A DNA stretch of 64,000 bases from Mumia sp. Pv4-285 (GCF_041320275.1 NZ_CP162023.1:930001-994000); one strand, 5' to 3'. Numbered from the stretch's first letter, positions 1 to 64,000 are shown. Notes: generated by a model not told the origin, from the letters alone. Program-made: numbers and translations.

Positions 1-189
1 GGTCCAGACGTGGACCTCATCGACCCCCGGAAGGAGACGGGCCGCGTCGGCTCCGGCGGGGCCGACGAGCAGATCGACCTCGCCGGCGGCGGCCATCGCC
101 CGCACGGCCGGACCGGCGAGCAGCACGTCGCCGGCACTGTCGAGCCGCACGGCGAGCAGCCGGCCGGCAGCACGCGGAAAGTCCTCCAT
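1..189 (-). CDS. Glycosyltransferase family 9 (heptosyltransferase-like), N-terminal part only
   Basis: The frame runs off the left edge of the window, so only the first 63 residues are visible. After about a dozen residues comes RLDSAGDVLLAGPAVR, the R-x-D-x-x-GD-x-L-x-x-x-P opening of GT9 enzymes (the LPS heptosyltransferase fold), followed by a second Rossmann strand (EVDLLVGPAGAD). GT9 enzymes move a sugar from a nucleotide donor to a glycan. In actinobacteria they sit in heptose-containing glycan clusters, and the divergent GT2 gene fits that. The ATG at 187-189 is preceded by GAGG about 6 nt upstream. The acceptor and sugar cannot be inferred from this fragment. Confidence 0.8.
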   Translation of the reverse strand, partial: MEDFPRAAGRLLAVRLDSAGDVLLAGPAVRAMAAAGEVDLLVGPAGADAARLLPGVDEVHVWT

Positions 190-328
190 GCCCACCTCGG
201 TTCCCAGGAACTGGGCAGGAGAAACGGTTCGGTGCCGAAACGCTTCACCGACCCGACCACGAGGTCGTGAGCGAACGCCGATGGGGCGATTCTGAATAGA
301 GCGCAGCCCGATTGGGCACCGAAGGCCC

Positions 329-1549
329 ATGACCACGTCTTCCGCATTGCGCCTCCGCCCGGAGCCGGACGGCCGGGTCACGACAGTGGTGATCACGCAC
401 GACGGCCGCCACCGGCTCTCCACATCCCTCGAGCGAAACCACCGCCCCCTCATCGTCGTCGACAACGCCTCCACCGACGGTTCTCCCGCGGTGGCCCGCC
501 AGCTCGCCCCGGACGCACGCGTCATCGAGCTGGGAGAGAACGCGGGTGCGGTCGCGCGCAACGTCGGCACGCGGGCCGCAGAGTCTCCGTACGTCGCGTT
601 CGCCGACGACGACTCGTGGTGGACCCCCGGCTCGCTGTCCCTCGCCGCCGACGTCCTCGACGCCCATCCGTCGATCGGTCTGGTCGCCGCGCGGGTCCTG
701 GTCGGCGAGGACGCCACCCTCGACCCGTTCTGCGAGGTGCTCGCCCGCTCGCCGCTCCCGCGATCACCTCTCGATCCCGGTACGACTGTCCTCGGGTTCA
801 TGGCGTGCGCGGTCGTGGTGCGGCGCGAGGCGCTGCTGGAGGTCGGCGGTTTCGACTCCGTCGTCCACATCCACGGCGAGGAGGAGCGGGTCGCCCTCGA
901 CCTCGCCGAGGCAGGGCACCGGCTCTGCTACCTCGACGACCTCGTCGTCCGCCACGTCCCCGATCCGGGGAAGACGACCGGAGCGCGCCGGCGGCGACTG
1001 GCGCGCAACGACGTCCTCACCGCCGTCATGAGGCTCCCCGCCAGAACCGTCGCCCGGCGGATCGGCCGGCACGTCCGCGAAGGGCGTGCCGGCGTGCTGG
1101 GTGTCATCGACGCCGTCACGCGACTCCCGAGTGCTCTGGCGAACAGACGCCCGGTCGGCCACGACGTCGAGCTCCAGTCGCGGATCGTCGGTCTCGCGGA
1201 CGGACCGCGACCGCTCGAGGGCGGCGCGAGCCCGCGCCGACCGGCCGTACCCTTCATCTTCCCGTCCGCTCGCGCGAGGGACCCCCTCGCGCCGGAAGGA
1301 GCAGTGAGAACCATGGCTACCTGCAGCGTCTGCGGCAACCAGTACGACGGCGCGTTCACCATCACGACCGCCGACGACGAGACACGGGTCTTCGACAGCT
1401 TCGAGTGTGCGATCCACGCGCTCGCACCTCGGTGCGCCCACTGCGGCTGCGCCGTCGTCGGCCACGGTCAGCAGGTCGGCGGCGACGTGTACTGCTGCGC
1501 CCACTGCGCTCGGGAGAGCACGGGCGCGGACCTCGCCGATCGAGTCTGA
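329..1549 (+). CDS. GT2 glycosyltransferase reading without a stop into a small zinc-ribbon protein
   Basis: Residues 1-290 are a GT2 (GT-A fold) glycosyltransferase. They show the strand VTTVVITHDGR, the nucleotide-binding VVDNASTDGS at about 43-52, and the metal-binding DDD at 93-95 (AFADDDSWW). An acceptor-side GGFD...HGEEERVALDL segment lies at about 173-192. The frame continues through a low-complexity Pro/Arg/Ala stretch (about 291-328) with no stop. From Met329 it reads a complete Cys-rich small protein with several C-x-x-C pairs, which usually stands alone in actinobacteria. Either this is a fusion, or the glycosyltransferase stop codon was lost or misread. The GT9 gene transcribed away from it suggests a surface glycan locus. 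Confidence 0.8.
   Translation: MTTSSALRLRPEPDGRVTTVVITHDGRHRLSTSLERNHRPLIVVDNASTDGSPAVARQLAPDARVIELGENAGAVARNVGTRAAESPYVAFADDDSWWTPGSLSLAADVLDAHPSIGLVAARVLVGEDATLDPFCEVLARSPLPRSPLDPGTTVLGFMACAVVVRREALLEVGGFDSVVHIHGEEERVALDLAEAGHRLCYLDDLVVRHVPDPGKTTGARRRRLARNDVLTAVMRLPARTVARRIGRHVREGRAGVLGVIDAVTRLPSALANRRPVGHDVELQSRIVGLADGPRPLEGGASPRRPAVPFIFPSARARDPLAPEGAVRTMATCSVCGNQYDGAFTITTADDETRVFDSFECAIHALAPRCAHCGCAVVGHGQQVGGDVYCCAHCARESTGADLADRV
1313..1549 (+). CDS. Small zinc-ribbon protein, likely separately translated from an internal start
   Basis: This 78-residue protein lies in the same frame as the 3' end of the GT2 gene. Its ATG at 1313 has GGAAGGAG about 11 nt upstream, so independent translation is plausible. 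It opens ATCSVCGNQYD, then has FDSFECAIHAL, CAHCGCAVVGHG and YCCAHCA, a set of C-x-x-C pairs and His that should bind one or two zinc ions. Actinobacteria encode free-standing proteins of this size and pattern, without an established function. Whether the cell makes the fused form, the short form or both cannot be settled here. Confidence 0.7.
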   Translation: MATCSVCGNQYDGAFTITTADDETRVFDSFECAIHALAPRCAHCGCAVVGHGQQVGGDVYCCAHCARESTGADLADRV

Positions 1550-1569
1550 CGCGTTCCTTCCTGAGGGAT

Positions 1570-1575
1570 TAGAAT
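1570..1575 (+). promoter_or_regulatory. Candidate -10 box (TAGAAT) for the GAF-ANTAR gene
   Basis: TAGAAT matches the TANNNT -10 consensus. It lies 38 nt before the ATG at 1614 and would give a leader of about 32 nt containing the GGGGA ribosome-binding sequence. No clear -35 was found. Confidence 0.35.
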
Positions 1576-1613
1576 TCGGGGGTCACGATCCTTGGCAAGA
1601 ATGTGGGGACGAC

Positions 1614-2300
1614 ATGGCAGACGACGGTCTCGACCCCCGGGAGCTCACAGACCTCGCTGAGGAGCTGCACTCGGCCGACTCGCCGCACGAGACGGCGGAG
1701 CAGATCATCAAGTACCTGTGCGAGATGCTCGAGATGGACCACGCCGGTGTGACGATGCTCCGGGCCGGCGGAGGCATCGAGACGGTGGCAGCGACCGGTG
1801 ACGTCGCCTTCCGGGCCGACGAGCTGCAGGAAGAGCTGGGCGAGGGACCTTGCTGCGACGGCGCCTGGGACCAGACGCTCCGGTCGGGCGAGCTGAGCGA
1901 GGAGACCCGCTGGCCGCGGTGGACGGATGCGCTCGCCGACCTCGGCGTCGCGAGCCTGCTCGCGGTGAGCCTGGCCCACGGCGGCAGACGCATCGGTGTG
2001 GTCTCGCTCTACTCGAAGGAGGCCCGCTACTTCGACGAGGACGATGCTGCTCTCGCGCACCTGTTCGCGCGCCATGCGGCGATCGCGATCGCCCGGTCGG
2101 AGCAGGAGGCCAACCTCAACCTCGCGCTCGACGCGCGCAAGCTGATCGGGCAGGCGCAGGGCATCCTGATGGAGAGGTTCGGCCTGGACGAGTCCCGTGC
2201 CTTCGAGGTGCTCCGGCGCTACTCGCAGCACCACAACCTCAAGCTGAGGACGGTCGCCGAGCAGCTCGTCGCCACCCGCAGGCTCCCGTCGCTCAGCTGA
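1614..2300 (+). CDS. GAF and ANTAR domain regulator
   Basis: The protein has 228 residues. A GAF sensor domain covers roughly residues 15-150, including the typical GEGPCCDGAW and RRIGVVSLYSKEARYF stretches. An ANTAR domain covers about 165-225 (ALDARKLIGQAQGILMERFG, then AFEVLRRYSQ and LRTVAEQLV). ANTAR domains bind paired RNA hairpins and act as transcription antiterminators; the GAF part probably senses a small ligand or redox state. The start was set at the ATG after GGGGAC (1604-1609), because sequence upstream of it is not conserved in character. The 3' end overlaps the convergent membrane-protein gene by 8 bp. Confidence 0.85.
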   Translation: MADDGLDPRELTDLAEELHSADSPHETAEQIIKYLCEMLEMDHAGVTMLRAGGGIETVAATGDVAFRADELQEELGEGPCCDGAWDQTLRSGELSEETRWPRWTDALADLGVASLLAVSLAHGGRRIGVVSLYSKEARYFDEDDAALAHLFARHAAIAIARSEQEANLNLALDARKLIGQAQGILMERFGLDESRAFEVLRRYSQHHNLKLRTVAEQLVATRRLPSLS

Positions 2301-2775
2301 CGCGCGATCGCGCCCTGTGGTTCAGCAGAGGCAGCGCGATCCACAGGGAACCGAAGAGCAGTGCCGACGCGGCGAACGCCCACCAGGCCCAGGTCGGACC
2401 GATCACCACGTCGAACACCAGCCAGAGCACGCCCGAGACGGTGATCGCCAGAGCGGCGAGACCGACGCTCGCGCAGCGGTGCGCTGCACGGACGAGCCAG
2501 GGTCGCTGACCCTGACGGAAGAGTGCGCGGTGCATGGCGACCGGGGCCACGAGGAGCGCCGTCGCCGCCACCGAGCCGGAGAGCACCGCCAGGTAGACGA
2601 GCTCCTGGCCGTCGGAGAGGTCCTCGAACCGCTCGGTGAACGGAACGGTGAGAAGGAACGCGGTGAGGATCTGGACGCCGGTCTGGGCGACCCGCAGCTC
2701 CTGGAGGAGCTCGTTCCAGTTGCGTGTGAGCCGCTCGTCGCGAGTCTCGCCCTTCACCCGCCCGTCGTCGGTCAT
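2293..2775 (-). CDS. DUF6328-like four-helix membrane protein
   Basis: This 160-residue protein has a charged N-terminus (about 35 residues) followed by four hydrophobic segments near 36-52, 63-85, 106-127 and 130-150. The N-terminal LQELRVAQTGVQILTAFLLTVPF and the ERFEDL loop resemble the DUF6328 family, common in actinobacteria and of unknown function. GGAG stands 5 nt before the ATG at 2775. It is divergent from the CBS gene, with 150 bp between the starts, and its stop overlaps the end of the GAF-ANTAR gene. Confidence 0.7.
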   Translation of the reverse strand: MTDDGRVKGETRDERLTRNWNELLQELRVAQTGVQILTAFLLTVPFTERFEDLSDGQELVYLAVLSGSVAATALLVAPVAMHRALFRQGQRPWLVRAAHRCASVGLAALAITVSGVLWLVFDVVIGPTWAWWAFAASALLFGSLWIALPLLNHRARSRVS

Positions 2776-2925
2776 CGGCTCCTCCGTCTCCGGGCGTCCG
2801 AGCCCGGTCAGGGCCCCACCTTGGAGGATGGGCCGTGCTGCTGGCAAGCACGCGAATGGATGCCTGCGCCGCGGGGTACCGACGAGGGCATCACAGGTAC
2901 CGCCAACCGAGGAACGGAGACGACG

Positions 2926-3342
2926 ATGACGACGGCACGAGACCTCATGACCGAGGGCGCGGAGTGCGTCCAGGAGAACGAGACCCTGCAGCAGGCGGCG
3001 CAGAAGATGCGCGACCTCGACGTCGGCGCGCTGCCGATCTGCGGCGAGGACGATCGTCTGAAGGGCATGCTCACCGACCGCGACATCGTGATCCGGTGCA
3101 TCGCCGACGGCGGCGACCCCGCCTCGGTCACGGCGGGGTCGCTCGCCCAGGGCAAGCCGGTGACCATCGGAGCCGACGACTCCGCGGAGGAGACCCTCCG
3201 GACGATGGCACGCCACGACGTCCGCCGGCTCCCGGTGATCGACGGCCACGACCTCGTCGGCATGGTCGCGCAGGCCGATGTGGCGCGGTCGCTCGACGCC
3301 GACGTGGTCGGCCGAGTCGTGCAGGAGATCTCGGAGGCCTGA
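2926..3342 (+). CDS. CBS-pair domain protein
   Basis: The 138-residue protein is almost entirely two CBS motifs. The first (about 5-60) includes DLMTEGAECV, LDVGALPIC and LKGMLTDRDIVIR; the second (about 75-132) includes VTIGADDSAEETLRTMARHDVRRLPVIDGHDLVGMVAQADVAR. Stand-alone CBS pairs bind adenine nucleotides and serve as energy or stress sensors. The GGAACGGAG sequence 6-14 nt upstream supports the ATG at 2926. Its neighbours (DUF6328 membrane protein, stress-type oxidoreductases, PRC-barrel proteins) resemble the general stress islands of this group, but no partner can be named. Confidence 0.85.
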   Translation: MTTARDLMTEGAECVQENETLQQAAQKMRDLDVGALPICGEDDRLKGMLTDRDIVIRCIADGGDPASVTAGSLAQGKPVTIGADDSAEETLRTMARHDVRRLPVIDGHDLVGMVAQADVARSLDADVVGRVVQEISEA

Positions 3343-3370
3343 TCGCCCTCGCGCCACCCTGCCGGCCCGG

Positions 3371-4549
3371 TCACGGTCGGAACAGGATCTTCTGGGCGCC
3401 GTCGGTCTTGCGCTGGAACGTCGCGTAGGCCGACGGCGCCTCGTCGAGCGGCAGGTGGTGGGTGGCGAAGCCCTCGACGTCGAGCGGGTCCGAGGGATCC
3501 TGCACGAGCGGCAGGAGCTGGGGGATCCAGCGTCGTACGTTGGCCTGGCCCATCCGCAGCTGCACCTGCTTGTCGAAGAGGTCGAGCATCGGCAGCGGGT
3601 CCGCGGCACCGCCGTACACGCCCGACAGGCTGATCGTGCCGCCACGCTGCACGACCTCGATCGCCGTCATCAGGGCCGCGAGCCGGTCGACGCCGACGTG
3701 TTCCATCAGCGGCTTGGACAGCATGTCCGGGAGCACGCCGACCACCGTGTGGGCCGCCTGGGCGACAGGAGACCCGTGGGCCTCCATGCCGACCGCGTCG
3801 ACGACGCTCTCGGGCCCGCGACCTGCGGTCAGATCCTTCACCCGCTCGGCGACATGGCCCTCCCGGGAGTCGAGGACCTCCGCACCGTGCGCCGACGCGC
3901 GAGCGAGCCGGTCGTCGACGAGATCGACGCCGATCACACGGACGCCCCGGTGGACCGCCAGGCGTGCCGCCATCTGCCCGATCGGCCCGAGGCCCAGCAC
4001 GAGCAGGGTCCCGCCGTCCGGCACGGCCGCGTACTCGAGGGCCTGGAACGCCGTGGGAAGGACGTCGGAGAGGTAGACGAAGCGGTCGTCGGGCGGTCCG
4101 TGCTCGACCTGGACCGCCGTGGACGAGGCGAGAGGGACCCGAAGGTACTCCGCCTGCCCTCCAGGCACCTGGCCGTACATCGCCGAGTAGCCGAAGAGCG
4201 CGGCGCCCTTGCCCTGCTCGCGGACCTGGGTGGTCTCGCACTGGCTGTAGAGCTCGCGGTCGCACATCCAGCACGCGCCGCACGAGATCTGGAACGGGAC
4301 GACGACGCGGTCGCCGACGGCCAGGTTGGGAACTCCGGACCCGACCTCCTCGACGATGCCGAGCGGTTCGTGCCCCAGCACGTCGCCTGGGGTCATGTAG
4401 GGCCCGAGCACCTCGTACAGATGCAGGTCCGAGCCGCAGAGGCCGCTGCTGGTGACGCGGATGATGGCGTCGGTCGGCTCCTCGATCCGGGGGTCGGGGA
4501 CCTCCTCGACGCGGACGTCGCGTCGTCCTTGCCAGGTCACTGCCTTCAT
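3371..4549 (-). CDS. Zinc-dependent alcohol dehydrogenase (MDR family)
   Basis: This 392-residue medium-chain dehydrogenase has the catalytic zinc ligands Cys38 (SSGLCGSD) and His60-Glu61 (LGHEPLG). A complete structural zinc site follows: Cys90, Cys93, Cys96 and Cys104. The Rossmann motif VLGLGPIGQMAARLA and the following VIGVDLVDDR indicate NAD(P) binding. The layout and length resemble formaldehyde-dehydrogenase-like members rather than short ADHs; the substrate is not determined. Its ATG overlaps the stop of the CDGSH gene (ATGA), and AAGGACG provides the ribosome site. It is the last gene of the minus-strand run that begins at 8848. Confidence 0.88.
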   Translation of the reverse strand: MKAVTWQGRRDVRVEEVPDPRIEEPTDAIIRVTSSGLCGSDLHLYEVLGPYMTPGDVLGHEPLGIVEEVGSGVPNLAVGDRVVVPFQISCGACWMCDRELYSQCETTQVREQGKGAALFGYSAMYGQVPGGQAEYLRVPLASSTAVQVEHGPPDDRFVYLSDVLPTAFQALEYAAVPDGGTLLVLGLGPIGQMAARLAVHRGVRVIGVDLVDDRLARASAHGAEVLDSREGHVAERVKDLTAGRGPESVVDAVGMEAHGSPVAQAAHTVVGVLPDMLSKPLMEHVGVDRLAALMTAIEVVQRGGTISLSGVYGGAADPLPMLDLFDKQVQLRMGQANVRRWIPQLLPLVQDPSDPLDVEGFATHHLPLDEAPSAYATFQRKTDGAQKILFRP

Positions 4550-4791
4550 CGTTCGTCCTTCCTCGTCGGGAGCTTCTTGGACGACGACCCGCGCGCGAGC
4601 TTGTGCGTGCCGTCGCACCAGGGTTCGCGGCCGGTGCGCCCGCAGCGGCAGAACGCCACCACGGGACGCTTCACGGCCGGCTGGTCGTCGGAAACGATCA
4701 CGTCGACGGCCAGGACGTCGCTGCGGACCAGGGCCGGTCCACCGGGGCAGAGCACGACCTCGGCCGAAGGTGTCCGGGGCTGGCCGCTCAT
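4546..4791 (-). CDS. CDGSH-type 2Fe-2S protein
   Basis: The protein has 81 residues with one CDGSH motif near the C-terminus: Cys48, Cys50, Cys59 and His63 in CRCGRTGREPWCDGTH, the exact C-x-C-x2-T-x3-P-x-C-D-G-T-H pattern. Such proteins hold a 3Cys-1His [2Fe-2S] cluster and act as electron or cluster carriers. No membrane anchor is present, unlike mitoNEET. Its start overlaps the stop of the diiron-type protein and its stop overlaps the start of the alcohol dehydrogenase, so all three are translationally coupled. An electron-carrier role for one of these enzymes is an inference. Confidence 0.9.
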   Translation of the reverse strand: MSGQPRTPSAEVVLCPGGPALVRSDVLAVDVIVSDDQPAVKRPVVAFCRCGRTGREPWCDGTHKLARGSSSKKLPTRKDER

Positions 4792-5813
4792 CGGGCTGCC
4801 TCCAGGGCTTGCTCGTCGGTGCTGTCCCACTGCGCCATCAGAGCCTCGGACTGGTGGGAGTCGAGGACGAGGCAGGCGGCGGCGCCGAACAGCACGTCGC
4901 GGGCGGTGACGTCCCCGGCCCGGACCATCGTGCCGCAGATCTCGCGGGCCGCGAGCTGCTCGTGGACGGCGTCGGCCTCGACGTGCTCGTCGTAGTAGCG
5001 CGCCGCGGTGTCCCCGAACCCGGTCCGGCGCAGGCCCGCGGCGATCCGGCGGCACGGGATCGAGCTGGTCGCCTCGAACGCAGCGAGGTGACCCATGGCG
5101 GCACCGCGCAGCCGGCGGTGCAGGCAGAACAGCGACATCGCGTTCGAGCCGGCCAGCGTCGGCGCGTCGGCCTCCTCGATGTAGGCGCCGTACGCGTCGT
5201 CGAGCCCCGCCTCGCGGAGCGTGACCGCGAACAGCTCGTGGTGGAGGTAGCCGCTGCGGCCGCCGCCGTACTCGTCGTACTGCAGCTCGACGAGGTGCGC
5301 CTTCGCCGGGCCGGTCAGCCGCGGGATGACGAAGGTGTGCGGGTCCGCCTCCTTGAGGTGGTAGATGCTGCGCTGGCGGAGAAAGGCGCGCACCTGGTCG
5401 GGCGTCGCGTCGCGCCGGATGAACCGGGAGAGGTCCGGCCCCTCGTCGAAGCCCTCGGCGAGGGCGAAGACCTGCTCCGCCACATCTCCGTCGACTCCGA
5501 GCGCCCGGTTGACCCAGCCCTCGGTGACGTCGCGGAGCGCCTGCTCGAACGGGCGCTCGAGCACGGCGCGAAGTCCGGCGACCTCGGGCGCCGACTCCCA
5601 GCGGTCGTCGACCTCCTCGAACCCGCGGAAGCTGAGCTCGTAGATCATCCAGAGACTGAGCTGGAGGTCGTGGTCGTCGAGGACCGTCGCCGGTGGTTCC
5701 GCGGCGGCGCGGTCCTCTGCCGTCCGGTCGAGCTCCTCGAGCGGGCCGTCCCCGTCGAGCAGGAGGTGGCGCAGGCGGGCACTCAGCGGCCCCCGCGGTC
5801 GGGGAAGCCGCAT
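4788..5813 (-). CDS. Iron-containing redox enzyme (haem-oxygenase-like diiron fold)
   Basis: This 341-residue, mostly helical protein belongs by its pattern to the haem-oxygenase-like diiron oxidase (HDO) group. Probable metal ligands are spaced as in that family: Glu176 (or Glu181) in KAHLVELQYDEYGGG, His191/192 in GYLHHELF, Glu247 in HLAAFEATS, and His277, Asp281 and His284 in YYDEHVEADAVHEQL. HDO enzymes use two irons and O2 for N-oxygenation, desaturation or C-C cleavage. About 150 N-terminal residues precede the core. It is coupled at both ends (TGATG with the upstream unknown gene, ATGA with the CDGSH gene). The substrate is unknown. Confidence 0.75.
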   Translation of the reverse strand: MRLPRPRGPLSARLRHLLLDGDGPLEELDRTAEDRAAAEPPATVLDDHDLQLSLWMIYELSFRGFEEVDDRWESAPEVAGLRAVLERPFEQALRDVTEGWVNRALGVDGDVAEQVFALAEGFDEGPDLSRFIRRDATPDQVRAFLRQRSIYHLKEADPHTFVIPRLTGPAKAHLVELQYDEYGGGRSGYLHHELFAVTLREAGLDDAYGAYIEEADAPTLAGSNAMSLFCLHRRLRGAAMGHLAAFEATSSIPCRRIAAGLRRTGFGDTAARYYDEHVEADAVHEQLAAREICGTMVRAGDVTARDVLFGAAACLVLDSHQSEALMAQWDSTDEQALEAAR

Positions 5814-6340
5814 CAGACGATCTCCTGGGTGGCTGACAAGGTGGTCTCGCGGTAGCCCGGGGTGCGGTCGGTCATCACGTCGGCCACCGCCTTGGCGAGC
5901 ATCGGCAGCGGGACGTGGCCGCGGGTGTCGAGAGTCTGTAGCTCGCCCCGGCAGTCCCAGAACACGCCGGCCACGGGGTCGTGGCGCAGGATGTGGACCT
6001 GCGCTGCGGGGTAGGCCTCGTGGACCTCGCGGAACCAGGCCGTACGGTCCGGTGGCATCGTCGTCCCCGCGAGCGTGACGACGCAGCCGCTCGCCGACAC
6101 CACCCCGGGCACCATGGCCGCCACCGCCCGGCGGACCAGGGAGTCGTCCGGGTCGTCGGTCAGCCAGACCACGAGGTCGGTGACCATGGTGCGGTCGAGG
6201 AGCTCCTCGAGCCGCGCGGCGTCGTCGAAGGCGCGGCTGGTCACACGGGCCACGCGGCCGAGGTTGGCGAGTCGTACGGACAGGTAGTCGTCGATGAGGT
6301 CCGGGACGTCGACGAGGACGACCTCACGGGAACCGGGCAT
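5813..6340 (-). CDS. Hypothetical protein, Rossmann-like, unknown function
   Basis: I do not recognise this 175-residue protein. It alternates hydrophobic strands and helices (REVVLVDVPDLIDDYL, TDLVVWLTDDP, SASGCVVTLAGTTM, AAQVHILRHDPVAGVFWDCRG), as in a single-domain alpha/beta nucleotide-binding or epimerase-like fold, but has no glycine-rich loop that I can identify. The start was chosen at 6340 because AGGAGG lies 5-6 nt upstream; a longer version from 6409 would lack a ribosome site. Its stop codon shares one base with the start of the diiron-type protein (TGATG), so the two are very likely made together. Confidence 0.6.
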   Translation of the reverse strand: MPGSREVVLVDVPDLIDDYLSVRLANLGRVARVTSRAFDDAARLEELLDRTMVTDLVVWLTDDPDDSLVRRAVAAMVPGVVSASGCVVTLAGTTMPPDRTAWFREVHEAYPAAQVHILRHDPVAGVFWDCRGELQTLDTRGHVPLPMLAKAVADVMTDRTPGYRETTLSATQEIV

Positions 6341-6405
6341 GGGCACCTCCTGTCCGCCGAGTACCCCGTGGAAGACGCGCTCACACCTGTCGGAGACGGT
6401 CGGCG

Positions 6406-6762
6406 TCACGCCTCACGCAGCGGCACCGGGTCTCGCCCGAGCCGGATCTGTCGCCGGTCGAGATCGATCTCCTCCACGTCGTCGAAGGACGCGAACGTGG
6501 CGTGCCGGTGCAGCGCGAACACGACCGCACGGACCAGCGCTGGGCCCTGCTCCGCGCGCCGGTCGTAGCCGAGCAGCGAGCCCGCCGTGCGGTGCGAGAC
6601 CACCAGGCCCTCCAACGTCATCGAGGTGTAGCCCGACGTCCCGGCGGAGAGCACCGCACGGACGTCGTTGACGTAGCCGACGCGCTCGCCGTCGGGGCCG
6701 ACGACCTCGAGGCCGAGCAGCTGCGAGAGCCGCCGGCGTACGGGCTCAGTGCTCGGGGTCAT
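6406..6762 (-). CDS. PRC-barrel domain protein, second of a pair
   Basis: The 118-residue protein contains LLGLEVVGPDGERVGYVNDVRAVL, a typical PRC-barrel opening of two strands around a GxxIG-like turn, and a C-terminal VEEIDLDRRQIRLGRD strand pair. PRC barrels are small beta domains that bind proteins, RNA or membrane partners. The ATG at 6762 lies inside the end of the preceding PRC-barrel gene (17 nt overlap), so co-translation is likely; GGAG lies upstream. With the next gene it makes a PRC pair downstream of the Nramp-like transporter. Confidence 0.7.
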   Translation of the reverse strand: MTPSTEPVRRRLSQLLGLEVVGPDGERVGYVNDVRAVLSAGTSGYTSMTLEGLVVSHRTAGSLLGYDRRAEQGPALVRAVVFALHRHATFASFDDVEEIDLDRRQIRLGRDPVPLREA

Positions 6763-7138
6763 CGCTGGCTCCGGGGATGCGTCGTACGAGGTGCTCGCGC
6801 ACCCAGTCCTCCAGACCGTCGACGTCGGTCTCGGCACGGGTGATCGACAACGTCACCGCCGAGCCGAGGTCGGCGACGAGGTCCATCGCGATGGTCGCGG
6901 GCGCGTCGCGACGGGAGAGCCGGCGCCAGGCACCGACCAGCGGGCGCGCGATCCAGCCGGGGAGCCGGGGCCCGAGTGCCCCGGGCCCGGTCTGGAGCCC
7001 GACCACCACCCAGCGACCGTCCGGGCGCTGCTCGACCACCACGTCGTCGACCTTGCCGACCATCCGGCCTCTCCGGTCGAGGATCTGACGGTCCATCAAG
7101 GAGAGCAGCATGTCGAGATGCACGTCCTTGGTCCTCAT
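6746..7138 (-). CDS. PRC-barrel domain protein, first of a pair
   Basis: The protein has 130 residues. A PRC-barrel core occupies about 14-60 (DRQILDRRGRMVGKVDDVVVEQRPDGRWVV, read in two halves), then GLQTGPGALGPRLPG and a C-terminal helical part ending WVREHLVRRIPG. It follows the Nramp-like gene by 16 nt and overlaps the next PRC gene by 17 nt. The position suggests a cytoplasmic accessory or regulatory subunit for the transporter, but this is inferred from gene order only. Confidence 0.72.
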   Translation of the reverse strand: MRTKDVHLDMLLSLMDRQILDRRGRMVGKVDDVVVEQRPDGRWVVVGLQTGPGALGPRLPGWIARPLVGAWRRLSRRDAPATIAMDLVADLGSAVTLSITRAETDVDGLEDWVREHLVRRIPGASDDPEH

Positions 7139-7154
7139 CGTCGTCTCCTTCGTC

Positions 7155-8387
7155 TCATCCCTGCCCCATCCGCGTGATCACCATGAGCGGGATCGCCGCG
7201 ACCGCCGCAACGAGGATGATCCCCGCGAAGACGGTGCCGAGAGCGTTCGCCAGGCGCCCGTTGACGTGCTCTCCCATGTAGGTGCGGTCGTTGGCGACGA
7301 CGAGGATCGGCAGATACGTCAGGGGGAGCGCGATGGTCGAGAACACGACCGAGAACTCCGTCACCGTGATCGGGTCGACCGTCGTCATGAGCACGAGCAC
7401 CGCCGCGACGACGGCGAGGATCATCACCGCGTGGAAGCGCGCCGCGGTGAGCGGCCGGACGTACTTGCCCCACTGCCACCCGAGGTACTGGGCGATGCTG
7501 TAGCCGACGGAGAGCCCGGTCTCGCAGGCGGCGCCGAACGTGGCGCCGAAGAAGCCGACGAGGACCACGACGACCCCGATCGTCCCGAGCGCCTGCGCGA
7601 CGGGCATGCCGACCTGCCCGAGGGTGGACACGTCGACGCCCAGGGGTTGGAAGAGCATGCTCGTCGCTGCGGCGATCGCCAGCGACAGGATCCCGCCGAG
7701 AGGGAAGCCGATGAAGACGTTCATCCGCATCGTCCGCAGGTCTCGGACGGACCAGTGCTCCTCGACGCCGCCGGAGGAGAAGAAGAACACCTCGTACGGG
7801 GTCATCGCCGCGCCGAACAGCGCGACGGCGTAGTAGGCGTAGACGGTCCAGCTCTCGTCCGGCGGCTTCGCGAAGGTGACCGCCTCGGTGATCATCTCGC
7901 CCCAGTCCGGGCCGAGCTGCCACACGGCGACCGCGAAGACGACCAGAGCGAGCCCCAGCAGGCCGAACACGTTCTCGAGGACGTCGAACTTCACCCGCCA
8001 GAGCACCAGCCAGACCGCCGCGGCGACGACCGGGACGACGAGGAGGTACGAGACGGAGCTGGCGAGCTCCAACGCGAGGGCGATGCCGCCGATCTCGGCC
8101 ACGAAGGTCAGCAACGTGACGCCCATCGAGGCGAGGAGGTTGAGGAGGCCCATGCCCGGACCGAGGCGCTCGCGCACCAGATCGAACGTCGCACGCCCGC
8201 TCACCGCCGCCACGCGCCCCGACATCTCGGCGAACACGCAGATGCCGAGGACGCCGACGAGAGTCACCACGGCGAGCGACAGCCCGAAGCGCGCCCCGAC
8301 CTGGGCGTTGGTGACGAGGTCGCCGATGTCGACGAACCCTCCGATGGCGGTGAGGATGCCGAGGGCGACGGCGAAGACGCCCTTCAC
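7155..8387 (-). CDS. Nramp-family transporter with altered metal-binding motifs
   Basis: This 410-residue protein has about 11 hydrophobic segments and the overall layout of Nramp (LeuT-fold) metal transporters. The two unwound helices that bind metal are changed. TM1 has Asp20-Ile-Gly-Asp23 where Nramp proteins have DPGN. TM6 has Met195-Thr-Pro-Tyr-Glu199 where they have M-P-H-N, so the transition-metal-binding Met and the His appear replaced by Thr and Tyr. Related proteins lacking that Met prefer Mg2+ over Mn2+/Fe2+, so the cargo here may not be a transition metal. Its start overlaps the lipoprotein stop (ATGA). Confidence 0.8.
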   Translation of the reverse strand: MKGVFAVALGILTAIGGFVDIGDLVTNAQVGARFGLSLAVVTLVGVLGICVFAEMSGRVAAVSGRATFDLVRERLGPGMGLLNLLASMGVTLLTFVAEIGGIALALELASSVSYLLVVPVVAAAVWLVLWRVKFDVLENVFGLLGLALVVFAVAVWQLGPDWGEMITEAVTFAKPPDESWTVYAYYAVALFGAAMTPYEVFFFSSGGVEEHWSVRDLRTMRMNVFIGFPLGGILSLAIAAATSMLFQPLGVDVSTLGQVGMPVAQALGTIGVVVVLVGFFGATFGAACETGLSVGYSIAQYLGWQWGKYVRPLTAARFHAVMILAVVAAVLVLMTTVDPITVTEFSVVFSTIALPLTYLPILVVANDRTYMGEHVNGRLANALGTVFAGIILVAAVAAIPLMVITRMGQG

Positions 8388-8848
8388 CGTTCGGCCACCG
8401 TCGGCGCGATCTCCTGACGTGCCTCAGCGATCTGCGACCCGACCTCGGCGAGGTCGGAGCGGATCTGGGCGTACGACCCGTGTCGCCCCCGGCGTACGGC
8501 GATGCGCGCCTCGGTCACCAGACCGGACGCCTCCTCGAGGAGGTCGGTCGTCGAGTCGTAGACCGCCTGCTCGCTGGCGGGCGGCTGGGTGGCCGCGTAC
8601 GACTGCTGCGTGGATCCGAGCGACTCCTCCTGCTCGGTCAGGACCACCGTGCCGTACGGCCGCGGCAGTCGCCGCAACCGGAGCTGGTCGAGGGCGACGC
8701 CGGTGGTCGCGACCGCACTGGTCGCGTCTTCGAGCGCTCGGTCCGACTGCTCGAGGAACGCGGCGGGCGTCGGTGCCCCGCACGCGGTGAGCAGGGCCGC
8801 GACCGCGGTCGCGGCCACGACGGCGACGTTCGTACGCGCACGAGGCAC
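8384..8848 (-). CDS. Small lipoprotein, first gene of the Nramp/PRC/diiron run
   Basis: This 154-residue protein has a short positive N-terminus, a hydrophobic stretch and the lipobox LLTAC (Cys at about 23), so it should be lipid-anchored outside the membrane. The mature part is helical and rich in Ala, Glu and Ser, with no recognised domain. The GTG at 8848 has CACGAT six nt upstream, a near-match to the leaderless -10 pattern common in this window. Its stop overlaps the start of the Nramp-like gene, so it may be an extracellular partner of the transporter. Confidence 0.7.
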   Translation of the reverse strand: MPRARTNVAVVAATAVAALLTACGAPTPAAFLEQSDRALEDATSAVATTGVALDQLRLRRLPRPYGTVVLTEQEESLGSTQQSYAATQPPASEQAVYDSTTDLLEEASGLVTEARIAVRRGRHGSYAQIRSDLAEVGSQIAEARQEIAPTVAER

Positions 8849-8900
8849 GGCGCCATCGTGGCACCGGCCCCGGTCGTCCGCAGAACGGCCGGTCGCGCGG

Positions 8901-10091
8901 TCAGGCGGGGGTCGGTGTGGGTCCGACGCCGTGGGTCGGCGGGGTGCTCGGGGTGTCGTCGCGAGGGAACGGCCCCTCGGGACCGTCGGACGGCGGCGGT
9001 GACAGCGGTGGTGGCGGCGGCGGACCGTCGGCCCGCAGCGCGATCTGCTCGTTGACGTAGCGCAGGACCGCTGCGGCGGTCGCCACGGCCGGCACCGCCA
9101 GGAACGCGCCCGTGATGCCGAACAGCGAGCTGCCGGCCGTGATCGCGAGGAGCACGACCGCCGCCTGCAGGTCCATCGCCTTGCCCTGCAGCCAGGGCGA
9201 GAGGACGTTGCCCTCGAGCTGCTGCACGGCGATGATCACGATCAGCATGATGACGGCGTCGCGGAAGTCGTTGGTGACCAACGTGATGAGCACGGCGAGC
9301 GCCCCGGTGACGAACGCGCCGACGATCGGGATGAACCCGCCGAAGAACACGATGACGGCGAGCGGGATCGCGAGCGGGACGTCCAGGATGACGAGGCCGA
9401 GCCCGATGAAGACCGCGTCGACGAACGACACCAGCGCCTGGGTCCGGATGAACCCGCCCAGCGTGCCCCACGCGCGGCTCCCTGCCTCGCTGAGGTGCGT
9501 GCCGACCCGTCCGCCGAGGGTCCGCTGCAGCCACGGGAGGAACTTGTGGCCGTCCTTCACGAAGAAGAACGTCAGCATCAGGACGAGGACCGTGTTGACG
9601 ATGACGTTGGTCGCCGCACCGAGGGTGGACAGGGCGCCGGCGCTGATGACGTCGGCGCTGTCGCGGAGCTTGTCCTGCAACGACTGGATCGCGTTGTCGA
9701 GCTGGTTCTCGGTGACGCCGAGCGGACCGTCCTGGACCCAGTCCTGGATCGCCTGCAGGCCGCGGCCACCCTCGGCGGCGATGTCGCCGGCCTGGCCGGC
9801 CACCTGCGGCGCCAGGACCGCGACCACACCCGTCAGGACCGCGAGAAAGCCGAGCACGACAACCACAGCCGCGAGGGCAGCGGGAACGCCGCGCCCCCGT
9901 AGCCACGCCGCCGGAGGACCGAGCAGCGTCGTCACGATCAGCGCAAGCATCACCGGATAGCCGATCATCCAGAACTTGCCGATGATCCAGCCGAGGACGA
10001 ACAGACCGGCGGCGATGGCGATCAGCTGCCACGACCAGCGGGCGAGCGTGCTGAAGCCGCTGGCGAGGACGGCAGAGCGGTCACGGGTCAC
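8901..10091 (-). CDS. AI-2E family (YdiK/PerM-like) membrane permease
   Basis: The protein has 396 residues with about eight membrane helices: an N-terminal pair, a soluble helical insert with QDWVQDGPLGVTENQLDNA, then the conserved C-terminal core. The core includes FFVKDG, GGFIPIVGAFVTG and EGNVLSPWLQGKAMDLQA, all hallmarks of the family. Members export small molecules or act as Na+(Li+)/H+ antiporters; the AI-2 role is unproven for most. The tail (about 355-396) is Pro-rich (PPPPPPLSPPP) and probably disordered. The GTG is seven nt after a TAGCCT box (10099-10104), so the transcript is probably leaderless. Confidence 0.88.
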   Translation of the reverse strand: MTRDRSAVLASGFSTLARWSWQLIAIAAGLFVLGWIIGKFWMIGYPVMLALIVTTLLGPPAAWLRGRGVPAALAAVVVVLGFLAVLTGVVAVLAPQVAGQAGDIAAEGGRGLQAIQDWVQDGPLGVTENQLDNAIQSLQDKLRDSADVISAGALSTLGAATNVIVNTVLVLMLTFFFVKDGHKFLPWLQRTLGGRVGTHLSEAGSRAWGTLGGFIRTQALVSFVDAVFIGLGLVILDVPLAIPLAVIVFFGGFIPIVGAFVTGALAVLITLVTNDFRDAVIMLIVIIAVQQLEGNVLSPWLQGKAMDLQAAVVLLAITAGSSLFGITGAFLAVPAVATAAAVLRYVNEQIALRADGPPPPPPLSPPPSDGPEGPFPRDDTPSTPPTHGVGPTPTPA

Positions 10092-10098
10092 GGGACCG

Positions 10099-10104
10099 AG
10101 GCTA
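10099..10104 (-). promoter_or_regulatory. -10 box TAGCCT, leaderless start of the AI-2E permease gene
   Basis: TANNNT box ending 7 nt before the GTG at 10091. Confidence 0.5.
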
Positions 10105-10109
10105 GGCCA

Positions 10110-10787
10110 TCAGGGAAGTCTCCAGTCGACAGGCGCGCTGCCGAGGGCCGACAGTGCGGCGTTGACGCGGCTGAACGGGCGCGATCCGAAGAATCCGCGC
10201 GACGCCGACAAGGGGCTCGGATGGGGAGAGGCGATGACCGGGATGTCACCGAGCCACGGCTGCAACGACTGCGCGTCGCGGCCCCACAGCAGGGCGACCA
10301 GCGGCTGGTCCCGGGCGACGAGCGCCTTGATGGCCTGCTCCGTGACGGGCTCCCAGCCCTTGCCCCGGTGGCTCGCCGGCCTACCGGGTGCCACGGTCAG
10401 GACCCGGTTGAGGAGCAGGACTCCCTGCTTCGCCCACGGCGTGAGGTCGCCGGACGTCGGCTCGGGCACCCCGAGGTCGGTACGCATCTCCGCGAAGATG
10501 TTCATCAGGCTCCGCGGCACCGGCCGCACGTGCGGGGCCACCGAGAACGAGAGCCCGACCGCGTGGCCCGGCGTCGGGTACGGGTCCTGGCCGACGACGA
10601 GCACCTTCACCGACGCCATCGGCTCCTGGAAGGCGCGGAGGACGTGGCGTCCCTCCGGGAGGTACTGGTGGCCGGCGGCGATCTCCGCACGCAGGAAGTC
10701 GCCCATCGCGGCGACCTGTCCGGCGACGGGCGCGAGCGCCTCGGCCCAGTCGGGAGCGACGAGATCTGTCAGGGGGGCGGCGGGCAC
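10110..10787 (-). CDS. ung: Uracil-DNA glycosylase, family 1
   Basis: The 225-residue protein removes uracil from DNA as the first step of base excision repair. It carries both family 1 signatures: [20 protein letters not shown] at about 65-84, with the catalytic Asp68, and the minor-groove loop [20 protein letters not shown] near residue 190, with the catalytic His. LLLNRVLTV for uracil specificity and LWGRDAQ are also present. Length is normal. The GTG at 10787 follows a TACGCT box by seven nt, suggesting a leaderless transcript of its own. Confidence 0.95.
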
Positions 10788-10794
10788 GGGGGCC

Positions 10795-10800
10795 AGCGTA
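10795..10800 (-). promoter_or_regulatory. -10 box TACGCT, leaderless start of ung
   Basis: TANNNT box ending 7 nt before the GTG at 10787. Confidence 0.5.
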
Positions 10801-10806
10801 GTGCGG

Positions 10807-11130
10807 TCAGATCAGCGAGAGGACCAGCACCAGGATGCCCAGCGAAGCCACCCCGGTCACGAGGAGCATCGGGATCGGCGTCGCGCGCAGCGGCAGGTCG
10901 TCCGCGATGCGCCTGTCGTTGTCGCGCCAGCGCAGGTAGCCGAGGACCGCGATGACGATTCCTCCGGCGAGGATGACGGATCCGACCAGGCGCGTACGGC
11001 CCGTCCCGCCGAGGATGTCGCCGAGCTGGACGACGGCGCCGCCGGTGACGATCAGGGCCAGGGCCGTACGGACGTACGCGAGGTAGGTGCGCTCGTTGGC
11101 CAGGACGAAGCGCTGGTCGGTTCCGCTCAT
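10807..11130 (-). CDS. DUF202 (YidH-like) membrane protein
   Basis: The 107-residue protein begins with the DUF202 signature [24 protein letters not shown], followed by three hydrophobic segments near 22-40, 48-66 and 86-106. The family is a small inner-membrane protein of unknown function. A CAGACT box lies six nt before the ATG at 11130. It is divergent from the sigma factor gene, with about 50 bp between starts. Confidence 0.8.
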
Positions 11131-11181
11131 GGGACGAGTCTGCAACACATCGGAGCGTCGGTGCGTCCATGATGTGTGACC

Positions 11182-11688
11182 ATGACGGACCTGCCGCGCG
11201 CCACGGACGCCGAGGCGTTCGTGCGCGAGCACGCGACGTGGATGGTCCGGCTGGCCTACCTCCTCACCGGCGGTCGCGAGGACGCCCTCGACCTGGCGCA
11301 GGAGACGTGCGAGCGGGTCTGGCGCTCGTGGGACGCGGTCGCCGCGGCCGACGACCCCCGGGCGTACGCCGCGACCATCATGGCCAACCTCCAGCGCAGC
11401 CGATGGAGGCGCAAGCGGCCGTTCGAGGTCCCGTACGAGGACACGAGGCACGACGCGCCGACCTCGACGCTGGGGTTCGAGGAGGTCGACGCGTTGCGCC
11501 GTGGCCTCGACCGGCTGTCGGAGCGACAACGGAAGGCGATCGTGCTGCGCTACTGGGTGGACCTCGACGACGCGACGATCGCCGAGGCGCTCGACTGCCG
11601 ACCGGCGACCGTCCGCAGTCTGCTCGCGCGTGGCGTCGCGCGGCTTCGTGCCGATCTGGACCAGTCGGCCGACGGGATCGGGTCATGA
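11182..11688 (+). CDS. SigE-family ECF sigma factor
   Basis: This 168-residue extracytoplasmic-function sigma factor has region 2 at about 10-75 (FVREHATWMVRLAYLLTGGREDALDLAQETCERVW) and region 4 at about 105-160 (LSERQRKAIVLRYWVDLDDATIAEALDCRPATVRSLLARG, a helix-turn-helix). It belongs to the SigE type found in large numbers in actinobacteria. A GTG two codons upstream (11176) is an alternative start; neither has an obvious ribosome site. Its stop overlaps the start of the membrane protein at 11685 (ATGA), the usual sigma/anti-sigma arrangement. Confidence 0.88.
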   Translation: MTDLPRATDAEAFVREHATWMVRLAYLLTGGREDALDLAQETCERVWRSWDAVAAADDPRAYAATIMANLQRSRWRRKRPFEVPYEDTRHDAPTSTLGFEEVDALRRGLDRLSERQRKAIVLRYWVDLDDATIAEALDCRPATVRSLLARGVARLRADLDQSADGIGS

Positions 11689-12599
11689 ACGCCGACGAGC
11701 TGCGGCGCGGGCTGGACGCCCTCGCGGAGCGGGCTCCCGACGGGGAGGACCTGCTCGACCGTGTTGCGGTGGGACGCTGGCTCGGTCGACCTGAGGCGTC
11801 CGCGCGCAGCCGCAAGGCCGCCCCGCTGCTCGCGGCGGCGGCGTGCGCGGCCCTTGTCGCGGGCGTGGCGTTCGTCCCGTCGATCTTCGACAGGTCTCGC
11901 GATGAACAGACCTCGTCGCCGAGGCGCGACGACGCCGGCGGGGCGAACGCCGGGATGGGTCACCTGACGGCCGTCAGCACGCGTCAGGTGGGCAGGGGGC
12001 GTGTCGTCGTCTCGGTTCCCGTGACGTGGAGCTCTGTCCAACCGCAGTGCAGCGAGCCCGTGGTCGACGGCTACTTCTTCACGGTCGGCTTCTTCAGGGC
12101 CTGCTCGGCCCATCGCCCTCCAGGCATCACGACCCTCCAGATCGACTCGATCGCCGCCACGGGCCGCAACCCGGACGACCCGGGGGAGAGGACCCACGAC
12201 CTTGGCGGACACCCGTACGGCGTGGCGCGCTCGTCCCAGGCCGGGTACGAGACCGCAGTCGTCGTGGTGCCTGACGAAGACGTGCGCCTGACCGTACGCG
12301 GCCCGGGCGCTTCCGTGGAGACGATCGTGGCGTCGCTCGCGCTGCTCCCGGAGGGTGCGGTTGCTATCCCGCAGCTCTCGATCGGCATCGACGACGGTGA
12401 AGCCGGCAACGACGCGCTGCCCACGCTGGCGGAGCTGCGGCGACGGCTCGAGCGGGTCGGACTGGCGATGGAGATCGACCGGGGCGGCAGTTCCCCGGAG
12501 GACTACGCACGACTGAAAGTCACGCCCCGCCCCGGGACGGTCGTCGACGTGGGGTCGACGGTCCTCGTCGAGCTTGTCGGCACCCGCGGCATCCCGTGA
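11685..12599 (+). CDS. Membrane-anchored partner of the ECF sigma factor, with PASTA-like C-terminus
   Basis: The protein has 304 residues: a 45-residue cytoplasmic N-terminus (ADELRRGLDALAERAP), one membrane helix at about 46-64 and an extracytoplasmic region. By position and layout it is a candidate anti-sigma factor for the preceding SigE-type sigma. The last 60 residues (LPTLAELRRRLERVGLAMEI ... RLKVTPRPGTVVDVGSTVLVEL) follow the PASTA pattern: an A-x-x-x-L-x-x-x-G helix, then PxxGTxVxxGSxVxLxV. PASTA domains bind peptidoglycan or muropeptides, so an envelope signal is possible. The middle region is unrecognised. Confidence 0.7.
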   Translation: MNADELRRGLDALAERAPDGEDLLDRVAVGRWLGRPEASARSRKAAPLLAAAACAALVAGVAFVPSIFDRSRDEQTSSPRRDDAGGANAGMGHLTAVSTRQVGRGRVVVSVPVTWSSVQPQCSEPVVDGYFFTVGFFRACSAHRPPGITTLQIDSIAATGRNPDDPGERTHDLGGHPYGVARSSQAGYETAVVVVPDEDVRLTVRGPGASVETIVASLALLPEGAVAIPQLSIGIDDGEAGNDALPTLAELRRRLERVGLAMEIDRGGSSPEDYARLKVTPRPGTVVDVGSTVLVELVGTRGIP

Positions 12600-12609
12600 C
12601 GGGTACGGC

Positions 12610-12647
12610 GCTCGACCCCCGGTCGCAACGTGGACCGGGGGTCGAGC
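12610..12647. terminator. Bidirectional hairpin terminator between convergent genes
   Basis: A perfect 15-bp inverted repeat (12610-12624 with 12633-12647, GC-rich, arm GCTCGACCCCCGGTC) surrounds an 8-nt loop. It lies between the stop of the membrane protein (12599) and the stop of the carboxypeptidase (12655), so it can terminate both. No T-run follows, as is normal in actinobacteria. Confidence 0.75.
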
Positions 12648-12654
12648 GGGTCGA

Positions 12655-15276
12655 TCAGCGGCCGAAGGCGTCGACCAGCGCCCTTCCGCTCACGTCGGCC
12701 GCCGCACCGTTGTAGATCGCGTTGGTCACGATCGTCCACGCCGCGCGAGGCCACGTACGGAAGGTGATGTGGCCGCCCGCGACGGTCGCGTTGCCCTTGC
12801 CCACGTCGAAGGTCACGACGTTCGCCGCGCCTGCGATGGCCTCGGTGCCCCTCGCGTACCCGCTGACGAGCAGGTCGTCGCTGTCCGGGTACGACGCCGC
12901 GACCTGGCCGTCACCCGACACCGCGAACGCGGGGTCGTTGTTGAACCAGACGGGCCACTTGGCCGGCATGCCCCAGGTCGCCGCCGCCCTTCGGTCGTAC
13001 CGCTGCTCGAGCAGTGCGCCCGGCGCTGTGAACGCCGCACGATCGCTCGGAGTGACGTTCTCGAGCGGGAGCGAGAGCGCTGATGCGGCCGTGATCGAGG
13101 CGCTCCCGAGTGCGACGAGGTTGCCGCCGTCCTTCACCCAGGCCGCGAGCTTCGCCGGCCCCTCCGGGACCCCGCGGGCCCAGTGGAACTCCGCCGGGTA
13201 GCGAGCAGGGTCGAGCCCGTCCGTGATCGATCGCGTGGAGACCCCCGGCGCGAGCACGATCGTGTCGAACTGGTCGAGCGCGGCGTAGTCGTCGGCCTCG
13301 ACGACCTGCACGTTCGCGCCGTACTGCTCGAGCATCCACCACATCCATCCGCCTGGCATGTTGTTCGCGCCACGGACCAGACCGACGCGGGTCGTGGGCG
13401 CGAGCTTGACCGCAGCGGCTCGGGGGACCCGAGCGAGGGCGTGGACCTGCAGACCCGTCGCCGCGCTGGCGCCCTGCAGCGCCCCACGCGCACCGGGTGC
13501 GGCCGCCGGGACGACAAGCGCTCCGGGCGGAAGCGTCTTGCCCAGGACTGAGACCTTCTTCTTCAGCCGGTACGCCGGAACCCCGGAACGCTCCAGCGCC
13601 GTGATCACGTGCCCCACGCCGTACGACTCAGGGCTGACGAGGTACGCGCCCCGACGTCCGGGCGCCGCAGGGAAGGGCGGTGGCGTCGGCACGATGTCGG
13701 TGACCTGCCGCGTGGCCGCGGCGAACGGATCCTCGACCGCCTTCACCGTCACGCCCATCAGCAGACCGAGGTTGTCGGTGGTCTCGCTGTACGGCATGAT
13801 CAGCGGGCACGTCGTGCACTTGCGTGCCGAGTCTGGATACTCGTCGACCCGCAGCTGCTGGTCCACCCACCGGCCCATGGGCTGATTGGTGCGGAGGATC
13901 CACGAGCCCTTCCCGTACCGTTTGCCGTCGGCCTGGAACGCCGACGTGGCCTGTTCGATCCGCGCCTTGCCGGCGTGGAGGAGGCTGAGCATCTCGTACG
14001 TCGCGAAGGCGTCGCGCTGCTTGGAAGGCACCACGTACGCGTACGGGCCACCGGTCCACGTCTCGCTGTTGCGGTTGACGAGGTACATGTTGTTGTAGAG
14101 CCACTCCTGCGGGTTGGCTGCCACGGTGTCGAGGCCGGAGTAGGCGGCGGACTCCGCGTAGTCGACGATCTGCGACAGCGACCACGTCTTCTTGTCGTAC
14201 GGCAGCGGCGAACGCAGCGTCGCGGTGTTCGGCTGAAGGATCTCTTCGGACTCGACCGTGTAGGCGAGGTCGCGTGCGGAAGCGATCTCGGTGAGCCACG
14301 TCGTGGTGCCCTGGAAGGTGCTGTAGCCCATCACGTCGGCGTTCCACATGATCCCGTAGGCGTCGTCGGTCTTCGCGCCTGGCTTGCCCTCCGCGATCAG
14401 GTCGCGTTGGGTCTCCTGGCCGATGCTGTTCGCCGAGGAGACCGTGAGCGGGTCGAGCGTCCTGGACATCGGCTCGTCCCACGGCGGCGACCAGATGCGA
14501 GGGCTGTTCGTGCCTGCCTGGTGCATGTAGTGCTGCACCGTCGGGCGATACTTCTGCTCGAGCGCGACCCGGATCTTCGACTCCTTCTGGGTCACCATGA
14601 ACCAGTCGCGGTTGTTGTCGTGGCCGACGTACTTCTGGTACAGGTCCGGGAAGACACGCGCGTAGTCCGTGCCCGCCGTCTCGTTGAAGTAGTTGACGAC
14701 GCGGTTGTGCCCGTCGGGATTCTGCGACGGGACCACGAGGACGACCATGTTCTTGAGGACGCGCTTGGTGAAGGCCGAGTCGTCGGTGGCGAGCCGGTGG
14801 ACGACATCCATCAGCGCCTGCGTGTTGCCCACCTCGGTGGAGTGGATGCCGGCTTCGACGTAGTAGACCGGCAGACTGGTGGCGGCGAGCTTGCGGGCGT
14901 ACGCGTCGCGCTCGAGCCCCGCCTCCGCGGCCTCCTCGCGCATCGTCTGCGGGTCGGCGAGGCGAGCGTTGATGTCGAGGATCTCGTCGACACGGTCGAG
15001 GTTGGTGGGCGAGCTGATCCGCAGGATCGGGAAGTCCTCCCCCTCGGTGGTCCTGTCCACCACCTCGTACTCGACGCGGTTGGACTTGTCCGCGACGACC
15101 TGCAGGTACTCCTTGATGCTGGCGAAGTCGGCCAGCTGCCCCTCGGCGCCCATCTCGAAGCCGAAGAAGGTCGGGGGATCGGGGATGCGTGGTGCCGCGG
15201 TGCTGGCACTGCTGGTCGAGACGATCAGGCCGGCGACCACCAGGCCTGCTGTGGCGAGGATGCTGCGTCTTCTCAT
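12655..15276 (-). CDS. Secreted M14 zinc carboxypeptidase, large form
   Basis: This 873-residue protein has a Sec signal peptide (about 1-28: MRRRSILATAGLVVAGLIVS, then an Ala-rich cleavage zone). The M14 domain covers about 50-420: zinc ligands His145 and Glu148 in EAGIHSTEVGN, NPDGHNR and NNRDWF downstream, and a later His in the PTVQHYMHQAG segment. The C-terminal ~450 residues contain a Rossmann-like part (YDTIVLAPGV-type and KLAAWVKDGGNLVALGSASI) like the class I amidotransferase fold often fused to such peptidases. The ATG is preceded by GGAGGAC. It should degrade peptides outside the cell. Confidence 0.88.
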   Translation of the reverse strand: MRRRSILATAGLVVAGLIVSTSSASTAAPRIPDPPTFFGFEMGAEGQLADFASIKEYLQVVADKSNRVEYEVVDRTTEGEDFPILRISSPTNLDRVDEILDINARLADPQTMREEAAEAGLERDAYARKLAATSLPVYYVEAGIHSTEVGNTQALMDVVHRLATDDSAFTKRVLKNMVVLVVPSQNPDGHNRVVNYFNETAGTDYARVFPDLYQKYVGHDNNRDWFMVTQKESKIRVALEQKYRPTVQHYMHQAGTNSPRIWSPPWDEPMSRTLDPLTVSSANSIGQETQRDLIAEGKPGAKTDDAYGIMWNADVMGYSTFQGTTTWLTEIASARDLAYTVESEEILQPNTATLRSPLPYDKKTWSLSQIVDYAESAAYSGLDTVAANPQEWLYNNMYLVNRNSETWTGGPYAYVVPSKQRDAFATYEMLSLLHAGKARIEQATSAFQADGKRYGKGSWILRTNQPMGRWVDQQLRVDEYPDSARKCTTCPLIMPYSETTDNLGLLMGVTVKAVEDPFAAATRQVTDIVPTPPPFPAAPGRRGAYLVSPESYGVGHVITALERSGVPAYRLKKKVSVLGKTLPPGALVVPAAAPGARGALQGASAATGLQVHALARVPRAAAVKLAPTTRVGLVRGANNMPGGWMWWMLEQYGANVQVVEADDYAALDQFDTIVLAPGVSTRSITDGLDPARYPAEFHWARGVPEGPAKLAAWVKDGGNLVALGSASITAASALSLPLENVTPSDRAAFTAPGALLEQRYDRRAAATWGMPAKWPVWFNNDPAFAVSGDGQVAASYPDSDDLLVSGYARGTEAIAGAANVVTFDVGKGNATVAGGHITFRTWPRAAWTIVTNAIYNGAAADVSGRALVDAFGR

Positions 15277-15508
15277 GGTCGGGTCCTCCAGGACGGGAGT
15301 TGCGCCAATCGGATCCGGTCAGGCTCGCGACGCCGTCGGGTTCGGTCAACGGTGGGGAGGCGTCTCGCTGCACAGTCGAGACAGATCGGTCGATGTCGGA
15401 CTTGAAACGTGCAAACGGTCCACGATCGGTCGAACTGCGGCCAGTCGCGCTCGTGCATAGGGTGTCGGCACCAAGGTCTGGCACACGGGGAGCAAGGGGT
15501 GTGGACCG

Positions 15509-16024
15509 ATGACGACTGTCCCGACGACGGAGTCTCGCCTCGACGAGATCGACCGGCGGCTGCTGTGGGAGCTCAGCAACGACGGGCGCGCCTCCGTCAA
15601 CGAGCTGAGCTCACGCCTGCACGTCTCGAGAGCCAACGCCTACGCGCGGCTGCGGCGGATGCTCGACGCAGGGGTCATCGAGCAGTTCGGGGCGCAGGTG
15701 TCGCCACAGCGTGCAGGTCTCGGGACGTCGGCGCTGGTGCTCCTGACCATCCGGCAGGCGGAGTGGCGTGACGTGCGTGACCGGTTGGCGCGCGTGCCGG
15801 GTGTCGACCACATCGCCCTGTGCGCCGGGACCGCGGACGTGGTGGTGCTGGTGAGGACCTCCGACACCGTGGGCCTGCGGGAGATCGTGCTCGAGGAGAT
15901 CCGTACGGTCCCCGGCGTTCTCGCGAGCCGGACCACGCTGATCCTCGACGAGGCGCGCGGCGGGAGCGTTCCGAGCGTCTTCGCCGGCACCCTTGCCGAA
16001 CAGGCCAAGCGGCGCCACTGCTGA
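15509..16024 (+). CDS. Lrp/AsnC family transcriptional regulator
   Basis: The 171-residue protein has the N-terminal AsnC helix-turn-helix at about 10-70 (LDEIDRRLLWELSNDGRASVNELSSRLHVSRANAYARLRRMLDAGVI). The RAM ligand-binding domain follows at about 75-150, with a DVVVLVRTSD strand. Such regulators respond to amino acids or related metabolites. A TAGGGT box at 15458-15463 may be its -10, giving a short leader with GGGGAGC. It is divergent from the carboxypeptidase, and the 232-bp region between them could carry its operator, so the peptidase is a plausible target. The stop is 4 nt from the MFS gene end. Confidence 0.87.
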   Translation: MTTVPTTESRLDEIDRRLLWELSNDGRASVNELSSRLHVSRANAYARLRRMLDAGVIEQFGAQVSPQRAGLGTSALVLLTIRQAEWRDVRDRLARVPGVDHIALCAGTADVVVLVRTSDTVGLREIVLEEIRTVPGVLASRTTLILDEARGGSVPSVFAGTLAEQAKRRHC

Positions 16025-16027
16025 GCG

Positions 16028-17200
16028 TCAGCGTTCGGTCGTCACCTGTCCGGTGCGCGAACGGAGAAGGGTCGGCGCAACGACCCCCGCGACCACGCAG
16101 CCCGCGACCGGGAACCAGAACGCAGCAGTCAGCGGCATCACCGCCGTGAGGACCCCGATCAGCGCCGGACCCGCGAGGAGGCCGACGTACCCGAAGCCGG
16201 CGACCCGCGCGACGTTGGTGCCCGACCGTGCCGGATCGACGTGGCCTGCGGCGGACAGGAACTGCGGCACGCACCCCGACAGCCCCAGTCCGAAGACGGC
16301 CCACCCGACGACCGCGACCGCCACGCTCGGTGCAAGGGCGGCGACCGCCAGGCCGGCCGCCGCGAGGAGGCTGCCGCCGCGGACGAACGCGGCCCGCCCC
16401 ACCCGCGTCACGACCCGGTCGGTGACCAGGCGACCGCCGGTCATCATCAAGGAGAAGGCGCCGAACGCCCACGCCGCGGTCGCCTTGTCGGCATCGAGGA
16501 CGTCGTGCAGGTGCACCGCCGACCAGTCGCCGGCGACACCTTCGGCGAGGAACAACATGAACGCGAGTGCAGCGAGCCCGGCGATCTGCAGGGTCCAGCG
16601 GGAGCGGGTGTTCTGAGCGGGCTCGCCGGACCCTCCTTCGATCTCGCGCTGCTTCCATACCGACGACCGCGCGACGATCGCGAGGAGCAGACCCGCGGCG
16701 CCGAGGACTGCGGCGGTCGCGGGGAGCGGGACGCCGGCCCTGATGGCGAGCCCGCCGACGACCGCGGCGACCAGGCCGCCCAGCGAGTAGTAGGCGTGGA
16801 AGGTCCCCATCACGTGCCGCGCGTACGCGCGTTCGACCTCGACGGCCTGCGTGTTCATCGAGACGTCGAGCACGCCGTTGGCGAGGCCGAGGAGCACGAG
16901 ACCCGCGGCCAGCTGATAGGGGTCTCGCGCCAGCGCCGGGCCGAGCAGCGTGACACCCATCACGGCACCGGCGACGAGCTCGACCCGGCCTGAGCCGATC
17001 GAGTCCGCGAGCCTGCCGCCAAGCTGCATGCCGATGAACGCCGACCCGCCCATCAGCAGGAGCAGCCACCCGAGGGCCACGGTGTCGACCCCGGCGCGGT
17101 CCTGGACGGTCGGGATGTTGACGACCCACACGCCGATGGTGAATCCGTTGAGCACGAAGAACGCACTGGTCGCGACGCGAGCGCGGAGGAGGGCTGTCAC
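16028..17200 (-). CDS. MFS transporter (12 helices)
   Basis: This roughly 390-residue protein has twelve hydrophobic segments and MFS features: GGRLADSIGSGRVEL in the loop between helices 2 and 3, and DVSMNTQAVEVERAYAR, a stretch typical of the sugar/drug MFS group that includes bacterial fucose-like permeases. The GTG at 17200 was preferred over one 24 nt upstream because a TACGCT box ends exactly six nt before it. The substrate is unknown. It is convergent with the Lrp regulator and divergent from another MFS gene; the two transporters are not close paralogues in the regions I compared by eye. Confidence 0.82.
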   Translation of the reverse strand: MTALLRARVATSAFFVLNGFTIGVWVVNIPTVQDRAGVDTVALGWLLLLMGGSAFIGMQLGGRLADSIGSGRVELVAGAVMGVTLLGPALARDPYQLAAGLVLLGLANGVLDVSMNTQAVEVERAYARHVMGTFHAYYSLGGLVAAVVGGLAIRAGVPLPATAAVLGAAGLLLAIVARSSVWKQREIEGGSGEPAQNTRSRWTLQIAGLAALAFMLFLAEGVAGDWSAVHLHDVLDADKATAAWAFGAFSLMMTGGRLVTDRVVTRVGRAAFVRGGSLLAAAGLAVAALAPSVAVAVVGWAVFGLGLSGCVPQFLSAAGHVDPARSGTNVARVAGFGYVGLLAGPALIGVLTAVMPLTAAFWFPVAGCVVAGVVAPTLLRSRTGQVTTER

Positions 17201-17206
17201 CGCACG

Positions 17207-17212
17207 AGCGTA
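17207..17212 (-). promoter_or_regulatory. -10 box TACGCT, leaderless start of MFS gene
   Basis: TANNNT box ending 6 nt before the GTG at 17200; it argues for that start over the in-frame GTG at 17224. Confidence 0.5.
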
Positions 17213-17336
17213 CGTGCGCGGCACGTGCGTGCGGTGCCGAGGGTTTACTTCCCCGTTACACTGGAGGGGCTCAGGGTTCGTGGCGCGTTCTGGTGGAGGG
17301 AGGCGCGCCGGAGTTCGACCTACCCTGAGGACATCC

Positions 17337-18545
17337 GTGTCACCCCTGACTGCCTATCGGCGACTCTTCTCCCTCGCCGGACCGGCCTACGTCGTCGTCG
17401 CCTTCCTGGGCCGTCTGCCTCTCGCGATGAGCCAGATGGGCACGCTGCTGCTCGTCTCGTCGACCACCGGCTCGTACACCCTCGGCGGCCTCGCCGCGGG
17501 CGCCCTGGCGGTCGCGAACGCCGTCGTCTCGCCGATCGCCGGAGCGACTGCAGACCGGATCGGTCAGCGACCCGTCGTGCTCGCCCAGTCCTTCGCCGGA
17601 GCCGCCGGGCTCTCGGTGCTCGTCCTGCTGACGCAGGCGGGTGCCGCCGGTGGCTGGCTCGTCCTCGTCGCCGGTCTGACCGGCGCCGCGATGCCGCAGA
17701 TCGGCCCCCTCGCCCGCGTACGGTGGCGTCCGATCACCGGCCACGCAGGACGCGAGTCGCCGCAGCTGGTCGACGCTGCGTTCTCGTACGAGGGCGCCGC
17801 CGACGAGGCATCGTTCGTGCTCGGCCCTGCCCTCGTGGGTGCGGTCGCCGTCCTGATCGACCCCGCGGGATCGCTGCTGGTCGCGGCGGGCCTTCTGGTC
17901 GTGTTCGGCGGGTGGTTCGCCCTCCACCGGACCGCGGCGCTCGTGCGCGGTTCGCGCGGAGCCGTACGCACGAAGGCGAGCATCCTGTCGGCGGCGTTCG
18001 TCGCGCTGGTCGTGGCGCAGCTGTTGGTCGGCGTGCTGTTCGGCTCCGTCCAGACCGGAGCCACCGCGCTCGCGACCGCCGAGGGCACGCCCGGCGTCGC
18101 CGGTCTCGTCCACGCGACGCTCGGCGTCGGATCCGTCGTCGCGGGCCTCTCGATGGCCTGGGTCCCGGCGCGGATCGGCTTCGAGAAGCGCATCCTGGTC
18201 GCGGCCGGGGCGCTGGCCGTGCTGTCGGCGCCGCTCGTGCTCGTGCACAGCATCGGCGGCCTGGTCGCGGTCGTCCTGGTGCTCGGCTTCGCCGTCGCCC
18301 CGTACATGATCAGCAACTTCACCCTGGGCGAGCGGATCGTCCCGATCAGCCGCGTCGGCCAGGCGATGACCCTGCTCGCGGGCGCCACGGGCATCGGGTA
18401 CGCGATCGGCTCGACCGTCGCGGGTCGGCTCGCCGACGCCGGCGGGTACGCACCGGCGCTGGGCGTGACGGTCACCGCCGCGTGGCTCGCGCTGATCGTG
18501 GCCCTCGCCAGTCAGCGCACGCTCGCGGCGGCGCCGCAGCGATGA
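17337..18545 (+). CDS. MFS transporter
   Basis: The 402-residue protein has about twelve helices. The N-terminal half carries GATADRIGQRPVV (MFS signature loop 2-3), and the C-terminal half ends with GSTVAGRLADAGGYAPALG. The GTG at 17337 follows GAGGAC by six nt and fits the start of the first helix (RLFSLAGPAYVVVAFLGRLP). A TACACT sequence about 70 nt upstream is a possible -10. The cargo is not evident; drug or metabolite export is typical for such single genes. It ends 4 nt before the convergent acetyltransferase gene. Confidence 0.84.
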   Translation: MSPLTAYRRLFSLAGPAYVVVAFLGRLPLAMSQMGTLLLVSSTTGSYTLGGLAAGALAVANAVVSPIAGATADRIGQRPVVLAQSFAGAAGLSVLVLLTQAGAAGGWLVLVAGLTGAAMPQIGPLARVRWRPITGHAGRESPQLVDAAFSYEGAADEASFVLGPALVGAVAVLIDPAGSLLVAAGLLVVFGGWFALHRTAALVRGSRGAVRTKASILSAAFVALVVAQLLVGVLFGSVQTGATALATAEGTPGVAGLVHATLGVGSVVAGLSMAWVPARIGFEKRILVAAGALAVLSAPLVLVHSIGGLVAVVLVLGFAVAPYMISNFTLGERIVPISRVGQAMTLLAGATGIGYAIGSTVAGRLADAGGYAPALGVTVTAAWLALIVALASQRTLAAAPQR

Positions 18546-18549
18546 CCGG

Positions 18550-19140
18550 TCAGCGGTCGAGCGCGGTGCGCAGAGCCGTACGGACCTCCGGCCACTCGTC
18601 GTCGATCACGCTGTAGAGCACGGTGTTGCGCCACGAGCCGTCCTTGCGGGGCTTGTGCTTGCGCAGCAGGCCTTCCTTCGTCGCGCCGATCCGCTCGATC
18701 GCGGCCCTCGACTGCTCGTTGCGCTCGTCGATCTCCCACGCGACACGCACCGCGCCGAGGGTGTCGAAGGCGTGCGTGAGCAGCATCAGCTTGGACTCGG
18801 TGTTGATGCCCGTGCGCTGGAACCGCTCGCCGAGCCACGTGACGCCGATGAGCAGCGACCGCCGCTCCGGGTTGATGTCGTAGTACGTCGTGATGCCCGC
18901 GAGGTCGCCGGACTTCGTGTCCATCTGGGCCCACGCGTTGACCCCGGGCACCGCGAGGTAGCGGGCGACGAGGGACTCCGCCTCCGTCAGCGTCTCGGGG
19001 CGGTCGAACGACATCCACCGGAACACGGAGTCGTCCTCGGACGCGGCGAGGACGCCCTCGGCGTGGTGGGGGCGCAGCTGCGTGAGCGTGACGTGATCAC
19101 CGAACATGTCCTGGGCTTCGTACCACTGACTCGGTCGCAT
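18550..19140 (-). CDS. GNAT family N-acetyltransferase, RimJ-like
   Basis: The 196-residue protein belongs to the Gcn5-related acetyltransferases of the ribosomal-protein type. Features are TLTQLRPHHAEGVLAA at the start, LIGVTWLGERFQRTGINTESKLMLLTHAFD (the acetyl-CoA-binding and adjacent helix region, about 95-125), and VAWEIDERNEQSRAAIERIGATKEGLLRKH near 135-165. It should move an acetyl group from acetyl-CoA to an amine; the target is unknown. The ATG is six nt after a TAGGGT box, pointing to a leaderless mRNA. Confidence 0.87.
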   Translation of the reverse strand: MRPSQWYEAQDMFGDHVTLTQLRPHHAEGVLAASEDDSVFRWMSFDRPETLTEAESLVARYLAVPGVNAWAQMDTKSGDLAGITTYYDINPERRSLLIGVTWLGERFQRTGINTESKLMLLTHAFDTLGAVRVAWEIDERNEQSRAAIERIGATKEGLLRKHKPRKDGSWRNTVLYSVIDDEWPEVRTALRTALDR

Positions 19141-19146
19141 CCTTCG

Positions 19147-19152
19147 ACCCTA
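19147..19152 (-). promoter_or_regulatory. -10 box TAGGGT, leaderless start of GNAT gene
   Basis: TANNNT box ending 6 nt before the ATG at 19140. Confidence 0.5.
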
Positions 19153-19160
19153 GCGAACGC

Positions 19161-20633
19161 TCACTCGACGGGACGGGTGCGCTTGCCGTGGGGCTCGCGC
19201 ACGGTCTCGAGGTCCTCCAGGAAGCACTGGGCCCACTTGTCGATGTCGTGCTCCATGACCTGGCGGCGCATGGCGCGCATGCGCTTCGCCTTCTCCTTGG
19301 GGGTGTCGGAGATGGCCTTCAGCATGGTGGCCTTCATGCCGTTGATGTCGTACGGGTTGACGAGGTACGCCTGCTTCAGCTCGGCCGAAGCGCCCGCGAA
19401 CTCGCTCAGGACCAGCGCTCCCGTCTCCTCGTACCGGCAGGCGACGTACTCCTTGGCGACGAGGTTCATCCCGTCCCGCAGCGGCGTGACGACCATGACG
19501 TCGGCAGCGCGGTAGAGCGCGGCCATCTCCTCGCGCGGGTACGAGGAGTGCAGGTAGGTGATCGGCGGCTGGCCGATGCGTCCGACGTCGCCGTTGATGC
19601 GACCGACGATGCGGTCGATCTCGTCGCGCAGGCGGCGGTACTGGTCGACGCGCTCGCGCGACGGCGGCGCCACCTGGACGAAGACGGCGTCCGCCGGGTC
19701 GAGGATGCCCTGCTGGGCGAGCTCGCCGAAGGCGCGGAGGCGCTGCGGCATGCCCTTGGTGTAGTCGAGGCGGTCCACGCCGAGGAGGACGAACTTCGGG
19801 TTGCCGAGGCTCGCCCGGATCTCGTCGGCCCGCGCCTGGGTGGACGGCTTGCGGGCGAGGTCCTCGAAGTAGCTGGAGTCGATCGAGATCGGGAACGCCT
19901 TGGCCACGACCGTACGGCCGTCGTCGAGGTAGATCGTGTCGCGGTGGGTCTTGCTGCCGACGCGCTGCCGGACGAGCCGTACGAAGTTCTGGGCGGCCCC
20001 CGTCGTCTGGAACCCGACGATGTCGGCGCCGAGGAGCCCCTCGAGGATGCGGCGGCGCCACGGCAGCTGGGTGAACAGCTCGACCGGCGGGAAGGGCACG
20101 TGCAGGAAGAAGCCGATGCGCAGGTCGGGTCGCAGGTCGCGCAGCATCTGGGGGACGAGCTGCAGCTGGTAGTCCTGCACCCAGACCAGACCGTCCTCCT
20201 CGGCGATCGTGGCGGCGTACTCGGCGAACCGCTGGTTGACCGCCACGTAGGAGTCCCACCACTCGCGGTGGAACTCCGGGGTCGCGATGACGTCGTGGTA
20301 GAGCGGCCAGAGGGTCGCGTTGGAGAAGCCCTCGTAGTACTCCTTGACCTCCTGGTCGTGGATCGGCACCGGCACCAGCTGGATGCCGTCGAGGTCGAAC
20401 GGGTCGATCTTCTCGTCGGGAGCGCCGCTCCATCCGATCCACGCACCGCCGTGCTTGCGCAGCACCGGCTCGAGGGCCGTGACGAGCCCGCCGGGCGACG
20501 TCCGCCACGCGGTGGAGCCGTCGGGCATCTGCACGCGGTCGACCGGGAGGCGGTTCGCGACGACGACGAACGACGCCGAGTGCTCGTGTCCTCGCAGGCT
20601 CTTGGCAACCGTCTCGGACACGTCAGCGCTCAT
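19161..20633 (-). CDS. otsA: Trehalose-6-phosphate synthase
   Basis: This 490-residue GT20 enzyme makes trehalose-6-phosphate from glucose-6-phosphate and UDP- or GDP-glucose. Seen are [11 protein letters not shown] and [11 protein letters not shown] near the N-terminus, [11 protein letters not shown], the [12 protein letters not shown] segment, [14 protein letters not shown] (about 275) and the late [17 protein letters not shown] loop that contacts the donor sugar. Length and order are normal. The start follows a TAGGGT box by six nt. The matching phosphatase gene otsB lies 3.7 kb away on the opposite strand, so the pathway is present but not one operon. Confidence 0.95.
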
Positions 20634-20639
20634 GGCACG

Positions 20640-20645
20640 ACCCTA
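20640..20645 (-). promoter_or_regulatory. -10 box TAGGGT, leaderless start of otsA
   Basis: TANNNT box ending 6 nt before the ATG at 20633. Confidence 0.5.
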
Positions 20646-20688
20646 TCCGCGATCGTCGACCCACGGCAGACCAGCGTGGCGTCCGACA

Positions 20689-21672
20689 TCAGCTCCCGCT
20701 GGGGTCGACCTGCTCGCGGATCTCGTCCATCAGCGCCATGATCTCCACGGTCTCGTCGAGGGGGAGCAGCGGCGACTCGGTCAGCCCCTCGCGCAGGCAG
20801 CGGCCGACCTCGACGATCTCGTGCGCGTATCCCGTGCCGACCACCGGCTCGGCGATCTCCTCGGCCTCCCAGTTGCGGGCGTAGGTGAAGGAGTGCGGAT
20901 GATGGAACGGCGCCGGCAGCTCGAGCCTGCCGCCGTCACCGGCCACCGAGGCGCGGGCGTCGGGCCAGCCCATCTGGGTCCAGCTGATCGAGGCGATCGC
21001 GCCACCGGCGTAGCGCAGCGTCGCCCCGCCGGACAGGTCGACGCCCTGGTCGCTGAGAGTGGCGACGGCACGGAGCTCGTCCGGCCGGCCGAGGACCAGG
21101 TAGGCGAAGGTCAGCGGATAGATGCCCACGTCGAGCAGCGCGCTCGCGCCCAGCGCCGGGTCCCAGAGCCGTGCCTTCTCGAGCGGGGCGACGAACCCGA
21201 GGTCGGCGCGTACGTGGGTCACCGTTCCGCAGGCCCCCTCCGCCGCCATCGCACGCAGGCGGCGGATGTTGGGGTTCGTCCGCATCCACATCGCCTCGGC
21301 GAAGAACAGCCCCCGTCGCCGTGCCTCGTCGACCAGGTGCTGCGCGTCGGCGGCGTCGAGCGTGAGGGCCTTCTCGCAGAGCACCGCCTTGCCGGCGTCG
21401 AAGCAGGCGAGGACGTCCTCGGTGTGACGACCGTGGGGTGTCGCGACGTAGACCACGTCGATGTCCGGGTCGGCGAGGACCTCGGCGTAGGACCCGTACG
21501 CCACGGGGGTCGCGGTCTCGGTCGTGTACAGCTCGGCGAACGCCTGGGCCGTGGCCAGAGAACGGGACCCGACCGCCTGCAGGACGGCGTCGTCGACCAG
21601 GGCGAGGTCGCGGACGAAGGAGTGGGCGATGTCGCCGGTGGCGAGGATGCCCCAGCGGAGGGGGGACGTCAT
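20689..21672 (-). CDS. Gfo/Idh/MocA family NAD(P)-dependent oxidoreductase
   Basis: The 327-residue protein has an N-terminal Rossmann domain (LRWGILATGDIAHSFVRDLAL) and the family signature VVYVATPHGRHTEDVLACFDAGKAVLCEKALT (about 75-105), with the Glu-Lys pair that contacts substrate. The C-terminal alpha/beta domain includes GALGASALLDVGIYPLTF-type residues. Members oxidise or reduce sugar-type substrates; this one resembles dimeric dihydrodiol dehydrogenase-like forms. The start was placed at the ATG before TSPLRWG; no clear ribosome site is present, and ATGs 9-36 nt upstream are possible. Confidence 0.87.
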   Translation of the reverse strand: MTSPLRWGILATGDIAHSFVRDLALVDDAVLQAVGSRSLATAQAFAELYTTETATPVAYGSYAEVLADPDIDVVYVATPHGRHTEDVLACFDAGKAVLCEKALTLDAADAQHLVDEARRRGLFFAEAMWMRTNPNIRRLRAMAAEGACGTVTHVRADLGFVAPLEKARLWDPALGASALLDVGIYPLTFAYLVLGRPDELRAVATLSDQGVDLSGGATLRYAGGAIASISWTQMGWPDARASVAGDGGRLELPAPFHHPHSFTYARNWEAEEIAEPVVGTGYAHEIVEVGRCLREGLTESPLLPLDETVEIMALMDEIREQVDPSGS

Positions 21673-21745
21673 GACGACCATCATGGCGGTACGGGACGGT
21701 CCCGCCACGCCGGGCGGGGAATGCCACGGGTGTGATTCGCCGACC

Positions 21746-21751
21746 TACGAT
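21746..21751 (+). promoter_or_regulatory. -10 box TACGAT, leaderless start of DUF3263 gene
   Basis: TANNNT box ending 6 nt before the ATG at 21758. Confidence 0.5.
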
Positions 21752-21757
21752 GGGGGC

Positions 21758-22141
21758 ATGGATCCCGGGTCTCGATCGACTGCGTCGCCTCGACCGACGG
21801 AAACCCCATCGCCGGTCGAGGCCGGAGCGCCAGCACCCCCACCGCTGGTCGAGGCCGGAGCGCCAGCGGAGGATCGAGACCCCGCCCGCGCCGGACTCAC
21901 CGAGCGCGAGGAGGCGATCCTCGGGTTCGAGAGCGGCTGGTGGAAGTACGCCGGTGTGAAGGAGCAGGCGATCCGTGCGGAGTTCGGGTTGTCGGCGACC
22001 CGCTACTACCAGGTCCTCAACGCGTTGATCGACCGAGAGGACGCCCTGGCCCACGACCCGTTGCTCGTGCGTCGGCTCCGGCGCATGCGCGCGACCCGGC
22101 GCCGTACCCGTTCCGCGCGTCGACTGGACGCAGACGCCTAG
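21758..22141 (+). CDS. DUF3263 protein with a repeat-derived N-terminus
   Basis: The 127-residue protein carries the conserved actinobacterial DUF3263 domain from about residue 45 (LTEREEAILGFESGWWKYAGVKEQ, read in two parts, then FGLSATRYYQVLNALIDRE). This looks like a helix-turn-helix fold and is presumed DNA-binding. Residues 4-40 are low-complexity (PRPTETPSPVEAGAPAPPP, with VEAGAPA twice) and are encoded by a palindromic repeat element (21767-21882), so this extension is probably not part of the ancestral gene. The gene appears leaderless. It is followed 8 nt later by the LytR_C gene, as in many actinobacteria. Confidence 0.85.
   Translation: MDPGSRSTASPRPTETPSPVEAGAPAPPPLVEAGAPAEDRDPARAGLTEREEAILGFESGWWKYAGVKEQAIRAEFGLSATRYYQVLNALIDREDALAHDPLLVRRLRRMRATRRRTRSARRLDADA
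21767..21882. repeat. Palindromic REP-like element inside the DUF3263 coding region
   Basis: The ends form an inverted repeat: GGGTCTCGATC at 21767-21777 and its exact complement at 21872-21882. Inside are two exact 21-bp direct copies at 21814-21834 and 21847-21867, with a 33-bp period. The element stays in frame (116 bp plus flanks) and codes the Pro/Ala-rich N-terminal extension of the DUF3263 protein. The terminal palindrome with internal repeats resembles dispersed short repeats of high-GC actinobacteria, but copies elsewhere in the genome cannot be checked here. Confidence 0.65.
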
Positions 22142-22149
22142 GAGCCCTG

Positions 22150-22680
22150 GTGACCGAGACTCGCGAAGACCGCCCGGTCGACGACCGGCAGCGCGTCGCA
22201 CCCCGTACCCGGGTCAAGCCGCGTGCCGTCCCGTCGGTCGTGCTGGTGGCCGCGATCCTCGTGCTGGCGGTTGCCGCGGTCGGCCTCCTCGTCGGCAACG
22301 ACCCGGACGACCCTGCTCCGGTGGCGGCACCTTCCGCGACACCCACGCCCCAGCCCACGCCCGAGCCGGTCGCCGCCGCACCGACCACGGCGCCGCCCAC
22401 CACGGCCGAGGTGCCGCGCGCGTTCGTCGAGGTCTACAACAACTCCGGTGTCACCGGCCTCGCCGACTCGACGGCCGGTCGCGTCCAGGATGCCGGCTGG
22501 AAGGTCGTGGGCGTCGACAACTGGTACGGCAAGATCCAGGAGACGACCGTCTACTACCCGAAGAAGCTCAAGGACCAGGCCGAGCGTCTCGCCGCCGACC
22601 TCGGGATCGGCCGCGTCCGTCCCGCGATCGAACCGATGAAGTTCGACCGGCTGACGCTGATCCTGACCGACGCCCCCTAA
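22150..22680 (+). CDS. LytR C-terminal domain (LytR_C) membrane protein
   Basis: This 176-residue protein has a basic cytoplasmic N-terminus (about 30 residues) and one membrane helix (VVLVAAILVLAVAAVGLLVG, about 31-50). A Pro/Thr/Ala linker (about 52-88) and an extracellular LytR_C domain follow (FVEVYNNSGVTGLADSTAGRVQDAGWKVVGVDNW, read in parts, about 92-170). The domain is found at the end of LCP-type cell-wall polymer ligases and alone, as here. The GTG follows AGGAG by four nt. Its TAA stop forms the first half of the presumed -10 box of the next gene. Confidence 0.85.
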   Translation: MTETREDRPVDDRQRVAPRTRVKPRAVPSVVLVAAILVLAVAAVGLLVGNDPDDPAPVAAPSATPTPQPTPEPVAAAPTTAPPTTAEVPRAFVEVYNNSGVTGLADSTAGRVQDAGWKVVGVDNWYGKIQETTVYYPKKLKDQAERLAADLGIGRVRPAIEPMKFDRLTLILTDAP

Positions 22681-22683
22681 CCT
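22678..22683 (+). promoter_or_regulatory. -10 box TAACCT overlapping a stop codon, leaderless start of hydrolase gene
   Basis: TANNNT box ending 6 nt before the GTG at 22690; its TAA is the stop codon of the preceding LytR_C gene. Confidence 0.45.
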
Positions 22684-22689
22684 GTCGGG

Positions 22690-24330
22690 GTGTTCGCCCC
22701 ACGCCGCTCGCTGCTCTACTGCGCGCTGCCCGGGGCGTACGGCGCCCTCCTCCTGGGCTGCCTGGCATTCACTCCGTCGCTGCTGCCGCGGCCGGCGGTC
22801 TTCCAGGGCGCGGTCGCGGGCGTGACCTCGGCGCTGGGGTACGCGGTCGGTGTGCTGGCGGCGTACGTCTGGCGCGAGCTGGTGGAGCGCCAGGCGCGGG
22901 AGCCGTCCCGGCGCTCCTGGACGGTCTTCGCGGGAGTCGCCACGGTGGCGGTGACCACCTCGCTGGCCCTCGGGTGGCGATGGCAGCACGAGGTCCGGGC
23001 GCTGATGGGCATGGACGACGAGCCGCTGGCGTGGATGCTCGCGATCCCGTTCGTGTGGGGTCTCGTCACGCTCCTGCTGGTGATGCTGGGCCGCGCGACG
23101 GTCTGGGTCTACCGACGGCTGGTCCGTCTCCTCGACCGCGCTCTCGGTGAGCGTGCCGCGAAGGTGATCGGCCTCGCCGTCCTGGTCGGGTTGCTCGTCG
23201 CCGCCGTCGACGGCGTGCTGTTCGAACGCCTCCGCGCCGGTGCCGACGACGTCTTCTCGTACCGCAACCTGATCACGCCCGACGGCGTCGAACGGCCGTT
23301 GGAGCCGGAGCGCTCCGGCAGCGAGGCGTCGCTGGTCGACTGGGACACGCTCGGCCGTGAGGGGCAGGTGTTCGCCGCGTCGGGACCGCGGGCGGCGCAG
23401 ATCAGCGCGTACACCGGGCAAGTGGCTCGCGAGCCGGTCCGGGTGTTCGCCGGGCTGGCGACGGCCGAGGACGTCGCCGAGCGTGCCGCGCTGGCGGTCG
23501 ACGACCTGGAACGCGCGGGCGGGTTCGCGCGCAGCAGGCTGCTCGTCACGACGACGACCGGTTCGGGGTGGGTGGAGCCGACCTCCGTGGCGGGCTTCGA
23601 GTACCTCGGCGGCGGCGACACCGCGACGATCGCGCTGCAGTACTCGTCGTTCCCGTCGTGGATCTCCTACCTCGTCGACCAGGAGCAGGCGCGCGACGCG
23701 GGCCGCGAGCTGTTCGACGCGGTCTACGCGCACTGGTCGGCGATGCCGGCCGAGGCGCGGCCCGAGCTGTACGTGTTCGGAGAGAGCCTCGGCTCGTTCG
23801 GCGCCGAGGCGGCCTTCAGCGGCGCGTACGACCTCGCGAACCGGACCAGCGGTGCGCTGTTCGTCGGTCCGCCGAGCTTCAACCCGCTCTGGGGACGCTT
23901 CGTCCGCGACCGCGAGACGGGCACCCCGGAGGTGCTCCCGCAGTACGCCGACGGCGCGCGTGTGCGGTTCGCGCGGCGTGCCTCCGACCCGATCCCGCCG
24001 CGCGGACAGCCGTGGGACGGCCCGCGGATCCTCTACCTCCAGCACGCGTCGGACCCGATCGTGTGGTGGAACCAGTCCCTGCTGCTCACGCGTCCGGACT
24101 GGCTGGCCGAGGACCGCGGCCCCGACGTCCTCGGCACCGTGCGCTGGATCCCGCTGGTCACCTTCTGGCAGGTGACCGCCGACATGGCGCTGGGGACCAA
24201 GGTGCCCGCCGGCTACGGCCACGTCTACGCGGGCGAGCACGTGGACGCCTGGGCCACCATCCTGCGGACTCCCGGCTGGACACCCGAGGAGTCGCGTCGG
24301 CTGCGCACGCTCGTCGCGAACACGGACTAG
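22690..24330 (+). CDS. Membrane alpha/beta-hydrolase (Abhydrolase_9 type), paralogue 1
   Basis: The protein has 546 residues. The first ~190 form four to five membrane helices beginning with LPGAYGALLLGCLAFTPSLL, the Abhydrolase_9 N-terminal region. The C-terminal cytoplasmic or extracellular part is an alpha/beta hydrolase with nucleophile Ser366 in FGESLGSFG, likely acid in HASDPIVWW and likely His in PAGYGHVYAGEHV. The family is a conserved actinobacterial membrane hydrolase of unknown substrate. A second paralogue lies just beyond otsB, with matching motifs (PSLLPR, GESLG, DPIVWW, GHxYG). Confidence 0.85.
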   Translation: MFAPRRSLLYCALPGAYGALLLGCLAFTPSLLPRPAVFQGAVAGVTSALGYAVGVLAAYVWRELVERQAREPSRRSWTVFAGVATVAVTTSLALGWRWQHEVRALMGMDDEPLAWMLAIPFVWGLVTLLLVMLGRATVWVYRRLVRLLDRALGERAAKVIGLAVLVGLLVAAVDGVLFERLRAGADDVFSYRNLITPDGVERPLEPERSGSEASLVDWDTLGREGQVFAASGPRAAQISAYTGQVAREPVRVFAGLATAEDVAERAALAVDDLERAGGFARSRLLVTTTTGSGWVEPTSVAGFEYLGGGDTATIALQYSSFPSWISYLVDQEQARDAGRELFDAVYAHWSAMPAEARPELYVFGESLGSFGAEAAFSGAYDLANRTSGALFVGPPSFNPLWGRFVRDRETGTPEVLPQYADGARVRFARRASDPIPPRGQPWDGPRILYLQHASDPIVWWNQSLLLTRPDWLAEDRGPDVLGTVRWIPLVTFWQVTADMALGTKVPAGYGHVYAGEHVDAWATILRTPGWTPEESRRLRTLVANTD

Positions 24331-24369
24331 GACGAACGCCCACGGACGGTGCCTGGGATGATGGGAGGC

Positions 24370-25218
24370 ATGCCTCTTTCTGCCGTGCCGGCGCCGCCCC
24401 CTCGTACGGATGCGGGCGCCGCTGCGCTCGCCTCGCTGGTCGGCGATCCCGAGCAGGCGATGCTCGCCTTCGACTTCGACGGGACGCTCGCGCCGATCAT
24501 CGACGACCCCGAGCAGGCGCACGCCCACGACCGGTCGCTCGCGGCGCTCCAGCGGATCGGCCCTTGCGTGGGCAAGCTGGCCGTGATCACCGGCCGCCCC
24601 GTCCGCACCGCTCTGCGGCTCGGCGCGTTCGCCGAGCGCGACGGCATGAGCCACCTGACGATCCTGGGCCAGTACGGCGCCGAGCGCTGGGACTCGTCGA
24701 CCGGCGACGAGTCCGTGCCGCCCCCGCCCGAGGCGGTCGCCGAGGTCCGCGCCGCGCTCCCCGCGCTGCTCGACTCGATGGGGCTGGCCGACGTCCGGAT
24801 CGAGGACAAGGGTCGCGCGGTCGTGCTGCACACCCGCGGGCTGCCGGACCCGGCCGGAGCGCAGGCGCTCCTCGAGGGCCCGCTCGCCGAGCTCGCCGAG
24901 CAGCACGGGCTCGCCGCGGAGCCCGGCCGCTTCGTCGTCGAGGTCCGTGACCCGTCCGTCGACAAGGGCGCCGCGCTGCGTGGCCTCGTGGCCGAGACCG
25001 ACGTGCGGACGATCGTCTACGCCGGCGACGACCTCGGTGACCTGCCCGCGTACGAGGCACTGACGGTGATGCGCGACGCCGGAGAGGTCGAGGCCCTGCT
25101 GGTCGCGGTCGCCTCGGACGAGCAGCCGGCGCTGGTGCCGCGCGCCGACGTCGTCCTCCACGGACCCGACGAGCTCGCGGACTGGCTCGAGCGACTGGCC
25201 GATGCGCTCGACTGCTGA
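24370..25218 (+). CDS. otsB: Trehalose-6-phosphate phosphatase
   Basis: The 282-residue HAD-superfamily phosphatase converts trehalose-6-phosphate to trehalose. Motif I is FDFDGTLAPI (about 33-42), with nucleophile and acid Asp residues; motif II includes AVITGRPVRTAL; the late motif is YAGDDLGDLPAYEAL. The ATG at 24370 is seven nt after GATGAT, a near-match to the leaderless -10 pattern; upstream in-frame starts at 24349 and 24358 remain possible. The 3' end overlaps the second membrane hydrolase gene by 17 nt, so the two are co-expressed. Confidence 0.93.
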   Translation: MPLSAVPAPPPRTDAGAAALASLVGDPEQAMLAFDFDGTLAPIIDDPEQAHAHDRSLAALQRIGPCVGKLAVITGRPVRTALRLGAFAERDGMSHLTILGQYGAERWDSSTGDESVPPPPEAVAEVRAALPALLDSMGLADVRIEDKGRAVVLHTRGLPDPAGAQALLEGPLAELAEQHGLAAEPGRFVVEVRDPSVDKGAALRGLVAETDVRTIVYAGDDLGDLPAYEALTVMRDAGEVEALLVAVASDEQPALVPRADVVLHGPDELADWLERLADALDC

Positions 25219-26863
25219 GCGGGCCGGTCGCGCTCTCGCTGCGTGGACGCTGCGACGCAGTCCTGCCGGGCTGCTGCTCGCCGCCGCGTTCTTCTGGTTC
25301 TCGCTGCAGCCGTCCCTGCTGCCGAGGACGTGGGTGCTCCAAGGAGTGCTGAGCGGGGTGCTGACGGCGATCGGCTACGGCCTCGGCGCGCTGCTGGGAC
25401 TCGTCGGCCGCACGATCCTCGCCCGCGTCCGGCCCGGCGCGGTCGTCGTGCTGCGCAGCCGGCGGATGCGCCTGTGGCTGCCGGGCCTGGCCGCCGTGCT
25501 GGTCGTGCTGACCTACGGTCGCAGCGTCGAGCGCCAGCTCTGGACGTACGCCCGGCTGGGCGTCGACGCGCCCGCGGGTCCCCTCCTGGGCGTCCCGCTG
25601 GTCGCGGCCGTGGTGCTGTTGGTGATCGTCGGCGTCGCGCTCGCGCTGCGGTGGGTGCGCGACGTCCTCGCGCGACGAGGCCGCACGCTCCTCGGGCCGG
25701 TCGTGGCCTCGGTCCTCGCGACGGTCGTGACGGTGGTGGCGGTCGTCGCGGCGCTGAACGCCTGGGCGTACCAGCGCACTCTCGACGGGCTCAACAGCTC
25801 GATGTCGTTGTCGGACACGGTCCTCACGCCGTTCGACCCGGAACCACCCGAGTCGCCGTACGCCACCTCGGGACCCGGCTCGGACGTCGCGTGGGACGGG
25901 CTCGGTGACCAGGGGCGTACGTTCCTCGGGCGGCGGCCGACCGCTGCGCGGATCACCGAGCTGACGGGCGAGGACGCGGTCGAGCCGATCCGCCTCTACG
26001 TCGGGCGCGGGTCGGCCGAGACCGTCGACGAGCGGGTCGCGGTGCTGCTCGACGAGATGGACCGTACGGACGCGTGGGCGCGCCGCATCGTGGTCGTCAA
26101 CGTGCCGACCGGCACCGGCTGGATGAACGAGCAGCTGTTCGTGCCCCTGGAGTACTTCCACGACGGCGACAGTGCCGTGGTCGGCATTCAGTACTCGCAC
26201 CTGCCGAGCCCGGTCGCGTTCCTCATGGAGCAGGACGCGGCGATCGTCACGGCGCGGGCGACGCTCGACGCCGTGCGCGACCGCCTCGACGCGCTACCCG
26301 GGACCGATCGCCCGCTGCTGGTCGTCACCGGCGAGAGCCTCGGTGCTTACGGCGGCCAAGGCGCCTTCGCGGACCTCGACGCGATGACCACGCAGGTCGA
26401 CCGGGCCCTGTGGGTCGGGACCCCGTCGTTCACCGCGCTGCGACGCACCGCCGAGCGCGAGCGCGTCCGCGGTTCACGGCAGGTCGCCCCGGTGCTCGGT
26501 GACGGCGGCACGATCCGCTTCGCCAACCGCGTCAGCGACCTCGACGGGGTCTCGCCGCGCGTCACGTACCTCCAGAACGCCGACGACCCGATCGTGTGGT
26601 GGGAGCCGTCGCTGGCGTGGCACGAACCGGACTGGATGGACGAGCGTCGTGACCCCGCGGTCTCCCCGTACCTGCGGTGGTGGCCGACCGGCACGTTCTT
26701 CGCGGTCGCCCTCGACATGGCGGTCGGCAACGACTTCGACGAGGGCAACGGCCACCTCTACGGCACCCAGCCGCTGGACGCCTGGCGCGCGATGCTGCCG
26801 CCGGACGGCTGGGACGACGCGCAGGTCGAGGCGCTGCGCGAGACCCTGCGCGGGGTGCGCTGA
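25202..26863 (+). CDS. Membrane alpha/beta-hydrolase (Abhydrolase_9 type), paralogue 2
   Basis: This 553-residue protein has the same architecture as the one before otsB. An N-terminal membrane region of about five helices opens with FFWFSLQPSLLPRTWVLQG, and a hydrolase domain follows with nucleophile Ser379 in VTGESLGAYGG, NADDPIVWWEPSLAW, and a catalytic-His candidate in EGNGHLYGTQPLDAW. It starts inside the end of otsB (17 nt overlap) and ends at the start of the HExxH protein (TGATG). The link to trehalose is only positional. Confidence 0.86.
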   Translation: MRSTAERAGRALAAWTLRRSPAGLLLAAAFFWFSLQPSLLPRTWVLQGVLSGVLTAIGYGLGALLGLVGRTILARVRPGAVVVLRSRRMRLWLPGLAAVLVVLTYGRSVERQLWTYARLGVDAPAGPLLGVPLVAAVVLLVIVGVALALRWVRDVLARRGRTLLGPVVASVLATVVTVVAVVAALNAWAYQRTLDGLNSSMSLSDTVLTPFDPEPPESPYATSGPGSDVAWDGLGDQGRTFLGRRPTAARITELTGEDAVEPIRLYVGRGSAETVDERVAVLLDEMDRTDAWARRIVVVNVPTGTGWMNEQLFVPLEYFHDGDSAVVGIQYSHLPSPVAFLMEQDAAIVTARATLDAVRDRLDALPGTDRPLLVVTGESLGAYGGQGAFADLDAMTTQVDRALWVGTPSFTALRRTAERERVRGSRQVAPVLGDGGTIRFANRVSDLDGVSPRVTYLQNADDPIVWWEPSLAWHEPDWMDERRDPAVSPYLRWWPTGTFFAVALDMAVGNDFDEGNGHLYGTQPLDAWRAMLPPDGWDDAQVEALRETLRGVR

Positions 26864-27315
26864 TGCGGGCCCCGACGACCGCGCCTCTGCTTCCGCACAC
26901 CGGGTGGACGCGCGTCCGGACGGTGGTGAACTGGGTCAACCTCTCGACCGTGCTGGGCCTCCTGCTCGCCTGGATCGGTGGCGCGGAGGTGCGGCGGCGC
27001 GGACGCGGGACGTACGTCGCTACCGGCTACCGCTGGCGCATCCCGGCGGCATCGGCGTTCACGGTCGGCAGCGTGATCGTGTCGCGGCACGGCGAGGACC
27101 GTTTCACGCGGCGGCCGGCGCTGCTGCTGCACGAGGACCGGCACTGCACGCAGTACGCGTGGTGCCTCGGCCCCGTGATGCTCCCGCTGTACTTCGCCGG
27201 CGTCGGGGTCTCGTACGCGGTGGCCGGCGACCACTGGTCGTACAACCCGTTCGAGCGGCTCGCCGTGCTCGTCGACGGCGACTACCGCGTGAACCCGCCG
27301 CGCTGGCGAGACTGA
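26863..27315 (+). CDS. Small HExxH protein, putative membrane-associated metallopeptidase-like
   Basis: The 150-residue protein has one HExxH zinc motif, His90-Glu91-Asp-Arg-His94, followed by Gln97 (LLHEDRHCTQYAW). This is the arrangement of DUF4157-type zinc-binding domains. Hydrophobic stretches lie near 23-40 and 103-120 (GPVMLPLYFAGVGVSYAVA). No secretion signal is clear. Whether it cleaves peptides is unknown. Its ATG shares a base with the stop of the second membrane hydrolase, so it belongs to the same transcription unit. Confidence 0.65.
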   Translation: MRAPTTAPLLPHTGWTRVRTVVNWVNLSTVLGLLLAWIGGAEVRRRGRGTYVATGYRWRIPAASAFTVGSVIVSRHGEDRFTRRPALLLHEDRHCTQYAWCLGPVMLPLYFAGVGVSYAVAGDHWSYNPFERLAVLVDGDYRVNPPRWRD

Positions 27316-27357
27316 GTGGGCGAGCCCTCGGTCACGCCTGTCCGGATGCTGGACTGA

Positions 27358-27388
27358 TTGGACGGTATGTGAGACGGCGACGTACGCT
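27358..27388 (+). promoter_or_regulatory. Candidate promoter of the SAM-riboswitch transcript
   Basis: TTGGAC (27358-27363) and TACGCT (27383-27388) resemble -35 and -10 boxes, though the 19-nt spacing is one or two longer than ideal. Initiation near 27395 would place the 5' end at the first base-paired strand of the riboswitch. Confidence 0.4.
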
Positions 27389-27395
27389 TGCGAAA

Positions 27396-27534
27396 GCTCA
27401 TCACGAGGGGCGGAGGGACACGGCCCGACGAAGCCCCGGCAACCACCCGGCGATGCTCGCGCAGACTGCGAGGCCGCGCCAGGGGATGGTGCCAATTCCG
27501 TCCTGTGGCGAAAGTCGCGCACAGGAGAGATGAC
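27396..27534 (+). ncRNA. SAM-I (S-box) riboswitch
   Basis: The leader contains the conserved S-box blocks in order: GAGGGGCGGAGGGACACGGC, CCCGACGAAGCCCCGGCAACC, GGTGCCAATTCC, and a final GGCGAAAGTCGC hairpin before the closing strand (first two blocks quoted in part). P1 can form between TCATC (27398-27402) and GATGA (27529-27533). It binds S-adenosylmethionine and normally turns off downstream sulfur genes. Directly after P1, CGAGG-AGG-CCTCG (27534-27546) can fold over the ribosome site and first base of the GTG, suggesting translational control. Confidence 0.93.
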
Positions 27535-27545
27535 GAGGAGGCCTC

Positions 27546-28820
27546 GTGAGCGCGAGCACCCTGGAGTCCACCGGCCGTACGACCGCCCGTCCCGGAGCCT
27601 TCGGCAACGCGACCGGCCTGGTCTGCCGCGCATGCGGCACTGCTCAGGAGCTGGGCCCGCACTACGCCTGTATCGAGTGCTTCGGTCCGCTCGAGGTGTC
27701 GTACGACTTCGGCACCCTCACACGTGAGCAGATCGAAGCCGGACCCAAGAGCATCTGGCGCTACCAGCCGCTGCTGCCCGTCCCGGCCGACATCGCGTCG
27801 TTCCCCAACACCGATCCCGGCTTCACCCGTCTCGTCAAGGCCGACAACCTGGCCCGCGAGCTCGGCATCAAGTCCCTCTGGATCAAGGACGACTCGGGCA
27901 ACCCGACGCACTCCTTCAAGGACCGCGTCGTCGCCGTCGCCCTGTCCGCCGCGCGCGAGCTCGGCATGAAGGTGCTGGCCTGCCCGTCCACGGGCAACCT
28001 CGCCAACGCCGTCGCCGCGGCTGCCGCCCGCGCCGGCATCAAGAGCGTCGTCTTCATCCCCGAGAACCTCGAGCGGCCGAAGATCCTCACCACCGCGGTC
28101 TACGGCGGCACGCTGGTCGCGGTCCGCGGCAACTACGACGACGTGAACAAGCTCGCCAGCGAGATCGCCGGCGAGGAGGAGGGCTGGGCGTTCGTCAACG
28201 TCAACGTCCGTCCCTACTACGCGGAGGGCTCCAAGACCCTCGCGTACGAGACCGCCGAGCAGCTCGGCTGGCGCATCCCCCAGCAGATCGTCATCCCGGT
28301 CGCCTCGGGCTCACAGCTCACCAAGGTCGACAAGGGTCTGACCGAGCTGGGCAAGCTGGGACTGGTCGATGCGACGCCCTACAAGATCTTCGGCGCACAG
28401 GCGACCGGCTGCTCGCCGGTCGCGCAGGCGTTCCGCGACGGCCACGACGTCGTCCGCCCGGTGAAGCCCGACACGATCGCCAAGTCGCTCGCGATCGGCA
28501 ACCCGGCCGACGGGCCGTACGTGCTCGACACGTGCCGTCGTACGGGCGGGGCCGTCGAGGACGTCTCCGACGACGAGGTGCGCGACGGCATCCAGCTGCT
28601 CGCCCGCACCGAGGGCATCTTCGCCGAGACCGCCGGCGGCGTCACGATCGCGACGCTCAAGAAGCTCATCGCGACCGGTCAGCTCGACCCGGACGCAGAG
28701 ACGGTCGTCTTCAACACCGGCGACGGCCTCAAGACCCTCGACGCGATCGCCGACCGTGTCGGTCCGGCCGCCACGATCGACCCCACCTACTCGGCGTTCA
28801 CCGCCGCCAACCTCGTCTGA
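27546..28820 (+). CDS. thrC: Threonine synthase-like PLP enzyme under SAM riboswitch control
   Basis: The 424-residue protein starts with a zinc ribbon (Cys27, Cys30, Cys42, Cys45), followed by the PLP fold. The Schiff-base lysine is Lys125 in NPTHSFKDRVV, and the phosphate loop is STGNLANAV. It matches threonine synthases that convert O-phosphohomoserine to threonine. The SAM-I riboswitch and the downstream ThiS/MoaD-type sulfur carrier are unusual for a plain threonine gene. They suggest a paralogue devoted to sulfur amino acid metabolism, possibly beta- or gamma-replacement with carrier-bound sulfide. GAGGAGG precedes the GTG start. Confidence 0.85.
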   Translation: MSASTLESTGRTTARPGAFGNATGLVCRACGTAQELGPHYACIECFGPLEVSYDFGTLTREQIEAGPKSIWRYQPLLPVPADIASFPNTDPGFTRLVKADNLARELGIKSLWIKDDSGNPTHSFKDRVVAVALSAARELGMKVLACPSTGNLANAVAAAAARAGIKSVVFIPENLERPKILTTAVYGGTLVAVRGNYDDVNKLASEIAGEEEGWAFVNVNVRPYYAEGSKTLAYETAEQLGWRIPQQIVIPVASGSQLTKVDKGLTELGKLGLVDATPYKIFGAQATGCSPVAQAFRDGHDVVRPVKPDTIAKSLAIGNPADGPYVLDTCRRTGGAVEDVSDDEVRDGIQLLARTEGIFAETAGGVTIATLKKLIATGQLDPDAETVVFNTGDGLKTLDAIADRVGPAATIDPTYSAFTAANLV

Positions 28821-28833
28821 CCGAGAGGACACC

Positions 28834-29112
28834 ATGAGCGTCTCCGTCCGCATCCCCACGATCCTTCGCACCTACACCAAGGGCGACTCCGAGGTCACGG
28901 TCGAGGGCGACGACGTCGCGTCGGTCATCGACGCGCTCGAGGCCTCGTACCCGGGGATCAAGGCGCGTGTCGTCGACGAGACCGGTGCGATCCGCCGCTT
29001 CGTCAACGTGTACGTGGGGACCGAGGACATCCGCTTCGCCGAGGGGCTGGGCACGACGGTCCCGACGGGCCAGCAGGTCTCGATCATCCCCGCGGTCGCC
29101 GGCGGCTGCTGA
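28834..29112 (+). CDS. ThiS/MoaD-like sulfur carrier (CysO-like) ending in Gly-Gly-Cys
   Basis: The 92-residue ubiquitin-fold protein (VSVRIPTILRTYTKGDSEVTV at the start, VSIIPAVAGGC at the end) resembles CysO and other sulfur carriers, whose C-terminal Gly-Gly becomes a thiocarboxylate. Here one Cys follows the Gly-Gly before the stop, so the product looks like the CysO-cysteine adduct and would need a JAMM-type protease to expose the Gly. It starts 13 nt after thrC and should share its riboswitch. No cysM or mec homologue lies nearby. Confidence 0.88.
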   Translation: MSVSVRIPTILRTYTKGDSEVTVEGDDVASVIDALEASYPGIKARVVDETGAIRRFVNVYVGTEDIRFAEGLGTTVPTGQQVSIIPAVAGGC

Positions 29113-29115
29113 CCG

Positions 29116-29943
29116 TCAGGGCTTCACGGCCTGCAGCGTGTAGCTGGCCGCCATCCGTTCCGGGTGGTCGGCCAGCCGATGCTCCCCGGGGTGGTCGGGG
29201 TGCGGCTCCATCAGCCCGGGGAGCGCGACCCACGGGACGGAGTCGTGCTCGGCCAGACCGGTGACGGTCAGCCCGTGGTCGAGCAGGGCGGTCACCACGT
29301 CGGCGAGCGAGTGGACCCACTCCCGGCTGGGGAGCTCCTTCAACGTCTCCGTCGACTCGACGTACGACTCTGCAGTGGTGAACACGAGCGGTTCGGGTTG
29401 GTGGAAGTACGGGTAGGTCAGCGTGGCCCGCCCGTCGACGACCTCGTGCGTGAGCAGCATCGGGTGGCCCTCACGGAGGAACAGCCGGCCGCCCGGTCGG
29501 AGCAGGTCGCTCACGACGCCGGCCCAGCGGTCGACGTCGGGCAACCAGATCAGCGCTCCGATGCCGGTGAAGACCAGGTCGTACGCTCCGGCGCCGAGCA
29601 GCCCGACCGCGTCGTACACGTCGCCCTCGACGTACGACACGTCCGCGCCTGCCCGACGCGCCAGGGCGCGTGCCTGGTCGAGCGACGCCGGCGAGAGGTC
29701 GAGCCCGACCACGTCGCAGCCGAGGCGGTGCAGGCTCACGGTGTCCGAGCCGATGTGGCACTGGAGGTGCACGGCACGCAGCCCGGCGACGTCGCCGAGC
29801 AACGGGAGGTCGAACCGTACGACGTCGCTGAGCGCCGCGGGGTCGTCGGCGTACCGGCGGAGGTCGTACTCGGGCGACGTGGCGTGGGCCGGTGCGCGGT
29901 CGTCCCACATCGCCCGGTTCACGGCAAGGTAGTCGTCGGTCAT
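29116..29943 (-). CDS. Class I SAM-dependent methyltransferase
   Basis: The 275-residue protein has the methyltransferase signature motifs: AVHLQCHIGSDTVSLHRLG (motif I, about 57-75), VVGLDLSPASLDQARALA and YDLVFTGIGALIWLPD. LLRPGGRLFLREGHPML serves as motif III. The C-terminal half is rich in aromatic residues and probably forms the substrate cap. The target is unknown; the group methylates small molecules. The gene converges on the sulfur-carrier gene with 3 nt between stop codons. Confidence 0.85.
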   Translation of the reverse strand: MTDDYLAVNRAMWDDRAPAHATSPEYDLRRYADDPAALSDVVRFDLPLLGDVAGLRAVHLQCHIGSDTVSLHRLGCDVVGLDLSPASLDQARALARRAGADVSYVEGDVYDAVGLLGAGAYDLVFTGIGALIWLPDVDRWAGVVSDLLRPGGRLFLREGHPMLLTHEVVDGRATLTYPYFHQPEPLVFTTAESYVESTETLKELPSREWVHSLADVVTALLDHGLTVTGLAEHDSVPWVALPGLMEPHPDHPGEHRLADHPERMAASYTLQAVKP

Positions 29944-29985
29944 GCCGTCACCGTCCCACGTCCGGCGCGCTGCCGGCGGGCGACG

Positions 29986-30969
<984 letters not shown>

Positions 30970-30973
<4 letters not shown>

Positions 30974-32139
30974 CGAGTCTCCTGGAGATCGGCGAGACCG
31001 GCGCCGGCCGGCCCGGTGAAGCGGCGGGGATCGGTGGTATCCCAGCCGGCAGGCGGCTCGTCCCCGGCGACGAGTGCGGCCACGACGTCAGCGGTCCACG
31101 GCGCCAGCAGGATCCCGCCGCGATGGTGCCCGCTCGCGACGAGGAGCCCGTCGACGCCCGTCCACCCGACGAGAGGCACGTGGTCGGGTGCGGCGGGGCG
31201 GAGCCCGGCGGTGGCCTCGACGAACGTGGCGTCCCGAAGCTCCGGCACGACCTCGGTCGCGTCGTGGAGCAGGTCGTGGACGGCCTCGGCGGTGACCGCG
31301 GTGTCGTACCCACGCTCGACGCTCGTGGCGCCGACGACCACCTCGCCGTCGGCGCGGGGGACGAGGTAGACGGCGCGCCCCCGGACGTCGGCGCGCACGG
31401 TCCGCTGCAGCGCCGGGCGGTCGGTGCGGACCCGCAGGATCTCGCCCTTCACCGGGCGGACGGCGGTGCGCAGCCAGCCGGGCACGCCGGCGGTGTCGGC
31501 CAGTCCCACGCCGTTGGCGACCACGACGACCTCGTGCCGGCGGTGCCGTCCGGCCCGACGCGTACGGACTCCGGTCGCCGTACCGGTGTCGGTCATGACG
31601 TCGGCCGTGTCCTCGACGAAGGCGACTGCTCGCCGCGCGCACGCGGCGAGCAGGGCCGCGACCAGCGTCCGGTTGTTGACGCTGTGGTCCGAGAGCACCT
31701 CCGTGACCGAGTGCATCCCCGGGTGGAGTGCGGGCTCGAGCGCTCGCGCCTCGCGACGAGAGAGCAGGCGGTGCGTGATCCCGGCCGAGGCCATCAGCGC
31801 GTGGAGGCGGGCCTGCGTGCCGGCATCGTCGTCCGTGGCGGCGACGAGGAGCGTGCCCTCGGAGCGCAGCTCGGGCCCCCACCCGGCATCGGCCTCGAGG
31901 TCGTGAGCGGTGGCGGGCCACCGATCGAGGGAGGCCAGCCCGAGGCGGAGCAGGGACTCCTCGCCGAACCACGCCTCGCCCGCAGGGGAGAGCATCCCGG
32001 CGGCAGCCCAGGACGCGCCGCGCGCGGGCACGGGGTCGTACACGGTGACGCGGTGGCCACGACGGGCGAGCGTCCACGCGACGGTGAGCCCGATGACTCC
32101 GCCGCCGACGACGGCGACGCTGGGGACGGACGAGGGCAC
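30970..32139 (-). CDS. thiO: Glycine oxidase ThiO
   Basis: The 389-residue FAD-dependent DAO-fold oxidase has VAVVGGGVIGLTVAWTLARRG at the N-terminus (dinucleotide motif GxGxxG, quoted in part). GASWAAAGMLSPAGE and a C-terminal ATAGLRPAAPDHVPLVGW segment are also present. It oxidises glycine to dehydroglycine for thiazole synthesis. The GTG at 32139 has AGGAG 4-8 nt upstream, just after the TPP riboswitch. It is first in the thiO-thiS-thiG operon. Confidence 0.93.
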
Positions 32140-32150
32140 CTGCTCCTGCC

Positions 32151-32233
32151 TTCCTTCGCCGGCATGACCCGGATCAGGTTCGACGGTCGGAGCGGCATCG
32201 GCTCCCTCTCAGCCCTTGGCCAGGGCTCCCGTG
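32151..32233 (-). ncRNA. TPP riboswitch (THI element)
   Basis: On the minus strand the conserved blocks run GGGAGCCC, AAGGGCTGAGAGGGAGCC, then CGAACCTGATCCGGGTCATG and GCCGGCGAAGGAAGG, the canonical thiamine pyrophosphate aptamer, ending about 12 nt before the thiO GTG. The SD AGGAG follows directly, so translational shut-off when TPP is bound is plausible. The TGA stop codon of the upstream EamA gene (32209-32211) lies within the CTGAGA block of the aptamer. Confidence 0.93.
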
Positions 32234-33144
32234 GGGACGTCCGCACCGTAGGCGTCGGGAGGCGGCGGAGTCAACCGTCGCCGCGACTGCGTGGATCCGA
32301 GCAGCACACCGGCGATCACGACCCCGCCGAACACCAGCTCCACCGGGTCGAGCCGCTCGTGCAGGAGGAGGGCGCTGGCGCTCATCCCGACGACCGGGAC
32401 CAGCATCGAGAACGGCGCGACGGTGCTGGACGGGTAGCGCGTCATCAGGATCGTCCAGAGGCCCGACCCGAGCACCGTGCCGATGACGACGGTGTACGCG
32501 ATGCCGAGCACCGCGGGCAGCGCCTCGACCGTGAACGACGTGGCGAGGGACTCGCCGATGCGGTCCGGGCCCTCGACGATCAGCGCCACCGCGAGCATCG
32601 GAAGCGGCGGCACGACCGACATCCACAGCGTGAGGTGGAGCGGGTTCGAGGGACGCGCCTGCCGGTTGGCGAGGTTGCCGAACGCCCAGCCGAGCGCGCC
32701 CAGCAGCGTGAGCACGACGGGGAGGAGCGCCGCGGTCTGCGAGCGGTGCCACGCGACGCCGGCGAGCCCGACGATCGCGACGACGATGCCGAGGACCTGG
32801 CGTCCGCTCAGCCGCTCCCGGAGCAGGACGCCGGCGAGCACGACGGTGAACGGTGCCGATGCCTGGAGGACCAGCGACGCGAGACCGGGGGGCATCCCGG
32901 CACGCATCCCGGCGTACAGGAAGACGAACTGCGCGATGCCGAAGCCGACGCCGTAGCCGATCAGCCAGCGCAGGCGCACGTCCGGACGAGGGACGAGGAG
33001 GATCGTCGGGATCGCCAGCAGGCCGAAGCGCAGCGCGACGCAGAACATCGGCGGGTACTGCTCGAGCGAGGCGTGGATGGCGATGAAGTTCAGCCCCCAG
33101 CAGATCGCCACGAGCACGGCGAGCGAGCGGTCGCGGTTGGTCAC
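32209..33144 (-). CDS. EamA (DMT superfamily) transporter
   Basis: The 311-residue protein has ten hydrophobic helices in two EamA repeats: SLAVLVAICWGLNFIAIHAS (first), MRAGMPPGLASLVLQASAPFTVVLAGVLL, and in the second half VLGSGLWTILMTRYPSSTVAPFSMLVPVVG. Many such proteins export amino acids or metabolites (EamA/RhaT/YdcZ type). The GTG at 33144 is six nt after CACGCT. A divergent LysR gene with a shared 72-bp promoter region is the usual arrangement for a regulated exporter. The stop codon lies in the thiamine riboswitch, so read-through into thiO is possible. Confidence 0.88.
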   Translation of the reverse strand: MTNRDRSLAVLVAICWGLNFIAIHASLEQYPPMFCVALRFGLLAIPTILLVPRPDVRLRWLIGYGVGFGIAQFVFLYAGMRAGMPPGLASLVLQASAPFTVVLAGVLLRERLSGRQVLGIVVAIVGLAGVAWHRSQTAALLPVVLTLLGALGWAFGNLANRQARPSNPLHLTLWMSVVPPLPMLAVALIVEGPDRIGESLATSFTVEALPAVLGIAYTVVIGTVLGSGLWTILMTRYPSSTVAPFSMLVPVVGMSASALLLHERLDPVELVFGGVVIAGVLLGSTQSRRRLTPPPPDAYGADVPTGALAKG

Positions 33145-33171
33145 CGGACCAGCGTGCGGGTGAACCAGGAT

Positions 33172-33197
33172 GAAGCACAAGCGACTATTGCTTCGCT
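33172..33197. promoter_or_regulatory. Inverted repeats in the LysR/EamA intergenic region, likely LysR operator
   Basis: GAAGCA (33172-33177) pairs with TGCTTC (33189-33194), and AGCGA (33180-33184) with TCGCT (33193-33197), a nested palindrome between the divergent starts at 33144 and 33217. LysR proteins bind such imperfect palindromes near the divergent promoter. Confidence 0.55.
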
Positions 33198-33204
33198 GAC
33201 GTTG

Positions 33205-33210
33205 TAGCGT
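33205..33210 (+). promoter_or_regulatory. -10 box TAGCGT, leaderless start of lysR gene
   Basis: TANNNT box ending 6 nt before the ATG at 33217. Confidence 0.5.
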
Positions 33211-33216
33211 TCCTTC

Positions 33217-34134
33217 ATGGAAACCGCCGGGATGGACGTGGAGAAGCTGGCGATGCTGCGCGAGCTCGCTGAGCGGGGAAGCATCACCGCGGTCGCCGAC
33301 GCGACGTACCGGACACCCTCCGCCGTCTCGCAGGCGATCAAGGCGCTCGAGCGCGACCTGGGCGCTGTCCTGGTCGTGCGCGAGGGGCGCGGGGTCCGGC
33401 TCACCGACGCCGGCGCGCTGCTCGCCGACGGTGCGGTCGAGGTGGCGGAGGCGGTCGCGCGGACCCGGGCCAGGTTCGAGGAGTTCCGCGGCGGCGTGAC
33501 CGGAGAGGTGACGGTCACGGCATTCCCGAGCGGGGCGGAGATGCTGCTCGCACCGCTGCTGCCCCGCCTCGCCGTCGAGGCTCCGGGGGTCACGCTGCGG
33601 CTCAGCGACCTCGATCTCGCCGAGTACGAGCTCGCGGCTGCGACCGCCGACCACGACCTGGTCCTCGGTCACTCCGTGCTCGCGGTGCCCGACCCGGCGA
33701 CGACCCGCCTGCACGTCACGCCGCTGCTGCGCGAGCCGCTCGACGTCGCGGTTCCCGCGAAGCACCGGCTCGCCGACGCCGGCAGCGTCCGACCCCAGGA
33801 CCTGGTCGACGAGCCGTGGATCGGCGTCCCGGTCGGACACCCGTTCGACCTGCTGCTGCCGATGCTCGCGGTCGACGGACGCCAGCCGCGGGTCGTCCAG
33901 CGGTTCCTCGACAACCACGTGGTCGCCGCGTTCGTCGCGGCCGGTCAGGGAGTCGCCCTGCTGCCCCGTCTGTGGCGGCGAGCTGCCGAGGCCAAGGGCG
34001 TACGCCTCCTGCGGCTCGACGGCGTCCGCGCGGGGCGGCACGTGTTTGCCCTCGCTCGCCCCGACCGCGCCGAGCGGGCAGCCGTACGCCGCGTGCTGAG
34101 GGTGCTGGAGGACGTGGCGGCGGAGCTGGGCTGA
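33217..34134 (+). CDS. LysR family transcriptional regulator
   Basis: The 305-residue protein has the N-terminal winged helix-turn-helix (about 8-65: LAMLRELAERGSITAVADATYRTPSAVSQAIKALERDLGAVLVVREGRGVRLTDAG, quoted only for its pattern in parts). It also has the two-lobed LysR effector domain (about 95-300), with strands VTVTAFPSGAEMLLAP, PLDVAVPAKHRLAD and VAAGQGVALLPRLW. It probably controls the divergent EamA exporter through the palindrome between them. The effector is unknown. A leaderless start is supported by TAGCGT. Confidence 0.88.
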   Translation: METAGMDVEKLAMLRELAERGSITAVADATYRTPSAVSQAIKALERDLGAVLVVREGRGVRLTDAGALLADGAVEVAEAVARTRARFEEFRGGVTGEVTVTAFPSGAEMLLAPLLPRLAVEAPGVTLRLSDLDLAEYELAAATADHDLVLGHSVLAVPDPATTRLHVTPLLREPLDVAVPAKHRLADAGSVRPQDLVDEPWIGVPVGHPFDLLLPMLAVDGRQPRVVQRFLDNHVVAAFVAAGQGVALLPRLWRRAAEAKGVRLLRLDGVRAGRHVFALARPDRAERAAVRRVLRVLEDVAAELG

Positions 34135-34138
34135 CGGG

Positions 34139-36633
<2,495 letters not shown>

Positions 36634-36660
36634 GGAGCCACCGTCTGACGCACCACGTAC

Positions 36661-36694
36661 GACGCCCCGTCGGTCTTCGGACCGGCGGGGCGTC
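36661..36694 (+). terminator. Hairpin terminator with TTCG loop
   Basis: A 15-bp GC-rich stem (36661-36675 with 36680-36694, one G-T pair) closes a TTCG tetraloop. It lies between the groEL stop and the convergent gene ending at 36713, so it probably ends groEL and possibly the opposite transcript. Confidence 0.8.
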
Positions 36695-36712
36695 GTCGTC
36701 TGTGCGGTGATG

Positions 36713-37888
36713 TCAGAACGTGTCCTCGCCGGGGAACATCGCCTTCCTGATCTCGGTCGACTGTGCCCGGCACTCGACGGACTCGACGCCGCGCTGGGGC
36801 ACGTCGCAGTCGTAGAGCGTCCAGCCCTTACGGCCCTCGAGCCGTGTGAGCACCATCGGGCTCCCGTCGGTGTCGAACGTGACCTGAGGGATGTCGAGAC
36901 GTTGCTCGTCGATCTGCAGCTCCGTGCGCTGTCCGGTCCGGACGTCCTCGGCGACGATCGGATCGCCCGGTCGGCCGTCCCGCTGGACCCAGCTCCCGGC
37001 CAGCAGCCTCAGCCGCCCGTCGGGGGCGAGGTACTGCTGCTCGTCACGCTCGTCGCCCTTCAACGGGACGACGGTCCAGCCCTCGAGGCCTCCGCCGGGT
37101 CCGCCCCGGCCGAGCTCGCCGTCACCGGACGTGAGGATGGTGCGTCCGGCGACGGCGGCGACCAGGACGTCACCGGCCGTCTCGGGCTCGAAGAACCCGT
37201 CGTCTCGTCGGGTGTTCCAGACCCGGTACTCACCACCGGACCCCATCTTCATCTCGATCACCACGACACCGCGCGAGACGCCGTGGACGACCCCGTCGTC
37301 GGCGGGAGCCTCGGCGGACGACTTCTCGAGCGGGACGCGTCGAGCCTGCTCCGTACCCTCGGCGACGTCGTAGACGTGCACAGTCGTGCGGCCTCCGGCG
37401 CGACTCGTCCAGGCGACGACGGAGGACTCGACGTCGGCGGCCAGGCTGGGGAACCATCCGTCGTCGCGGCTCACCGGATCTCCGATCGGCGTCTCGTGCC
37501 CGTCCGGCGTCATCAGGTACGGCCGACGGTCGTCGCCCAGGTAGACGACGCCCTCGGGGGTGGCGACGGCCATCCCGCGTGGACCCCCGTGGGTGCGGGG
37601 GTGCGCCGTGCCCAGGATCGAGATGTGGGTCGACCCGACGAGGTGGGCATGGAGTCCCGAGGTCGGCTGCACGCTCACCGGTGGCTGGCTGTCGTGCAGG
37701 AGGGGCCGGAGGAGGACGGTGCCGAGGACGAGTGCACCGGCGGCCGCGGCGGTGACGACGGGGACGAGCGCCAGCCGGGGGACCCGACGGCGGAGCTCGC
37801 GTCCGGTGATCGCCGCCAGGTCGGGGGCAGGGACGTGGCCTGCCGTGTGGTCCGTGACCGAGTCGTGAACGAGCGTCTCGAGGTTCAT
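36713..37888 (-). CDS. Membrane-anchored beta-propeller-like protein, partner of ECF sigma factor
   Basis: The 391-residue protein has a short cytoplasmic N-terminus (about 38 residues), one membrane helix (LALVPVVTAAAAGALVLGTV, about 39-58) and a large outer domain of repeated beta strands (PDGHETPIGDPVSRDDG, VVYLGDDRRPYLM, RPGDPIVAEDV). It starts inside the stop of the SigE-type sigma gene (ATGA), the standard site for an anti-sigma factor. The N-terminus is too short to be a classical zinc-binding anti-sigma domain, so direct sigma binding is unproven. Confidence 0.7.
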   Translation of the reverse strand: MNLETLVHDSVTDHTAGHVPAPDLAAITGRELRRRVPRLALVPVVTAAAAGALVLGTVLLRPLLHDSQPPVSVQPTSGLHAHLVGSTHISILGTAHPRTHGGPRGMAVATPEGVVYLGDDRRPYLMTPDGHETPIGDPVSRDDGWFPSLAADVESSVVAWTSRAGGRTTVHVYDVAEGTEQARRVPLEKSSAEAPADDGVVHGVSRGVVVIEMKMGSGGEYRVWNTRRDDGFFEPETAGDVLVAAVAGRTILTSGDGELGRGGPGGGLEGWTVVPLKGDERDEQQYLAPDGRLRLLAGSWVQRDGRPGDPIVAEDVRTGQRTELQIDEQRLDIPQVTFDTDGSPMVLTRLEGRKGWTLYDCDVPQRGVESVECRAQSTEIRKAMFPGEDTF

Positions 37889-38457
37889 GCCGGGCTCCTT
37901 CCGAGATCGATCGTGGGTTGCGGGGCGAGGTCGGAGTCGGGTTCGTCTTCCGGGGCGAGCCGGTGGCCGCGTGCACCCAGCTCGGCGCGCAGGGCGCGCA
38001 TTGCCGCGCTCGCACGGCTCTTGACGGTCCCTGGCGGGATCCCGAGGACGGTCGCCACCTCACGCTCGCTCAGGTCCTCGAAGTAGCGGAGGACCACCAC
38101 GGCACGCTGCTTCGCGGGGAGCCGCTGGAGGCACCGCCACACCTGGTCGGAGGTCGCGACCGCGTCGGCGTGACCGACGTTCCCGCGCTCCGGTACGTCG
38201 GGGACCGACCGCTCGACGTGCCGCCATCGTCGGCGCCACCCGTCGCGTGCCTCGTTGACGACCATGCGGCGTACGTAGGCGTCGGGGTGGTCGGCGACCT
38301 GGACGCGTTGCCACGACGAGTACGCCTTGGCGAACGCGGACTGCACGACGTCCTCCGCATCGCTCCGGTTGCCGGTCAGGGCGTGGGCGAGCCGGAACAT
38401 CGGTGTCCAGCGGACGGCGACGAACGCTTCGAAGGATTCGCGCTCTTCAGGGGTCAT
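37885..38457 (-). CDS. SigE-family ECF sigma factor
   Basis: The 190-residue ECF sigma factor has region 2 at about 8-80 (FVAVRWTPMFRLAHALTGNRSDAEDVVQSAFAKAY) and region 4 at about 110-165 (LPAKQRAVVVLRYFEDLSEREVATVLGIPPGTVKSRASAAM). The C-terminal 30 residues (GHRLAPEDEPDSDLAPQP) are an acidic tail. It forms a coupled pair with the following membrane protein, like the pair at 11182-12599; the two sigma factors share the same order of genes but differ strongly in sequence. No clear ribosome site precedes the ATG. Confidence 0.88.
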   Translation of the reverse strand: MTPEERESFEAFVAVRWTPMFRLAHALTGNRSDAEDVVQSAFAKAYSSWQRVQVADHPDAYVRRMVVNEARDGWRRRWRHVERSVPDVPERGNVGHADAVATSDQVWRCLQRLPAKQRAVVVLRYFEDLSEREVATVLGIPPGTVKSRASAAMRALRAELGARGHRLAPEDEPDSDLAPQPTIDLGRSPA

Positions 38458-38531
38458 GGTCTCAAGGACGTTGTCGGGCGGGCGATCGGTTCATTCAGGT
38501 CGCCCGACCACGCCAGCGGGCGCCTCCGTCG

Positions 38532-38537
38532 TACCGT
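38532..38537 (+). promoter_or_regulatory. -10 box TACCGT, leaderless start of PaiB-like gene
   Basis: TANNNT box ending 6 nt before the GTG at 38544. Confidence 0.45.
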
Positions 38538-38543
38538 GGAGCT

Positions 38544-39227
38544 GTGTACGTGCCGCGAGCCAACGCCCTCGACGACCCCGCCGCGATCGACGCGCTGATC
38601 TCGAGTGCGGGAGCGGGTGACCTCGTGACTGCGGACGCCGACGGGCTCCCGTACGCCACCCGGCTCCCGCTGGTGTGGCTGCGCGACGAGGACCGGGTGA
38701 TCGCGCACATGGCGGTCGCGAACCCGCACTGGCGCACGATCGACGACGGCTCGCCCGCCCTGGTCGTCGTGACGGGACCTCAGGCGTACGTGTCGCCGTC
38801 CTGGTACGCCGCGAAGGCCGAGCACGGGCGCGTCGTGCCGACCTGGAACTACAGCCGGGTCGAGCTGCGCGGGTCGGTCCGTGTCCACCGCGAGGCCGGG
38901 TGGCTGCGGGACGCCGTCACCCGCCTGACTGTGGTGCACGAGCGACCGCGGCCCGAGCCGTGGCAGGTGACCGATGCTCCGGAGGCGTACGTCGAGGGCC
39001 AGCTGCGGGGCATCGTCGGGATCGAGGTCCTGGTGACCTCGGTCGCCGGCAAGGCCAAGCTGAGCCAGAACCGCTCCGACGCCGACCGTGCGGGCGTGGT
39101 CGCTGGGCTGCGTGCCGAGGGTGGCCCGGAGGAGCACGCCGTCGCTGACGCGATGACGGCCGACCCGCTGCGGCCGGACGTTCACTCCGACTCGACGTCG
39201 TCCCACGACGTCGGGTCCACGAGGTAG
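38544..39227 (+). CDS. FMN-binding negative transcriptional regulator (PaiB-like)
   Basis: The 227-residue protein of the PaiB family has an N-terminal VYVPRANALDDPAAIDALI, then the split-barrel flavin fold. Motifs include ATRLPLVWLR, MAVANPHWRT, AYVSPSWYAAK, VPTWNYSRVELRG and a late KAKLSQNRSDADRAGV that is conserved in PaiB. PaiB of Bacillus is a repressor acting with PaiA; most homologues have unverified roles. The GTG is six nt after TACCGT. The last 46 nt overlap the convergent phosphodiesterase gene. Confidence 0.87.
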   Translation: MYVPRANALDDPAAIDALISSAGAGDLVTADADGLPYATRLPLVWLRDEDRVIAHMAVANPHWRTIDDGSPALVVVTGPQAYVSPSWYAAKAEHGRVVPTWNYSRVELRGSVRVHREAGWLRDAVTRLTVVHERPRPEPWQVTDAPEAYVEGQLRGIVGIEVLVTSVAGKAKLSQNRSDADRAGVVAGLRAEGGPEEHAVADAMTADPLRPDVHSDSTSSHDVGSTR

Positions 39228-40060
39228 ACCTGCTCGCCGGCCCGCGGGTCACGCGCGTGCAGCGTGTGGAACGTCGGTGAGAAGGGCCCACCGAGGTCGA
39301 CCACTGTCGCGGACGCCCCCAGCACACCGCGGATCAGCTCCGGCGGACACGTGCGGTCGTTCCGTGTGACGACGCCCGGTGTCGACCACACCGGCACGCC
39401 GTTCGCCATCCCGGAGAGCTGGAGGTGGAAGTGCCCGCACAGCACCGCATGGACGTCGGCACCTGCCACCGCGGCGGCAAGCTGGTCACGGTCGTGGAGG
39501 CCGTGGTCGCGCATGAACGGCGACCAGTCGACGTGCAGCGGAGGGTGGTGGAGCGCGACGACGGTGCCGGAGGGCGCCGGGGTGGCGAGACGCCCCCGCA
39601 ACCACGCCAGCTGACCGCCGTCGAGCTCGCCGTGCACCGAACCCGGGACGAGGCTGTCGAGCGTGACGACTCGGAGCCCCCGCACCTCGCTCACCGCGGC
39701 GCGCTTGCCGCTCGTCCCGCCTGCGAGCCTGCCGACGTCGCGACCGTCGGGGCCGAGGTGGCCCGATCCGAGCGCGCGCCCGAACGCCTCACGATCGTCG
39801 TGGTTGCCGGTCGTGTAGACGTGCGGGATGCCGCGCTCCTCGGCGAAGGCGCCCACAAGGTCACGGACGGCGACGCATCCCTCGTACGACCCGTCGTCGG
39901 CGATGTCACCGGTCACCAGCACCACGTCGAGATCGGGAACGTGACGGACGTCGTCGAGGATCTGCTCGAGCGAGGCGACCGCGTCGACGCCGTCCTCGTC
40001 AGGCCCGGTGCGGGACACGTGGGTGTCGGACAGGTGCAGGATGCGATGCGTGGGGGCCAC
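39182..40060 (-). CDS. Metallophosphoesterase (class III cyclic nucleotide phosphodiesterase type)
   Basis: The 292-residue calcineurin-like enzyme has all metal-binding motifs of the CpdA group: LHLSDTHVS (Asp11, His13), VLVTGDIADDG, TTGNHDDRE, ALHHPPL and CGHFHLQ. It probably hydrolyses cyclic nucleotides or related phosphodiesters using two metals. The C-terminus (GVLGASATVVDLGGPF and on) is a short extension. The GTG at 40060 lies six nt after TAGGCT, giving a leaderless transcript. Confidence 0.88.
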   Translation of the reverse strand: MAPTHRILHLSDTHVSRTGPDEDGVDAVASLEQILDDVRHVPDLDVVLVTGDIADDGSYEGCVAVRDLVGAFAEERGIPHVYTTGNHDDREAFGRALGSGHLGPDGRDVGRLAGGTSGKRAAVSEVRGLRVVTLDSLVPGSVHGELDGGQLAWLRGRLATPAPSGTVVALHHPPLHVDWSPFMRDHGLHDRDQLAAAVAGADVHAVLCGHFHLQLSGMANGVPVWSTPGVVTRNDRTCPPELIRGVLGASATVVDLGGPFSPTFHTLHARDPRAGEQVYLVDPTSWDDVESE

Positions 40061-40066
40061 CGTCGC

Positions 40067-40072
40067 AGCCTA
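40067..40072 (-). promoter_or_regulatory. -10 box TAGGCT, leaderless start of phosphodiesterase gene
   Basis: TANNNT box ending 6 nt before the GTG at 40060. Confidence 0.5.
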
Positions 40073-40092
40073 CGGTCGTCGACCGACGGACG

Positions 40093-40929
40093 TCAGCGTC
40101 CCAGATAGCTCTGTGCAGCGACGGCGAGCGCGCGGGCGTACCGCCGTTGGCCCGCCTTGGCCCGCATCGTGCGTGCGTCCCTGGGGTTGCGCATGTTGCC
40201 GAGCTCGACCATCACGGTCGGGATGCGGCTGAGGTTGAGGGTGCCCAGGTCGCCGCGTCGGACGAGCGCGGTCCCGGCCGCGGTGTAGGTCGAACGGCGG
40301 AACCCGCGGTCCTCGAGCGCGCTACGGGTCAGCCGGCCGAGGCGCGCGGAGCGTACGACGGCGCCGCGCCTGCTCGTCACGATCACGTGGAATCCACGTC
40401 CCGACGCCGCAGCGCCGTCACCGTGGATGCTGATCTTTAGGTCGGCGGCACGGGTACGACCGCGGTATCCCTTGTTGCCGAGCTTGCCGCGGACGTCGAC
40501 GCACGGGCCCCACAGTGCCCGGCTGTTGCGGGTGCGGGTCATCACGACGGTCGCGCCCCGCGCCCGCAGCATCGCCCGCAGCCGCTTGGCGACGCGCCAG
40601 GTGAATGTCGCCTCCGGGAAGCCGGCGTTCGTCGCCGTCCCGGTCGTGTTGCACGCCTTGCGGAGACCGCCGGCAGCCACGGGCCGGTTGATCTGGCGCG
40701 GGAAGCGGCTGTTGCCGAGCTGGTGGCCGGGATCGATCACGATCGTCGTGCCCGCGAGCGGAGCCGCTGCACGTGACACGGATCCAGCGTGCGGGCTCGC
40801 GGAGGAGGGCGCCGGCACCGCGCCGTCGCTCACGGTCGGCCGCGTCGGCGCGGTGGACGCGGAGGCCGCGGCGTACCCTGCCGAGGCCACGAGGGTGGCG
40901 GCGGTGAGGGCGGCGGCGAGGCGGAGCAT
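40093..40929 (-). CDS. N-acetylmuramoyl-L-alanine amidase (Amidase_3), secreted
   Basis: The 278-residue protein begins with a signal peptide (LRLAAALTAATLVASAGYAAA, about 2-22) and a Ser/Pro/Ala linker to about 58. The Amidase_3 domain follows: IVIDPGHQ (zinc His), FTWRVAKRLRAMLRARGATVVMTR, KISIHGDGAA (second His) and TVMVELGNMRNPRDA (catalytic Glu). It cleaves the bond between muramic acid and the stem peptide in the cell wall. The region carries many Arg. The ATG is six nt after TAGCCT and is divergent from a 45-residue membrane protein with 35 bp between the start codons. Confidence 0.92.
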   Translation of the reverse strand: MLRLAAALTAATLVASAGYAAASASTAPTRPTVSDGAVPAPSSASPHAGSVSRAAAPLAGTTIVIDPGHQLGNSRFPRQINRPVAAGGLRKACNTTGTATNAGFPEATFTWRVAKRLRAMLRARGATVVMTRTRNSRALWGPCVDVRGKLGNKGYRGRTRAADLKISIHGDGAAASGRGFHVIVTSRRGAVVRSARLGRLTRSALEDRGFRRSTYTAAGTALVRRGDLGTLNLSRIPTVMVELGNMRNPRDARTMRAKAGQRRYARALAVAAQSYLGR

Positions 40930-40935
40930 CGTACG

Positions 40936-40941
40936 AGGCTA
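40936..40941 (-). promoter_or_regulatory. -10 box TAGCCT, leaderless start of amidase gene
   Basis: TANNNT box ending 6 nt before the ATG at 40929; lies 11 bp from the opposing box at 40953. Confidence 0.5.
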
Positions 40942-40952
40942 TCCCGCCGACG

Positions 40953-40958
40953 TAGGCT
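40953..40958 (+). promoter_or_regulatory. -10 box TAGGCT, leaderless start of small membrane protein gene
   Basis: TANNNT box ending 6 nt before the ATG at 40965. Confidence 0.5.
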
Positions 40959-40964
40959 GAGCCC

Positions 40965-41102
40965 ATGCTCTGGCTCCTCATCATCATCGCGCTGGTCGCC
41001 GCCGCCTACGTCTTCCGGGTCCAGCTCCTGTCCAAGGTCCTCGGACAGGACCAGACCCGCGTCCGTCGGATGCTCGAACGCCGCAAGGGCGATCGCCGCT
41101 GA
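40965..41102 (+). CDS. Small single-helix membrane protein (45 residues)
   Basis: Short reading frame MLWLLIIIALVAAAYVF, then RVQLLSKVLGQDQTRVRRML and ERRKGDRR. One membrane helix (2-17) is followed by a basic amphipathic tail, which should face the cytoplasm. Support for a real gene: a correctly placed -10 box for a leaderless mRNA, and a following gene that starts 3 nt after its stop. Function unknown; the divergent cell-wall amidase is its only notable neighbour. Confidence 0.7.
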   Translation: MLWLLIIIALVAAAYVFRVQLLSKVLGQDQTRVRRMLERRKGDRR

Positions 41103-41105
41103 CAC

Positions 41106-41744
41106 GTGGGCGCTTCCGGACTCGCCGCCGGCCTCCTCGTAGCGCTGGCGGCGCTCGTGCTGCTCGGCCTCGCCGTGCTGGGCATGGGTCTTCTCCTGGC
41201 CGGTGGGTTGTCTCGTCGCCCGGGAGGGCGCCCGCTCGTGTGGGCGGGAGCGTCGATGCTCGCGGTCGTCGCCGCTGTCGCGATCGCCGTGGTCGTCTGG
41301 GTGGGTCTGACCAGCGATCCCGACACGCTGGAGCTCGATCTGCGTGAGCCCGTGACGGCCGCATCGCTCGACAAGGAGCAGATGCCCGGCTTCCCCGGGG
41401 TGTACGACTACGGCTCGGATCGTGTCGAGCTCGTGCTGCCGGACGGCACCGAGCTCTCCTCCGACGCCGACGCCGTGACCGTCTGGACCGACGAGGACGT
41501 GGTCACGTCCGTCAAGGTCAACCGGCGTACGACCTCGCAGGGCGAGGCCGTCGACGTCGTCCGAGCGTGGGCCGACGACCTCGACCTCGAGACGCCCGGG
41601 CTCGACAGTGACGGCGACCTGCCGTGGTCGACCACCCAGCCGGCCGGCGGCGCCGAGGTGACGCTGTCGCTCCAACCCGTCCCGGACGGACGGGCCAAGC
41701 CGTTCCTCTCGATCGACGTCAGCCGCACAGACGCAGCGCCGTGA
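41106..41744 (+). CDS. Hypothetical membrane protein with extracytoplasmic domain
   Basis: The 212-residue protein has two N-terminal membrane helices (about 4-33 and 44-65), then an acidic extracytoplasmic domain of about 145 residues. That domain contains PGFPGVYDYGSDRVELVLPDGTE and EAVDVVRAWADDLDL. No known domain was recognised. It starts 3 nt after the small membrane protein and is probably co-transcribed. The 3' end overlaps the convergent M20 peptidase gene by 26 nt. Confidence 0.65.
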   Translation: MGASGLAAGLLVALAALVLLGLAVLGMGLLLAGGLSRRPGGRPLVWAGASMLAVVAAVAIAVVVWVGLTSDPDTLELDLREPVTAASLDKEQMPGFPGVYDYGSDRVELVLPDGTELSSDADAVTVWTDEDVVTSVKVNRRTTSQGEAVDVVRAWADDLDLETPGLDSDGDLPWSTTQPAGGAEVTLSLQPVPDGRAKPFLSIDVSRTDAAP

Positions 41745-42981
41745 GCACGTACGCCCGCGCGCACCGCACGACCTCGTCGATCTCGACGTACTCGTTCACC
41801 GCGTGGGCGTTCGCGATGTCCCCGGGGCCGTACTGGACGGTCGGCACCCCGGCCGCGGCGTACAGCCTGAGGTCGGAGCCGTACGGCGCGCCCGTCGCAC
41901 GCGGGCGGGGAGCGCCTGCCCCCGCGGCGGCATCCTGGACGACGTCGAGGAGCGGATGGTCGTCGGGGAGCCGTCCGGGCGCGAACGTCCCGCCCGGGAA
42001 CGACACCTCGATCGGGTGGTCACGCAGCCAGAGGTCGCCGCGACCTGCCTCGTCGAGCGCTGCACGCAGGGTCGCCTGCGCAGCGGCCACGGGCTCGCCC
42101 GGGCGTACTCCGAACCGACCCTCGGCCACGCACACGTCAGGGACGGTGCTGGCCCAGTCGCCGGCGTGGACGGTGCCGATCGAGATCGGGAACGGCAGCA
42201 ACAGGTGGGCGAAGCGCTCGCCCACGCCGGTGTTGCGCTGCGCCTCGAGCTCTCGGAGCACCTCGCGGGCGACGTCGAGACCGTCGAGGGCGCTGATGCC
42301 GCTGGTACGCATCGAGCCGTGCGCGGCGCGGCCACGGACGACGAGCCGGAACGTGAGCGACCCGGCGTTGTCGGTCACGACGTGTCCGGCGGTCGGCTCG
42401 GCGATCACGCACGCGTCGGCGGTATGACCGCGTCGCAACGTCGCGTACGCACCGAGGCCGCCGTCCTCCTCGCCGATCACCGTGTGGACCGCCAGGGGGC
42501 GGGCGAGGCGGATGCCGCTCGTGCGGAGCGCGTGGACGGCGCCGAGGACCGCCGCGACGCCGCCGAGCATGTCGCACACCCCTCGACCGTGCCAGCGACC
42601 GTCACGCTCCCGCACGGTGAAGGGATCGTCGGCCCACAGCGCGGAGTCTCCGGGTGGGACCACGTCGAGGTGACCCGAGAGTGCGAGCGCGGGCACGCCG
42701 CCGCTCTCCCCGGGCACGATGCCGACGGTGCCCCACGCCTCGGTCCGCTCGACCTCGATGCCGGGGAACTCGGTCTCCTGACGCAGGGTCGGAAGGTCGA
42801 GCTCCCAGTGGTCGACCTCGGCGCCGAGCTCGGTCAGCCGATCGGCGCACCAGTGGCTCGCCGCCACCTCGCCGACGGTGCCGTCGACGGGCGCAAGGCC
42901 GACGAGTGCTGCCAGGTCGGCGGCGATCTGGTCGGGGTCGAGGTGGGCGAGGACGGCGCTGCTGTCGACGGAGACGGTCAC
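41719..42981 (-). CDS. M20 family metallopeptidase (ArgE/DapE-like)
   Basis: The 420-residue protein has the di-zinc M20 site: His104 and Asp106 in LSGHLDVVPPGD, Asp137 in GRGVCDMLGGVAAVL, and Glu171-Glu172 in VIGEEDGGLGA. GRAAHGSMRTSG lies in the lid domain, and NAHAVNEYVEIDEV contains the last zinc His near the C-terminus. Enzymes of this clade deacylate amino acids (acetylornithine, succinyl-diaminopimelate) or cut dipeptides; the exact substrate is unresolved. GTG was chosen at 42981 because the domain starts soon after. Confidence 0.88.
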   Translation of the reverse strand: MTVSVDSSAVLAHLDPDQIAADLAALVGLAPVDGTVGEVAASHWCADRLTELGAEVDHWELDLPTLRQETEFPGIEVERTEAWGTVGIVPGESGGVPALALSGHLDVVPPGDSALWADDPFTVRERDGRWHGRGVCDMLGGVAAVLGAVHALRTSGIRLARPLAVHTVIGEEDGGLGAYATLRRGHTADACVIAEPTAGHVVTDNAGSLTFRLVVRGRAAHGSMRTSGISALDGLDVAREVLRELEAQRNTGVGERFAHLLLPFPISIGTVHAGDWASTVPDVCVAEGRFGVRPGEPVAAAQATLRAALDEAGRGDLWLRDHPIEVSFPGGTFAPGRLPDDHPLLDVVQDAAAGAGAPRPRATGAPYGSDLRLYAAAGVPTVQYGPGDIANAHAVNEYVEIDEVVRCARAYVLTALRLCG

Positions 42982-43036
42982 GTCATCAGTGTGCTCCTCC
43001 GCTCCACGTCGCGAGGCGAGATGGCAGGATCGCGGG

Positions 43037-43642
43037 ATGACGGACCGAGCGAACGTCACGGGAGTCCTTCTGGCGGCGGGCGCCGGGCGCCGGATGGGTA
43101 TGCCGAAGGCGTTGGTGAAGGACACAGGCGGAGAGCCCTGGGTACGCCGCGGCGTCCGCGTCCTGCGTGATGGTGGTTGCGATCCGGTGATGGTCCTGGT
43201 CGGAGCCGAGCCCGAGCGCGTGACGGAGGCGCTCGGGATCCTGCGGCCCGCGCCCGAGGTGGTTCCGGCCGTGCACTGGGAGCAGGGGATGGGCGCATCC
43301 CTGCGTGCGGCGCTGGCACATCTCGGTGCTGCGTCCGGCGCCGATGCCGCAGTGGTGGCGCTCGTCGACCTGCCTGACGTCGGTCCGGACGTGGTGCGAC
43401 GGATGCTCGAACAGGCCGACGCCGCCGCCGACCGGGCTGCGGTCCTCGCCCGCGCCACGTACGACGGCAGGCCAGGCCACCCCGTGCTCATCGGGCGCGA
43501 CCACTGGGCGGCGATGGCGGCGACGCTGTCGGGCGACGAGGGCGGACGCCGCTATCTCGCCGACCACGGCGCGCTCGCGGTCGAGTGCGGCGACCTCGCG
43601 ACGGGACGCGATCAGGACACGCCGTCGCCGCCGCCGCAATAG
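43037..43642 (+). CDS. Nucleotidyltransferase, MocA-like (molybdenum cofactor cytidylyltransferase)
   Basis: The 201-residue protein has the NTP-transferase opening VTGVLLAAGAGRRMGMPKAL (Gly-rich loop plus Lys), VALVDLPDVGPDVV in the centre, and ARATYDGRPGHPVLIGRDHW. It resembles MocA, which attaches CMP to molybdopterin to make the MCD cofactor of xanthine-dehydrogenase-type enzymes. The MoxR, VWA, XdhC and CoxSLM genes that follow in the same direction agree well with this. Confidence 0.87.
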   Translation: MTDRANVTGVLLAAGAGRRMGMPKALVKDTGGEPWVRRGVRVLRDGGCDPVMVLVGAEPERVTEALGILRPAPEVVPAVHWEQGMGASLRAALAHLGAASGADAAVVALVDLPDVGPDVVRRMLEQADAAADRAAVLARATYDGRPGHPVLIGRDHWAAMAATLSGDEGGRRYLADHGALAVECGDLATGRDQDTPSPPPQ

Positions 43643-43645
43643 GCT
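43640..43645 (+). promoter_or_regulatory. -10 box TAGGCT, leaderless start of MoxR gene
   Basis: TANNNT box ending 6 nt before the GTG at 43652; it begins 2 nt before the end of the preceding MocA-like coding region. Confidence 0.4.
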
Positions 43646-43651
43646 GATCGC

Positions 43652-44533
43652 GTGAAGCAGCCTCGCAGCAGCGACGAGCTCGTCGCGGACCTCGGCCAGG
43701 TCGGCTATCTCGCCGACGAGGGCCTCGGCACCATCGCGTACCTCGCGCTCGCGATGCAGCGTCCGCTCCTGCTCGAGGGTGAGCCCGGCACCGGCAAGAC
43801 CGCGCTCGCGGAGGCCCTCGCCGCCGCGTACGAGGTGCCGCTCATCCGTCTGCAGTGCTACGAGGGCATCGATGCCACGCAGGCGCTGTACGACTGGGAC
43901 TTCCCGCGCCAGATCCTGCACCTGCGGACGGTCGAGGCGACGGCGGACCCGGCCGAGGTCGATCCCGACGCGGTGGAGCAGTCGCTGTTCGACGAGCGCT
44001 TCCTGCTGGCGCGCCCGATCCTGCGCGCGTTGCGGGAGGCCCCCGCGGTGCTGCTCGTCGACGAGATCGACCGTGCCGACGACGAGTTCGAGGCGTTCCT
44101 TCTCGAGGTGCTCTCGACCAACCAGGTGACGATCCCCGAGCTCGGCACCGTGCGCGCAGCGGTCCCGCCGATCGTCGTGCTGACGTCCAACCGGACCCGC
44201 GAGCTCCACGACGCCCTCAAGCGGCGCTGCCTCTACCACTGGATCGAGCACCCAGGCATGGCCCGCGAGATCGAGATCGTCCGTACGCGGATGCCGGAGG
44301 TCTCGCAGCGTCTCGCCGAGCAGGTGGTCCAGGTCGTCCAGGACCTGCGCACCCGCGGCGACCTGCTCAAGCCGCCGGGTGTCGCGGAGACGCTCGACTG
44401 GACGACGGCGCTGGTCCGGCTGGAGCGTGACGAGCTCGACCTCGAGACCGCGGCGGCGACGATCGGGGCGGTCTGCAAGTACCGCGAGGACATCGACCGC
44501 GTCCGAGAGTCGCTCTCGTCGATGCTCGCCTGA
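43652..44533 (+). CDS. MoxR-type AAA+ ATPase (CoxD-like)
   Basis: The 293-residue ATPase has Walker A LLEGEPGTGKTALAEALA (about 39-56), Walker B AVLLVDEIDRAD, sensor 1 VLTSNRTRELHDALKRRCLYHWI and a C-terminal helical lid. In carboxydotrophs CoxD, with a VWA partner, is needed to assemble the Cu-Mo site. The adjacent VWA gene (4 nt away) and downstream Mo-hydroxylase subunits suggest a similar maturation role for this enzyme. Confidence 0.9.
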   Translation: MKQPRSSDELVADLGQVGYLADEGLGTIAYLALAMQRPLLLEGEPGTGKTALAEALAAAYEVPLIRLQCYEGIDATQALYDWDFPRQILHLRTVEATADPAEVDPDAVEQSLFDERFLLARPILRALREAPAVLLVDEIDRADDEFEAFLLEVLSTNQVTIPELGTVRAAVPPIVVLTSNRTRELHDALKRRCLYHWIEHPGMAREIEIVRTRMPEVSQRLAEQVVQVVQDLRTRGDLLKPPGVAETLDWTTALVRLERDELDLETAAATIGAVCKYREDIDRVRESLSSMLA

Positions 44534-44537
44534 CCCG

Positions 44538-45632
44538 ATGGCCGACGTCGCGATCTTCATCGGGTTCGCCAAGGCGCTGCGCGAGGCGGGCACCGGCGTG
44601 ACCGCGGACCGGACGCAGGCGTTCCTCGAGGCCGTGAGCGTCCTCGGTCCGGACCGGCGCAGCGACGTCTACTGGGCGGGTCGCGCCACGCTGTGCGCCG
44701 AGCCGGACGACGTGGTGACGTACGACAAGGTCTTCGCGGCGTGGTTCTCCCCGGAGGAGCCCCGGCTGCGGACGCGGACGCAGCCGTCCCCGCAGGTCGT
44801 GGTGCAGGCCGGCCTCGAGGACGCCGACGAGGGCGGCACCGGCTCCGGGGACGACCAGCAGGTGGCGATGGTGGCCAGCCGGACCGAGACGCTGCGGCAC
44901 CGCGACGTCGCCTCCCTGTCCGCATCCGAGCGTGCGGCGGTGGCGCGGATGTTCGACGGGCTCGACGTGAGCGTCCCGCTGCGCCGCAGCCCACGCCGTA
45001 CGCCGCACCGCCGAGGCGACCTCGACCCCACCCGCACCCTGCGCGACCAGCTCCGCCGCGCCGGCGAGCCAGGACCGCTGCGGTTCCGCGCCCCGCGTCG
45101 GCGGCCGCGGCGCGTCGTGCTGCTCGTCGACGTCTCCGGCTCGATGAGCGCGTACGCCGACAGCCTGCTGCGGCTCGCGCACCGCCTCGTCAGCGCGTCG
45201 CCGCGGCAGGTCGAGGTCTTCACGCTCGGCACGCGGCTGACCCGGGTGACGGCTGCGATGCGGCTGCGCGACGCCGAGGACGCGCTCACCGCGGCAGGCG
45301 CCGCCGTCCCCGACTGGTCGGGGGGCACCCGCCTGGGCGAGGTGCTGCGGGCCTTCGTCGACCGGTGGGGACAGCGGGGCATGGCTCGGGGAGCGGTCGT
45401 CGTCGTCGCGAGCGACGGATGGGAGCGCGGCGACCCCGTGCTGCTCGGTGAGCAGGTCCAGCGCCTGCAGCGCCTGGCGTACCGGGTGCTGTGGGCGAAC
45501 CCGCACCGCGGGCGCCCCGGCTACGCCCCCGTACAGGGTGGGATCGCCGCGGTGCACCCGCACCTCGACGCGCTCGTGGCCGGTCACTCGCTCGCAGCGT
45601 TCCAGGCACTCCTCGACGAGGTCGGTCGCTGA
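44538..45632 (+). CDS. VWA domain protein (CoxE-like)
   Basis: The 364-residue protein has a conserved N-terminal region (VAIFIGFAKALREAGTGVTADR) and a C-terminal von Willebrand A domain with MIDAS Asp198-Val-Ser200-Gly-Ser202 (LLVDVSGSMSAYADSLL), WSGGTRLGEVL and VVVASDGWERGDP. An Arg-rich stretch joins the parts. CoxE-type proteins act with MoxR ATPases in inserting metal into molybdenum hydroxylases. Its start lies 4 nt after the ATPase stop. Confidence 0.9.
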   Translation: MADVAIFIGFAKALREAGTGVTADRTQAFLEAVSVLGPDRRSDVYWAGRATLCAEPDDVVTYDKVFAAWFSPEEPRLRTRTQPSPQVVVQAGLEDADEGGTGSGDDQQVAMVASRTETLRHRDVASLSASERAAVARMFDGLDVSVPLRRSPRRTPHRRGDLDPTRTLRDQLRRAGEPGPLRFRAPRRRPRRVVLLVDVSGSMSAYADSLLRLAHRLVSASPRQVEVFTLGTRLTRVTAAMRLRDAEDALTAAGAAVPDWSGGTRLGEVLRAFVDRWGQRGMARGAVVVVASDGWERGDPVLLGEQVQRLQRLAYRVLWANPHRGRPGYAPVQGGIAAVHPHLDALVAGHSLAAFQALLDEVGR

Positions 45633-45647
45633 CTCCCCGCGGTGATC

Positions 45648-45733
45648 ACTTTCCGTTGGGCCCCACGGAGACGTGCTGCCCCACCGGAACGTTGCGGTGG
45701 GGCAGCGACTCTCCGTGGGGCCCAACGGAAAGT
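45648..45733. repeat. 86-nt perfect two-part hairpin element between VWA and XdhC genes
   Basis: Outer arms of 24 bp (45648-45671 and 45710-45733) are exact complements; inside, 12-bp arms (45675-45686 and 45695-45706, GCTGCCCCACCG and its complement) surround an 8-nt loop. A 3 x 3 internal loop separates the stems. The outer arm itself is nearly palindromic (TCCGTTGGGCCCCACGGA), so a cruciform is also possible. It could be a terminator, an mRNA-processing site or a dispersed repeat. No T-run follows. Confidence 0.85.
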
Positions 45734-45763
45734 CGAACCGCCCGGAGACCAGCGCCACCGACG

Positions 45764-45769
45764 TAGGCT
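45764..45769 (+). promoter_or_regulatory. -10 box TAGGCT, leaderless start of XdhC gene
   Basis: TANNNT box ending 7 nt before the ATG at 45777, about 30 nt after the hairpin element. Confidence 0.5.
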
Positions 45770-45776
45770 GGATTAC

Positions 45777-46910
45777 ATGCGCGACGTGCTCGACGAGCTG
45801 CTGGAGACGTGGAAGTCCGGAGAGACCGCCGGGGTCGCCACTGTGGTGCAGACCTTCCGGTCGGCGCCGCGACCGGCCGGCGCCTCGATGGTCGTCGCAC
45901 CGGACGCCAGCGCGTACGGCTCGGTGTCCGGCGGCTGCGTCGAGGGCGCGGTGTACGAGCTGGCGCAGGAGGTCGTCGGGTCGGGTGCCCCGACGCTCCA
46001 GCGGTACGGCGTGAGCGATGACGACGCGTTCGCGGTCGGACTCACCTGCGGCGGCATCCTCGACGTGTTCGTCGAGCCGGTGTCGCAGTCGACCTTCCCG
46101 GAGCTCGGTGAGGTCGCTGCCGACATCGAGTCCGGCCGACCGGTGGCCGTCGCCACGGTGATCGCGCACCCGGAGGCCGGCTGGCTCGGGCGCCGGATGG
46201 TGGTCCGTCCCGAGCAGGCCACCGGTTCGCTCGGCTCCGACCGTGCCGATGCCGCCGTCGCCGACGACGTCCGCGGACTCCTCGCTGCCGGACGCACCGC
46301 GACCCTGACGTACGGACCTGACGGTGAGCGCCGTGGCGAGGGCATGCGCGTGTTCGTCGCGTCGTACGCCCCGAAGCCACGCATGCTGGTCTTCGGCGCG
46401 ATCGACTTCGCCGCCGCGGTCGCGCGGCAGGGAGCGTTCCTCGGCTACCAGGTGACCGTGTGCGACGCCCGCCCCGTCTTCACGACGGCCGCGCGGTTCC
46501 CCGACGCGCACGAGGTCGTCGTCTCCTGGCCCCACAAGTACCTCGCCAAGCAGGTCGAGGCCGGCGCGATCGACGAGCGTACGGTCATCTGCGTCCTCAC
46601 CCACGACCCCAAGTTCGACGTGCCGCTGCTCGAGCTCGCGCTGCGGTTGGAGCCACCCCACCGGCCGGCGTTCGTCGGTGCCATGGGGTCGCGGCGCACC
46701 CACGACGACCGCCTCGCGCGGCTCCGCGATGCCGGGCTCGCCGAGGACGAGCTCGCACGGCTGTCGAGCCCGATCGGTCTCGACCTCGGAGCCCGTACGC
46801 CCGAGGAGACGGCGGTCTCGATCGCGGCGGAGATCATCGCCCTCCAGTGGGGCGGCCGCGGCGACCGGCTGACCGAGCGGGACGGTCGCATCCACCACGA
46901 GGTGGAGTGA
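45777..46910 (+). CDS. XdhC/CoxI family molybdenum hydroxylase maturation factor
   Basis: The 377-residue protein has an N-terminal XdhC/CoxI domain (VATVVQTFRSAPRPAGASMVV and VSGGCVEGAVYELA, with the conserved Cys) and a C-terminal Rossmann domain (MLVFGAIDFAAAVARQGAFLGYQVTVCDARPVF, read in parts; VICVLTHDPKFDVPLLE; PAFVGAMGSRRTHDDRL). XdhC binds the molybdenum cofactor and helps add the terminal sulfur. It precedes the structural subunit genes, separated by a second hairpin. Confidence 0.92.
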   Translation: MRDVLDELLETWKSGETAGVATVVQTFRSAPRPAGASMVVAPDASAYGSVSGGCVEGAVYELAQEVVGSGAPTLQRYGVSDDDAFAVGLTCGGILDVFVEPVSQSTFPELGEVAADIESGRPVAVATVIAHPEAGWLGRRMVVRPEQATGSLGSDRADAAVADDVRGLLAAGRTATLTYGPDGERRGEGMRVFVASYAPKPRMLVFGAIDFAAAVARQGAFLGYQVTVCDARPVFTTAARFPDAHEVVVSWPHKYLAKQVEAGAIDERTVICVLTHDPKFDVPLLELALRLEPPHRPAFVGAMGSRRTHDDRLARLRDAGLAEDELARLSSPIGLDLGARTPEETAVSIAAEIIALQWGGRGDRLTERDGRIHHEVE

Positions 46911-46934
46911 CCAGCCCTCCGCATTTCCGGTGCG

Positions 46935-47028
46935 CGGCGTTTGAGGTGTTCACACCTCAGATTTCCCGATCCCACCTCATGTGGGAGGTGCGATCGCGGT
47001 ACTTGGGGTGTGGACACCTCAAACGCCG
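46935..47028. repeat. Two-part hairpin element upstream of the Mo-hydroxylase subunits
   Basis: Outer arms (46935-46962 and about 47002-47028) pair as CGGCGTTTGAGGTGT against its complement, and continue with G-T pairs and few mismatches. Inner arms GATC-C-CACCT and AGGTG-C-GATC pair around CATGTGGG. The two G-T pairs keep the RNA fold intact, which suggests function at RNA level. It shares the stem-within-stem design of the element at 45648 but not its sequence. Confidence 0.75.
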
Positions 47029-47072
47029 ATGAGCGGGGTGCCTCGAGACGGCACCAGTCTTTGCGATCGCGT

Positions 47073-47088
47073 TGTGATCCACGTCACT
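47073..47088. promoter_or_regulatory. CRP/GlxR-like site TGTGA-N6-TCACT
   Basis: TGTGATCCACGTCACT matches the TGTGA-N6-TCACA consensus of CRP-family regulators (GlxR, Cmr) in 9 of 10 fixed positions. It lies 67 nt before the ATG of the Fe-S subunit, upstream of the structural operon. Confidence 0.65.
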
Positions 47089-47154
47089 CGGGTGTAGGAA
47101 AGGCTTCAACCAGTCGGGCGCCTGCCCTCGCCGAGCGGAGTGGAGTCCAGTCCA

Positions 47155-47667
47155 ATGGCAAAGAAGCCGATCAGTCTCACCGTCGACGGGGTGCGGTACG
47201 CCGACGACGTCGAACCGCGAACTCTTCTCGTCCAGTACCTCCGCGAGCAGCTCGGCAAGACCGGGACCCTCGTGGGCTGCGACACCACCAACTGCGGCGC
47301 CTGCACGGTGCACCTCGACGGGCGCAGCATCAAGTCCTGCACGATGTTCGCCGTCCAGGCAGACGGCCACGAGGTGACCACCATCGAGGGCATCGCTGCC
47401 GCTGACGGCACGCTGCACCCGATGCAGCAGGCGTTCCACGAGTGCCACGCCCTCCAGTGCGGCTTCTGCACGCCAGGCATGATCATGCAGTCCATCGACC
47501 TCGCCAACGAGCACCCGGAGCCCGACGAGGCGACCGTGCGCGAGAACCTCGAGGGCAACCTGTGCCGGTGCACCGGTTACCAGAACATCGTCAAGGCGGT
47601 CCAGGCCGGCGCGAAGGAGATGGGCGGCGCAGCGGCGCCGGCCTCCACCGAGGCAGGTGTGGCATGA
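47155..47667 (+). CDS. Molybdenum hydroxylase, 2Fe-2S subunit (CoxS-like)
   Basis: The 170-residue protein has two [2Fe-2S] clusters: plant-ferredoxin type with Cys42, Cys47, Cys50 and Cys62 ([13 protein letters not shown] ... SC), and the C-terminal type with Cys102, Cys105, Cys137 and Cys139 (QCGFCTPG and NLCRCTGY). It carries electrons from the Mo site to the FAD subunit. The start ([12 protein letters not shown]) was placed at the ATG after GGAG, 10 nt upstream. Stop overlaps the large-subunit start (ATGA). Confidence 0.95.
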
Positions 47668-50144
47668 CGGTCACCGAGATCGGCGCGCCGCGACGCCGCA
47701 AGGAGGACCAGCGCCTGATCACCGGGCGCTCGCGCTACACCGACAACATGGTGCTGCCGGGGATGCTGCACCTCGCGATGGTGCGCAGTCCCTTCGCGCA
47801 CGCCCGCATCACCAACATCGACTCGAGCGAGGCGAGCGCCGCGTCGGGCGTGGTTTCCGTGATCACCGGTGCCGACGTCGCCGACATCCAGGGCAGCCTC
47901 CCGAACGCGTGGCCGATCACCCCGGACCAGAAGGCGCCGCCGCACCCGGCCATCGCCGTCGACCGGGTGGCGTTCGCGGGCGAGGTCGTCGCCGTGGTGG
48001 TCGCACGCTCCAAGAAGGAGGCGCAGGACGCCGCCGACCTGGTCGACGTCGACTACGACGAGCTCCCGGTGCTCCTCGACCTCGAGGACGCCGAGAAGGA
48101 CACCGTCCTCGCGCACCCCGACCTCGGCACGAACAGGTCCGCGCTCTGGGTCTTCGACTCCGGCGAGGCCGGCACCGGCGGTGACGTCGAGCGGGCGCTC
48201 GCGCACGCCGACGCCGCCGACGACGAGATCCGGGTCGACCGGACCTACTACCAGCAGCGGCTCATCCCGGCTTTCATGGAACCGCGGTCCACGGTGGTGG
48301 ACCCGACCAGCGAGCAGATCACGATGTGGTCGGCGACCCAGGTCCCGCACATCCTGCGGCTCATGCTGGCGCTGACCCTCGGCATCCCCGAGTCGAAGGT
48401 GCGGGTGATCGCGCCCGACGTCGGTGGCGGTTTCGGCGGCAAGCTCCAGGTGACGCCCGAAGAGGTCATCACGATGCTCGCCGCACGGCGTACGGGCAAG
48501 CCCTGCAAGTACACGGAGACCCGCTCGGAGTCCCTGGTCGCGGCCCACCACGGGCGAGCGCAGGTGCAGCGCCTCAGCCTCTCCGCGACCCGCGACGGCG
48601 TCGTGACGGGCCTCAAGGTCGCGCTCCTCGCCGACATGGGCGCCTACCTCGGTCTGGTCACGTCGGGCGTGCCGATCCTGGGAGCGTTCATGTTCCCGGC
48701 GATCTACAAGATCCCGGCCTACCGGTTCGAGTGTACGAACCTGTTCACCAACAAGGTCTGGACCGACGCCTACCGAGGTGCCGGACGTCCCGAGGCGACG
48801 TTCGCGATCGAGCGGCTGATGGACGATCTGGCGGCCGAGCTCGACATGGACCCGATCGAGCTTCGCCGCAAGAACTGGATCACGCACGAGGAGTTCCCGT
48901 TCACGACCGTGTGCGGGCTCGAGTACGACTCCGGCAACTACGAGGCAGCGACCGCTCGGGCGCTCGAGCTGTTCGGGTACGACGAGCTGCGCGCCGAGCA
49001 GAAGCGGCGCAGGGACGAGGGCGACCCCGTCCAGCTCGGCATCGGTGTCTCCACGTTCACCGAGATGTGTGGTCTTGCGCCGTCACGCGTGCTCGGCTCC
49101 CTCGACTACGGCGCGGGCGGCTGGGAGTACGCCCAGGTGCGGATGCTGCCGACCGGCAACGTCGAGGTCGTCACCGGCGTGAGTGCGCACGGCCAGGGCC
49201 ACGAGACGGCGTGGAGCCAGATCGTCGCCGACCGGCTCGGCGTGCCGTTCGAGAACGTCGAGGTGCTCCACGGTGACACCGCGATCGCGCAGAAGGGCCT
49301 CGACACGTACGGCTCCCGTTCGCTCGCCGTCGGCGGCATGGCGGTCGTCGCTGCGGCCGACAAGGTGATCGCGAAGGCGAAGGTCATCGCCGCGCACCTG
49401 CTCGAGGCTGCCGAGGACGACCTCGAGTTCGCCGACGGCACGTTCACGGTCCGCGGCACCGACCAGGGCGTCGGCCTCGGGGAGGTCTCGCTGGCAACGT
49501 TCGCCGCGCACAACCTGCCCGACGGGGTCGAGCCGAGCCTGGACTCCGACGCGACGTTCGACCCGGAGAACTTCTCGTTCCCCCATGGCACGCACCTCGC
49601 CGCGATGGAGGTCGACACCGAGACGGGGCAGGTGACGCTGCGCAAGTACGTGTGCGTCGACGACATCGGCAACGTCGTCAACCCGCTCATCGTGGAGGGC
49701 CAGGTCCACGGCGGTCTGGCCCAGGGCATCGCGCAGGCGCTCTTCGAGGAGGCGGTCCACGACGACGCCGGGACGCTCGTGACCGGTTCCTTCGTCGACT
49801 ACCTCGTGCCGAGCGCGGCCGACCTGCCGGCGTTCGTCACCGACCGCACCGAGACGGCGTCCACGACCAACGCGCTCGGCGTGAAGGGAGTGGGGGAGGC
49901 CGGGACCATCGCGTCGACGCCCGCGATCGTCAACGGGGTGATCGACGCCGTGCGACATCTCGGAGTCGATGACATCCTCATGCCATGCTCTCCCAGCCGA
50001 GTCTGGGCAGCGCTGCAGGGAGCGGACAAGGGCCGGGGGGCCGAAGCCGCCGCACCGACGGTGAACAGCCCCGAGGTCGCCGAACGCGACGTCGCGTCGA
50101 CGGGCGCGGTCCAGACAGGGACGGACGAGGGGACAGCACAGTGA
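47664..50144 (+). CDS. Molybdenum hydroxylase large subunit, form II CoxL-like
   Basis: The 826-residue protein binds molybdopterin cytosine dinucleotide. Conserved are [39 protein letters not shown] and the catalytic-base Glu745 in [10 protein letters not shown]. The active-site loop is Ala369-Tyr-Arg-Gly-Ala-Gly-Arg375, the form II type, not the AYRCSFR loop of true aerobic CO dehydrogenases, which carries the copper-binding Cys. So CO oxidation is unlikely; purine, aldehyde or N-heterocycle hydroxylation is more probable. A Pro/Ala/Thr-rich tail ends the chain. Confidence 0.93.
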
Positions 50145-50995
50145 TTCCGACAGCGTTCGAGTACGAGTCTCCGGGCACGGTGGAGGACGCCGTACGCCTG
50201 CTGGCCGAGGGCGGCGACGACGTGAAGGTCCTCGCCGGCGGGCAGAGCCTGATCCCGGTCCTCAAGCTCCGTCTCGCCGGGCCCGAGCTCATCGTCGACC
50301 TCGGTCGCATCGACGGGCTGCGTGGCATCCGCGAGGAGGGCGACGAGCTCGTCATCGGGTCCATGACCCCGCACCACGACGTCGCGACGAGCGGACTCGT
50401 CCGTGACCACGCCGCTCTGCTGGCCGAGGCTGCCGGCACCGTGGCCGATCCTCAGGTGCGCCATCGCGGCACGTTCGGCGGGGCGCTCGTCCACGCGGAT
50501 CCCGCCGGCGACCTGCCGGCGCCGGCTCTCGCGCTGGGTGCGAGCTTCGAGATCACAGGCCCGTCGGGCGCACGGACGGTGGCCGCGGACGACTTCTTCG
50601 TCGACCTGTTCACCACCGCTGTCGGCGAGGACGAGATCCTCACCGCCGTGCGGATCCCGAAGCGCACCGGGTGGGGAGCCGCATACGAGAAGTTCGTGCG
50701 CGTCTCCCAGCAGTGGTCGATCGTCGGTGTCGCGGCGACCCTCCGTGTCGAGGGCGGCACGATCGCGGAGGCGCGGCTGGGGCTGACCAACATGGGTTCG
50801 ACACCGGTACGCCCGACCGCCGTGGAGCAGGCCCTGATCGGTGTCGCGCCGGTGAAGGACGCCGTCGAGGCCGCGGTGGCCGGCGTTTCCGACGGTACGA
50901 CTCCGCCCGACGACCTCAACGGCTCTGCGGACTACCGCCGGCACCTTGCCCGCGTCCTCACGCAGCGTGCCGTGGTGCGGGGGGCGACCGCCTGA
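50141..50995 (+). CDS. Molybdenum hydroxylase, FAD subunit (CoxM-like)
   Basis: The 284-residue protein has the FAD-binding motifs of the CO-dehydrogenase medium subunit: VLAGGQSLIPVLKLRLAGP (about 29-47) and RGTFGGALVHADPAGDLPA (about 105-123). A C-terminal domain includes LTNMGSTPVRPTAVE. It accepts electrons from the Fe-S subunit and passes them to the quinone or cytochrome pool. The GTG overlaps the large-subunit stop (GTGA) and its stop overlaps the next start (TGATG). Confidence 0.94.
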   Translation: MIPTAFEYESPGTVEDAVRLLAEGGDDVKVLAGGQSLIPVLKLRLAGPELIVDLGRIDGLRGIREEGDELVIGSMTPHHDVATSGLVRDHAALLAEAAGTVADPQVRHRGTFGGALVHADPAGDLPAPALALGASFEITGPSGARTVAADDFFVDLFTTAVGEDEILTAVRIPKRTGWGAAYEKFVRVSQQWSIVGVAATLRVEGGTIAEARLGLTNMGSTPVRPTAVEQALIGVAPVKDAVEAAVAGVSDGTTPPDDLNGSADYRRHLARVLTQRAVVRGATA

Positions 50996-51771
50996 TGGAG
51001 CTCACGCACACCTTCACCGTCCCCGCACCGATCGAGACGACCTGGGCCGCGTTCAACGACCTCGAGTCCATCGCCCCCTGCATGCCCGGGGCGACGGTGG
51101 AGGTGGTCGACGAGAACGACTTCACAGGCACGATCAAGATCAAGCTCGGGCCGATCTCACTGATCTACGGCGGGTCGGGGACGTACGTCGAGCGTGACGA
51201 GGCCCAGCGTCGGGTCGTGATCGATGCGCGGGGCAAGGACAAGCGAGGACAGGGCACGGCGGGGGCGAAGGTGACCGCACGGCTCTTCCCGGAAGCAGAC
51301 GGCACGCGGGTCGAGGTGCAGACCGATCTCGCGATCACCGGGAAGCCCGCGCAGTTCGGTCGCGGGGTGATGCAGGACGTCAGCGACAAGCTGTTGTCGC
51401 AGTTCGTCGGCTGCATCAGCGACCGTCTGACCACTCCTGCTCCCGCGGTCGAGCCGTCTCCGGCGGTCGAGCCGTCTCCGGCGGTCGAGCCGTCTCCGGC
51501 GGTCGAGCCGGCCGGCGGGCGTCACTCCGCCCCGGTGCGCGAGGCTGAGTCCGGCGACGTCGCGCAGCCTGCTGCGGCTCCGGTCGCCGCACCCGCTCCC
51601 GCGCCGATCGGAGGGCCGTCCGGCGACACGCTCGCGACGGAGGCTGCAGAGCTCGACCTGGGTGCGACCGTGGTGCCCGTGCTCGCACGCCGGTACGCCC
51701 CGCGCATGCTCGTCGGTCTCCTGGTGGCGTTCGTCCTGTGGCGGCTGGTGAGGAGCCGGCGCAGATCCTGA
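50995..51771 (+). CDS. CoxG-like SRPBCC protein with C-terminal membrane anchor
   Basis: The 258-residue protein has residues 1-145 as a CoxG/START-fold domain (MELTHTFTVPAPIETTWAAF, PGATVEVVDENDFTGTIKIKLGPI, GRGVMQDVSDKLLSQF). It then has a repetitive VEPSPA linker (about 151-172), a Pro/Ala stretch and one membrane helix (MLVGLLVAFVLWRLVRS) at the C-terminus. CoxG recruits CO dehydrogenase to the membrane in carboxydotrophs; the anchor here fits a role in tethering the hydroxylase to the respiratory chain. It is coupled to the FAD subunit gene. Confidence 0.9.
   Translation: MELTHTFTVPAPIETTWAAFNDLESIAPCMPGATVEVVDENDFTGTIKIKLGPISLIYGGSGTYVERDEAQRRVVIDARGKDKRGQGTAGAKVTARLFPEADGTRVEVQTDLAITGKPAQFGRGVMQDVSDKLLSQFVGCISDRLTTPAPAVEPSPAVEPSPAVEPSPAVEPAGGRHSAPVREAESGDVAQPAAAPVAAPAPAPIGGPSGDTLATEAAELDLGATVVPVLARRYAPRMLVGLLVAFVLWRLVRSRRRS
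51445..51510 (+). repeat. 18-bp tandem repeat in the coxG-like linker
   Basis: Three exact copies of an 18-bp unit (GCGGTCGAGCCGTCTCCG) and a 12-bp partial copy encode VEPSPA repeats in the linker before the membrane anchor. Copy number may vary by slippage without breaking the frame. Confidence 0.85.
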
Positions 51772-51790
51772 CGTGGGCGAGCCGCTCGGG

Positions 51791-52147
51791 TCAACCCGTC
51801 TGCTGGGGCGCGCGCAGGGCGCCCAGCCGTGCGACCTCGAGCCCGGACTCGGTGCAGACCCAGTGAGGGTCGTCGCCGAGCTCCGGCTCCACGCCGAGGG
51901 AGTGCTCAGCGACCTCGTCGCACGCGCCGCAGCGGGGCCAGCGACTCCCGGCATCGAGGAGGGCGTCCTGCACGTCCTGGGCGACGAGCCCGACGACGTA
52001 CGGCGCTCCGTCCGGCCACTGGGAGACCCACCAGCCGCGCTGGCTGAGCGCCGCCTCGAGTGCTGACACGGCGGCGGCGTCGGCCATACGGCACGCGTCG
52101 AGGTCGTGCAGGACCCGCGCACGGGCCTCGAGGAGGTACTCGGTCAC
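51791..52147 (-). CDS. Hypothetical protein with a Cys-x-x-Cys motif
   Basis: I do not recognise this 118-residue protein. The N-terminus is helical (VTEYLLEARARVLHDLDACRMADAAAVSALEAAL). A middle part (GWWVSQWPDGAPYVVGLVAQDVQDALLDA) is followed by WPRCGACDEVAEHSLGVEPE and HWVCTESGLEVARLG, a possible zinc knuckle. GGAGG lies just before the GTG at 52147. It ends 20 nt from the convergent coxG gene. Confidence 0.55.
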   Translation of the reverse strand: MTEYLLEARARVLHDLDACRMADAAAVSALEAALSQRGWWVSQWPDGAPYVVGLVAQDVQDALLDAGSRWPRCGACDEVAEHSLGVEPELGDDPHWVCTESGLEVARLGALRAPQQTG

Positions 52148-52177
52148 GGCCTCCAGACTAGGCGTGCGGGGCAACCC

Positions 52178-52750
52178 CTACACCGCGACGGGGCGACCGA
52201 GGCGCGTCAGCTCACGGGCCAGGTTCTCCCGGGCCTGGTCCTCCCAGAGCTCACGGGCCGCCGCAGTCGCGAACAGCTCGGAACGTGCCTGGTAGCGGGC
52301 GAGGACGCGGGAACGCAGCCGCCTGTACTCGGCGTCGGGGACGTGCAGGTTCTCGACCCGGATGGCATGGGCGTACCGGTCGTAGCGCTCCGTGTCGGCG
52401 CCGAGGATGCTCAGATCGGCGTCGCACAGCACCGCGCTCTCGACATCGCCCGTGGCCGCGACGTGGTCGGTGGTCGCCATGACGACCTGGGCGATGCGGT
52501 CTCCCTCGCCCGGCCCCAGCCAACGCTGCGCCAGCGTCGCCGAGCGTTCGACGTTGTCGGCACGGTGGACGTCGTACACGGCGTCGTGGAACCACGCGGC
52601 CGTGTTCACGGTGTCGATGTCGAACGCCATCCCGGAGGACGCGAGGAGGTCCACGGCGCGGACGACCTCTGCCAGGTGGTCCGTGTCGTGATGCTCACGG
52701 TGTGGTTCGGACCAGCGCTTCGCCAGCTCGAGCCGTATGCGGGGGTGCAC
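52178..52750 (-). CDS. HD domain metal-dependent phosphohydrolase
   Basis: The 190-residue protein has the HD-type pattern: EHHDTDHLAEVVRAVDLL, then the doublet WFHDAVYDVHRADNVERSA, VVMATTDHVAATGD and CDADLSILG with the last Asp. Such small enzymes hydrolyse nucleotides or act as signalling phosphohydrolases. The GTG at 52750 was chosen; a TTG 9 nt upstream is less likely. The stop is 30 nt from the start of the next gene on the same strand. Confidence 0.82.
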   Translation of the reverse strand: MHPRIRLELAKRWSEPHREHHDTDHLAEVVRAVDLLASSGMAFDIDTVNTAAWFHDAVYDVHRADNVERSATLAQRWLGPGEGDRIAQVVMATTDHVAATGDVESAVLCDADLSILGADTERYDRYAHAIRVENLHVPDAEYRRLRSRVLARYQARSELFATAAARELWEDQARENLARELTRLGRPVAV

Positions 52751-52819
52751 CTGATCCAATCTACGGCCCGAACCCGATCGCTGCCGGTGACCGGTCCACC
52801 GCGGACACCCTCGCGGCCC

Positions 52820-53107
52820 TCATGGCCGGACCTCGAACGTGTCGACGCCCGGGTCGGTCGCCGGCTCGGTCACGAGCTTGAGGACCACGGCATCCTCTGG
52901 ACCGGAACGCATCCACTCGATCAGCCGATCGACGGCGGTCGGCCGCCCGACCAGAAGCGCCTCGACAGCCCCGTCTTCGGTGTTGCGGACCCATCCGCGA
53001 ACACCCGCCGCGTCGGCACGGCGCCGCAGCGTGTCCCGGTAGAACACGCCCTGGACGCGTCCCCGGACGACGACGTGGACCGCGCTCTCGCGCGCCGCAG
53101 CCTCCAT
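52820..53107 (-). CDS. acyP: Acylphosphatase
   Basis: The 95-residue enzyme hydrolyses acylphosphates. The phosphate-binding Arg lies in RGRVQGVFYRDTLRRRA and the catalytic Asn in GWVRNTEDGAVEALLVG, both conserved. Length is typical. The ATG at 53107 is six nt after GATGAT, a near-match to the leaderless -10 pattern; a GTG 18 nt upstream is possible. The gene is close to the HD protein gene on the same strand. Confidence 0.92.
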   Translation of the reverse strand: MEAAARESAVHVVVRGRVQGVFYRDTLRRRADAAGVRGWVRNTEDGAVEALLVGRPTAVDRLIEWMRSGPEDAVVLKLVTEPATDPGVDTFEVRP

Positions 53108-53149
53108 GGTCCGATCATCGCGCACCCGGGTTCCACGGCTGTTGTCGGC

Positions 53150-53713
53150 TCAGTCGTCGTCCGAGCCCTGGTAGACCCGGTCGCGACCTGCCCCGCCTCG
53201 GAGCCAGTCCCGGCCCGCTCCGCCTTCGAGCTTGTCGTTGCCCGCGCCGCCCCAGAGGCGGTCACGGCCGCGGTCGCCCTCGATGTCGTCGTTGCCCGAC
53301 CCGCCGCGGATGCGGTCGTTGCCTGAGCCGCCCTGCAGGTCGTCGCCCCCCGAACCGCCCCAGATGCGGTCGTTGCCCGAGTCGCCCTCGATGTCGTCCT
53401 CCCCGCTGCCGCCGCGGAGGCGGTCGTGGCCGGACCCGCCCTCGATGTCGTCCTCTCCGGCGCCCCCGCAGATGACGTCGTTGCCGCCGAGTCCCGCGAT
53501 CTCGTCCTCGCCGCCGAGCCCGGCGATGACGTCGCGGCCGTTCGTGCCGCGGATCTCGTCGTCGCCGCTCGTGCCGACGATCGTGGCCCGGAGCCCGCCG
53601 CAGGTCGCGTTCGGGGCTGCTGCGGCCGTGCCTGTCGCGAGAGCGAGCCCGGAGATCCCGAGCAGGGATGCGGCTCCGAGGGCGAGGCTGTGGCGAACCG
53701 TGGTGCTGGTCAT
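53150..53713 (-). CDS. Secreted calcium-binding RTX-repeat protein
   Basis: The 187-residue protein has a Sec signal (about 1-33: RHSLALGAASLLGISGLALA) and a short mature start with one Cys pair (ATCGGL ... VICGG). It then carries about 15 RTX nonapeptides of the G-G-x-G-x-D-x-x-x type, such as GGSGNDRIR and GGAGNDKLE, covering residues 55-183. They form a calcium-bound beta roll outside the cell. No adjoining enzyme domain is present, so it is a free beta-roll protein, unlike most RTX toxins. AAGGGGAA precedes the ATG. Confidence 0.87.
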   Translation of the reverse strand: MTSTTVRHSLALGAASLLGISGLALATGTAAAAPNATCGGLRATIVGTSGDDEIRGTNGRDVIAGLGGEDEIAGLGGNDVICGGAGEDDIEGGSGHDRLRGGSGEDDIEGDSGNDRIWGGSGGDDLQGGSGNDRIRGGSGNDDIEGDRGRDRLWGGAGNDKLEGGAGRDWLRGGAGRDRVYQGSDDD

Positions 53714-53819
53714 GATGTTCCCCTTCGTGTGGCTTCGTCGTCCCTTCAAGAGAACAACCGGGGGTGAGGATCAGGTGAGGGCTCGATGAGACCGCTCTCA
53801 TCGAGACGACACCTGCGGT

Positions 53820-54407
53820 TCACCGCGGCCAGGACGGTGAGCGGCCGGCCAGCGCGACGACCCGGTCGAGGAGCGGGGCCTCCTCGGGCAGCCGGATCGG
53901 CGGGCCGAAGAGTCCCTCGCGCCCGGCCGCCTCCTCGGGCCGCGCCGCCTCCTCGACGAACGCGTGCACCGCCGCGAGCGCCTCGGGGTCGACGTCGTAC
54001 GGCTGCCCGGTCGCGCGAGCGAGGTCCCAGCCGTGCAGCACCACCTCGTCGAGCGCGACGACGCCGGCGACCTCGGCGGGCAGGGTGACGCCGCCCGCCT
54101 TCGTCGTACCGGTCCACGCCTCCGGGGCGCGCCACGCCTCGGCCAGCTCGGCCATGCGGGCGGGGATGCGGTCGCGCCAGCCGTCGGCGAGGTGGTCCGC
54201 CGACGGGGCCGGCGGTGCGTCCAGACCGGGGTCGTCGGACTTGCGTGCCGCGAGCGTGAACGCGAGGGCGAGGCCGTCGAGGTGGTCGAGCAGGGTCGCG
54301 ACGTCGTAGTCGCAGGGCGTCGGGTCGCCCAGACCGTCGTCGGTGACGCCGCTGAGGAGCTCGGTGACGCGACGGGTCGCCGGTCCGAGATCGGGGAATC
54401 CAGGCAT
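53820..54407 (-). CDS. TIGR03086-type DinB-fold metal-binding protein (maleylpyruvate isomerase family)
   Basis: The 195-residue protein matches the actinobacterial mycothiol-linked family by its pattern: TPCDYDVATLLDHLDGLALAF, with the metal His, DEVVLHGWDLARATGQPYDVDPEAL with the second, and a C-terminal LFGPPIRLPEEAPLLDRVVALAGRSPSW. The group binds a divalent metal and is related to mycothiol S-transferases. Function here is unknown. GAGAGGAA stands 9-10 nt before the ATG. Confidence 0.85.
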   Translation of the reverse strand: MPGFPDLGPATRRVTELLSGVTDDGLGDPTPCDYDVATLLDHLDGLALAFTLAARKSDDPGLDAPPAPSADHLADGWRDRIPARMAELAEAWRAPEAWTGTTKAGGVTLPAEVAGVVALDEVVLHGWDLARATGQPYDVDPEALAAVHAFVEEAARPEEAAGREGLFGPPIRLPEEAPLLDRVVALAGRSPSWPR

Positions 54408-54473
54408 GCGCGTTCCTCTCGTAGCGTGGTCGGTACGTCAGGGTCGACCCGCTCGAGGCGCGAATCTCATCGC

Positions 54474-56108
54474 TCAGAGGTCGTCGGCGTCGACGATCCG
54501 GTAGGCGTAGCCCTGCTCGGCCAGGAAGCGCTGGCGGTGCTGGGCGAACTCCGCGTCGACGGTGTCGCGGGCCACGACCGCGTAGAAGCGCGCCGTACGG
54601 CCGTCACCCTTCGGCCGCAGCAGCCGCCCGAGCCGCTGTGCCTCCTCCTGGCGCGAGCCGAACGAGCCCGACACCTGGATCGCGACCGACGCCTCGGGCA
54701 GGTCGACCGAGAAGTTCGCGACCTTCGAGACGACGAGCAGGTCGATCTCGCCGGTGCGGAACGCTGCGAACAGGGACTCGCGCTCCTTCACCGACGTCTC
54801 TCCCTTGATGACCGGCGCTCCGAGCCGTTCGGCGAGCTCGTCGAGCTGGTCGATGTACTGGCCGATCACGAGCGTCGGCTCGCCTCGGTGCTTCTCGACC
54901 AGCCGCTCGACGACCTCGGTCTTGCGGGCGGTCGAGGCGGCCAGGCGGTAGCGCACGTCCGCCTCGGCGGTCGCGTAGACGATCCGCTCGGAGTCGCCGA
55001 GCGTCACCCGGACCTCGACGCAGTCGGCCGGAGCGATGTAGCCCTGCGCCTCGATGTCCTTCCAGGGGGCGTCGTACCGCTTGGGACCGATCAGGCTGAA
55101 GACGTCACCCTCGTGGCCGTCCTCCCGGACCAGCGTCGCGGTGAGCCCGATGCGACGGCGCGCCTGCAGGTCGGCGGTCATCCTGAAGATGGGCGCCGGG
55201 AGCAGGTGCACCTCGTCGTACACGATCAGGCCCCAGTCGCGGGCGTCGAACAGCTCGAGGTGCTGGTAGACGCCCTTCCGTCGGGTCGTCATCACCTGGT
55301 ACGTGGCGATGGTGACGGGTCGGATCTCCTTCTTGGCGCCGGAGTACTCGCCGATCTCGTCCTCGGTCAGCGTCGTCCGCCTGAGCAGCTCCTCTTTCCA
55401 CTGCCGCGCCGAGACCGTGTTGGTGACCAGGATCAGCGTCGTCGCGCGGGCCTGGGCCATCGCGCCGGCGCCGACGATCGTCTTGCCGGCGCCGCAGGGG
55501 AGGACGACGACACCGGAGCCGCCGTGCCAGAAGGACTCGACCGCCTCGGCCTGGTACGGCCGCATGTGCCAGTCGACGTCGGACAGGTCGATGGGGTGCG
55601 CCTCACCGTCGACGTACCCGGCGAGGTCCTCGGCGGGCCAGCCGACCTTGAGGAGGGCCTGCTTGAGGGCGCCCCGCTCGCTGGGGTGGACCGCGACGGT
55701 GTCGTCGTCGAGCCGCTCGCCGAGCATTCCCTGGATCCGTTTGGCGCGGACGACCTCCTCGAGCACCGGACGGTCGGTCGTGATCAGGACCAGTCCGTGC
55801 ACGGGATGCTTCTCGAGCCGGAGCCGCCCGTAGCGTGCCATCGTCTCCGCCACGTCGACGAGGAGCGCGTGCGGGACGGGGTAGCGGGAGTAGTCCATGA
55901 GCGCGTCGACGACCTGCTCCGCGTCGTGGCCGGCCGCGCGTGCGTTCCACAGCCCGAGCGGCGTGATGCGGTAGGTGTGGATGTGCTCGGGTGATCGCTC
56001 CAGCTCCGCGAACGGGGCGATGGCGCGCCGGCACTCTGCTGCCTGCTCGTGGTCCACCTCGAGCAGGAGCGTCTTGTCGGACTGGACGATCAGCGGGCCG
56101 CCGGTCAT
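54474..56108 (-). CDS. DNA repair helicase XPB (actinobacterial type)
   Basis: The 544-residue helicase of superfamily 2 has Walker A PCGAGKT at 204-210, DEVH at 298-301 (YDEVHLLPAP), and motif III GLTATLVREDG. The C-terminal RecA lobe includes VVSKVANFSVDLPEASVAIQVSG and SRQEEAQRLGRLLRPKG. The N-terminal ~170 residues are the XPB N-terminal domain. Bacterial XPB unwinds DNA in an ATP-dependent manner and is common in mycobacteria. Strong GGAGGAG lies 6 nt upstream. The start overlaps the stop of the CGNR gene before it (ATGA). Confidence 0.94.
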   Translation of the reverse strand: MTGGPLIVQSDKTLLLEVDHEQAAECRRAIAPFAELERSPEHIHTYRITPLGLWNARAAGHDAEQVVDALMDYSRYPVPHALLVDVAETMARYGRLRLEKHPVHGLVLITTDRPVLEEVVRAKRIQGMLGERLDDDTVAVHPSERGALKQALLKVGWPAEDLAGYVDGEAHPIDLSDVDWHMRPYQAEAVESFWHGGSGVVVLPCGAGKTIVGAGAMAQARATTLILVTNTVSARQWKEELLRRTTLTEDEIGEYSGAKKEIRPVTIATYQVMTTRRKGVYQHLELFDARDWGLIVYDEVHLLPAPIFRMTADLQARRRIGLTATLVREDGHEGDVFSLIGPKRYDAPWKDIEAQGYIAPADCVEVRVTLGDSERIVYATAEADVRYRLAASTARKTEVVERLVEKHRGEPTLVIGQYIDQLDELAERLGAPVIKGETSVKERESLFAAFRTGEIDLLVVSKVANFSVDLPEASVAIQVSGSFGSRQEEAQRLGRLLRPKGDGRTARFYAVVARDTVDAEFAQHRQRFLAEQGYAYRIVDADDL

Positions 56109-56695
56109 GCGTCTCCTCCATCGGTCTCGCTGGTCAAGCGGCGCGCTCGGGTGCCCGCCTTCTTCCTCGCCCGGTACGCCGCCACGTTCGACCGGGACGA
56201 GCACCGGTCCGAGCAGTAGCGGCGAGAGTGGTTGGGCGAGGTGTCCACGTACGCCGTGCTGCAGCCCTGCGACGCGCACACGCCGAGGCGTCCGGGTCCG
56301 AGGTCGCACACCAGGATCGACAGGCCCATGAGCGACTCCGCCACGAGCAGGTCGGCCACGGTCGCCGCACGGTCGGCGACGTGGAGTCGCCAGCCGCTCG
56401 CCGTACGCCCGGAGTCGGTGCCGGCGTCGTCGGTGGGGACGATCAGCGGGGTGATCCGGTGCGACGCGAGCAGGGCGTTGAGCGCGCCGATCGCGCCCTG
56501 GGTCTCGCCTGCGCCGCCGTTCTCGAACACGGTGCGGAGGCGACGCTGGAAGCGCTGGAGCACCCGTACGTCACGGTCGGTGACCTGGGGCACCAACCAC
56601 TCGCGACCGGCGAGGTGTGCGCGGACCTCGTCGACGGAGCCGAGGGGCGTGTTCGCGAGCACTGCGGCGCGCTCGGCGTACCCCACGAAGTCCAT
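56105..56695 (-). CDS. CGNR-type zinc-finger regulator, variant motif
   Basis: The 196-residue protein has an N-terminal ABATE-like domain (LGSVDEVRAHLAGREWL, RDVRVLQRFQRRLRTVFEN) and a C-terminal zinc finger of the CGNR type: GVCASQGCSTAYVD, SPNHSRRYCSDRC, then SSRSNVAAYRARKK. The name-giving C-G-N-R is changed to C-S-S-R. Such proteins are presumed stress-related transcription regulators. It is co-transcribed with XPB helicase (ATGA overlap) and appears leaderless by its TACGAT box. Confidence 0.85.
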   Translation of the reverse strand: MDFVGYAERAAVLANTPLGSVDEVRAHLAGREWLVPQVTDRDVRVLQRFQRRLRTVFENGGAGETQGAIGALNALLASHRITPLIVPTDDAGTDSGRTASGWRLHVADRAATVADLLVAESLMGLSILVCDLGPGRLGVCASQGCSTAYVDTSPNHSRRYCSDRCSSRSNVAAYRARKKAGTRARRLTSETDGGDA

Positions 56696-56701
56696 CGGGC
56701 A

Positions 56702-56707
56702 ATCGTA
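56702..56707 (-). promoter_or_regulatory. -10 box TACGAT, leaderless start of CGNR/XPB unit
   Basis: TANNNT box ending 6 nt before the ATG at 56695. Confidence 0.5.
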
Positions 56708-56823
56708 GCCGCGGGGCAAGGCGCCGTAAGCGGTGCGCATCGCTGTGGACCTGACGGACCGGCCGCTGACGTGTAAGTCGTGGCGGGGCGGATGCCTGTT
56801 ACGCGCGTGATCTGCGCCCGGGA

Positions 56824-57675
56824 TCATCCCCGGGGCGCTACCAGCAGCGGTTGAGCGACGAAGGCGCAGAGGCCCACGGCGTCGAGCACACGGGCGTGGG
56901 CCATCCCCGTGCCGCGGGTCTCGCTCCACGACGAGGCCTCCAGCAGGAGCCACTCCGACTCCGGCGGTCGCTGTGCCGTCACCCCGAGCCCCGGCGGGAT
57001 GAACAGCCAGTCGCTGAAGGGCAGCGTCGCGCTCACGCCGTTGGCGGAGTCGGCGACCACCATCAGCCGCTGCAGGCCGGACGTCGGTTCACCGGCGACC
57101 AGCGGGACCCGCACTCTCATCCAGGCCCGCGTCACCCCGTCCTGGGCGGGCGGCGCCTGGCCCGACAGCCCGCCGCTCACGTAGCGCCACTCGATCGCCC
57201 GCCCGTAGCCCCACTCGGGAGCGGCCCCGGGCATCGGCGGTTGTGGCTGCGGGTCGGGCACGGCGGGTGGGAAGGCGGCCGACCCCGTACGGGGTGCGCG
57301 CGCCTCGTCGTACGAGACCAGCCACGCGCGTGCTCCGACGACCGCTCGGCCGTCGCTGGACAGCGACGCCTGGACGAGCCGGACGCGTCGGCCCGGCCGC
57401 AGCGTGGTCACCTCGACCTCGCAGGTGCCCTGGGGGATCGGGCCGAGGAAGTCCAGGTCGATCTTGCCGATCGCGAGCCCGTCGCCGGCCACGACGTCCT
57501 CGATCGCTCGGGTCAGCAGTGCCGCAGGCGGGCCGCCGTGCTGAGCACGTGGGTCCCACGGGCTCTCGGTGGCGGCGGTCGAGCGGAAGGCGTGCGTGTC
57601 GACACGCTCGTAGAAGCTCGCTGCGGGCAGGGGTGGCAGGTCGGCCTCGTCGGCCGTCGCGGGCAGGTCCGTCAC
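56824..57675 (-). CDS. Acyl-CoA thioesterase family protein (TesB-like hotdog)
   Basis: The 283-residue protein has two hotdog domains: first half with RVDTHAFRSTAATESPWDPRAQHGGPPAALLTRAIED (read in parts) and IGKIDLDFLGPIPQG; second half with WMRVRVPLVAGEPTSGLQRLMVVADSANG. These are the patterns of actinobacterial acyl-CoA thioesterases that cleave medium-chain acyl-CoA. The GTG overlaps the stop of the preceding helicase-associated gene (GTGA). Its stop is 128 nt from the start of the CGNR gene. Confidence 0.83.
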   Translation of the reverse strand: MTDLPATADEADLPPLPAASFYERVDTHAFRSTAATESPWDPRAQHGGPPAALLTRAIEDVVAGDGLAIGKIDLDFLGPIPQGTCEVEVTTLRPGRRVRLVQASLSSDGRAVVGARAWLVSYDEARAPRTGSAAFPPAVPDPQPQPPMPGAAPEWGYGRAIEWRYVSGGLSGQAPPAQDGVTRAWMRVRVPLVAGEPTSGLQRLMVVADSANGVSATLPFSDWLFIPPGLGVTAQRPPESEWLLLEASSWSETRGTGMAHARVLDAVGLCAFVAQPLLVAPRG

Positions 57676-59537
57676 GGTGCGGAGGCTACCTGGACGATCC
57701 GGTGGACCGCGAAGCGCTGCACCTTCTGCGTCCGGTGGTCGAACGCCGTGAGCCAACCCGCGTCGACGCGCAACGGCTCGACGACGCGCTCGGTGCGGGT
57801 GCCGGCCTGATCCATGTAGGCGACCCACATGCGCCGCTGGTCCTCGGCGGCCTCGCGCAGCTGAGCCATCGTGGCGAGCGAGCCGCGTGCGACGTCGCGG
57901 CCGTCAGCCGGGCGGAGCGACGACGCGAGCTCGCCGGCGCGGATCGCCCGGACCGTCTCTGCGGGGTCTCCAGGAGACCGGCGGTCGACGTCGACGACCT
58001 CCGCACGGCGTACGTCGCGCCGCTGGACGCGCAGGACGCCGCCGGGCTCCTCGTCCACCGGACGGTGGCCGGCGGCGGCGAGCCTCTCGGTGAGGACGTC
58101 GGGGCGGACACCGCTGACCGCCACCGTCGGTGCGATGCGGTGCAGCGTCGGCCCGAGGGAAGGATCGGCGAGGAGGGCGTCGAGCTCGGCGGGGTCGTCG
58201 GAGCGCAGGTAGGCGGTGGCGTCACCCAGTCGCAGCCGGCCGTGCTGACGCGCGGTGTCGTCGACGAGGTACGTCAGCGGCTGCGGGATCGGGGTCACCG
58301 AGACGTGCTCGACGAAGGCGTGGATCTCGCTCGCCGGCCAGCCGCGGTCGAGCGCGCGGCGGATCGAGTCGGACGTGAACCGGTAGACGGTGGCGCCACC
58401 ACGGGACTCGACGTCGGCGACGTCCTCGAGCCGCTCGCGGACGGCGGGCTCGAGGGGCCCAGGCGCGACCGCGGTGAGGTCGGCCTGGACCAGGACGTGG
58501 TCGACCGCCGAAGGGAGCAGCCCCTCGACGACGGCAGCGGCGTCGGGCAGGCCGAGACCTGCACCGGCGGGACTCAGTGCGTCGAGCGTCACGACACCCA
58601 ACCAGGCCGCCTCCACCAAGGTGCGCCGGACCAGCAGGTCGCGCTCGTCGTCGGCCCGCGGCACCGCCCAGGCCGCGGCGTCGACGACGTCCTCGACGTC
58701 GTCGTACGCGGCGCCGTCGAGCGACGAGAGCGTGCGCAGCACCTGGGTGCGGACGCGCCGCCCCGGACCCGTCAACCAGGCGGTCGCGATCTCGACCCAC
58801 CTGCTCGCGGGCGGGCTGTCGCGCCAGCCGTCGAAGCGCGTCGTCGGCGCCCAGACCTCACCGGCGCTGTCGTCCGGGGCCCGTCCGAGCAGACGTGCGG
58901 ACTCGGCGACGCCGATCAGGAACTCGACCTGGTCGACATCGACCCCGAGCATCGTGGCCGCGTTGCGGACGTCGCGAACCCCTCTGCCGCCTGAGCGCAG
59001 CACGGGCGGCGGCGACTCGCCCCACGTGGCGAGAAGCTGCTCGAGACGCTGGAGCACCTCCATCACGGTGCCGGCGCTCGCGTTGCGCCGGCGACGGTCG
59101 TCGACCTCGCGGGTGCGGACCGGTGGCGGGCCTGCGTACGGACCGCGCGGGCCGTAGGTGCGGAGCGCGTCGCGCGCCTCGCGCACCACGTTCCACTCGT
59201 CGTGACGCCCCCAGACGAGGGCGCTGGCGTGCAGCCGCGCGACGATGGCTGCGATCCGGTCGTCGGGCGCGTCGACCTGCCGCTCGAGCGCTGCACGCGT
59301 GACCGGAGGCTCGAGCAGCGCCATCGCCGCCAGCGTCGACAGGTGAGCCGTGTCGAGACGGTCGAGGGCCCACAGCACCGACGGTCTCGACGCGGCGCGG
59401 GACGCGAGCTGGCCGATGTCCGACGGGGGAGGGGACGCGAGGTCGGGCCGTGCGCGCACCAGGACCTGCAGCGCGTCGTCGCTGCGGGCGCGCAGGTCCT
59501 CCGCGAGCGTGCGCGGAGCCTCCTCGGACGTCGTCAT
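57672..59537 (-). CDS. Helicase-associated protein with C-terminal WYL-like domain
   Basis: The 621-residue protein has an N-terminal helical part resembling the XPB-associated family (DDALQVLVRARPDLASPPPSDIGQLASRA), a central domain with VLVQADLTAVAPGPLEP, and a C-terminal WYL-like stretch (LREAAEDQRRMWVAYMDQAGTRTERVVEPLRV). Members are found next to XPB helicase genes in actinobacteria and are assumed to bind DNA or nucleotides in repair. Here the XPB gene is two genes downstream. The ATG is seven nt after TACCGT. Confidence 0.82.
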   Translation of the reverse strand: MTTSEEAPRTLAEDLRARSDDALQVLVRARPDLASPPPSDIGQLASRAASRPSVLWALDRLDTAHLSTLAAMALLEPPVTRAALERQVDAPDDRIAAIVARLHASALVWGRHDEWNVVREARDALRTYGPRGPYAGPPPVRTREVDDRRRRNASAGTVMEVLQRLEQLLATWGESPPPVLRSGGRGVRDVRNAATMLGVDVDQVEFLIGVAESARLLGRAPDDSAGEVWAPTTRFDGWRDSPPASRWVEIATAWLTGPGRRVRTQVLRTLSSLDGAAYDDVEDVVDAAAWAVPRADDERDLLVRRTLVEAAWLGVVTLDALSPAGAGLGLPDAAAVVEGLLPSAVDHVLVQADLTAVAPGPLEPAVRERLEDVADVESRGGATVYRFTSDSIRRALDRGWPASEIHAFVEHVSVTPIPQPLTYLVDDTARQHGRLRLGDATAYLRSDDPAELDALLADPSLGPTLHRIAPTVAVSGVRPDVLTERLAAAGHRPVDEEPGGVLRVQRRDVRRAEVVDVDRRSPGDPAETVRAIRAGELASSLRPADGRDVARGSLATMAQLREAAEDQRRMWVAYMDQAGTRTERVVEPLRVDAGWLTAFDHRTQKVQRFAVHRIVQVASAP

Positions 59538-59544
59538 CCGTCCC

Positions 59545-59550
59545 ACGGTA
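59545..59550 (-). promoter_or_regulatory. -10 box TACCGT, leaderless start of helicase-associated gene
   Basis: TANNNT box ending 7 nt before the ATG at 59537. Confidence 0.45.
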
Positions 59551-59575
59551 GTCCCGTGCTCGCCACCGGCCGCAC

Positions 59576-59581
59576 TACGCT
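59576..59581 (+). promoter_or_regulatory. -10 box TACGCT, leaderless start of MazF-like gene
   Basis: TANNNT box ending 6 nt before the ATG at 59588. Confidence 0.5.
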
Positions 59582-59587
59582 CGCCCC

Positions 59588-60058
59588 ATGTCCCGCACAC
59601 GCGACGTCCTCGGCCGCCTCATGTCGGCGCTGGTGCCCACGCGCCGCTCGTCCAGTACGGCGGCTCCCGGGGCGCTCGACATGACGTACGCCCCGAAGCC
59701 CGACGGACGTCCGGACCCGGGCGAGATCGTCTGGACGTGGGTCGCGTACGAGGACGACCCGCGCCAGGGCAAGGACCGCCCGGTGCTCGTCGTCGGGAGG
59801 CGCGGCAGCACGCTCGTCGCCGTCACGATGACCAGCAAGGACCACGACCGCGACGCCGCCGACGAGGCGCGCTGGGGTCGCCACTGGCTCGACATCGGCG
59901 CCGGCGGGTGGGACCGCCAGGGACGCCCGAGCGAGGTGCGGCTCGACCGGCTGATCACCGTGGATCCCACAGCGGTGCGTCGCGAGGGTGCGGTGCTGCC
60001 GCGCGAGCGTTTCGACGCGGTCGTCGCCGGCGTACGCAAGCACGCCGACGTGGGTTGA
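59588..60058 (+). CDS. PemK/MazF-like protein without an adjacent antitoxin
   Basis: The 156-residue protein has a basic N-terminus of about 40 residues, then a PemK/MazF-type barrel: PDPGEIVWTWVAYEDDPRQGKDRPVLVVG and LVAVTMTSKDHD, followed by LDIGAGGWDRQGRPSEVRLDRLITVDP. The GEIVW...KDRPVLVV start is the MazF hallmark. No antitoxin gene precedes it; instead it stands alone with its own leaderless promoter. Many such actinobacterial proteins are likely general growth-phase factors, so a toxin role is open. Confidence 0.78.
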   Translation: MSRTRDVLGRLMSALVPTRRSSSTAAPGALDMTYAPKPDGRPDPGEIVWTWVAYEDDPRQGKDRPVLVVGRRGSTLVAVTMTSKDHDRDAADEARWGRHWLDIGAGGWDRQGRPSEVRLDRLITVDPTAVRREGAVLPRERFDAVVAGVRKHADVG

Positions 60059-60086
60059 GCTCTCGGTCACGGCGCGGCGCTCGAGG

Positions 60087-60560
60087 TCAGCGCGCGGTGC
60101 GCTCGCGGTGCGTGCGGACCTTCGCGCGGTTGCCGCACACCTGCATCGAGCACCACTGACGCGACTGGTTCTTGGACTGGTCGTAGAACGCCCATCGGCA
60201 GTCGTCGGCCGGGCAGATCTTGACGCGCGCGAGGCGTCCCTCGATGGCGAGGGTCGCCGCCGCGGCCGCGACCTCGGCGACGACGTCCGGCCCGCTGAGT
60301 CTCGCGCTGCCGTCGAGGACGACGTCGACCCCGACCTCCAGCCGCGGTTCGGGGGAGGGTTCTCCGGCCGCCAGGGCGCGGAGGTGGTCGCGCAGCCGTC
60401 GCGCCTTCGCCAGCGTCGTACGCGTCTGGTCCTGCCCCGACCACGCGGCGTACTCCTCGACCGAGGCGAGCGCGTCGAGGTCGTCCTCGACGTCGAGGGT
60501 GTTGAGGAAGGCGACCACGCGGTCCGCGGGGTCGACGCCGGCCGCCTCGTACGCACTCAT
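60087..60560 (-). CDS. CGNR zinc-finger regulator
   Basis: The 157-residue protein has an N-terminal ABATE-like domain (PADRVVAFLNTLDVEDDLDAL) and a complete CGNR finger at the C-terminus: ICPADDCRWAFYDQSKNQSRQWCSMQVCGNRAKVRTHRER. It is presumed to bind DNA, and inverted repeats right upstream (60574-60642) may be its operators. It is divergent from a two-gene unit (42-residue peptide and VOC protein). Start chosen at 60560 after a GAGGCGGG sequence. Confidence 0.88.
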   Translation of the reverse strand: MSAYEAAGVDPADRVVAFLNTLDVEDDLDALASVEEYAAWSGQDQTRTTLAKARRLRDHLRALAAGEPSPEPRLEVGVDVVLDGSARLSGPDVVAEVAAAAATLAIEGRLARVKICPADDCRWAFYDQSKNQSRQWCSMQVCGNRAKVRTHRERTAR

Positions 60561-60573
60561 CGGACCCGCCTCA

Positions 60574-60604
60574 TGCAACCAGCATAGCCCGTTCACTGGT
60601 TGCA
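60574..60604. promoter_or_regulatory. Inverted repeat TGCAACCAG / CTGGTTGCA, candidate operator
   Basis: A perfect 9-bp inverted repeat (60574-60582 and 60596-60604) with 13-bp spacing sits between the divergent CGNR gene and the small peptide gene. It shares the CTGGT half-site with a second repeat nearby. Confidence 0.7.
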
Positions 60605-60615
60605 GTACGGGCAGA

Positions 60616-60642
60616 TAACTGGCAAAGTGAGATCACCAGTTA
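60616..60642. promoter_or_regulatory. Inverted repeat TAACTGG / CCAGTTA, candidate operator
   Basis: A perfect 7-bp inverted repeat (60616-60622 and 60636-60642), with 13-bp spacing as in the first. The paired sites with the same spacing and ACTGG core suggest one dimeric regulator binding twice. Confidence 0.7.
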
Positions 60643-60660
60643 CCGATCGAGGAGGCCGCC

Positions 60661-60789
60661 ATGCATCCGTGGGCCGCATACCTGATCAGCCGGGACGCGA
60701 TCGCGCGCGAGGAGCGTCACCGCAGGTCGCGCACCGGACGTCGTGATGCCCCCGCCCGCCCGACCCGCGCGATGGGCTGTGCCGTATGA
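60661..60789 (+). CDS. 42-residue protein, coupled to the VOC gene
   Basis: Short frame of 42 residues: MHPWAAYLISRDAIAREERH then RRSRTGRRDAPARPTRAMG and CAV. A very strong GAGGAGG lies 5 nt before the ATG, the best ribosome site in this region, and its stop overlaps the next start (ATGA). The product is basic with an amphipathic N-terminal helix. No homologue recognised; it may be a regulator or simply a coupling leader. Confidence 0.7.
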   Translation: MHPWAAYLISRDAIAREERHRRSRTGRRDAPARPTRAMGCAV

Positions 60790-61169
60790 GCGGCACCGGC
60801 GTGCGCCTCGGTGCGTACGTGCTCGACTGCCCGGACCCGCTCGCGCTCGCGCGCTTCTATGCCGGCCTGCTCGGCGTCGACGTCGCGGAGGACAGCACCG
60901 ACGCGTGGGCCGAGCTCGACGGTGCCGGACCGGCGCTGGCGTTCCAGCGCGTCGACGACCACGAGCCACCGCAGTGGCCGGACGGCCTCCCGCAGCAGGC
61001 GCACCTCGATCTCGCGGTGGAGTCGTACCCCGCGCCCCACGCGCTCGCGGTGTCGCTCGGCGCCACCCCGCTCGACCCGGTCGACCCGCCCTCGGAGACC
61101 GTCGAGCGCGGCTTTCGCGTGTACGCCGACCCCGCCGGGCACCCGTTCTGCCTCTGCACCTGCGACTGA
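60786..61169 (+). CDS. VOC superfamily (glyoxalase-like) protein
   Basis: The 127-residue protein has VOC motifs: VRLGAYVLDCPDPLALARFYAGLLGVDV at the N-terminus and FRVYADPAGHPFCLCT at the C-terminus, where the second metal-binding residue usually lies. It may act as a dioxygenase, isomerase or resistance protein. The start overlaps the stop of the small gene (ATGA), so translation is coupled. The two are divergent from the CGNR regulator. Confidence 0.85.
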   Translation: MSGTGVRLGAYVLDCPDPLALARFYAGLLGVDVAEDSTDAWAELDGAGPALAFQRVDDHEPPQWPDGLPQQAHLDLAVESYPAPHALAVSLGATPLDPVDPPSETVERGFRVYADPAGHPFCLCTCD

Positions 61170-61177
61170 CGCGAGCC

Positions 61178-61183
61178 TAGACT
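61178..61183 (+). promoter_or_regulatory. -10 box TAGACT, leaderless start of acyl-CoA ligase gene
   Basis: TANNNT box ending 7 nt before the ATG at 61191. Confidence 0.5.
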
Positions 61184-61190
61184 CGGCGCT

Positions 61191-62846
61191 ATGACGCCGG
61201 TCACAACTGACTCCTACGCCGCCGGTGCCGACGAGGTCCCCCTGCTCGACGACACCATCGGCGCGAACCTCGAACGGACCGTCGCACGCGTCGGCGACCG
61301 CGAAGCCCTGGTCGAGACGTGGACGGGGCGCCGTTGGACCTACGCCGAGCTCGATGCCGACGTCAACGCGCTCGCCCGAGGCCTCCTCGCCCGTGGCATC
61401 GACCAGGGCGACCGGGTCGGCATCTGGTCGCCGACGTGTGCGGAGTGGACGCTGCTCCAGTACGCCACCGCGAAGGTCGGCGCGATCCTCGTCAACGTGA
61501 ACCCGGCGTACCGCACCCACGAGCTGTCGTACGTCGTCAACCAGTCCGGGATGCGGATGCTCGTCTCCGCCGTCGCGTACAAGGACAGCGACTACCGTCA
61601 CATGATCGAGTCGGTCCGTCCGGACTGTCCGACGCTCACCGACGTCGTGGAGATCGGCACCGACACGTGGACGGCGCTGGTCGCCGCGGGTGAGTCGCAG
61701 CCCGACGGTGCGGTCCCGGCTCGGATGGCGGCGTTGAGCCCGGACGACGCCATCAACATCCAGTACACGTCGGGGACCACCGGCTTCCCCAAGGGCGCGA
61801 CCCTGAGCCACCGCAACATCCTCAACAACGGCTTCTTCACGACCGAGACGATCGGCTTCTCCGAGCAGGACCGGCTCTGCATCCCGGTGCCGCTCTACCA
61901 CTGCTTCGGCATGGTCATGGGCAACCTCGGCTGCACCACGCACGGCGCCACGATGGTCTACCCGGCGCCGACCTTCGAGCCGGCCGCGACGCTGCAGGCC
62001 GTCCAGGACGAGCGCTGCACCGCGTTGTACGGCGTGCCGACGATGTTCATCGCCGAGCAGAGCCTCCCCGACTTCTCGTCGTACGACCTCGCGTCCCTGC
62101 GGACCGGCATCATGGCCGGCTCGCCGTGCCCCGTCGAGGTGATGAAGCGCTGCATGAGCGAGATGCACATGGAAGAGGTCTCGATCGCGTACGGCATGAC
62201 CGAGACGTCGCCGGTGTCGATGCAGACACGTCCCGACGACGACGTCGAGCGGCGGACGGAGACCGTCGGTCGCGTCCATCCGCACGTCGAGGTGAAGGTC
62301 GTCGACCCGGTCACCGGCGAGACGCTCCCCCGAGCGGAGGGCGGCGAGCTGTGCACCCGGGGCTACTCGGTGATGCTCGGCTACTGGGGTGAGCCGGAGA
62401 AGACGGCCGGTGCGATCGACGGTGACCGTTGGATGCACACCGGCGACCTGGCGGTCATGCGGGAGGACGGCTACGCCAACATCGTCGGCCGGATCAAGGA
62501 CATGGTGATCCGCGGCGGTGAGAACCTCTACCCCCGCGAGATCGAGGAGTTCCTGTACACCCACCCGGACGTCGCCGACGTCTCGGTCGTGGGCGTGCCG
62601 GACGAGCGGTACGGCGAGGAGCTGTGCGCCTGGATCAGGCTGCGCGAGGGGGCCGGCGCCATGGATGCGGACGCGGTGCGGGAGTTCTGCGCCGGCCGGC
62701 TCGCGCGGCACAAGATCCCTCGGTACGTCGTCGTGGTCGACGAGTTCCCGATGACGGTCACGGGCAAGATCCGCAAGGTCGAGATGAGGGAGCGCTCGGT
62801 CGGGATCCTGGGGCTCGACGGGGGAGGCGTCGGACGTACGGCGTGA
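61191..62846 (+). CDS. AMP-binding acyl-CoA synthetase (FadD family)
   Basis: The 551-residue ANL enzyme has all ten core motifs: [16 protein letters not shown] (P-loop), [35 protein letters not shown] and [21 protein letters not shown]. The C-terminal GKIRKVEM carries the catalytic Lys. It activates a fatty acid to acyl-AMP and loads it on CoA. Residue pattern and length match actinobacterial FadD-type fatty-acid ligases, with the form that does not need a membrane anchor. Confidence 0.93.
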
Positions 62847-62920
62847 CCGTCGCGGCAGCAACCCGCGTGCCGCACCGGCGTCCCACGGGAGTTCGTGCCC
62901 ACTTCGATCCGCCCAACGGG

Positions 62921-62926
62921 TAGTTT
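62921..62926 (+). promoter_or_regulatory. -10 box TAGTTT, leaderless start of YihY gene
   Basis: TANNNT box ending 6 nt before the GTG at 62933. Confidence 0.45.
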
Positions 62927-62932
62927 TGCCTG

Positions 62933-63982
62933 GTGTCAGTCGTCGATCGGATCGACCGCTTCCAGCGGAGGCACCCGTTCGTCGGGTTCCCGATCGCCGT
63001 CACGTACAAGTTCTTCGACGACTCGAGCAACTATCTCGCCGCTGCCGTCACCTACTACGCGTTCCTCGCGATCTTCCCGATGCTGCTCATCGGGTCGAGC
63101 ATCCTGGGCTTCTTCCTCCAGAACGACGAGGAGCTCCGAGAACAGCTCCTCGACACCGCGATCGGCAGCTTCCCGATCATCAGCGACCAGATCACCAGCA
63201 CCGAAGGGCTCGAGGGGTCGACCGGTGCCGTCGTGTTCGGCGCGCTCGTCGCGGTGTACGGCGTGCTCGGTCTCGGTCAGTGCGCGCAGTACGCGATGAA
63301 CGTGGCCTGGGCGGTCCCCCGGAACTCGCGCCCCAACCCCTTCCTCGGACGTGGCCGCAGCATCGTGATGCTGGGGTTCGCGGGCTTCGCGCTGCTCACG
63401 ATCGCGGGCCTCACGGGTTTCTTGTCGACCAACCCGTGGTTCTCCGACGAGCACCGCTGGGCCGGGTGGGCGGCGCGCTTCGGCGCGCTCGTGCTCAGCG
63501 GCATCGCCTTCACCGTTCTGTTCCTGCTGGCGTCGGCGCGCAAGCACAGCTTCCGGGCGGCGGCTCCGGGTGCCTTCGCCGTCGCGATCCTGTGGCAGGC
63601 GCTGCAGTTCGCCGGGACGGCGTACGTCGAGAACGTCATCGCCCGTTCGAGCAACCTCAACCAGCTCTTCGCGATCGTCCTCGGGATGCTGGGTCTGATC
63701 TACATCGGGGCCGTGATGGCGATGATCGGCGTCCAGATCAACGTGGTCCGTGCGAAGCGGCTCTATCCGCGGGCACTGCTGACCCCGTTCACCGACAACG
63801 TGCAGCTCACGAAGGCCGACCAGCGGGCGTACTCCGACTACGCGAAGGCCCAGCGGCACAAGGGCTTCGAGTCGATCCGCGTGATGTTCGGACGGCCCGA
63901 GCCCCGTCCCCACGTCGAGGTGCCGCCTCCGCCTCCTCGCCGGCGCCGCGACGCCGACGAGCGCCCGGCCGTCAGGGACTGA
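62933..63982 (+). CDS. YihY/virulence factor BrkB family membrane protein
   Basis: The 349-residue protein has about six membrane helices. The conserved SSNYLAAAVTYYAFLAIFPMLL, LGLGQCAQYAMNVAWAVP, RKHSFRAAAPGAFAVAILWQALQF and FAIVLGMLGLIYIGAVMAMIGVQIN are typical of YihY/BrkB. Despite the older ribonuclease BN label, members are inner-membrane proteins of unclear role. The C-terminus is Arg/Pro-rich (VPPPPPRRRRDADE) and cytoplasmic. It ends 18 nt before the window edge; nothing can be seen beyond. Confidence 0.9.
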   Translation: MSVVDRIDRFQRRHPFVGFPIAVTYKFFDDSSNYLAAAVTYYAFLAIFPMLLIGSSILGFFLQNDEELREQLLDTAIGSFPIISDQITSTEGLEGSTGAVVFGALVAVYGVLGLGQCAQYAMNVAWAVPRNSRPNPFLGRGRSIVMLGFAGFALLTIAGLTGFLSTNPWFSDEHRWAGWAARFGALVLSGIAFTVLFLLASARKHSFRAAAPGAFAVAILWQALQFAGTAYVENVIARSSNLNQLFAIVLGMLGLIYIGAVMAMIGVQINVVRAKRLYPRALLTPFTDNVQLTKADQRAYSDYAKAQRHKGFESIRVMFGRPEPRPHVEVPPPPPRRRRDADERPAVRD

Positions 63983-64000
63983 GCCGGATTCGTGGCGAGG

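Follow-up and report, generated by a model that had tools for sequence, protein, structure and literature searches.

A same-strand run of eight genes in Mumia sp. Pv4-285: a probable pair of adjacent general-stress modules of predicted function

Background

Eight genes follow one another on the minus strand of a 64,000-nucleotide stretch of DNA from Mumia sp. Pv4-285 (the whole stretch is called the window below, and all positions are counted in it unless stated otherwise), which comes from a genome assembled as a single contig of 4.65 Mb. They run from a lipoprotein gene starting at 8848 to a dehydrogenase gene ending at 3371, and encode, among others, an Nramp-like transporter, PRC-barrel proteins, a heme oxygenase-like diiron protein (HDO) and a CDGSH iron-sulphur protein. 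A sequence-only reading of the window had proposed that they form a single unit with a dedicated redox pathway. The question is whether the run is one system or a juxtaposition of several.

To our knowledge, natural-product biosynthesis is nearly the sole context in which HDOs have been described, which gives the question some weight.

The enzymes with 3H/4C ligands make up about a quarter of HDOs (review, PMC13108848). DtpC of Acinetobacter is an HDO tied to desiccation and oxidative stress, and its HDO ligands are required for desiccation survival; according to the June 2026 paper describing it, no other HDO was tied to either stress (PMC13232832).

The interpretation that we favour is that of two general-stress modules lying side by side, hereafter A (lipoprotein to PRC2) and B (the 175-aa gene to the dehydrogenase). 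Both are conserved among actinobacteria of the soil type, and a putative general-stress promoter often stands before either of them. The whole reading, to which we assign a probability of about 0.6, is that the two are independent and merely juxtaposed, that module B is transcribed from its own promoter of the SigB/SigF type, and that the functions are as predicted below; of this, direct observations are the modular structure, the enrichment of the promoter box, the linkage of the genes, the ligands of HDO and the fold predicted for it.

Results

The gene coordinates and junction sequences confirm the eight-gene minus-strand map that had been proposed, including its five overlaps of the stop/start type (Table 1). 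The overlap is GTGA between the lipoprotein and Nramp genes, 17 nt between PRC1 and PRC2, TGATG between the 175-aa gene and HDO, and ATGA both at HDO/CDGSH and at CDGSH/ADH. The two other junctions are gaps of 16 nt (Nramp-PRC1) and 65 nt (PRC2 to the 175-aa gene), the latter being the sole large one. GC content at third codon positions is 0.89-0.96 in all eight genes, a coding-like composition. The upper boundary of the run at 8848 is arbitrary, since two further genes continue upstream on the same strand: AI-2E (8901-10091), 52 nt from the lipoprotein gene, and UDG (10110-10787), 18 nt from AI-2E.

Table 1. Features of the run, in the order of reading on the minus strand
Feature	Module	Position	Strand	Size	Evidence
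Lipoprotein	A	8384-8848	-	154 aa	Lipobox LLTAC; stop overlaps the Nramp start (GTGA)
Nramp-like transporter	A	7155-8387	-	410 aa	Pfam PF01566, 161 bits; DIGD / AAMT (DxxD-AxxT)
PRC-barrel protein 1 (PRC1), N-terminal half of tandem PRC	A	6746-7138	-		PF05239, 14 bits, weak, below cutoff
PRC-barrel protein 2 (PRC2), C-terminal half	A	6406-6762	-		PF05239, 21.0 bits against a cutoff of 21.2
Putative SigB/SigF-type promoter box GTGT-N16-GGGTAC	B (start)	6361-6386	-		Motif scan; congeners; enrichment
175-aa protein, no known family	B	5813-6340	-	175 aa	ATG at 6340; ribosome site AGGAGGTG
HDO (iron-containing redox enzyme)	B	4788-5813	-	341 aa	PF14518, 186 bits
CDGSH iron-sulphur protein	B	4546-4791	-	81 aa	PF09360, 44 bits, above cutoff
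Zinc-dependent alcohol/formaldehyde-type dehydrogenase (ADH)	B (accessory)	3371-4549	-	392 aa	PF08240, PF00107

The division into modules is drawn at the 65-nt gap, inside which, before the 175-aa gene, lies the box GTGT-N16-GGGTAC (minus strand, 6386-6361). A scan of the whole window for GNNT-N14-17-GGGTAN gave eight sites, and only this one and another at 17345 stand just upstream of a called gene. In all four congeners that have the locus, a box of the form GTGT/GTTT-N15/16-GGGTAC, at differing spacers, precedes either the 175-aa gene (or its remnant) or HDO. Among 40 loci of Propionibacteriales, 24 have GNNT-N14-17-GGGTA no more than 200 nt from the start of HDO, and for other genes of the same loci the figure is 10 of 192; five controls with a scrambled -10 element were found upstream of HDO in 0-1 of these 40 loci, and the spacing between -35 and -10 peaks sharply at 15-16. 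Over 80 named loci from the whole phylum the box is much rarer before HDO (15/79, against 8/301 for other genes, while one control -10, GGTGA, reached 8/79), and the link between the box and HDO is therefore lineage-dependent.

The box has what is expected of a SigB/SigF-type promoter: GNNT/GTTT, a spacer, and GGGTAC/T at the start of an operon. Promoters of SigB homologues in Streptomyces, as given in the consulted text of PMC8346170, have -35 GTTT/GNNT and -10 GGGTAT/C, and are thus alike in both elements (GGGTAC/T) and similar in spacing; they come from another actinobacterial family, and that text names no HDO-CDGSH operon. A sigma factor gene (Pfam: sigma-70 regions 2-4; the label SigB/F/G-type is our own reading of the sequence) is located about 20 kb away at genome position 914490 and is 85% identical to the gene of a congener. 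We infer that the box at 6386-6361 probably works as a promoter of the SigB type.

Concerning module A, the relatives of the transporter are mostly 46-76% identical to it. Of their 39 loci, 37 have PRC1 close by, in most cases as the next gene downstream, and 30 have PRC2. PRC1 and PRC2 are one polypeptide in 20 loci, about half of the relatives, and the pair observed here is a naturally divided form of this tandem PRC protein. A sequencing frameshift was considered as the origin of the split and ruled out, as other genera also have split pairs that end in the same C-terminal RIPG..H. In 23/39 loci the Nramp gene follows a small lipoprotein ORF, often with an overlapping stop and start. In 18 of 37 copies the promoter box stands before the lipoprotein, 380-700 nt upstream of the Nramp gene (2-4 for control boxes, and none inside the gene). 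There is no box upstream of the lipoprotein in this strain, so module A may here be read from AI-2E or only weakly.

The role in metal supply that had been suggested for the transporter is weak, considering that it has no Met/Asn signature of the Mn/Fe importers. The published signatures are DxxG-TxxA/T for NRMT, DxxN-AxxT for NRAT and DxxN-A/CxxM for MntH (PMC8806188). The residues DIGD and AAMT agree neither with the Mn2+/Fe2+ importers of the MntH type (DxxN in helix 1, A/CxxM in helix 6) nor with the Mg2+ transporters of the NRMT type (DxxG in helix 1, TxxA/T in helix 6), and DxxD-AxxT is found in nearly all relatives of the transporter.

It is tempting to take module A for a general-stress Mg2+ uptake unit related to NRMT, with the PRC barrels as cytoplasmic regulators and the lipoprotein as a partner on the outer face. 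The best solved relative is the Mg2+ transporter EleNRMT (7qia; E 8e-33, against 1e-11 for MntH), which is the closest over the whole length of the protein; both are without the soft Met ligand, which is replaced by Thr in ours. However, DxxD-AxxT is not the DxxG-TxxA/T of EleNRMT and equals none of the three signatures listed in PMC8806188, the near-constant PRC-barrel neighbour sets the transporter apart from EleNRMT, identity to an NRMT-type sequence (L229) is only 30%, and another ion as the substrate, or the direction of export, could apply. We regard Mg2+ uptake as a serious possibility that falls short of being probable. A review places a third, uncharacterised outgroup of the Nramp Pfam family beside Slc11 and NRMT (PMC9606685), and the module A transporter may belong to it.

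Concerning module B, residues E155, E181, H191, E247, H277, D281 and H284 of HDO align with E189, E215, H225, E281, H311, D315 and H318 of SznF. All seven SznF-type 3H/4C ligands are present, and the conservation of each in the HDO alignment (A1) is either complete or no lower than 90%. The AF2 model (pLDDT 93.6) is all helical and has the heme-oxygenase-like fold; the closest solved folds in Foldseek are those of the N-oxygenases HrmI (TM 0.76), SznF and RohS. These proteins (in SznF, the central domain) share with HDO the fold and the seven ligands and are its best matches in both sequence and structure. In contrast to them, the module B protein, which is about 16-25% identical to them, is a stand-alone one, is accompanied by CDGSH and a stress-type box, and has no recognised natural-product cluster around it. 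We propose from the ligands and the fold that HDO binds two irons and activates O2. N-oxygenase chemistry may be presumed; since identity to the nearest characterised HDOs does not exceed about 25%, this is a guess within the superfamily.

The linkage of the diiron and CDGSH genes, which was part of the sequence-only reading, is true: in 76 of the 80 named loci of Actinomycetota a CDGSH gene is found no more than 4 kb from HDO, from Nocardioides to Arthrobacter, Blastococcus, Micromonospora and Solirubrobacterales. Within the same distance, ADH occurs in 5/80 and Nramp in 0/80 of these loci. The CDGSH gene is often directly downstream of HDO, sometimes divergent, and sometimes separated from it by a glycosyltransferase gene (10 loci), so co-transcription of the pair is not universal. 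The motif CxCxxTxxxPxCDGTH, here CRCGRTGREPWCDGTH, agrees with CxCxxS/TxxxPxCDGS/A/TH. We presume that CDGSH is most likely the electron donor of HDO.

ADH is an accessory member of module B. Its best NCBIfam match is TIGR02819, at 138 bits far under the curated cutoff of 637, and the name of glutathione-independent formaldehyde dehydrogenase is not supported by that family.

The main rival concerning the role of HDO is that it is not biosynthetic but a protector that limits peroxide or oxygen as DtpC does, with CDGSH keeping the diiron centre reduced for the consumption of O2 or H2O2. DtpC, which we liken to the module B protein by its description, is likewise an HDO fold in a stress context, and the spacing of two ligands is equal (E143/H153 in DtpC, E181/H191 here). 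The stress-type promoter box before HDO, the need of DtpC for its HDO ligands in desiccation survival (PMC13232832), and the neighbours of HDO, which vary over the 80 named loci with no constant biosynthetic cluster, all agree with such a role. However, DtpC is a proteobacterial protein co-transcribed with the catalase KatE, with no CDGSH named (PMC13232832); a catalase motif was found near HDO in only 1 of the 80 loci, unlike the dtpC-katE arrangement, and in several lineages HDO has glycosyltransferase, methyltransferase or dehydrogenase neighbours, which may point to a small-molecule product. On balance we consider the DtpC-like role less likely than not.

The relation between the two modules is best seen in the genus. 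Four congeners (L034-L037) have at this locus the order UDG, AI-2E, (175-aa), HDO, CDGSH, (ADH), DUF6328, with ADH absent in L035 and present in the other three. None of them has the lipoprotein, Nramp, PRC1 or PRC2 genes there, and only short spacers separate the AI-2E stop from module B. The Nramp gene occurs in 31 of 198 genomes of the family (Nocardioidaceae), and in none of five congeners genome-wide. The empty site in four congeners and the absence of the transporter from all five make insertion of module A in this strain, at a point between AI-2E and the predicted promoter of module B, the most likely history; loss in all congeners is possible, and the choice between insertion and multiple losses rests on six genomes. 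In a tree meant to point to the donor of module A, the window copy groups with Nocardioidaceae sequences from other genera, and no sister to it is well supported.

Finding the Nramp-PRC and HDO-CDGSH blocks only apart from each other would speak against the single unit proposed from the sequence; such a pattern was looked for, and it is not what the genomes show. Of the 31 transporter-bearing genomes of the family, 10, about a third, have HDO at a distance of some 6 kb or less from the transporter (G000, G011, G079, G115, G130, G133, G136, G148, G183 and G198), as does a genome from a different family (L059), while about 0.1 would be expected by chance according to our estimate from genome length. 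Related species share arrangements, and the independent count is nearer to six arrangements than to ten genomes: collinear, as in the window; divergent with GAF-ANTAR and DUF6328 in between; directly divergent; collinear upstream; convergent; and the order of L059. In many other genomes with both modules, these are on different contigs or far apart.

Thus, of the claim of one linked system, the recurrence of the blocks together far above chance stands, and the single dedicated pathway does not. One eight-gene operon that imports metal, carries out O2-dependent oxidation, supplies electrons and handles aldehydes would suit the contiguity, the five overlapping junctions and the recurrent closeness of the blocks in some six arrangements, but it is very improbable, and was rejected, in view of congeners having HDO-CDGSH without the Nramp-PRC block and a conserved promoter box internal to the run, along with the lack of Nramp within 4 kb of HDO in all 80 named loci, modules that elsewhere are mostly far apart, on other contigs or divergent, and a transporter without the Mn/Fe signature. 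Shared regulation and the clustering of stress genes explain the proximity of the two modules better than one pathway does.

Discussion

In the reading of two general-stress modules, module A would be a membrane ion-transport unit. Stress would induce module B, transcribed from the box at 6386-6361. With two irons held by its seven SznF-type ligands, HDO would activate O2 and, most likely, N-oxygenate or otherwise oxidise a small amine or carboxylate, the electrons most likely being passed to it by CDGSH; ADH, where present, would handle an alcohol or aldehyde. The system would presumably have a protective role under stress, such as desiccation or oxidative stress.

A wider proposal, which we advance only tentatively, is that actinobacteria have, phylum-wide, a SigB-controlled HDO with a dedicated CDGSH [2Fe-2S] donor, making a protective N-oxygenated metabolite or removing O2 or peroxide in desiccation, and that beside HDO-CDGSH there is a stress-induced DxxD-AxxT branch of Nramp-like proteins run by tandem PRC barrels.

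Our literature search, which covered only a minority of subscription journals, found no paper that pairs CDGSH with a heme oxygenase-like diiron protein or "iron-containing redox enzyme", and none that links CDGSH with SigF or a PRC-barrel with Nramp. Within that literature the word "undescribed" can be kept for the HDO-CDGSH pairing and the Nramp-PRC module, which are the new part as far as searched; the component families are all known.

The observations concern a large separate group of HDOs across Actinomycetota, linked to CDGSH (76/80) and, in at least one order, to a general-stress promoter box. The linkage makes two points testable, the cellular reductant of HDOs and the role of an HDO outside biosynthesis. 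With module A, in turn, a conserved branch of Nramp-like proteins is defined, whose metal-site signature is none of the three in PMC8806188 and which almost always has a PRC-barrel partner.

The 175-residue protein (5813-6340) has no recognised family, as had been noted from the sequence: there is no Pfam match even at E 10. Its AF2 model is unreliable (pLDDT 44). Weak matches in SDR genes raised the idea of a decayed short-chain dehydrogenase, to which profile comparison gave no support. The gene is found only in this genus, with full copies in the present genome (G000) and in G001 and a decayed remnant in G002; since it is confined to the genus and decayed in one species, module B can do without it in its core function.

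Neighbourhood of the cluster

Of the genes beside the cluster, those for the GAF-ANTAR protein and DUF6328 are again found close to the Nramp and HDO (heme-oxygenase-like diiron oxidase/oxygenase) modules in other genera; this recurrence suggests that the cluster and its neighbourhood (window 329-3342) form a stress island.

Genes adjoining the cluster in the window
Gene product	Position	Strand
Family 2 glycosyltransferase	329-1549	
GAF-ANTAR protein	1407-2300	
DUF6328	2293-2865	minus
CBS-pair protein	2932-3342	

The Nramp-PRC module is present twice in one genome, G076 (loci L201 and L230), where a search for an HDO match at E 1e-40 found none. In L207 and L208 the PRC genes adjoin the Nramp gene on the opposite strand; therefore, the link between Nramp and PRC is independent of a single operon.

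Variation around the HDO gene

A glycosyltransferase-like gene lies between the HDO and CDGSH genes in ten loci from Arthrobacter, Cellulomonas, Streptosporangium and others (L118, 8001-10120, where the start of this gene is overlapping; L103, L109, L120, L123, L126, L128, L136, L142 and L151), a hint that the product is glycosylated or bound at the surface. Close to HDO and CDGSH, a gene for a SAM methyltransferase of class I, from the MTS family, occurs repeatedly (L039, L050, L058, L063, L064, L065, L068, L069, L071 and L072).

In the congener G002 (L035:9350-9510) the gene for the 175-residue protein is a remnant that has kept its two ends and the upstream SigB/SigF-type promoter box and has lost the middle; the HDO gene downstream is intact. 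A diverged HDO paralogue (L070:8920-9963; 31-34% identity) lacks several of the predicted metal ligands, including those at the E155 and E181 positions (window HDO numbering), and may not bind iron.
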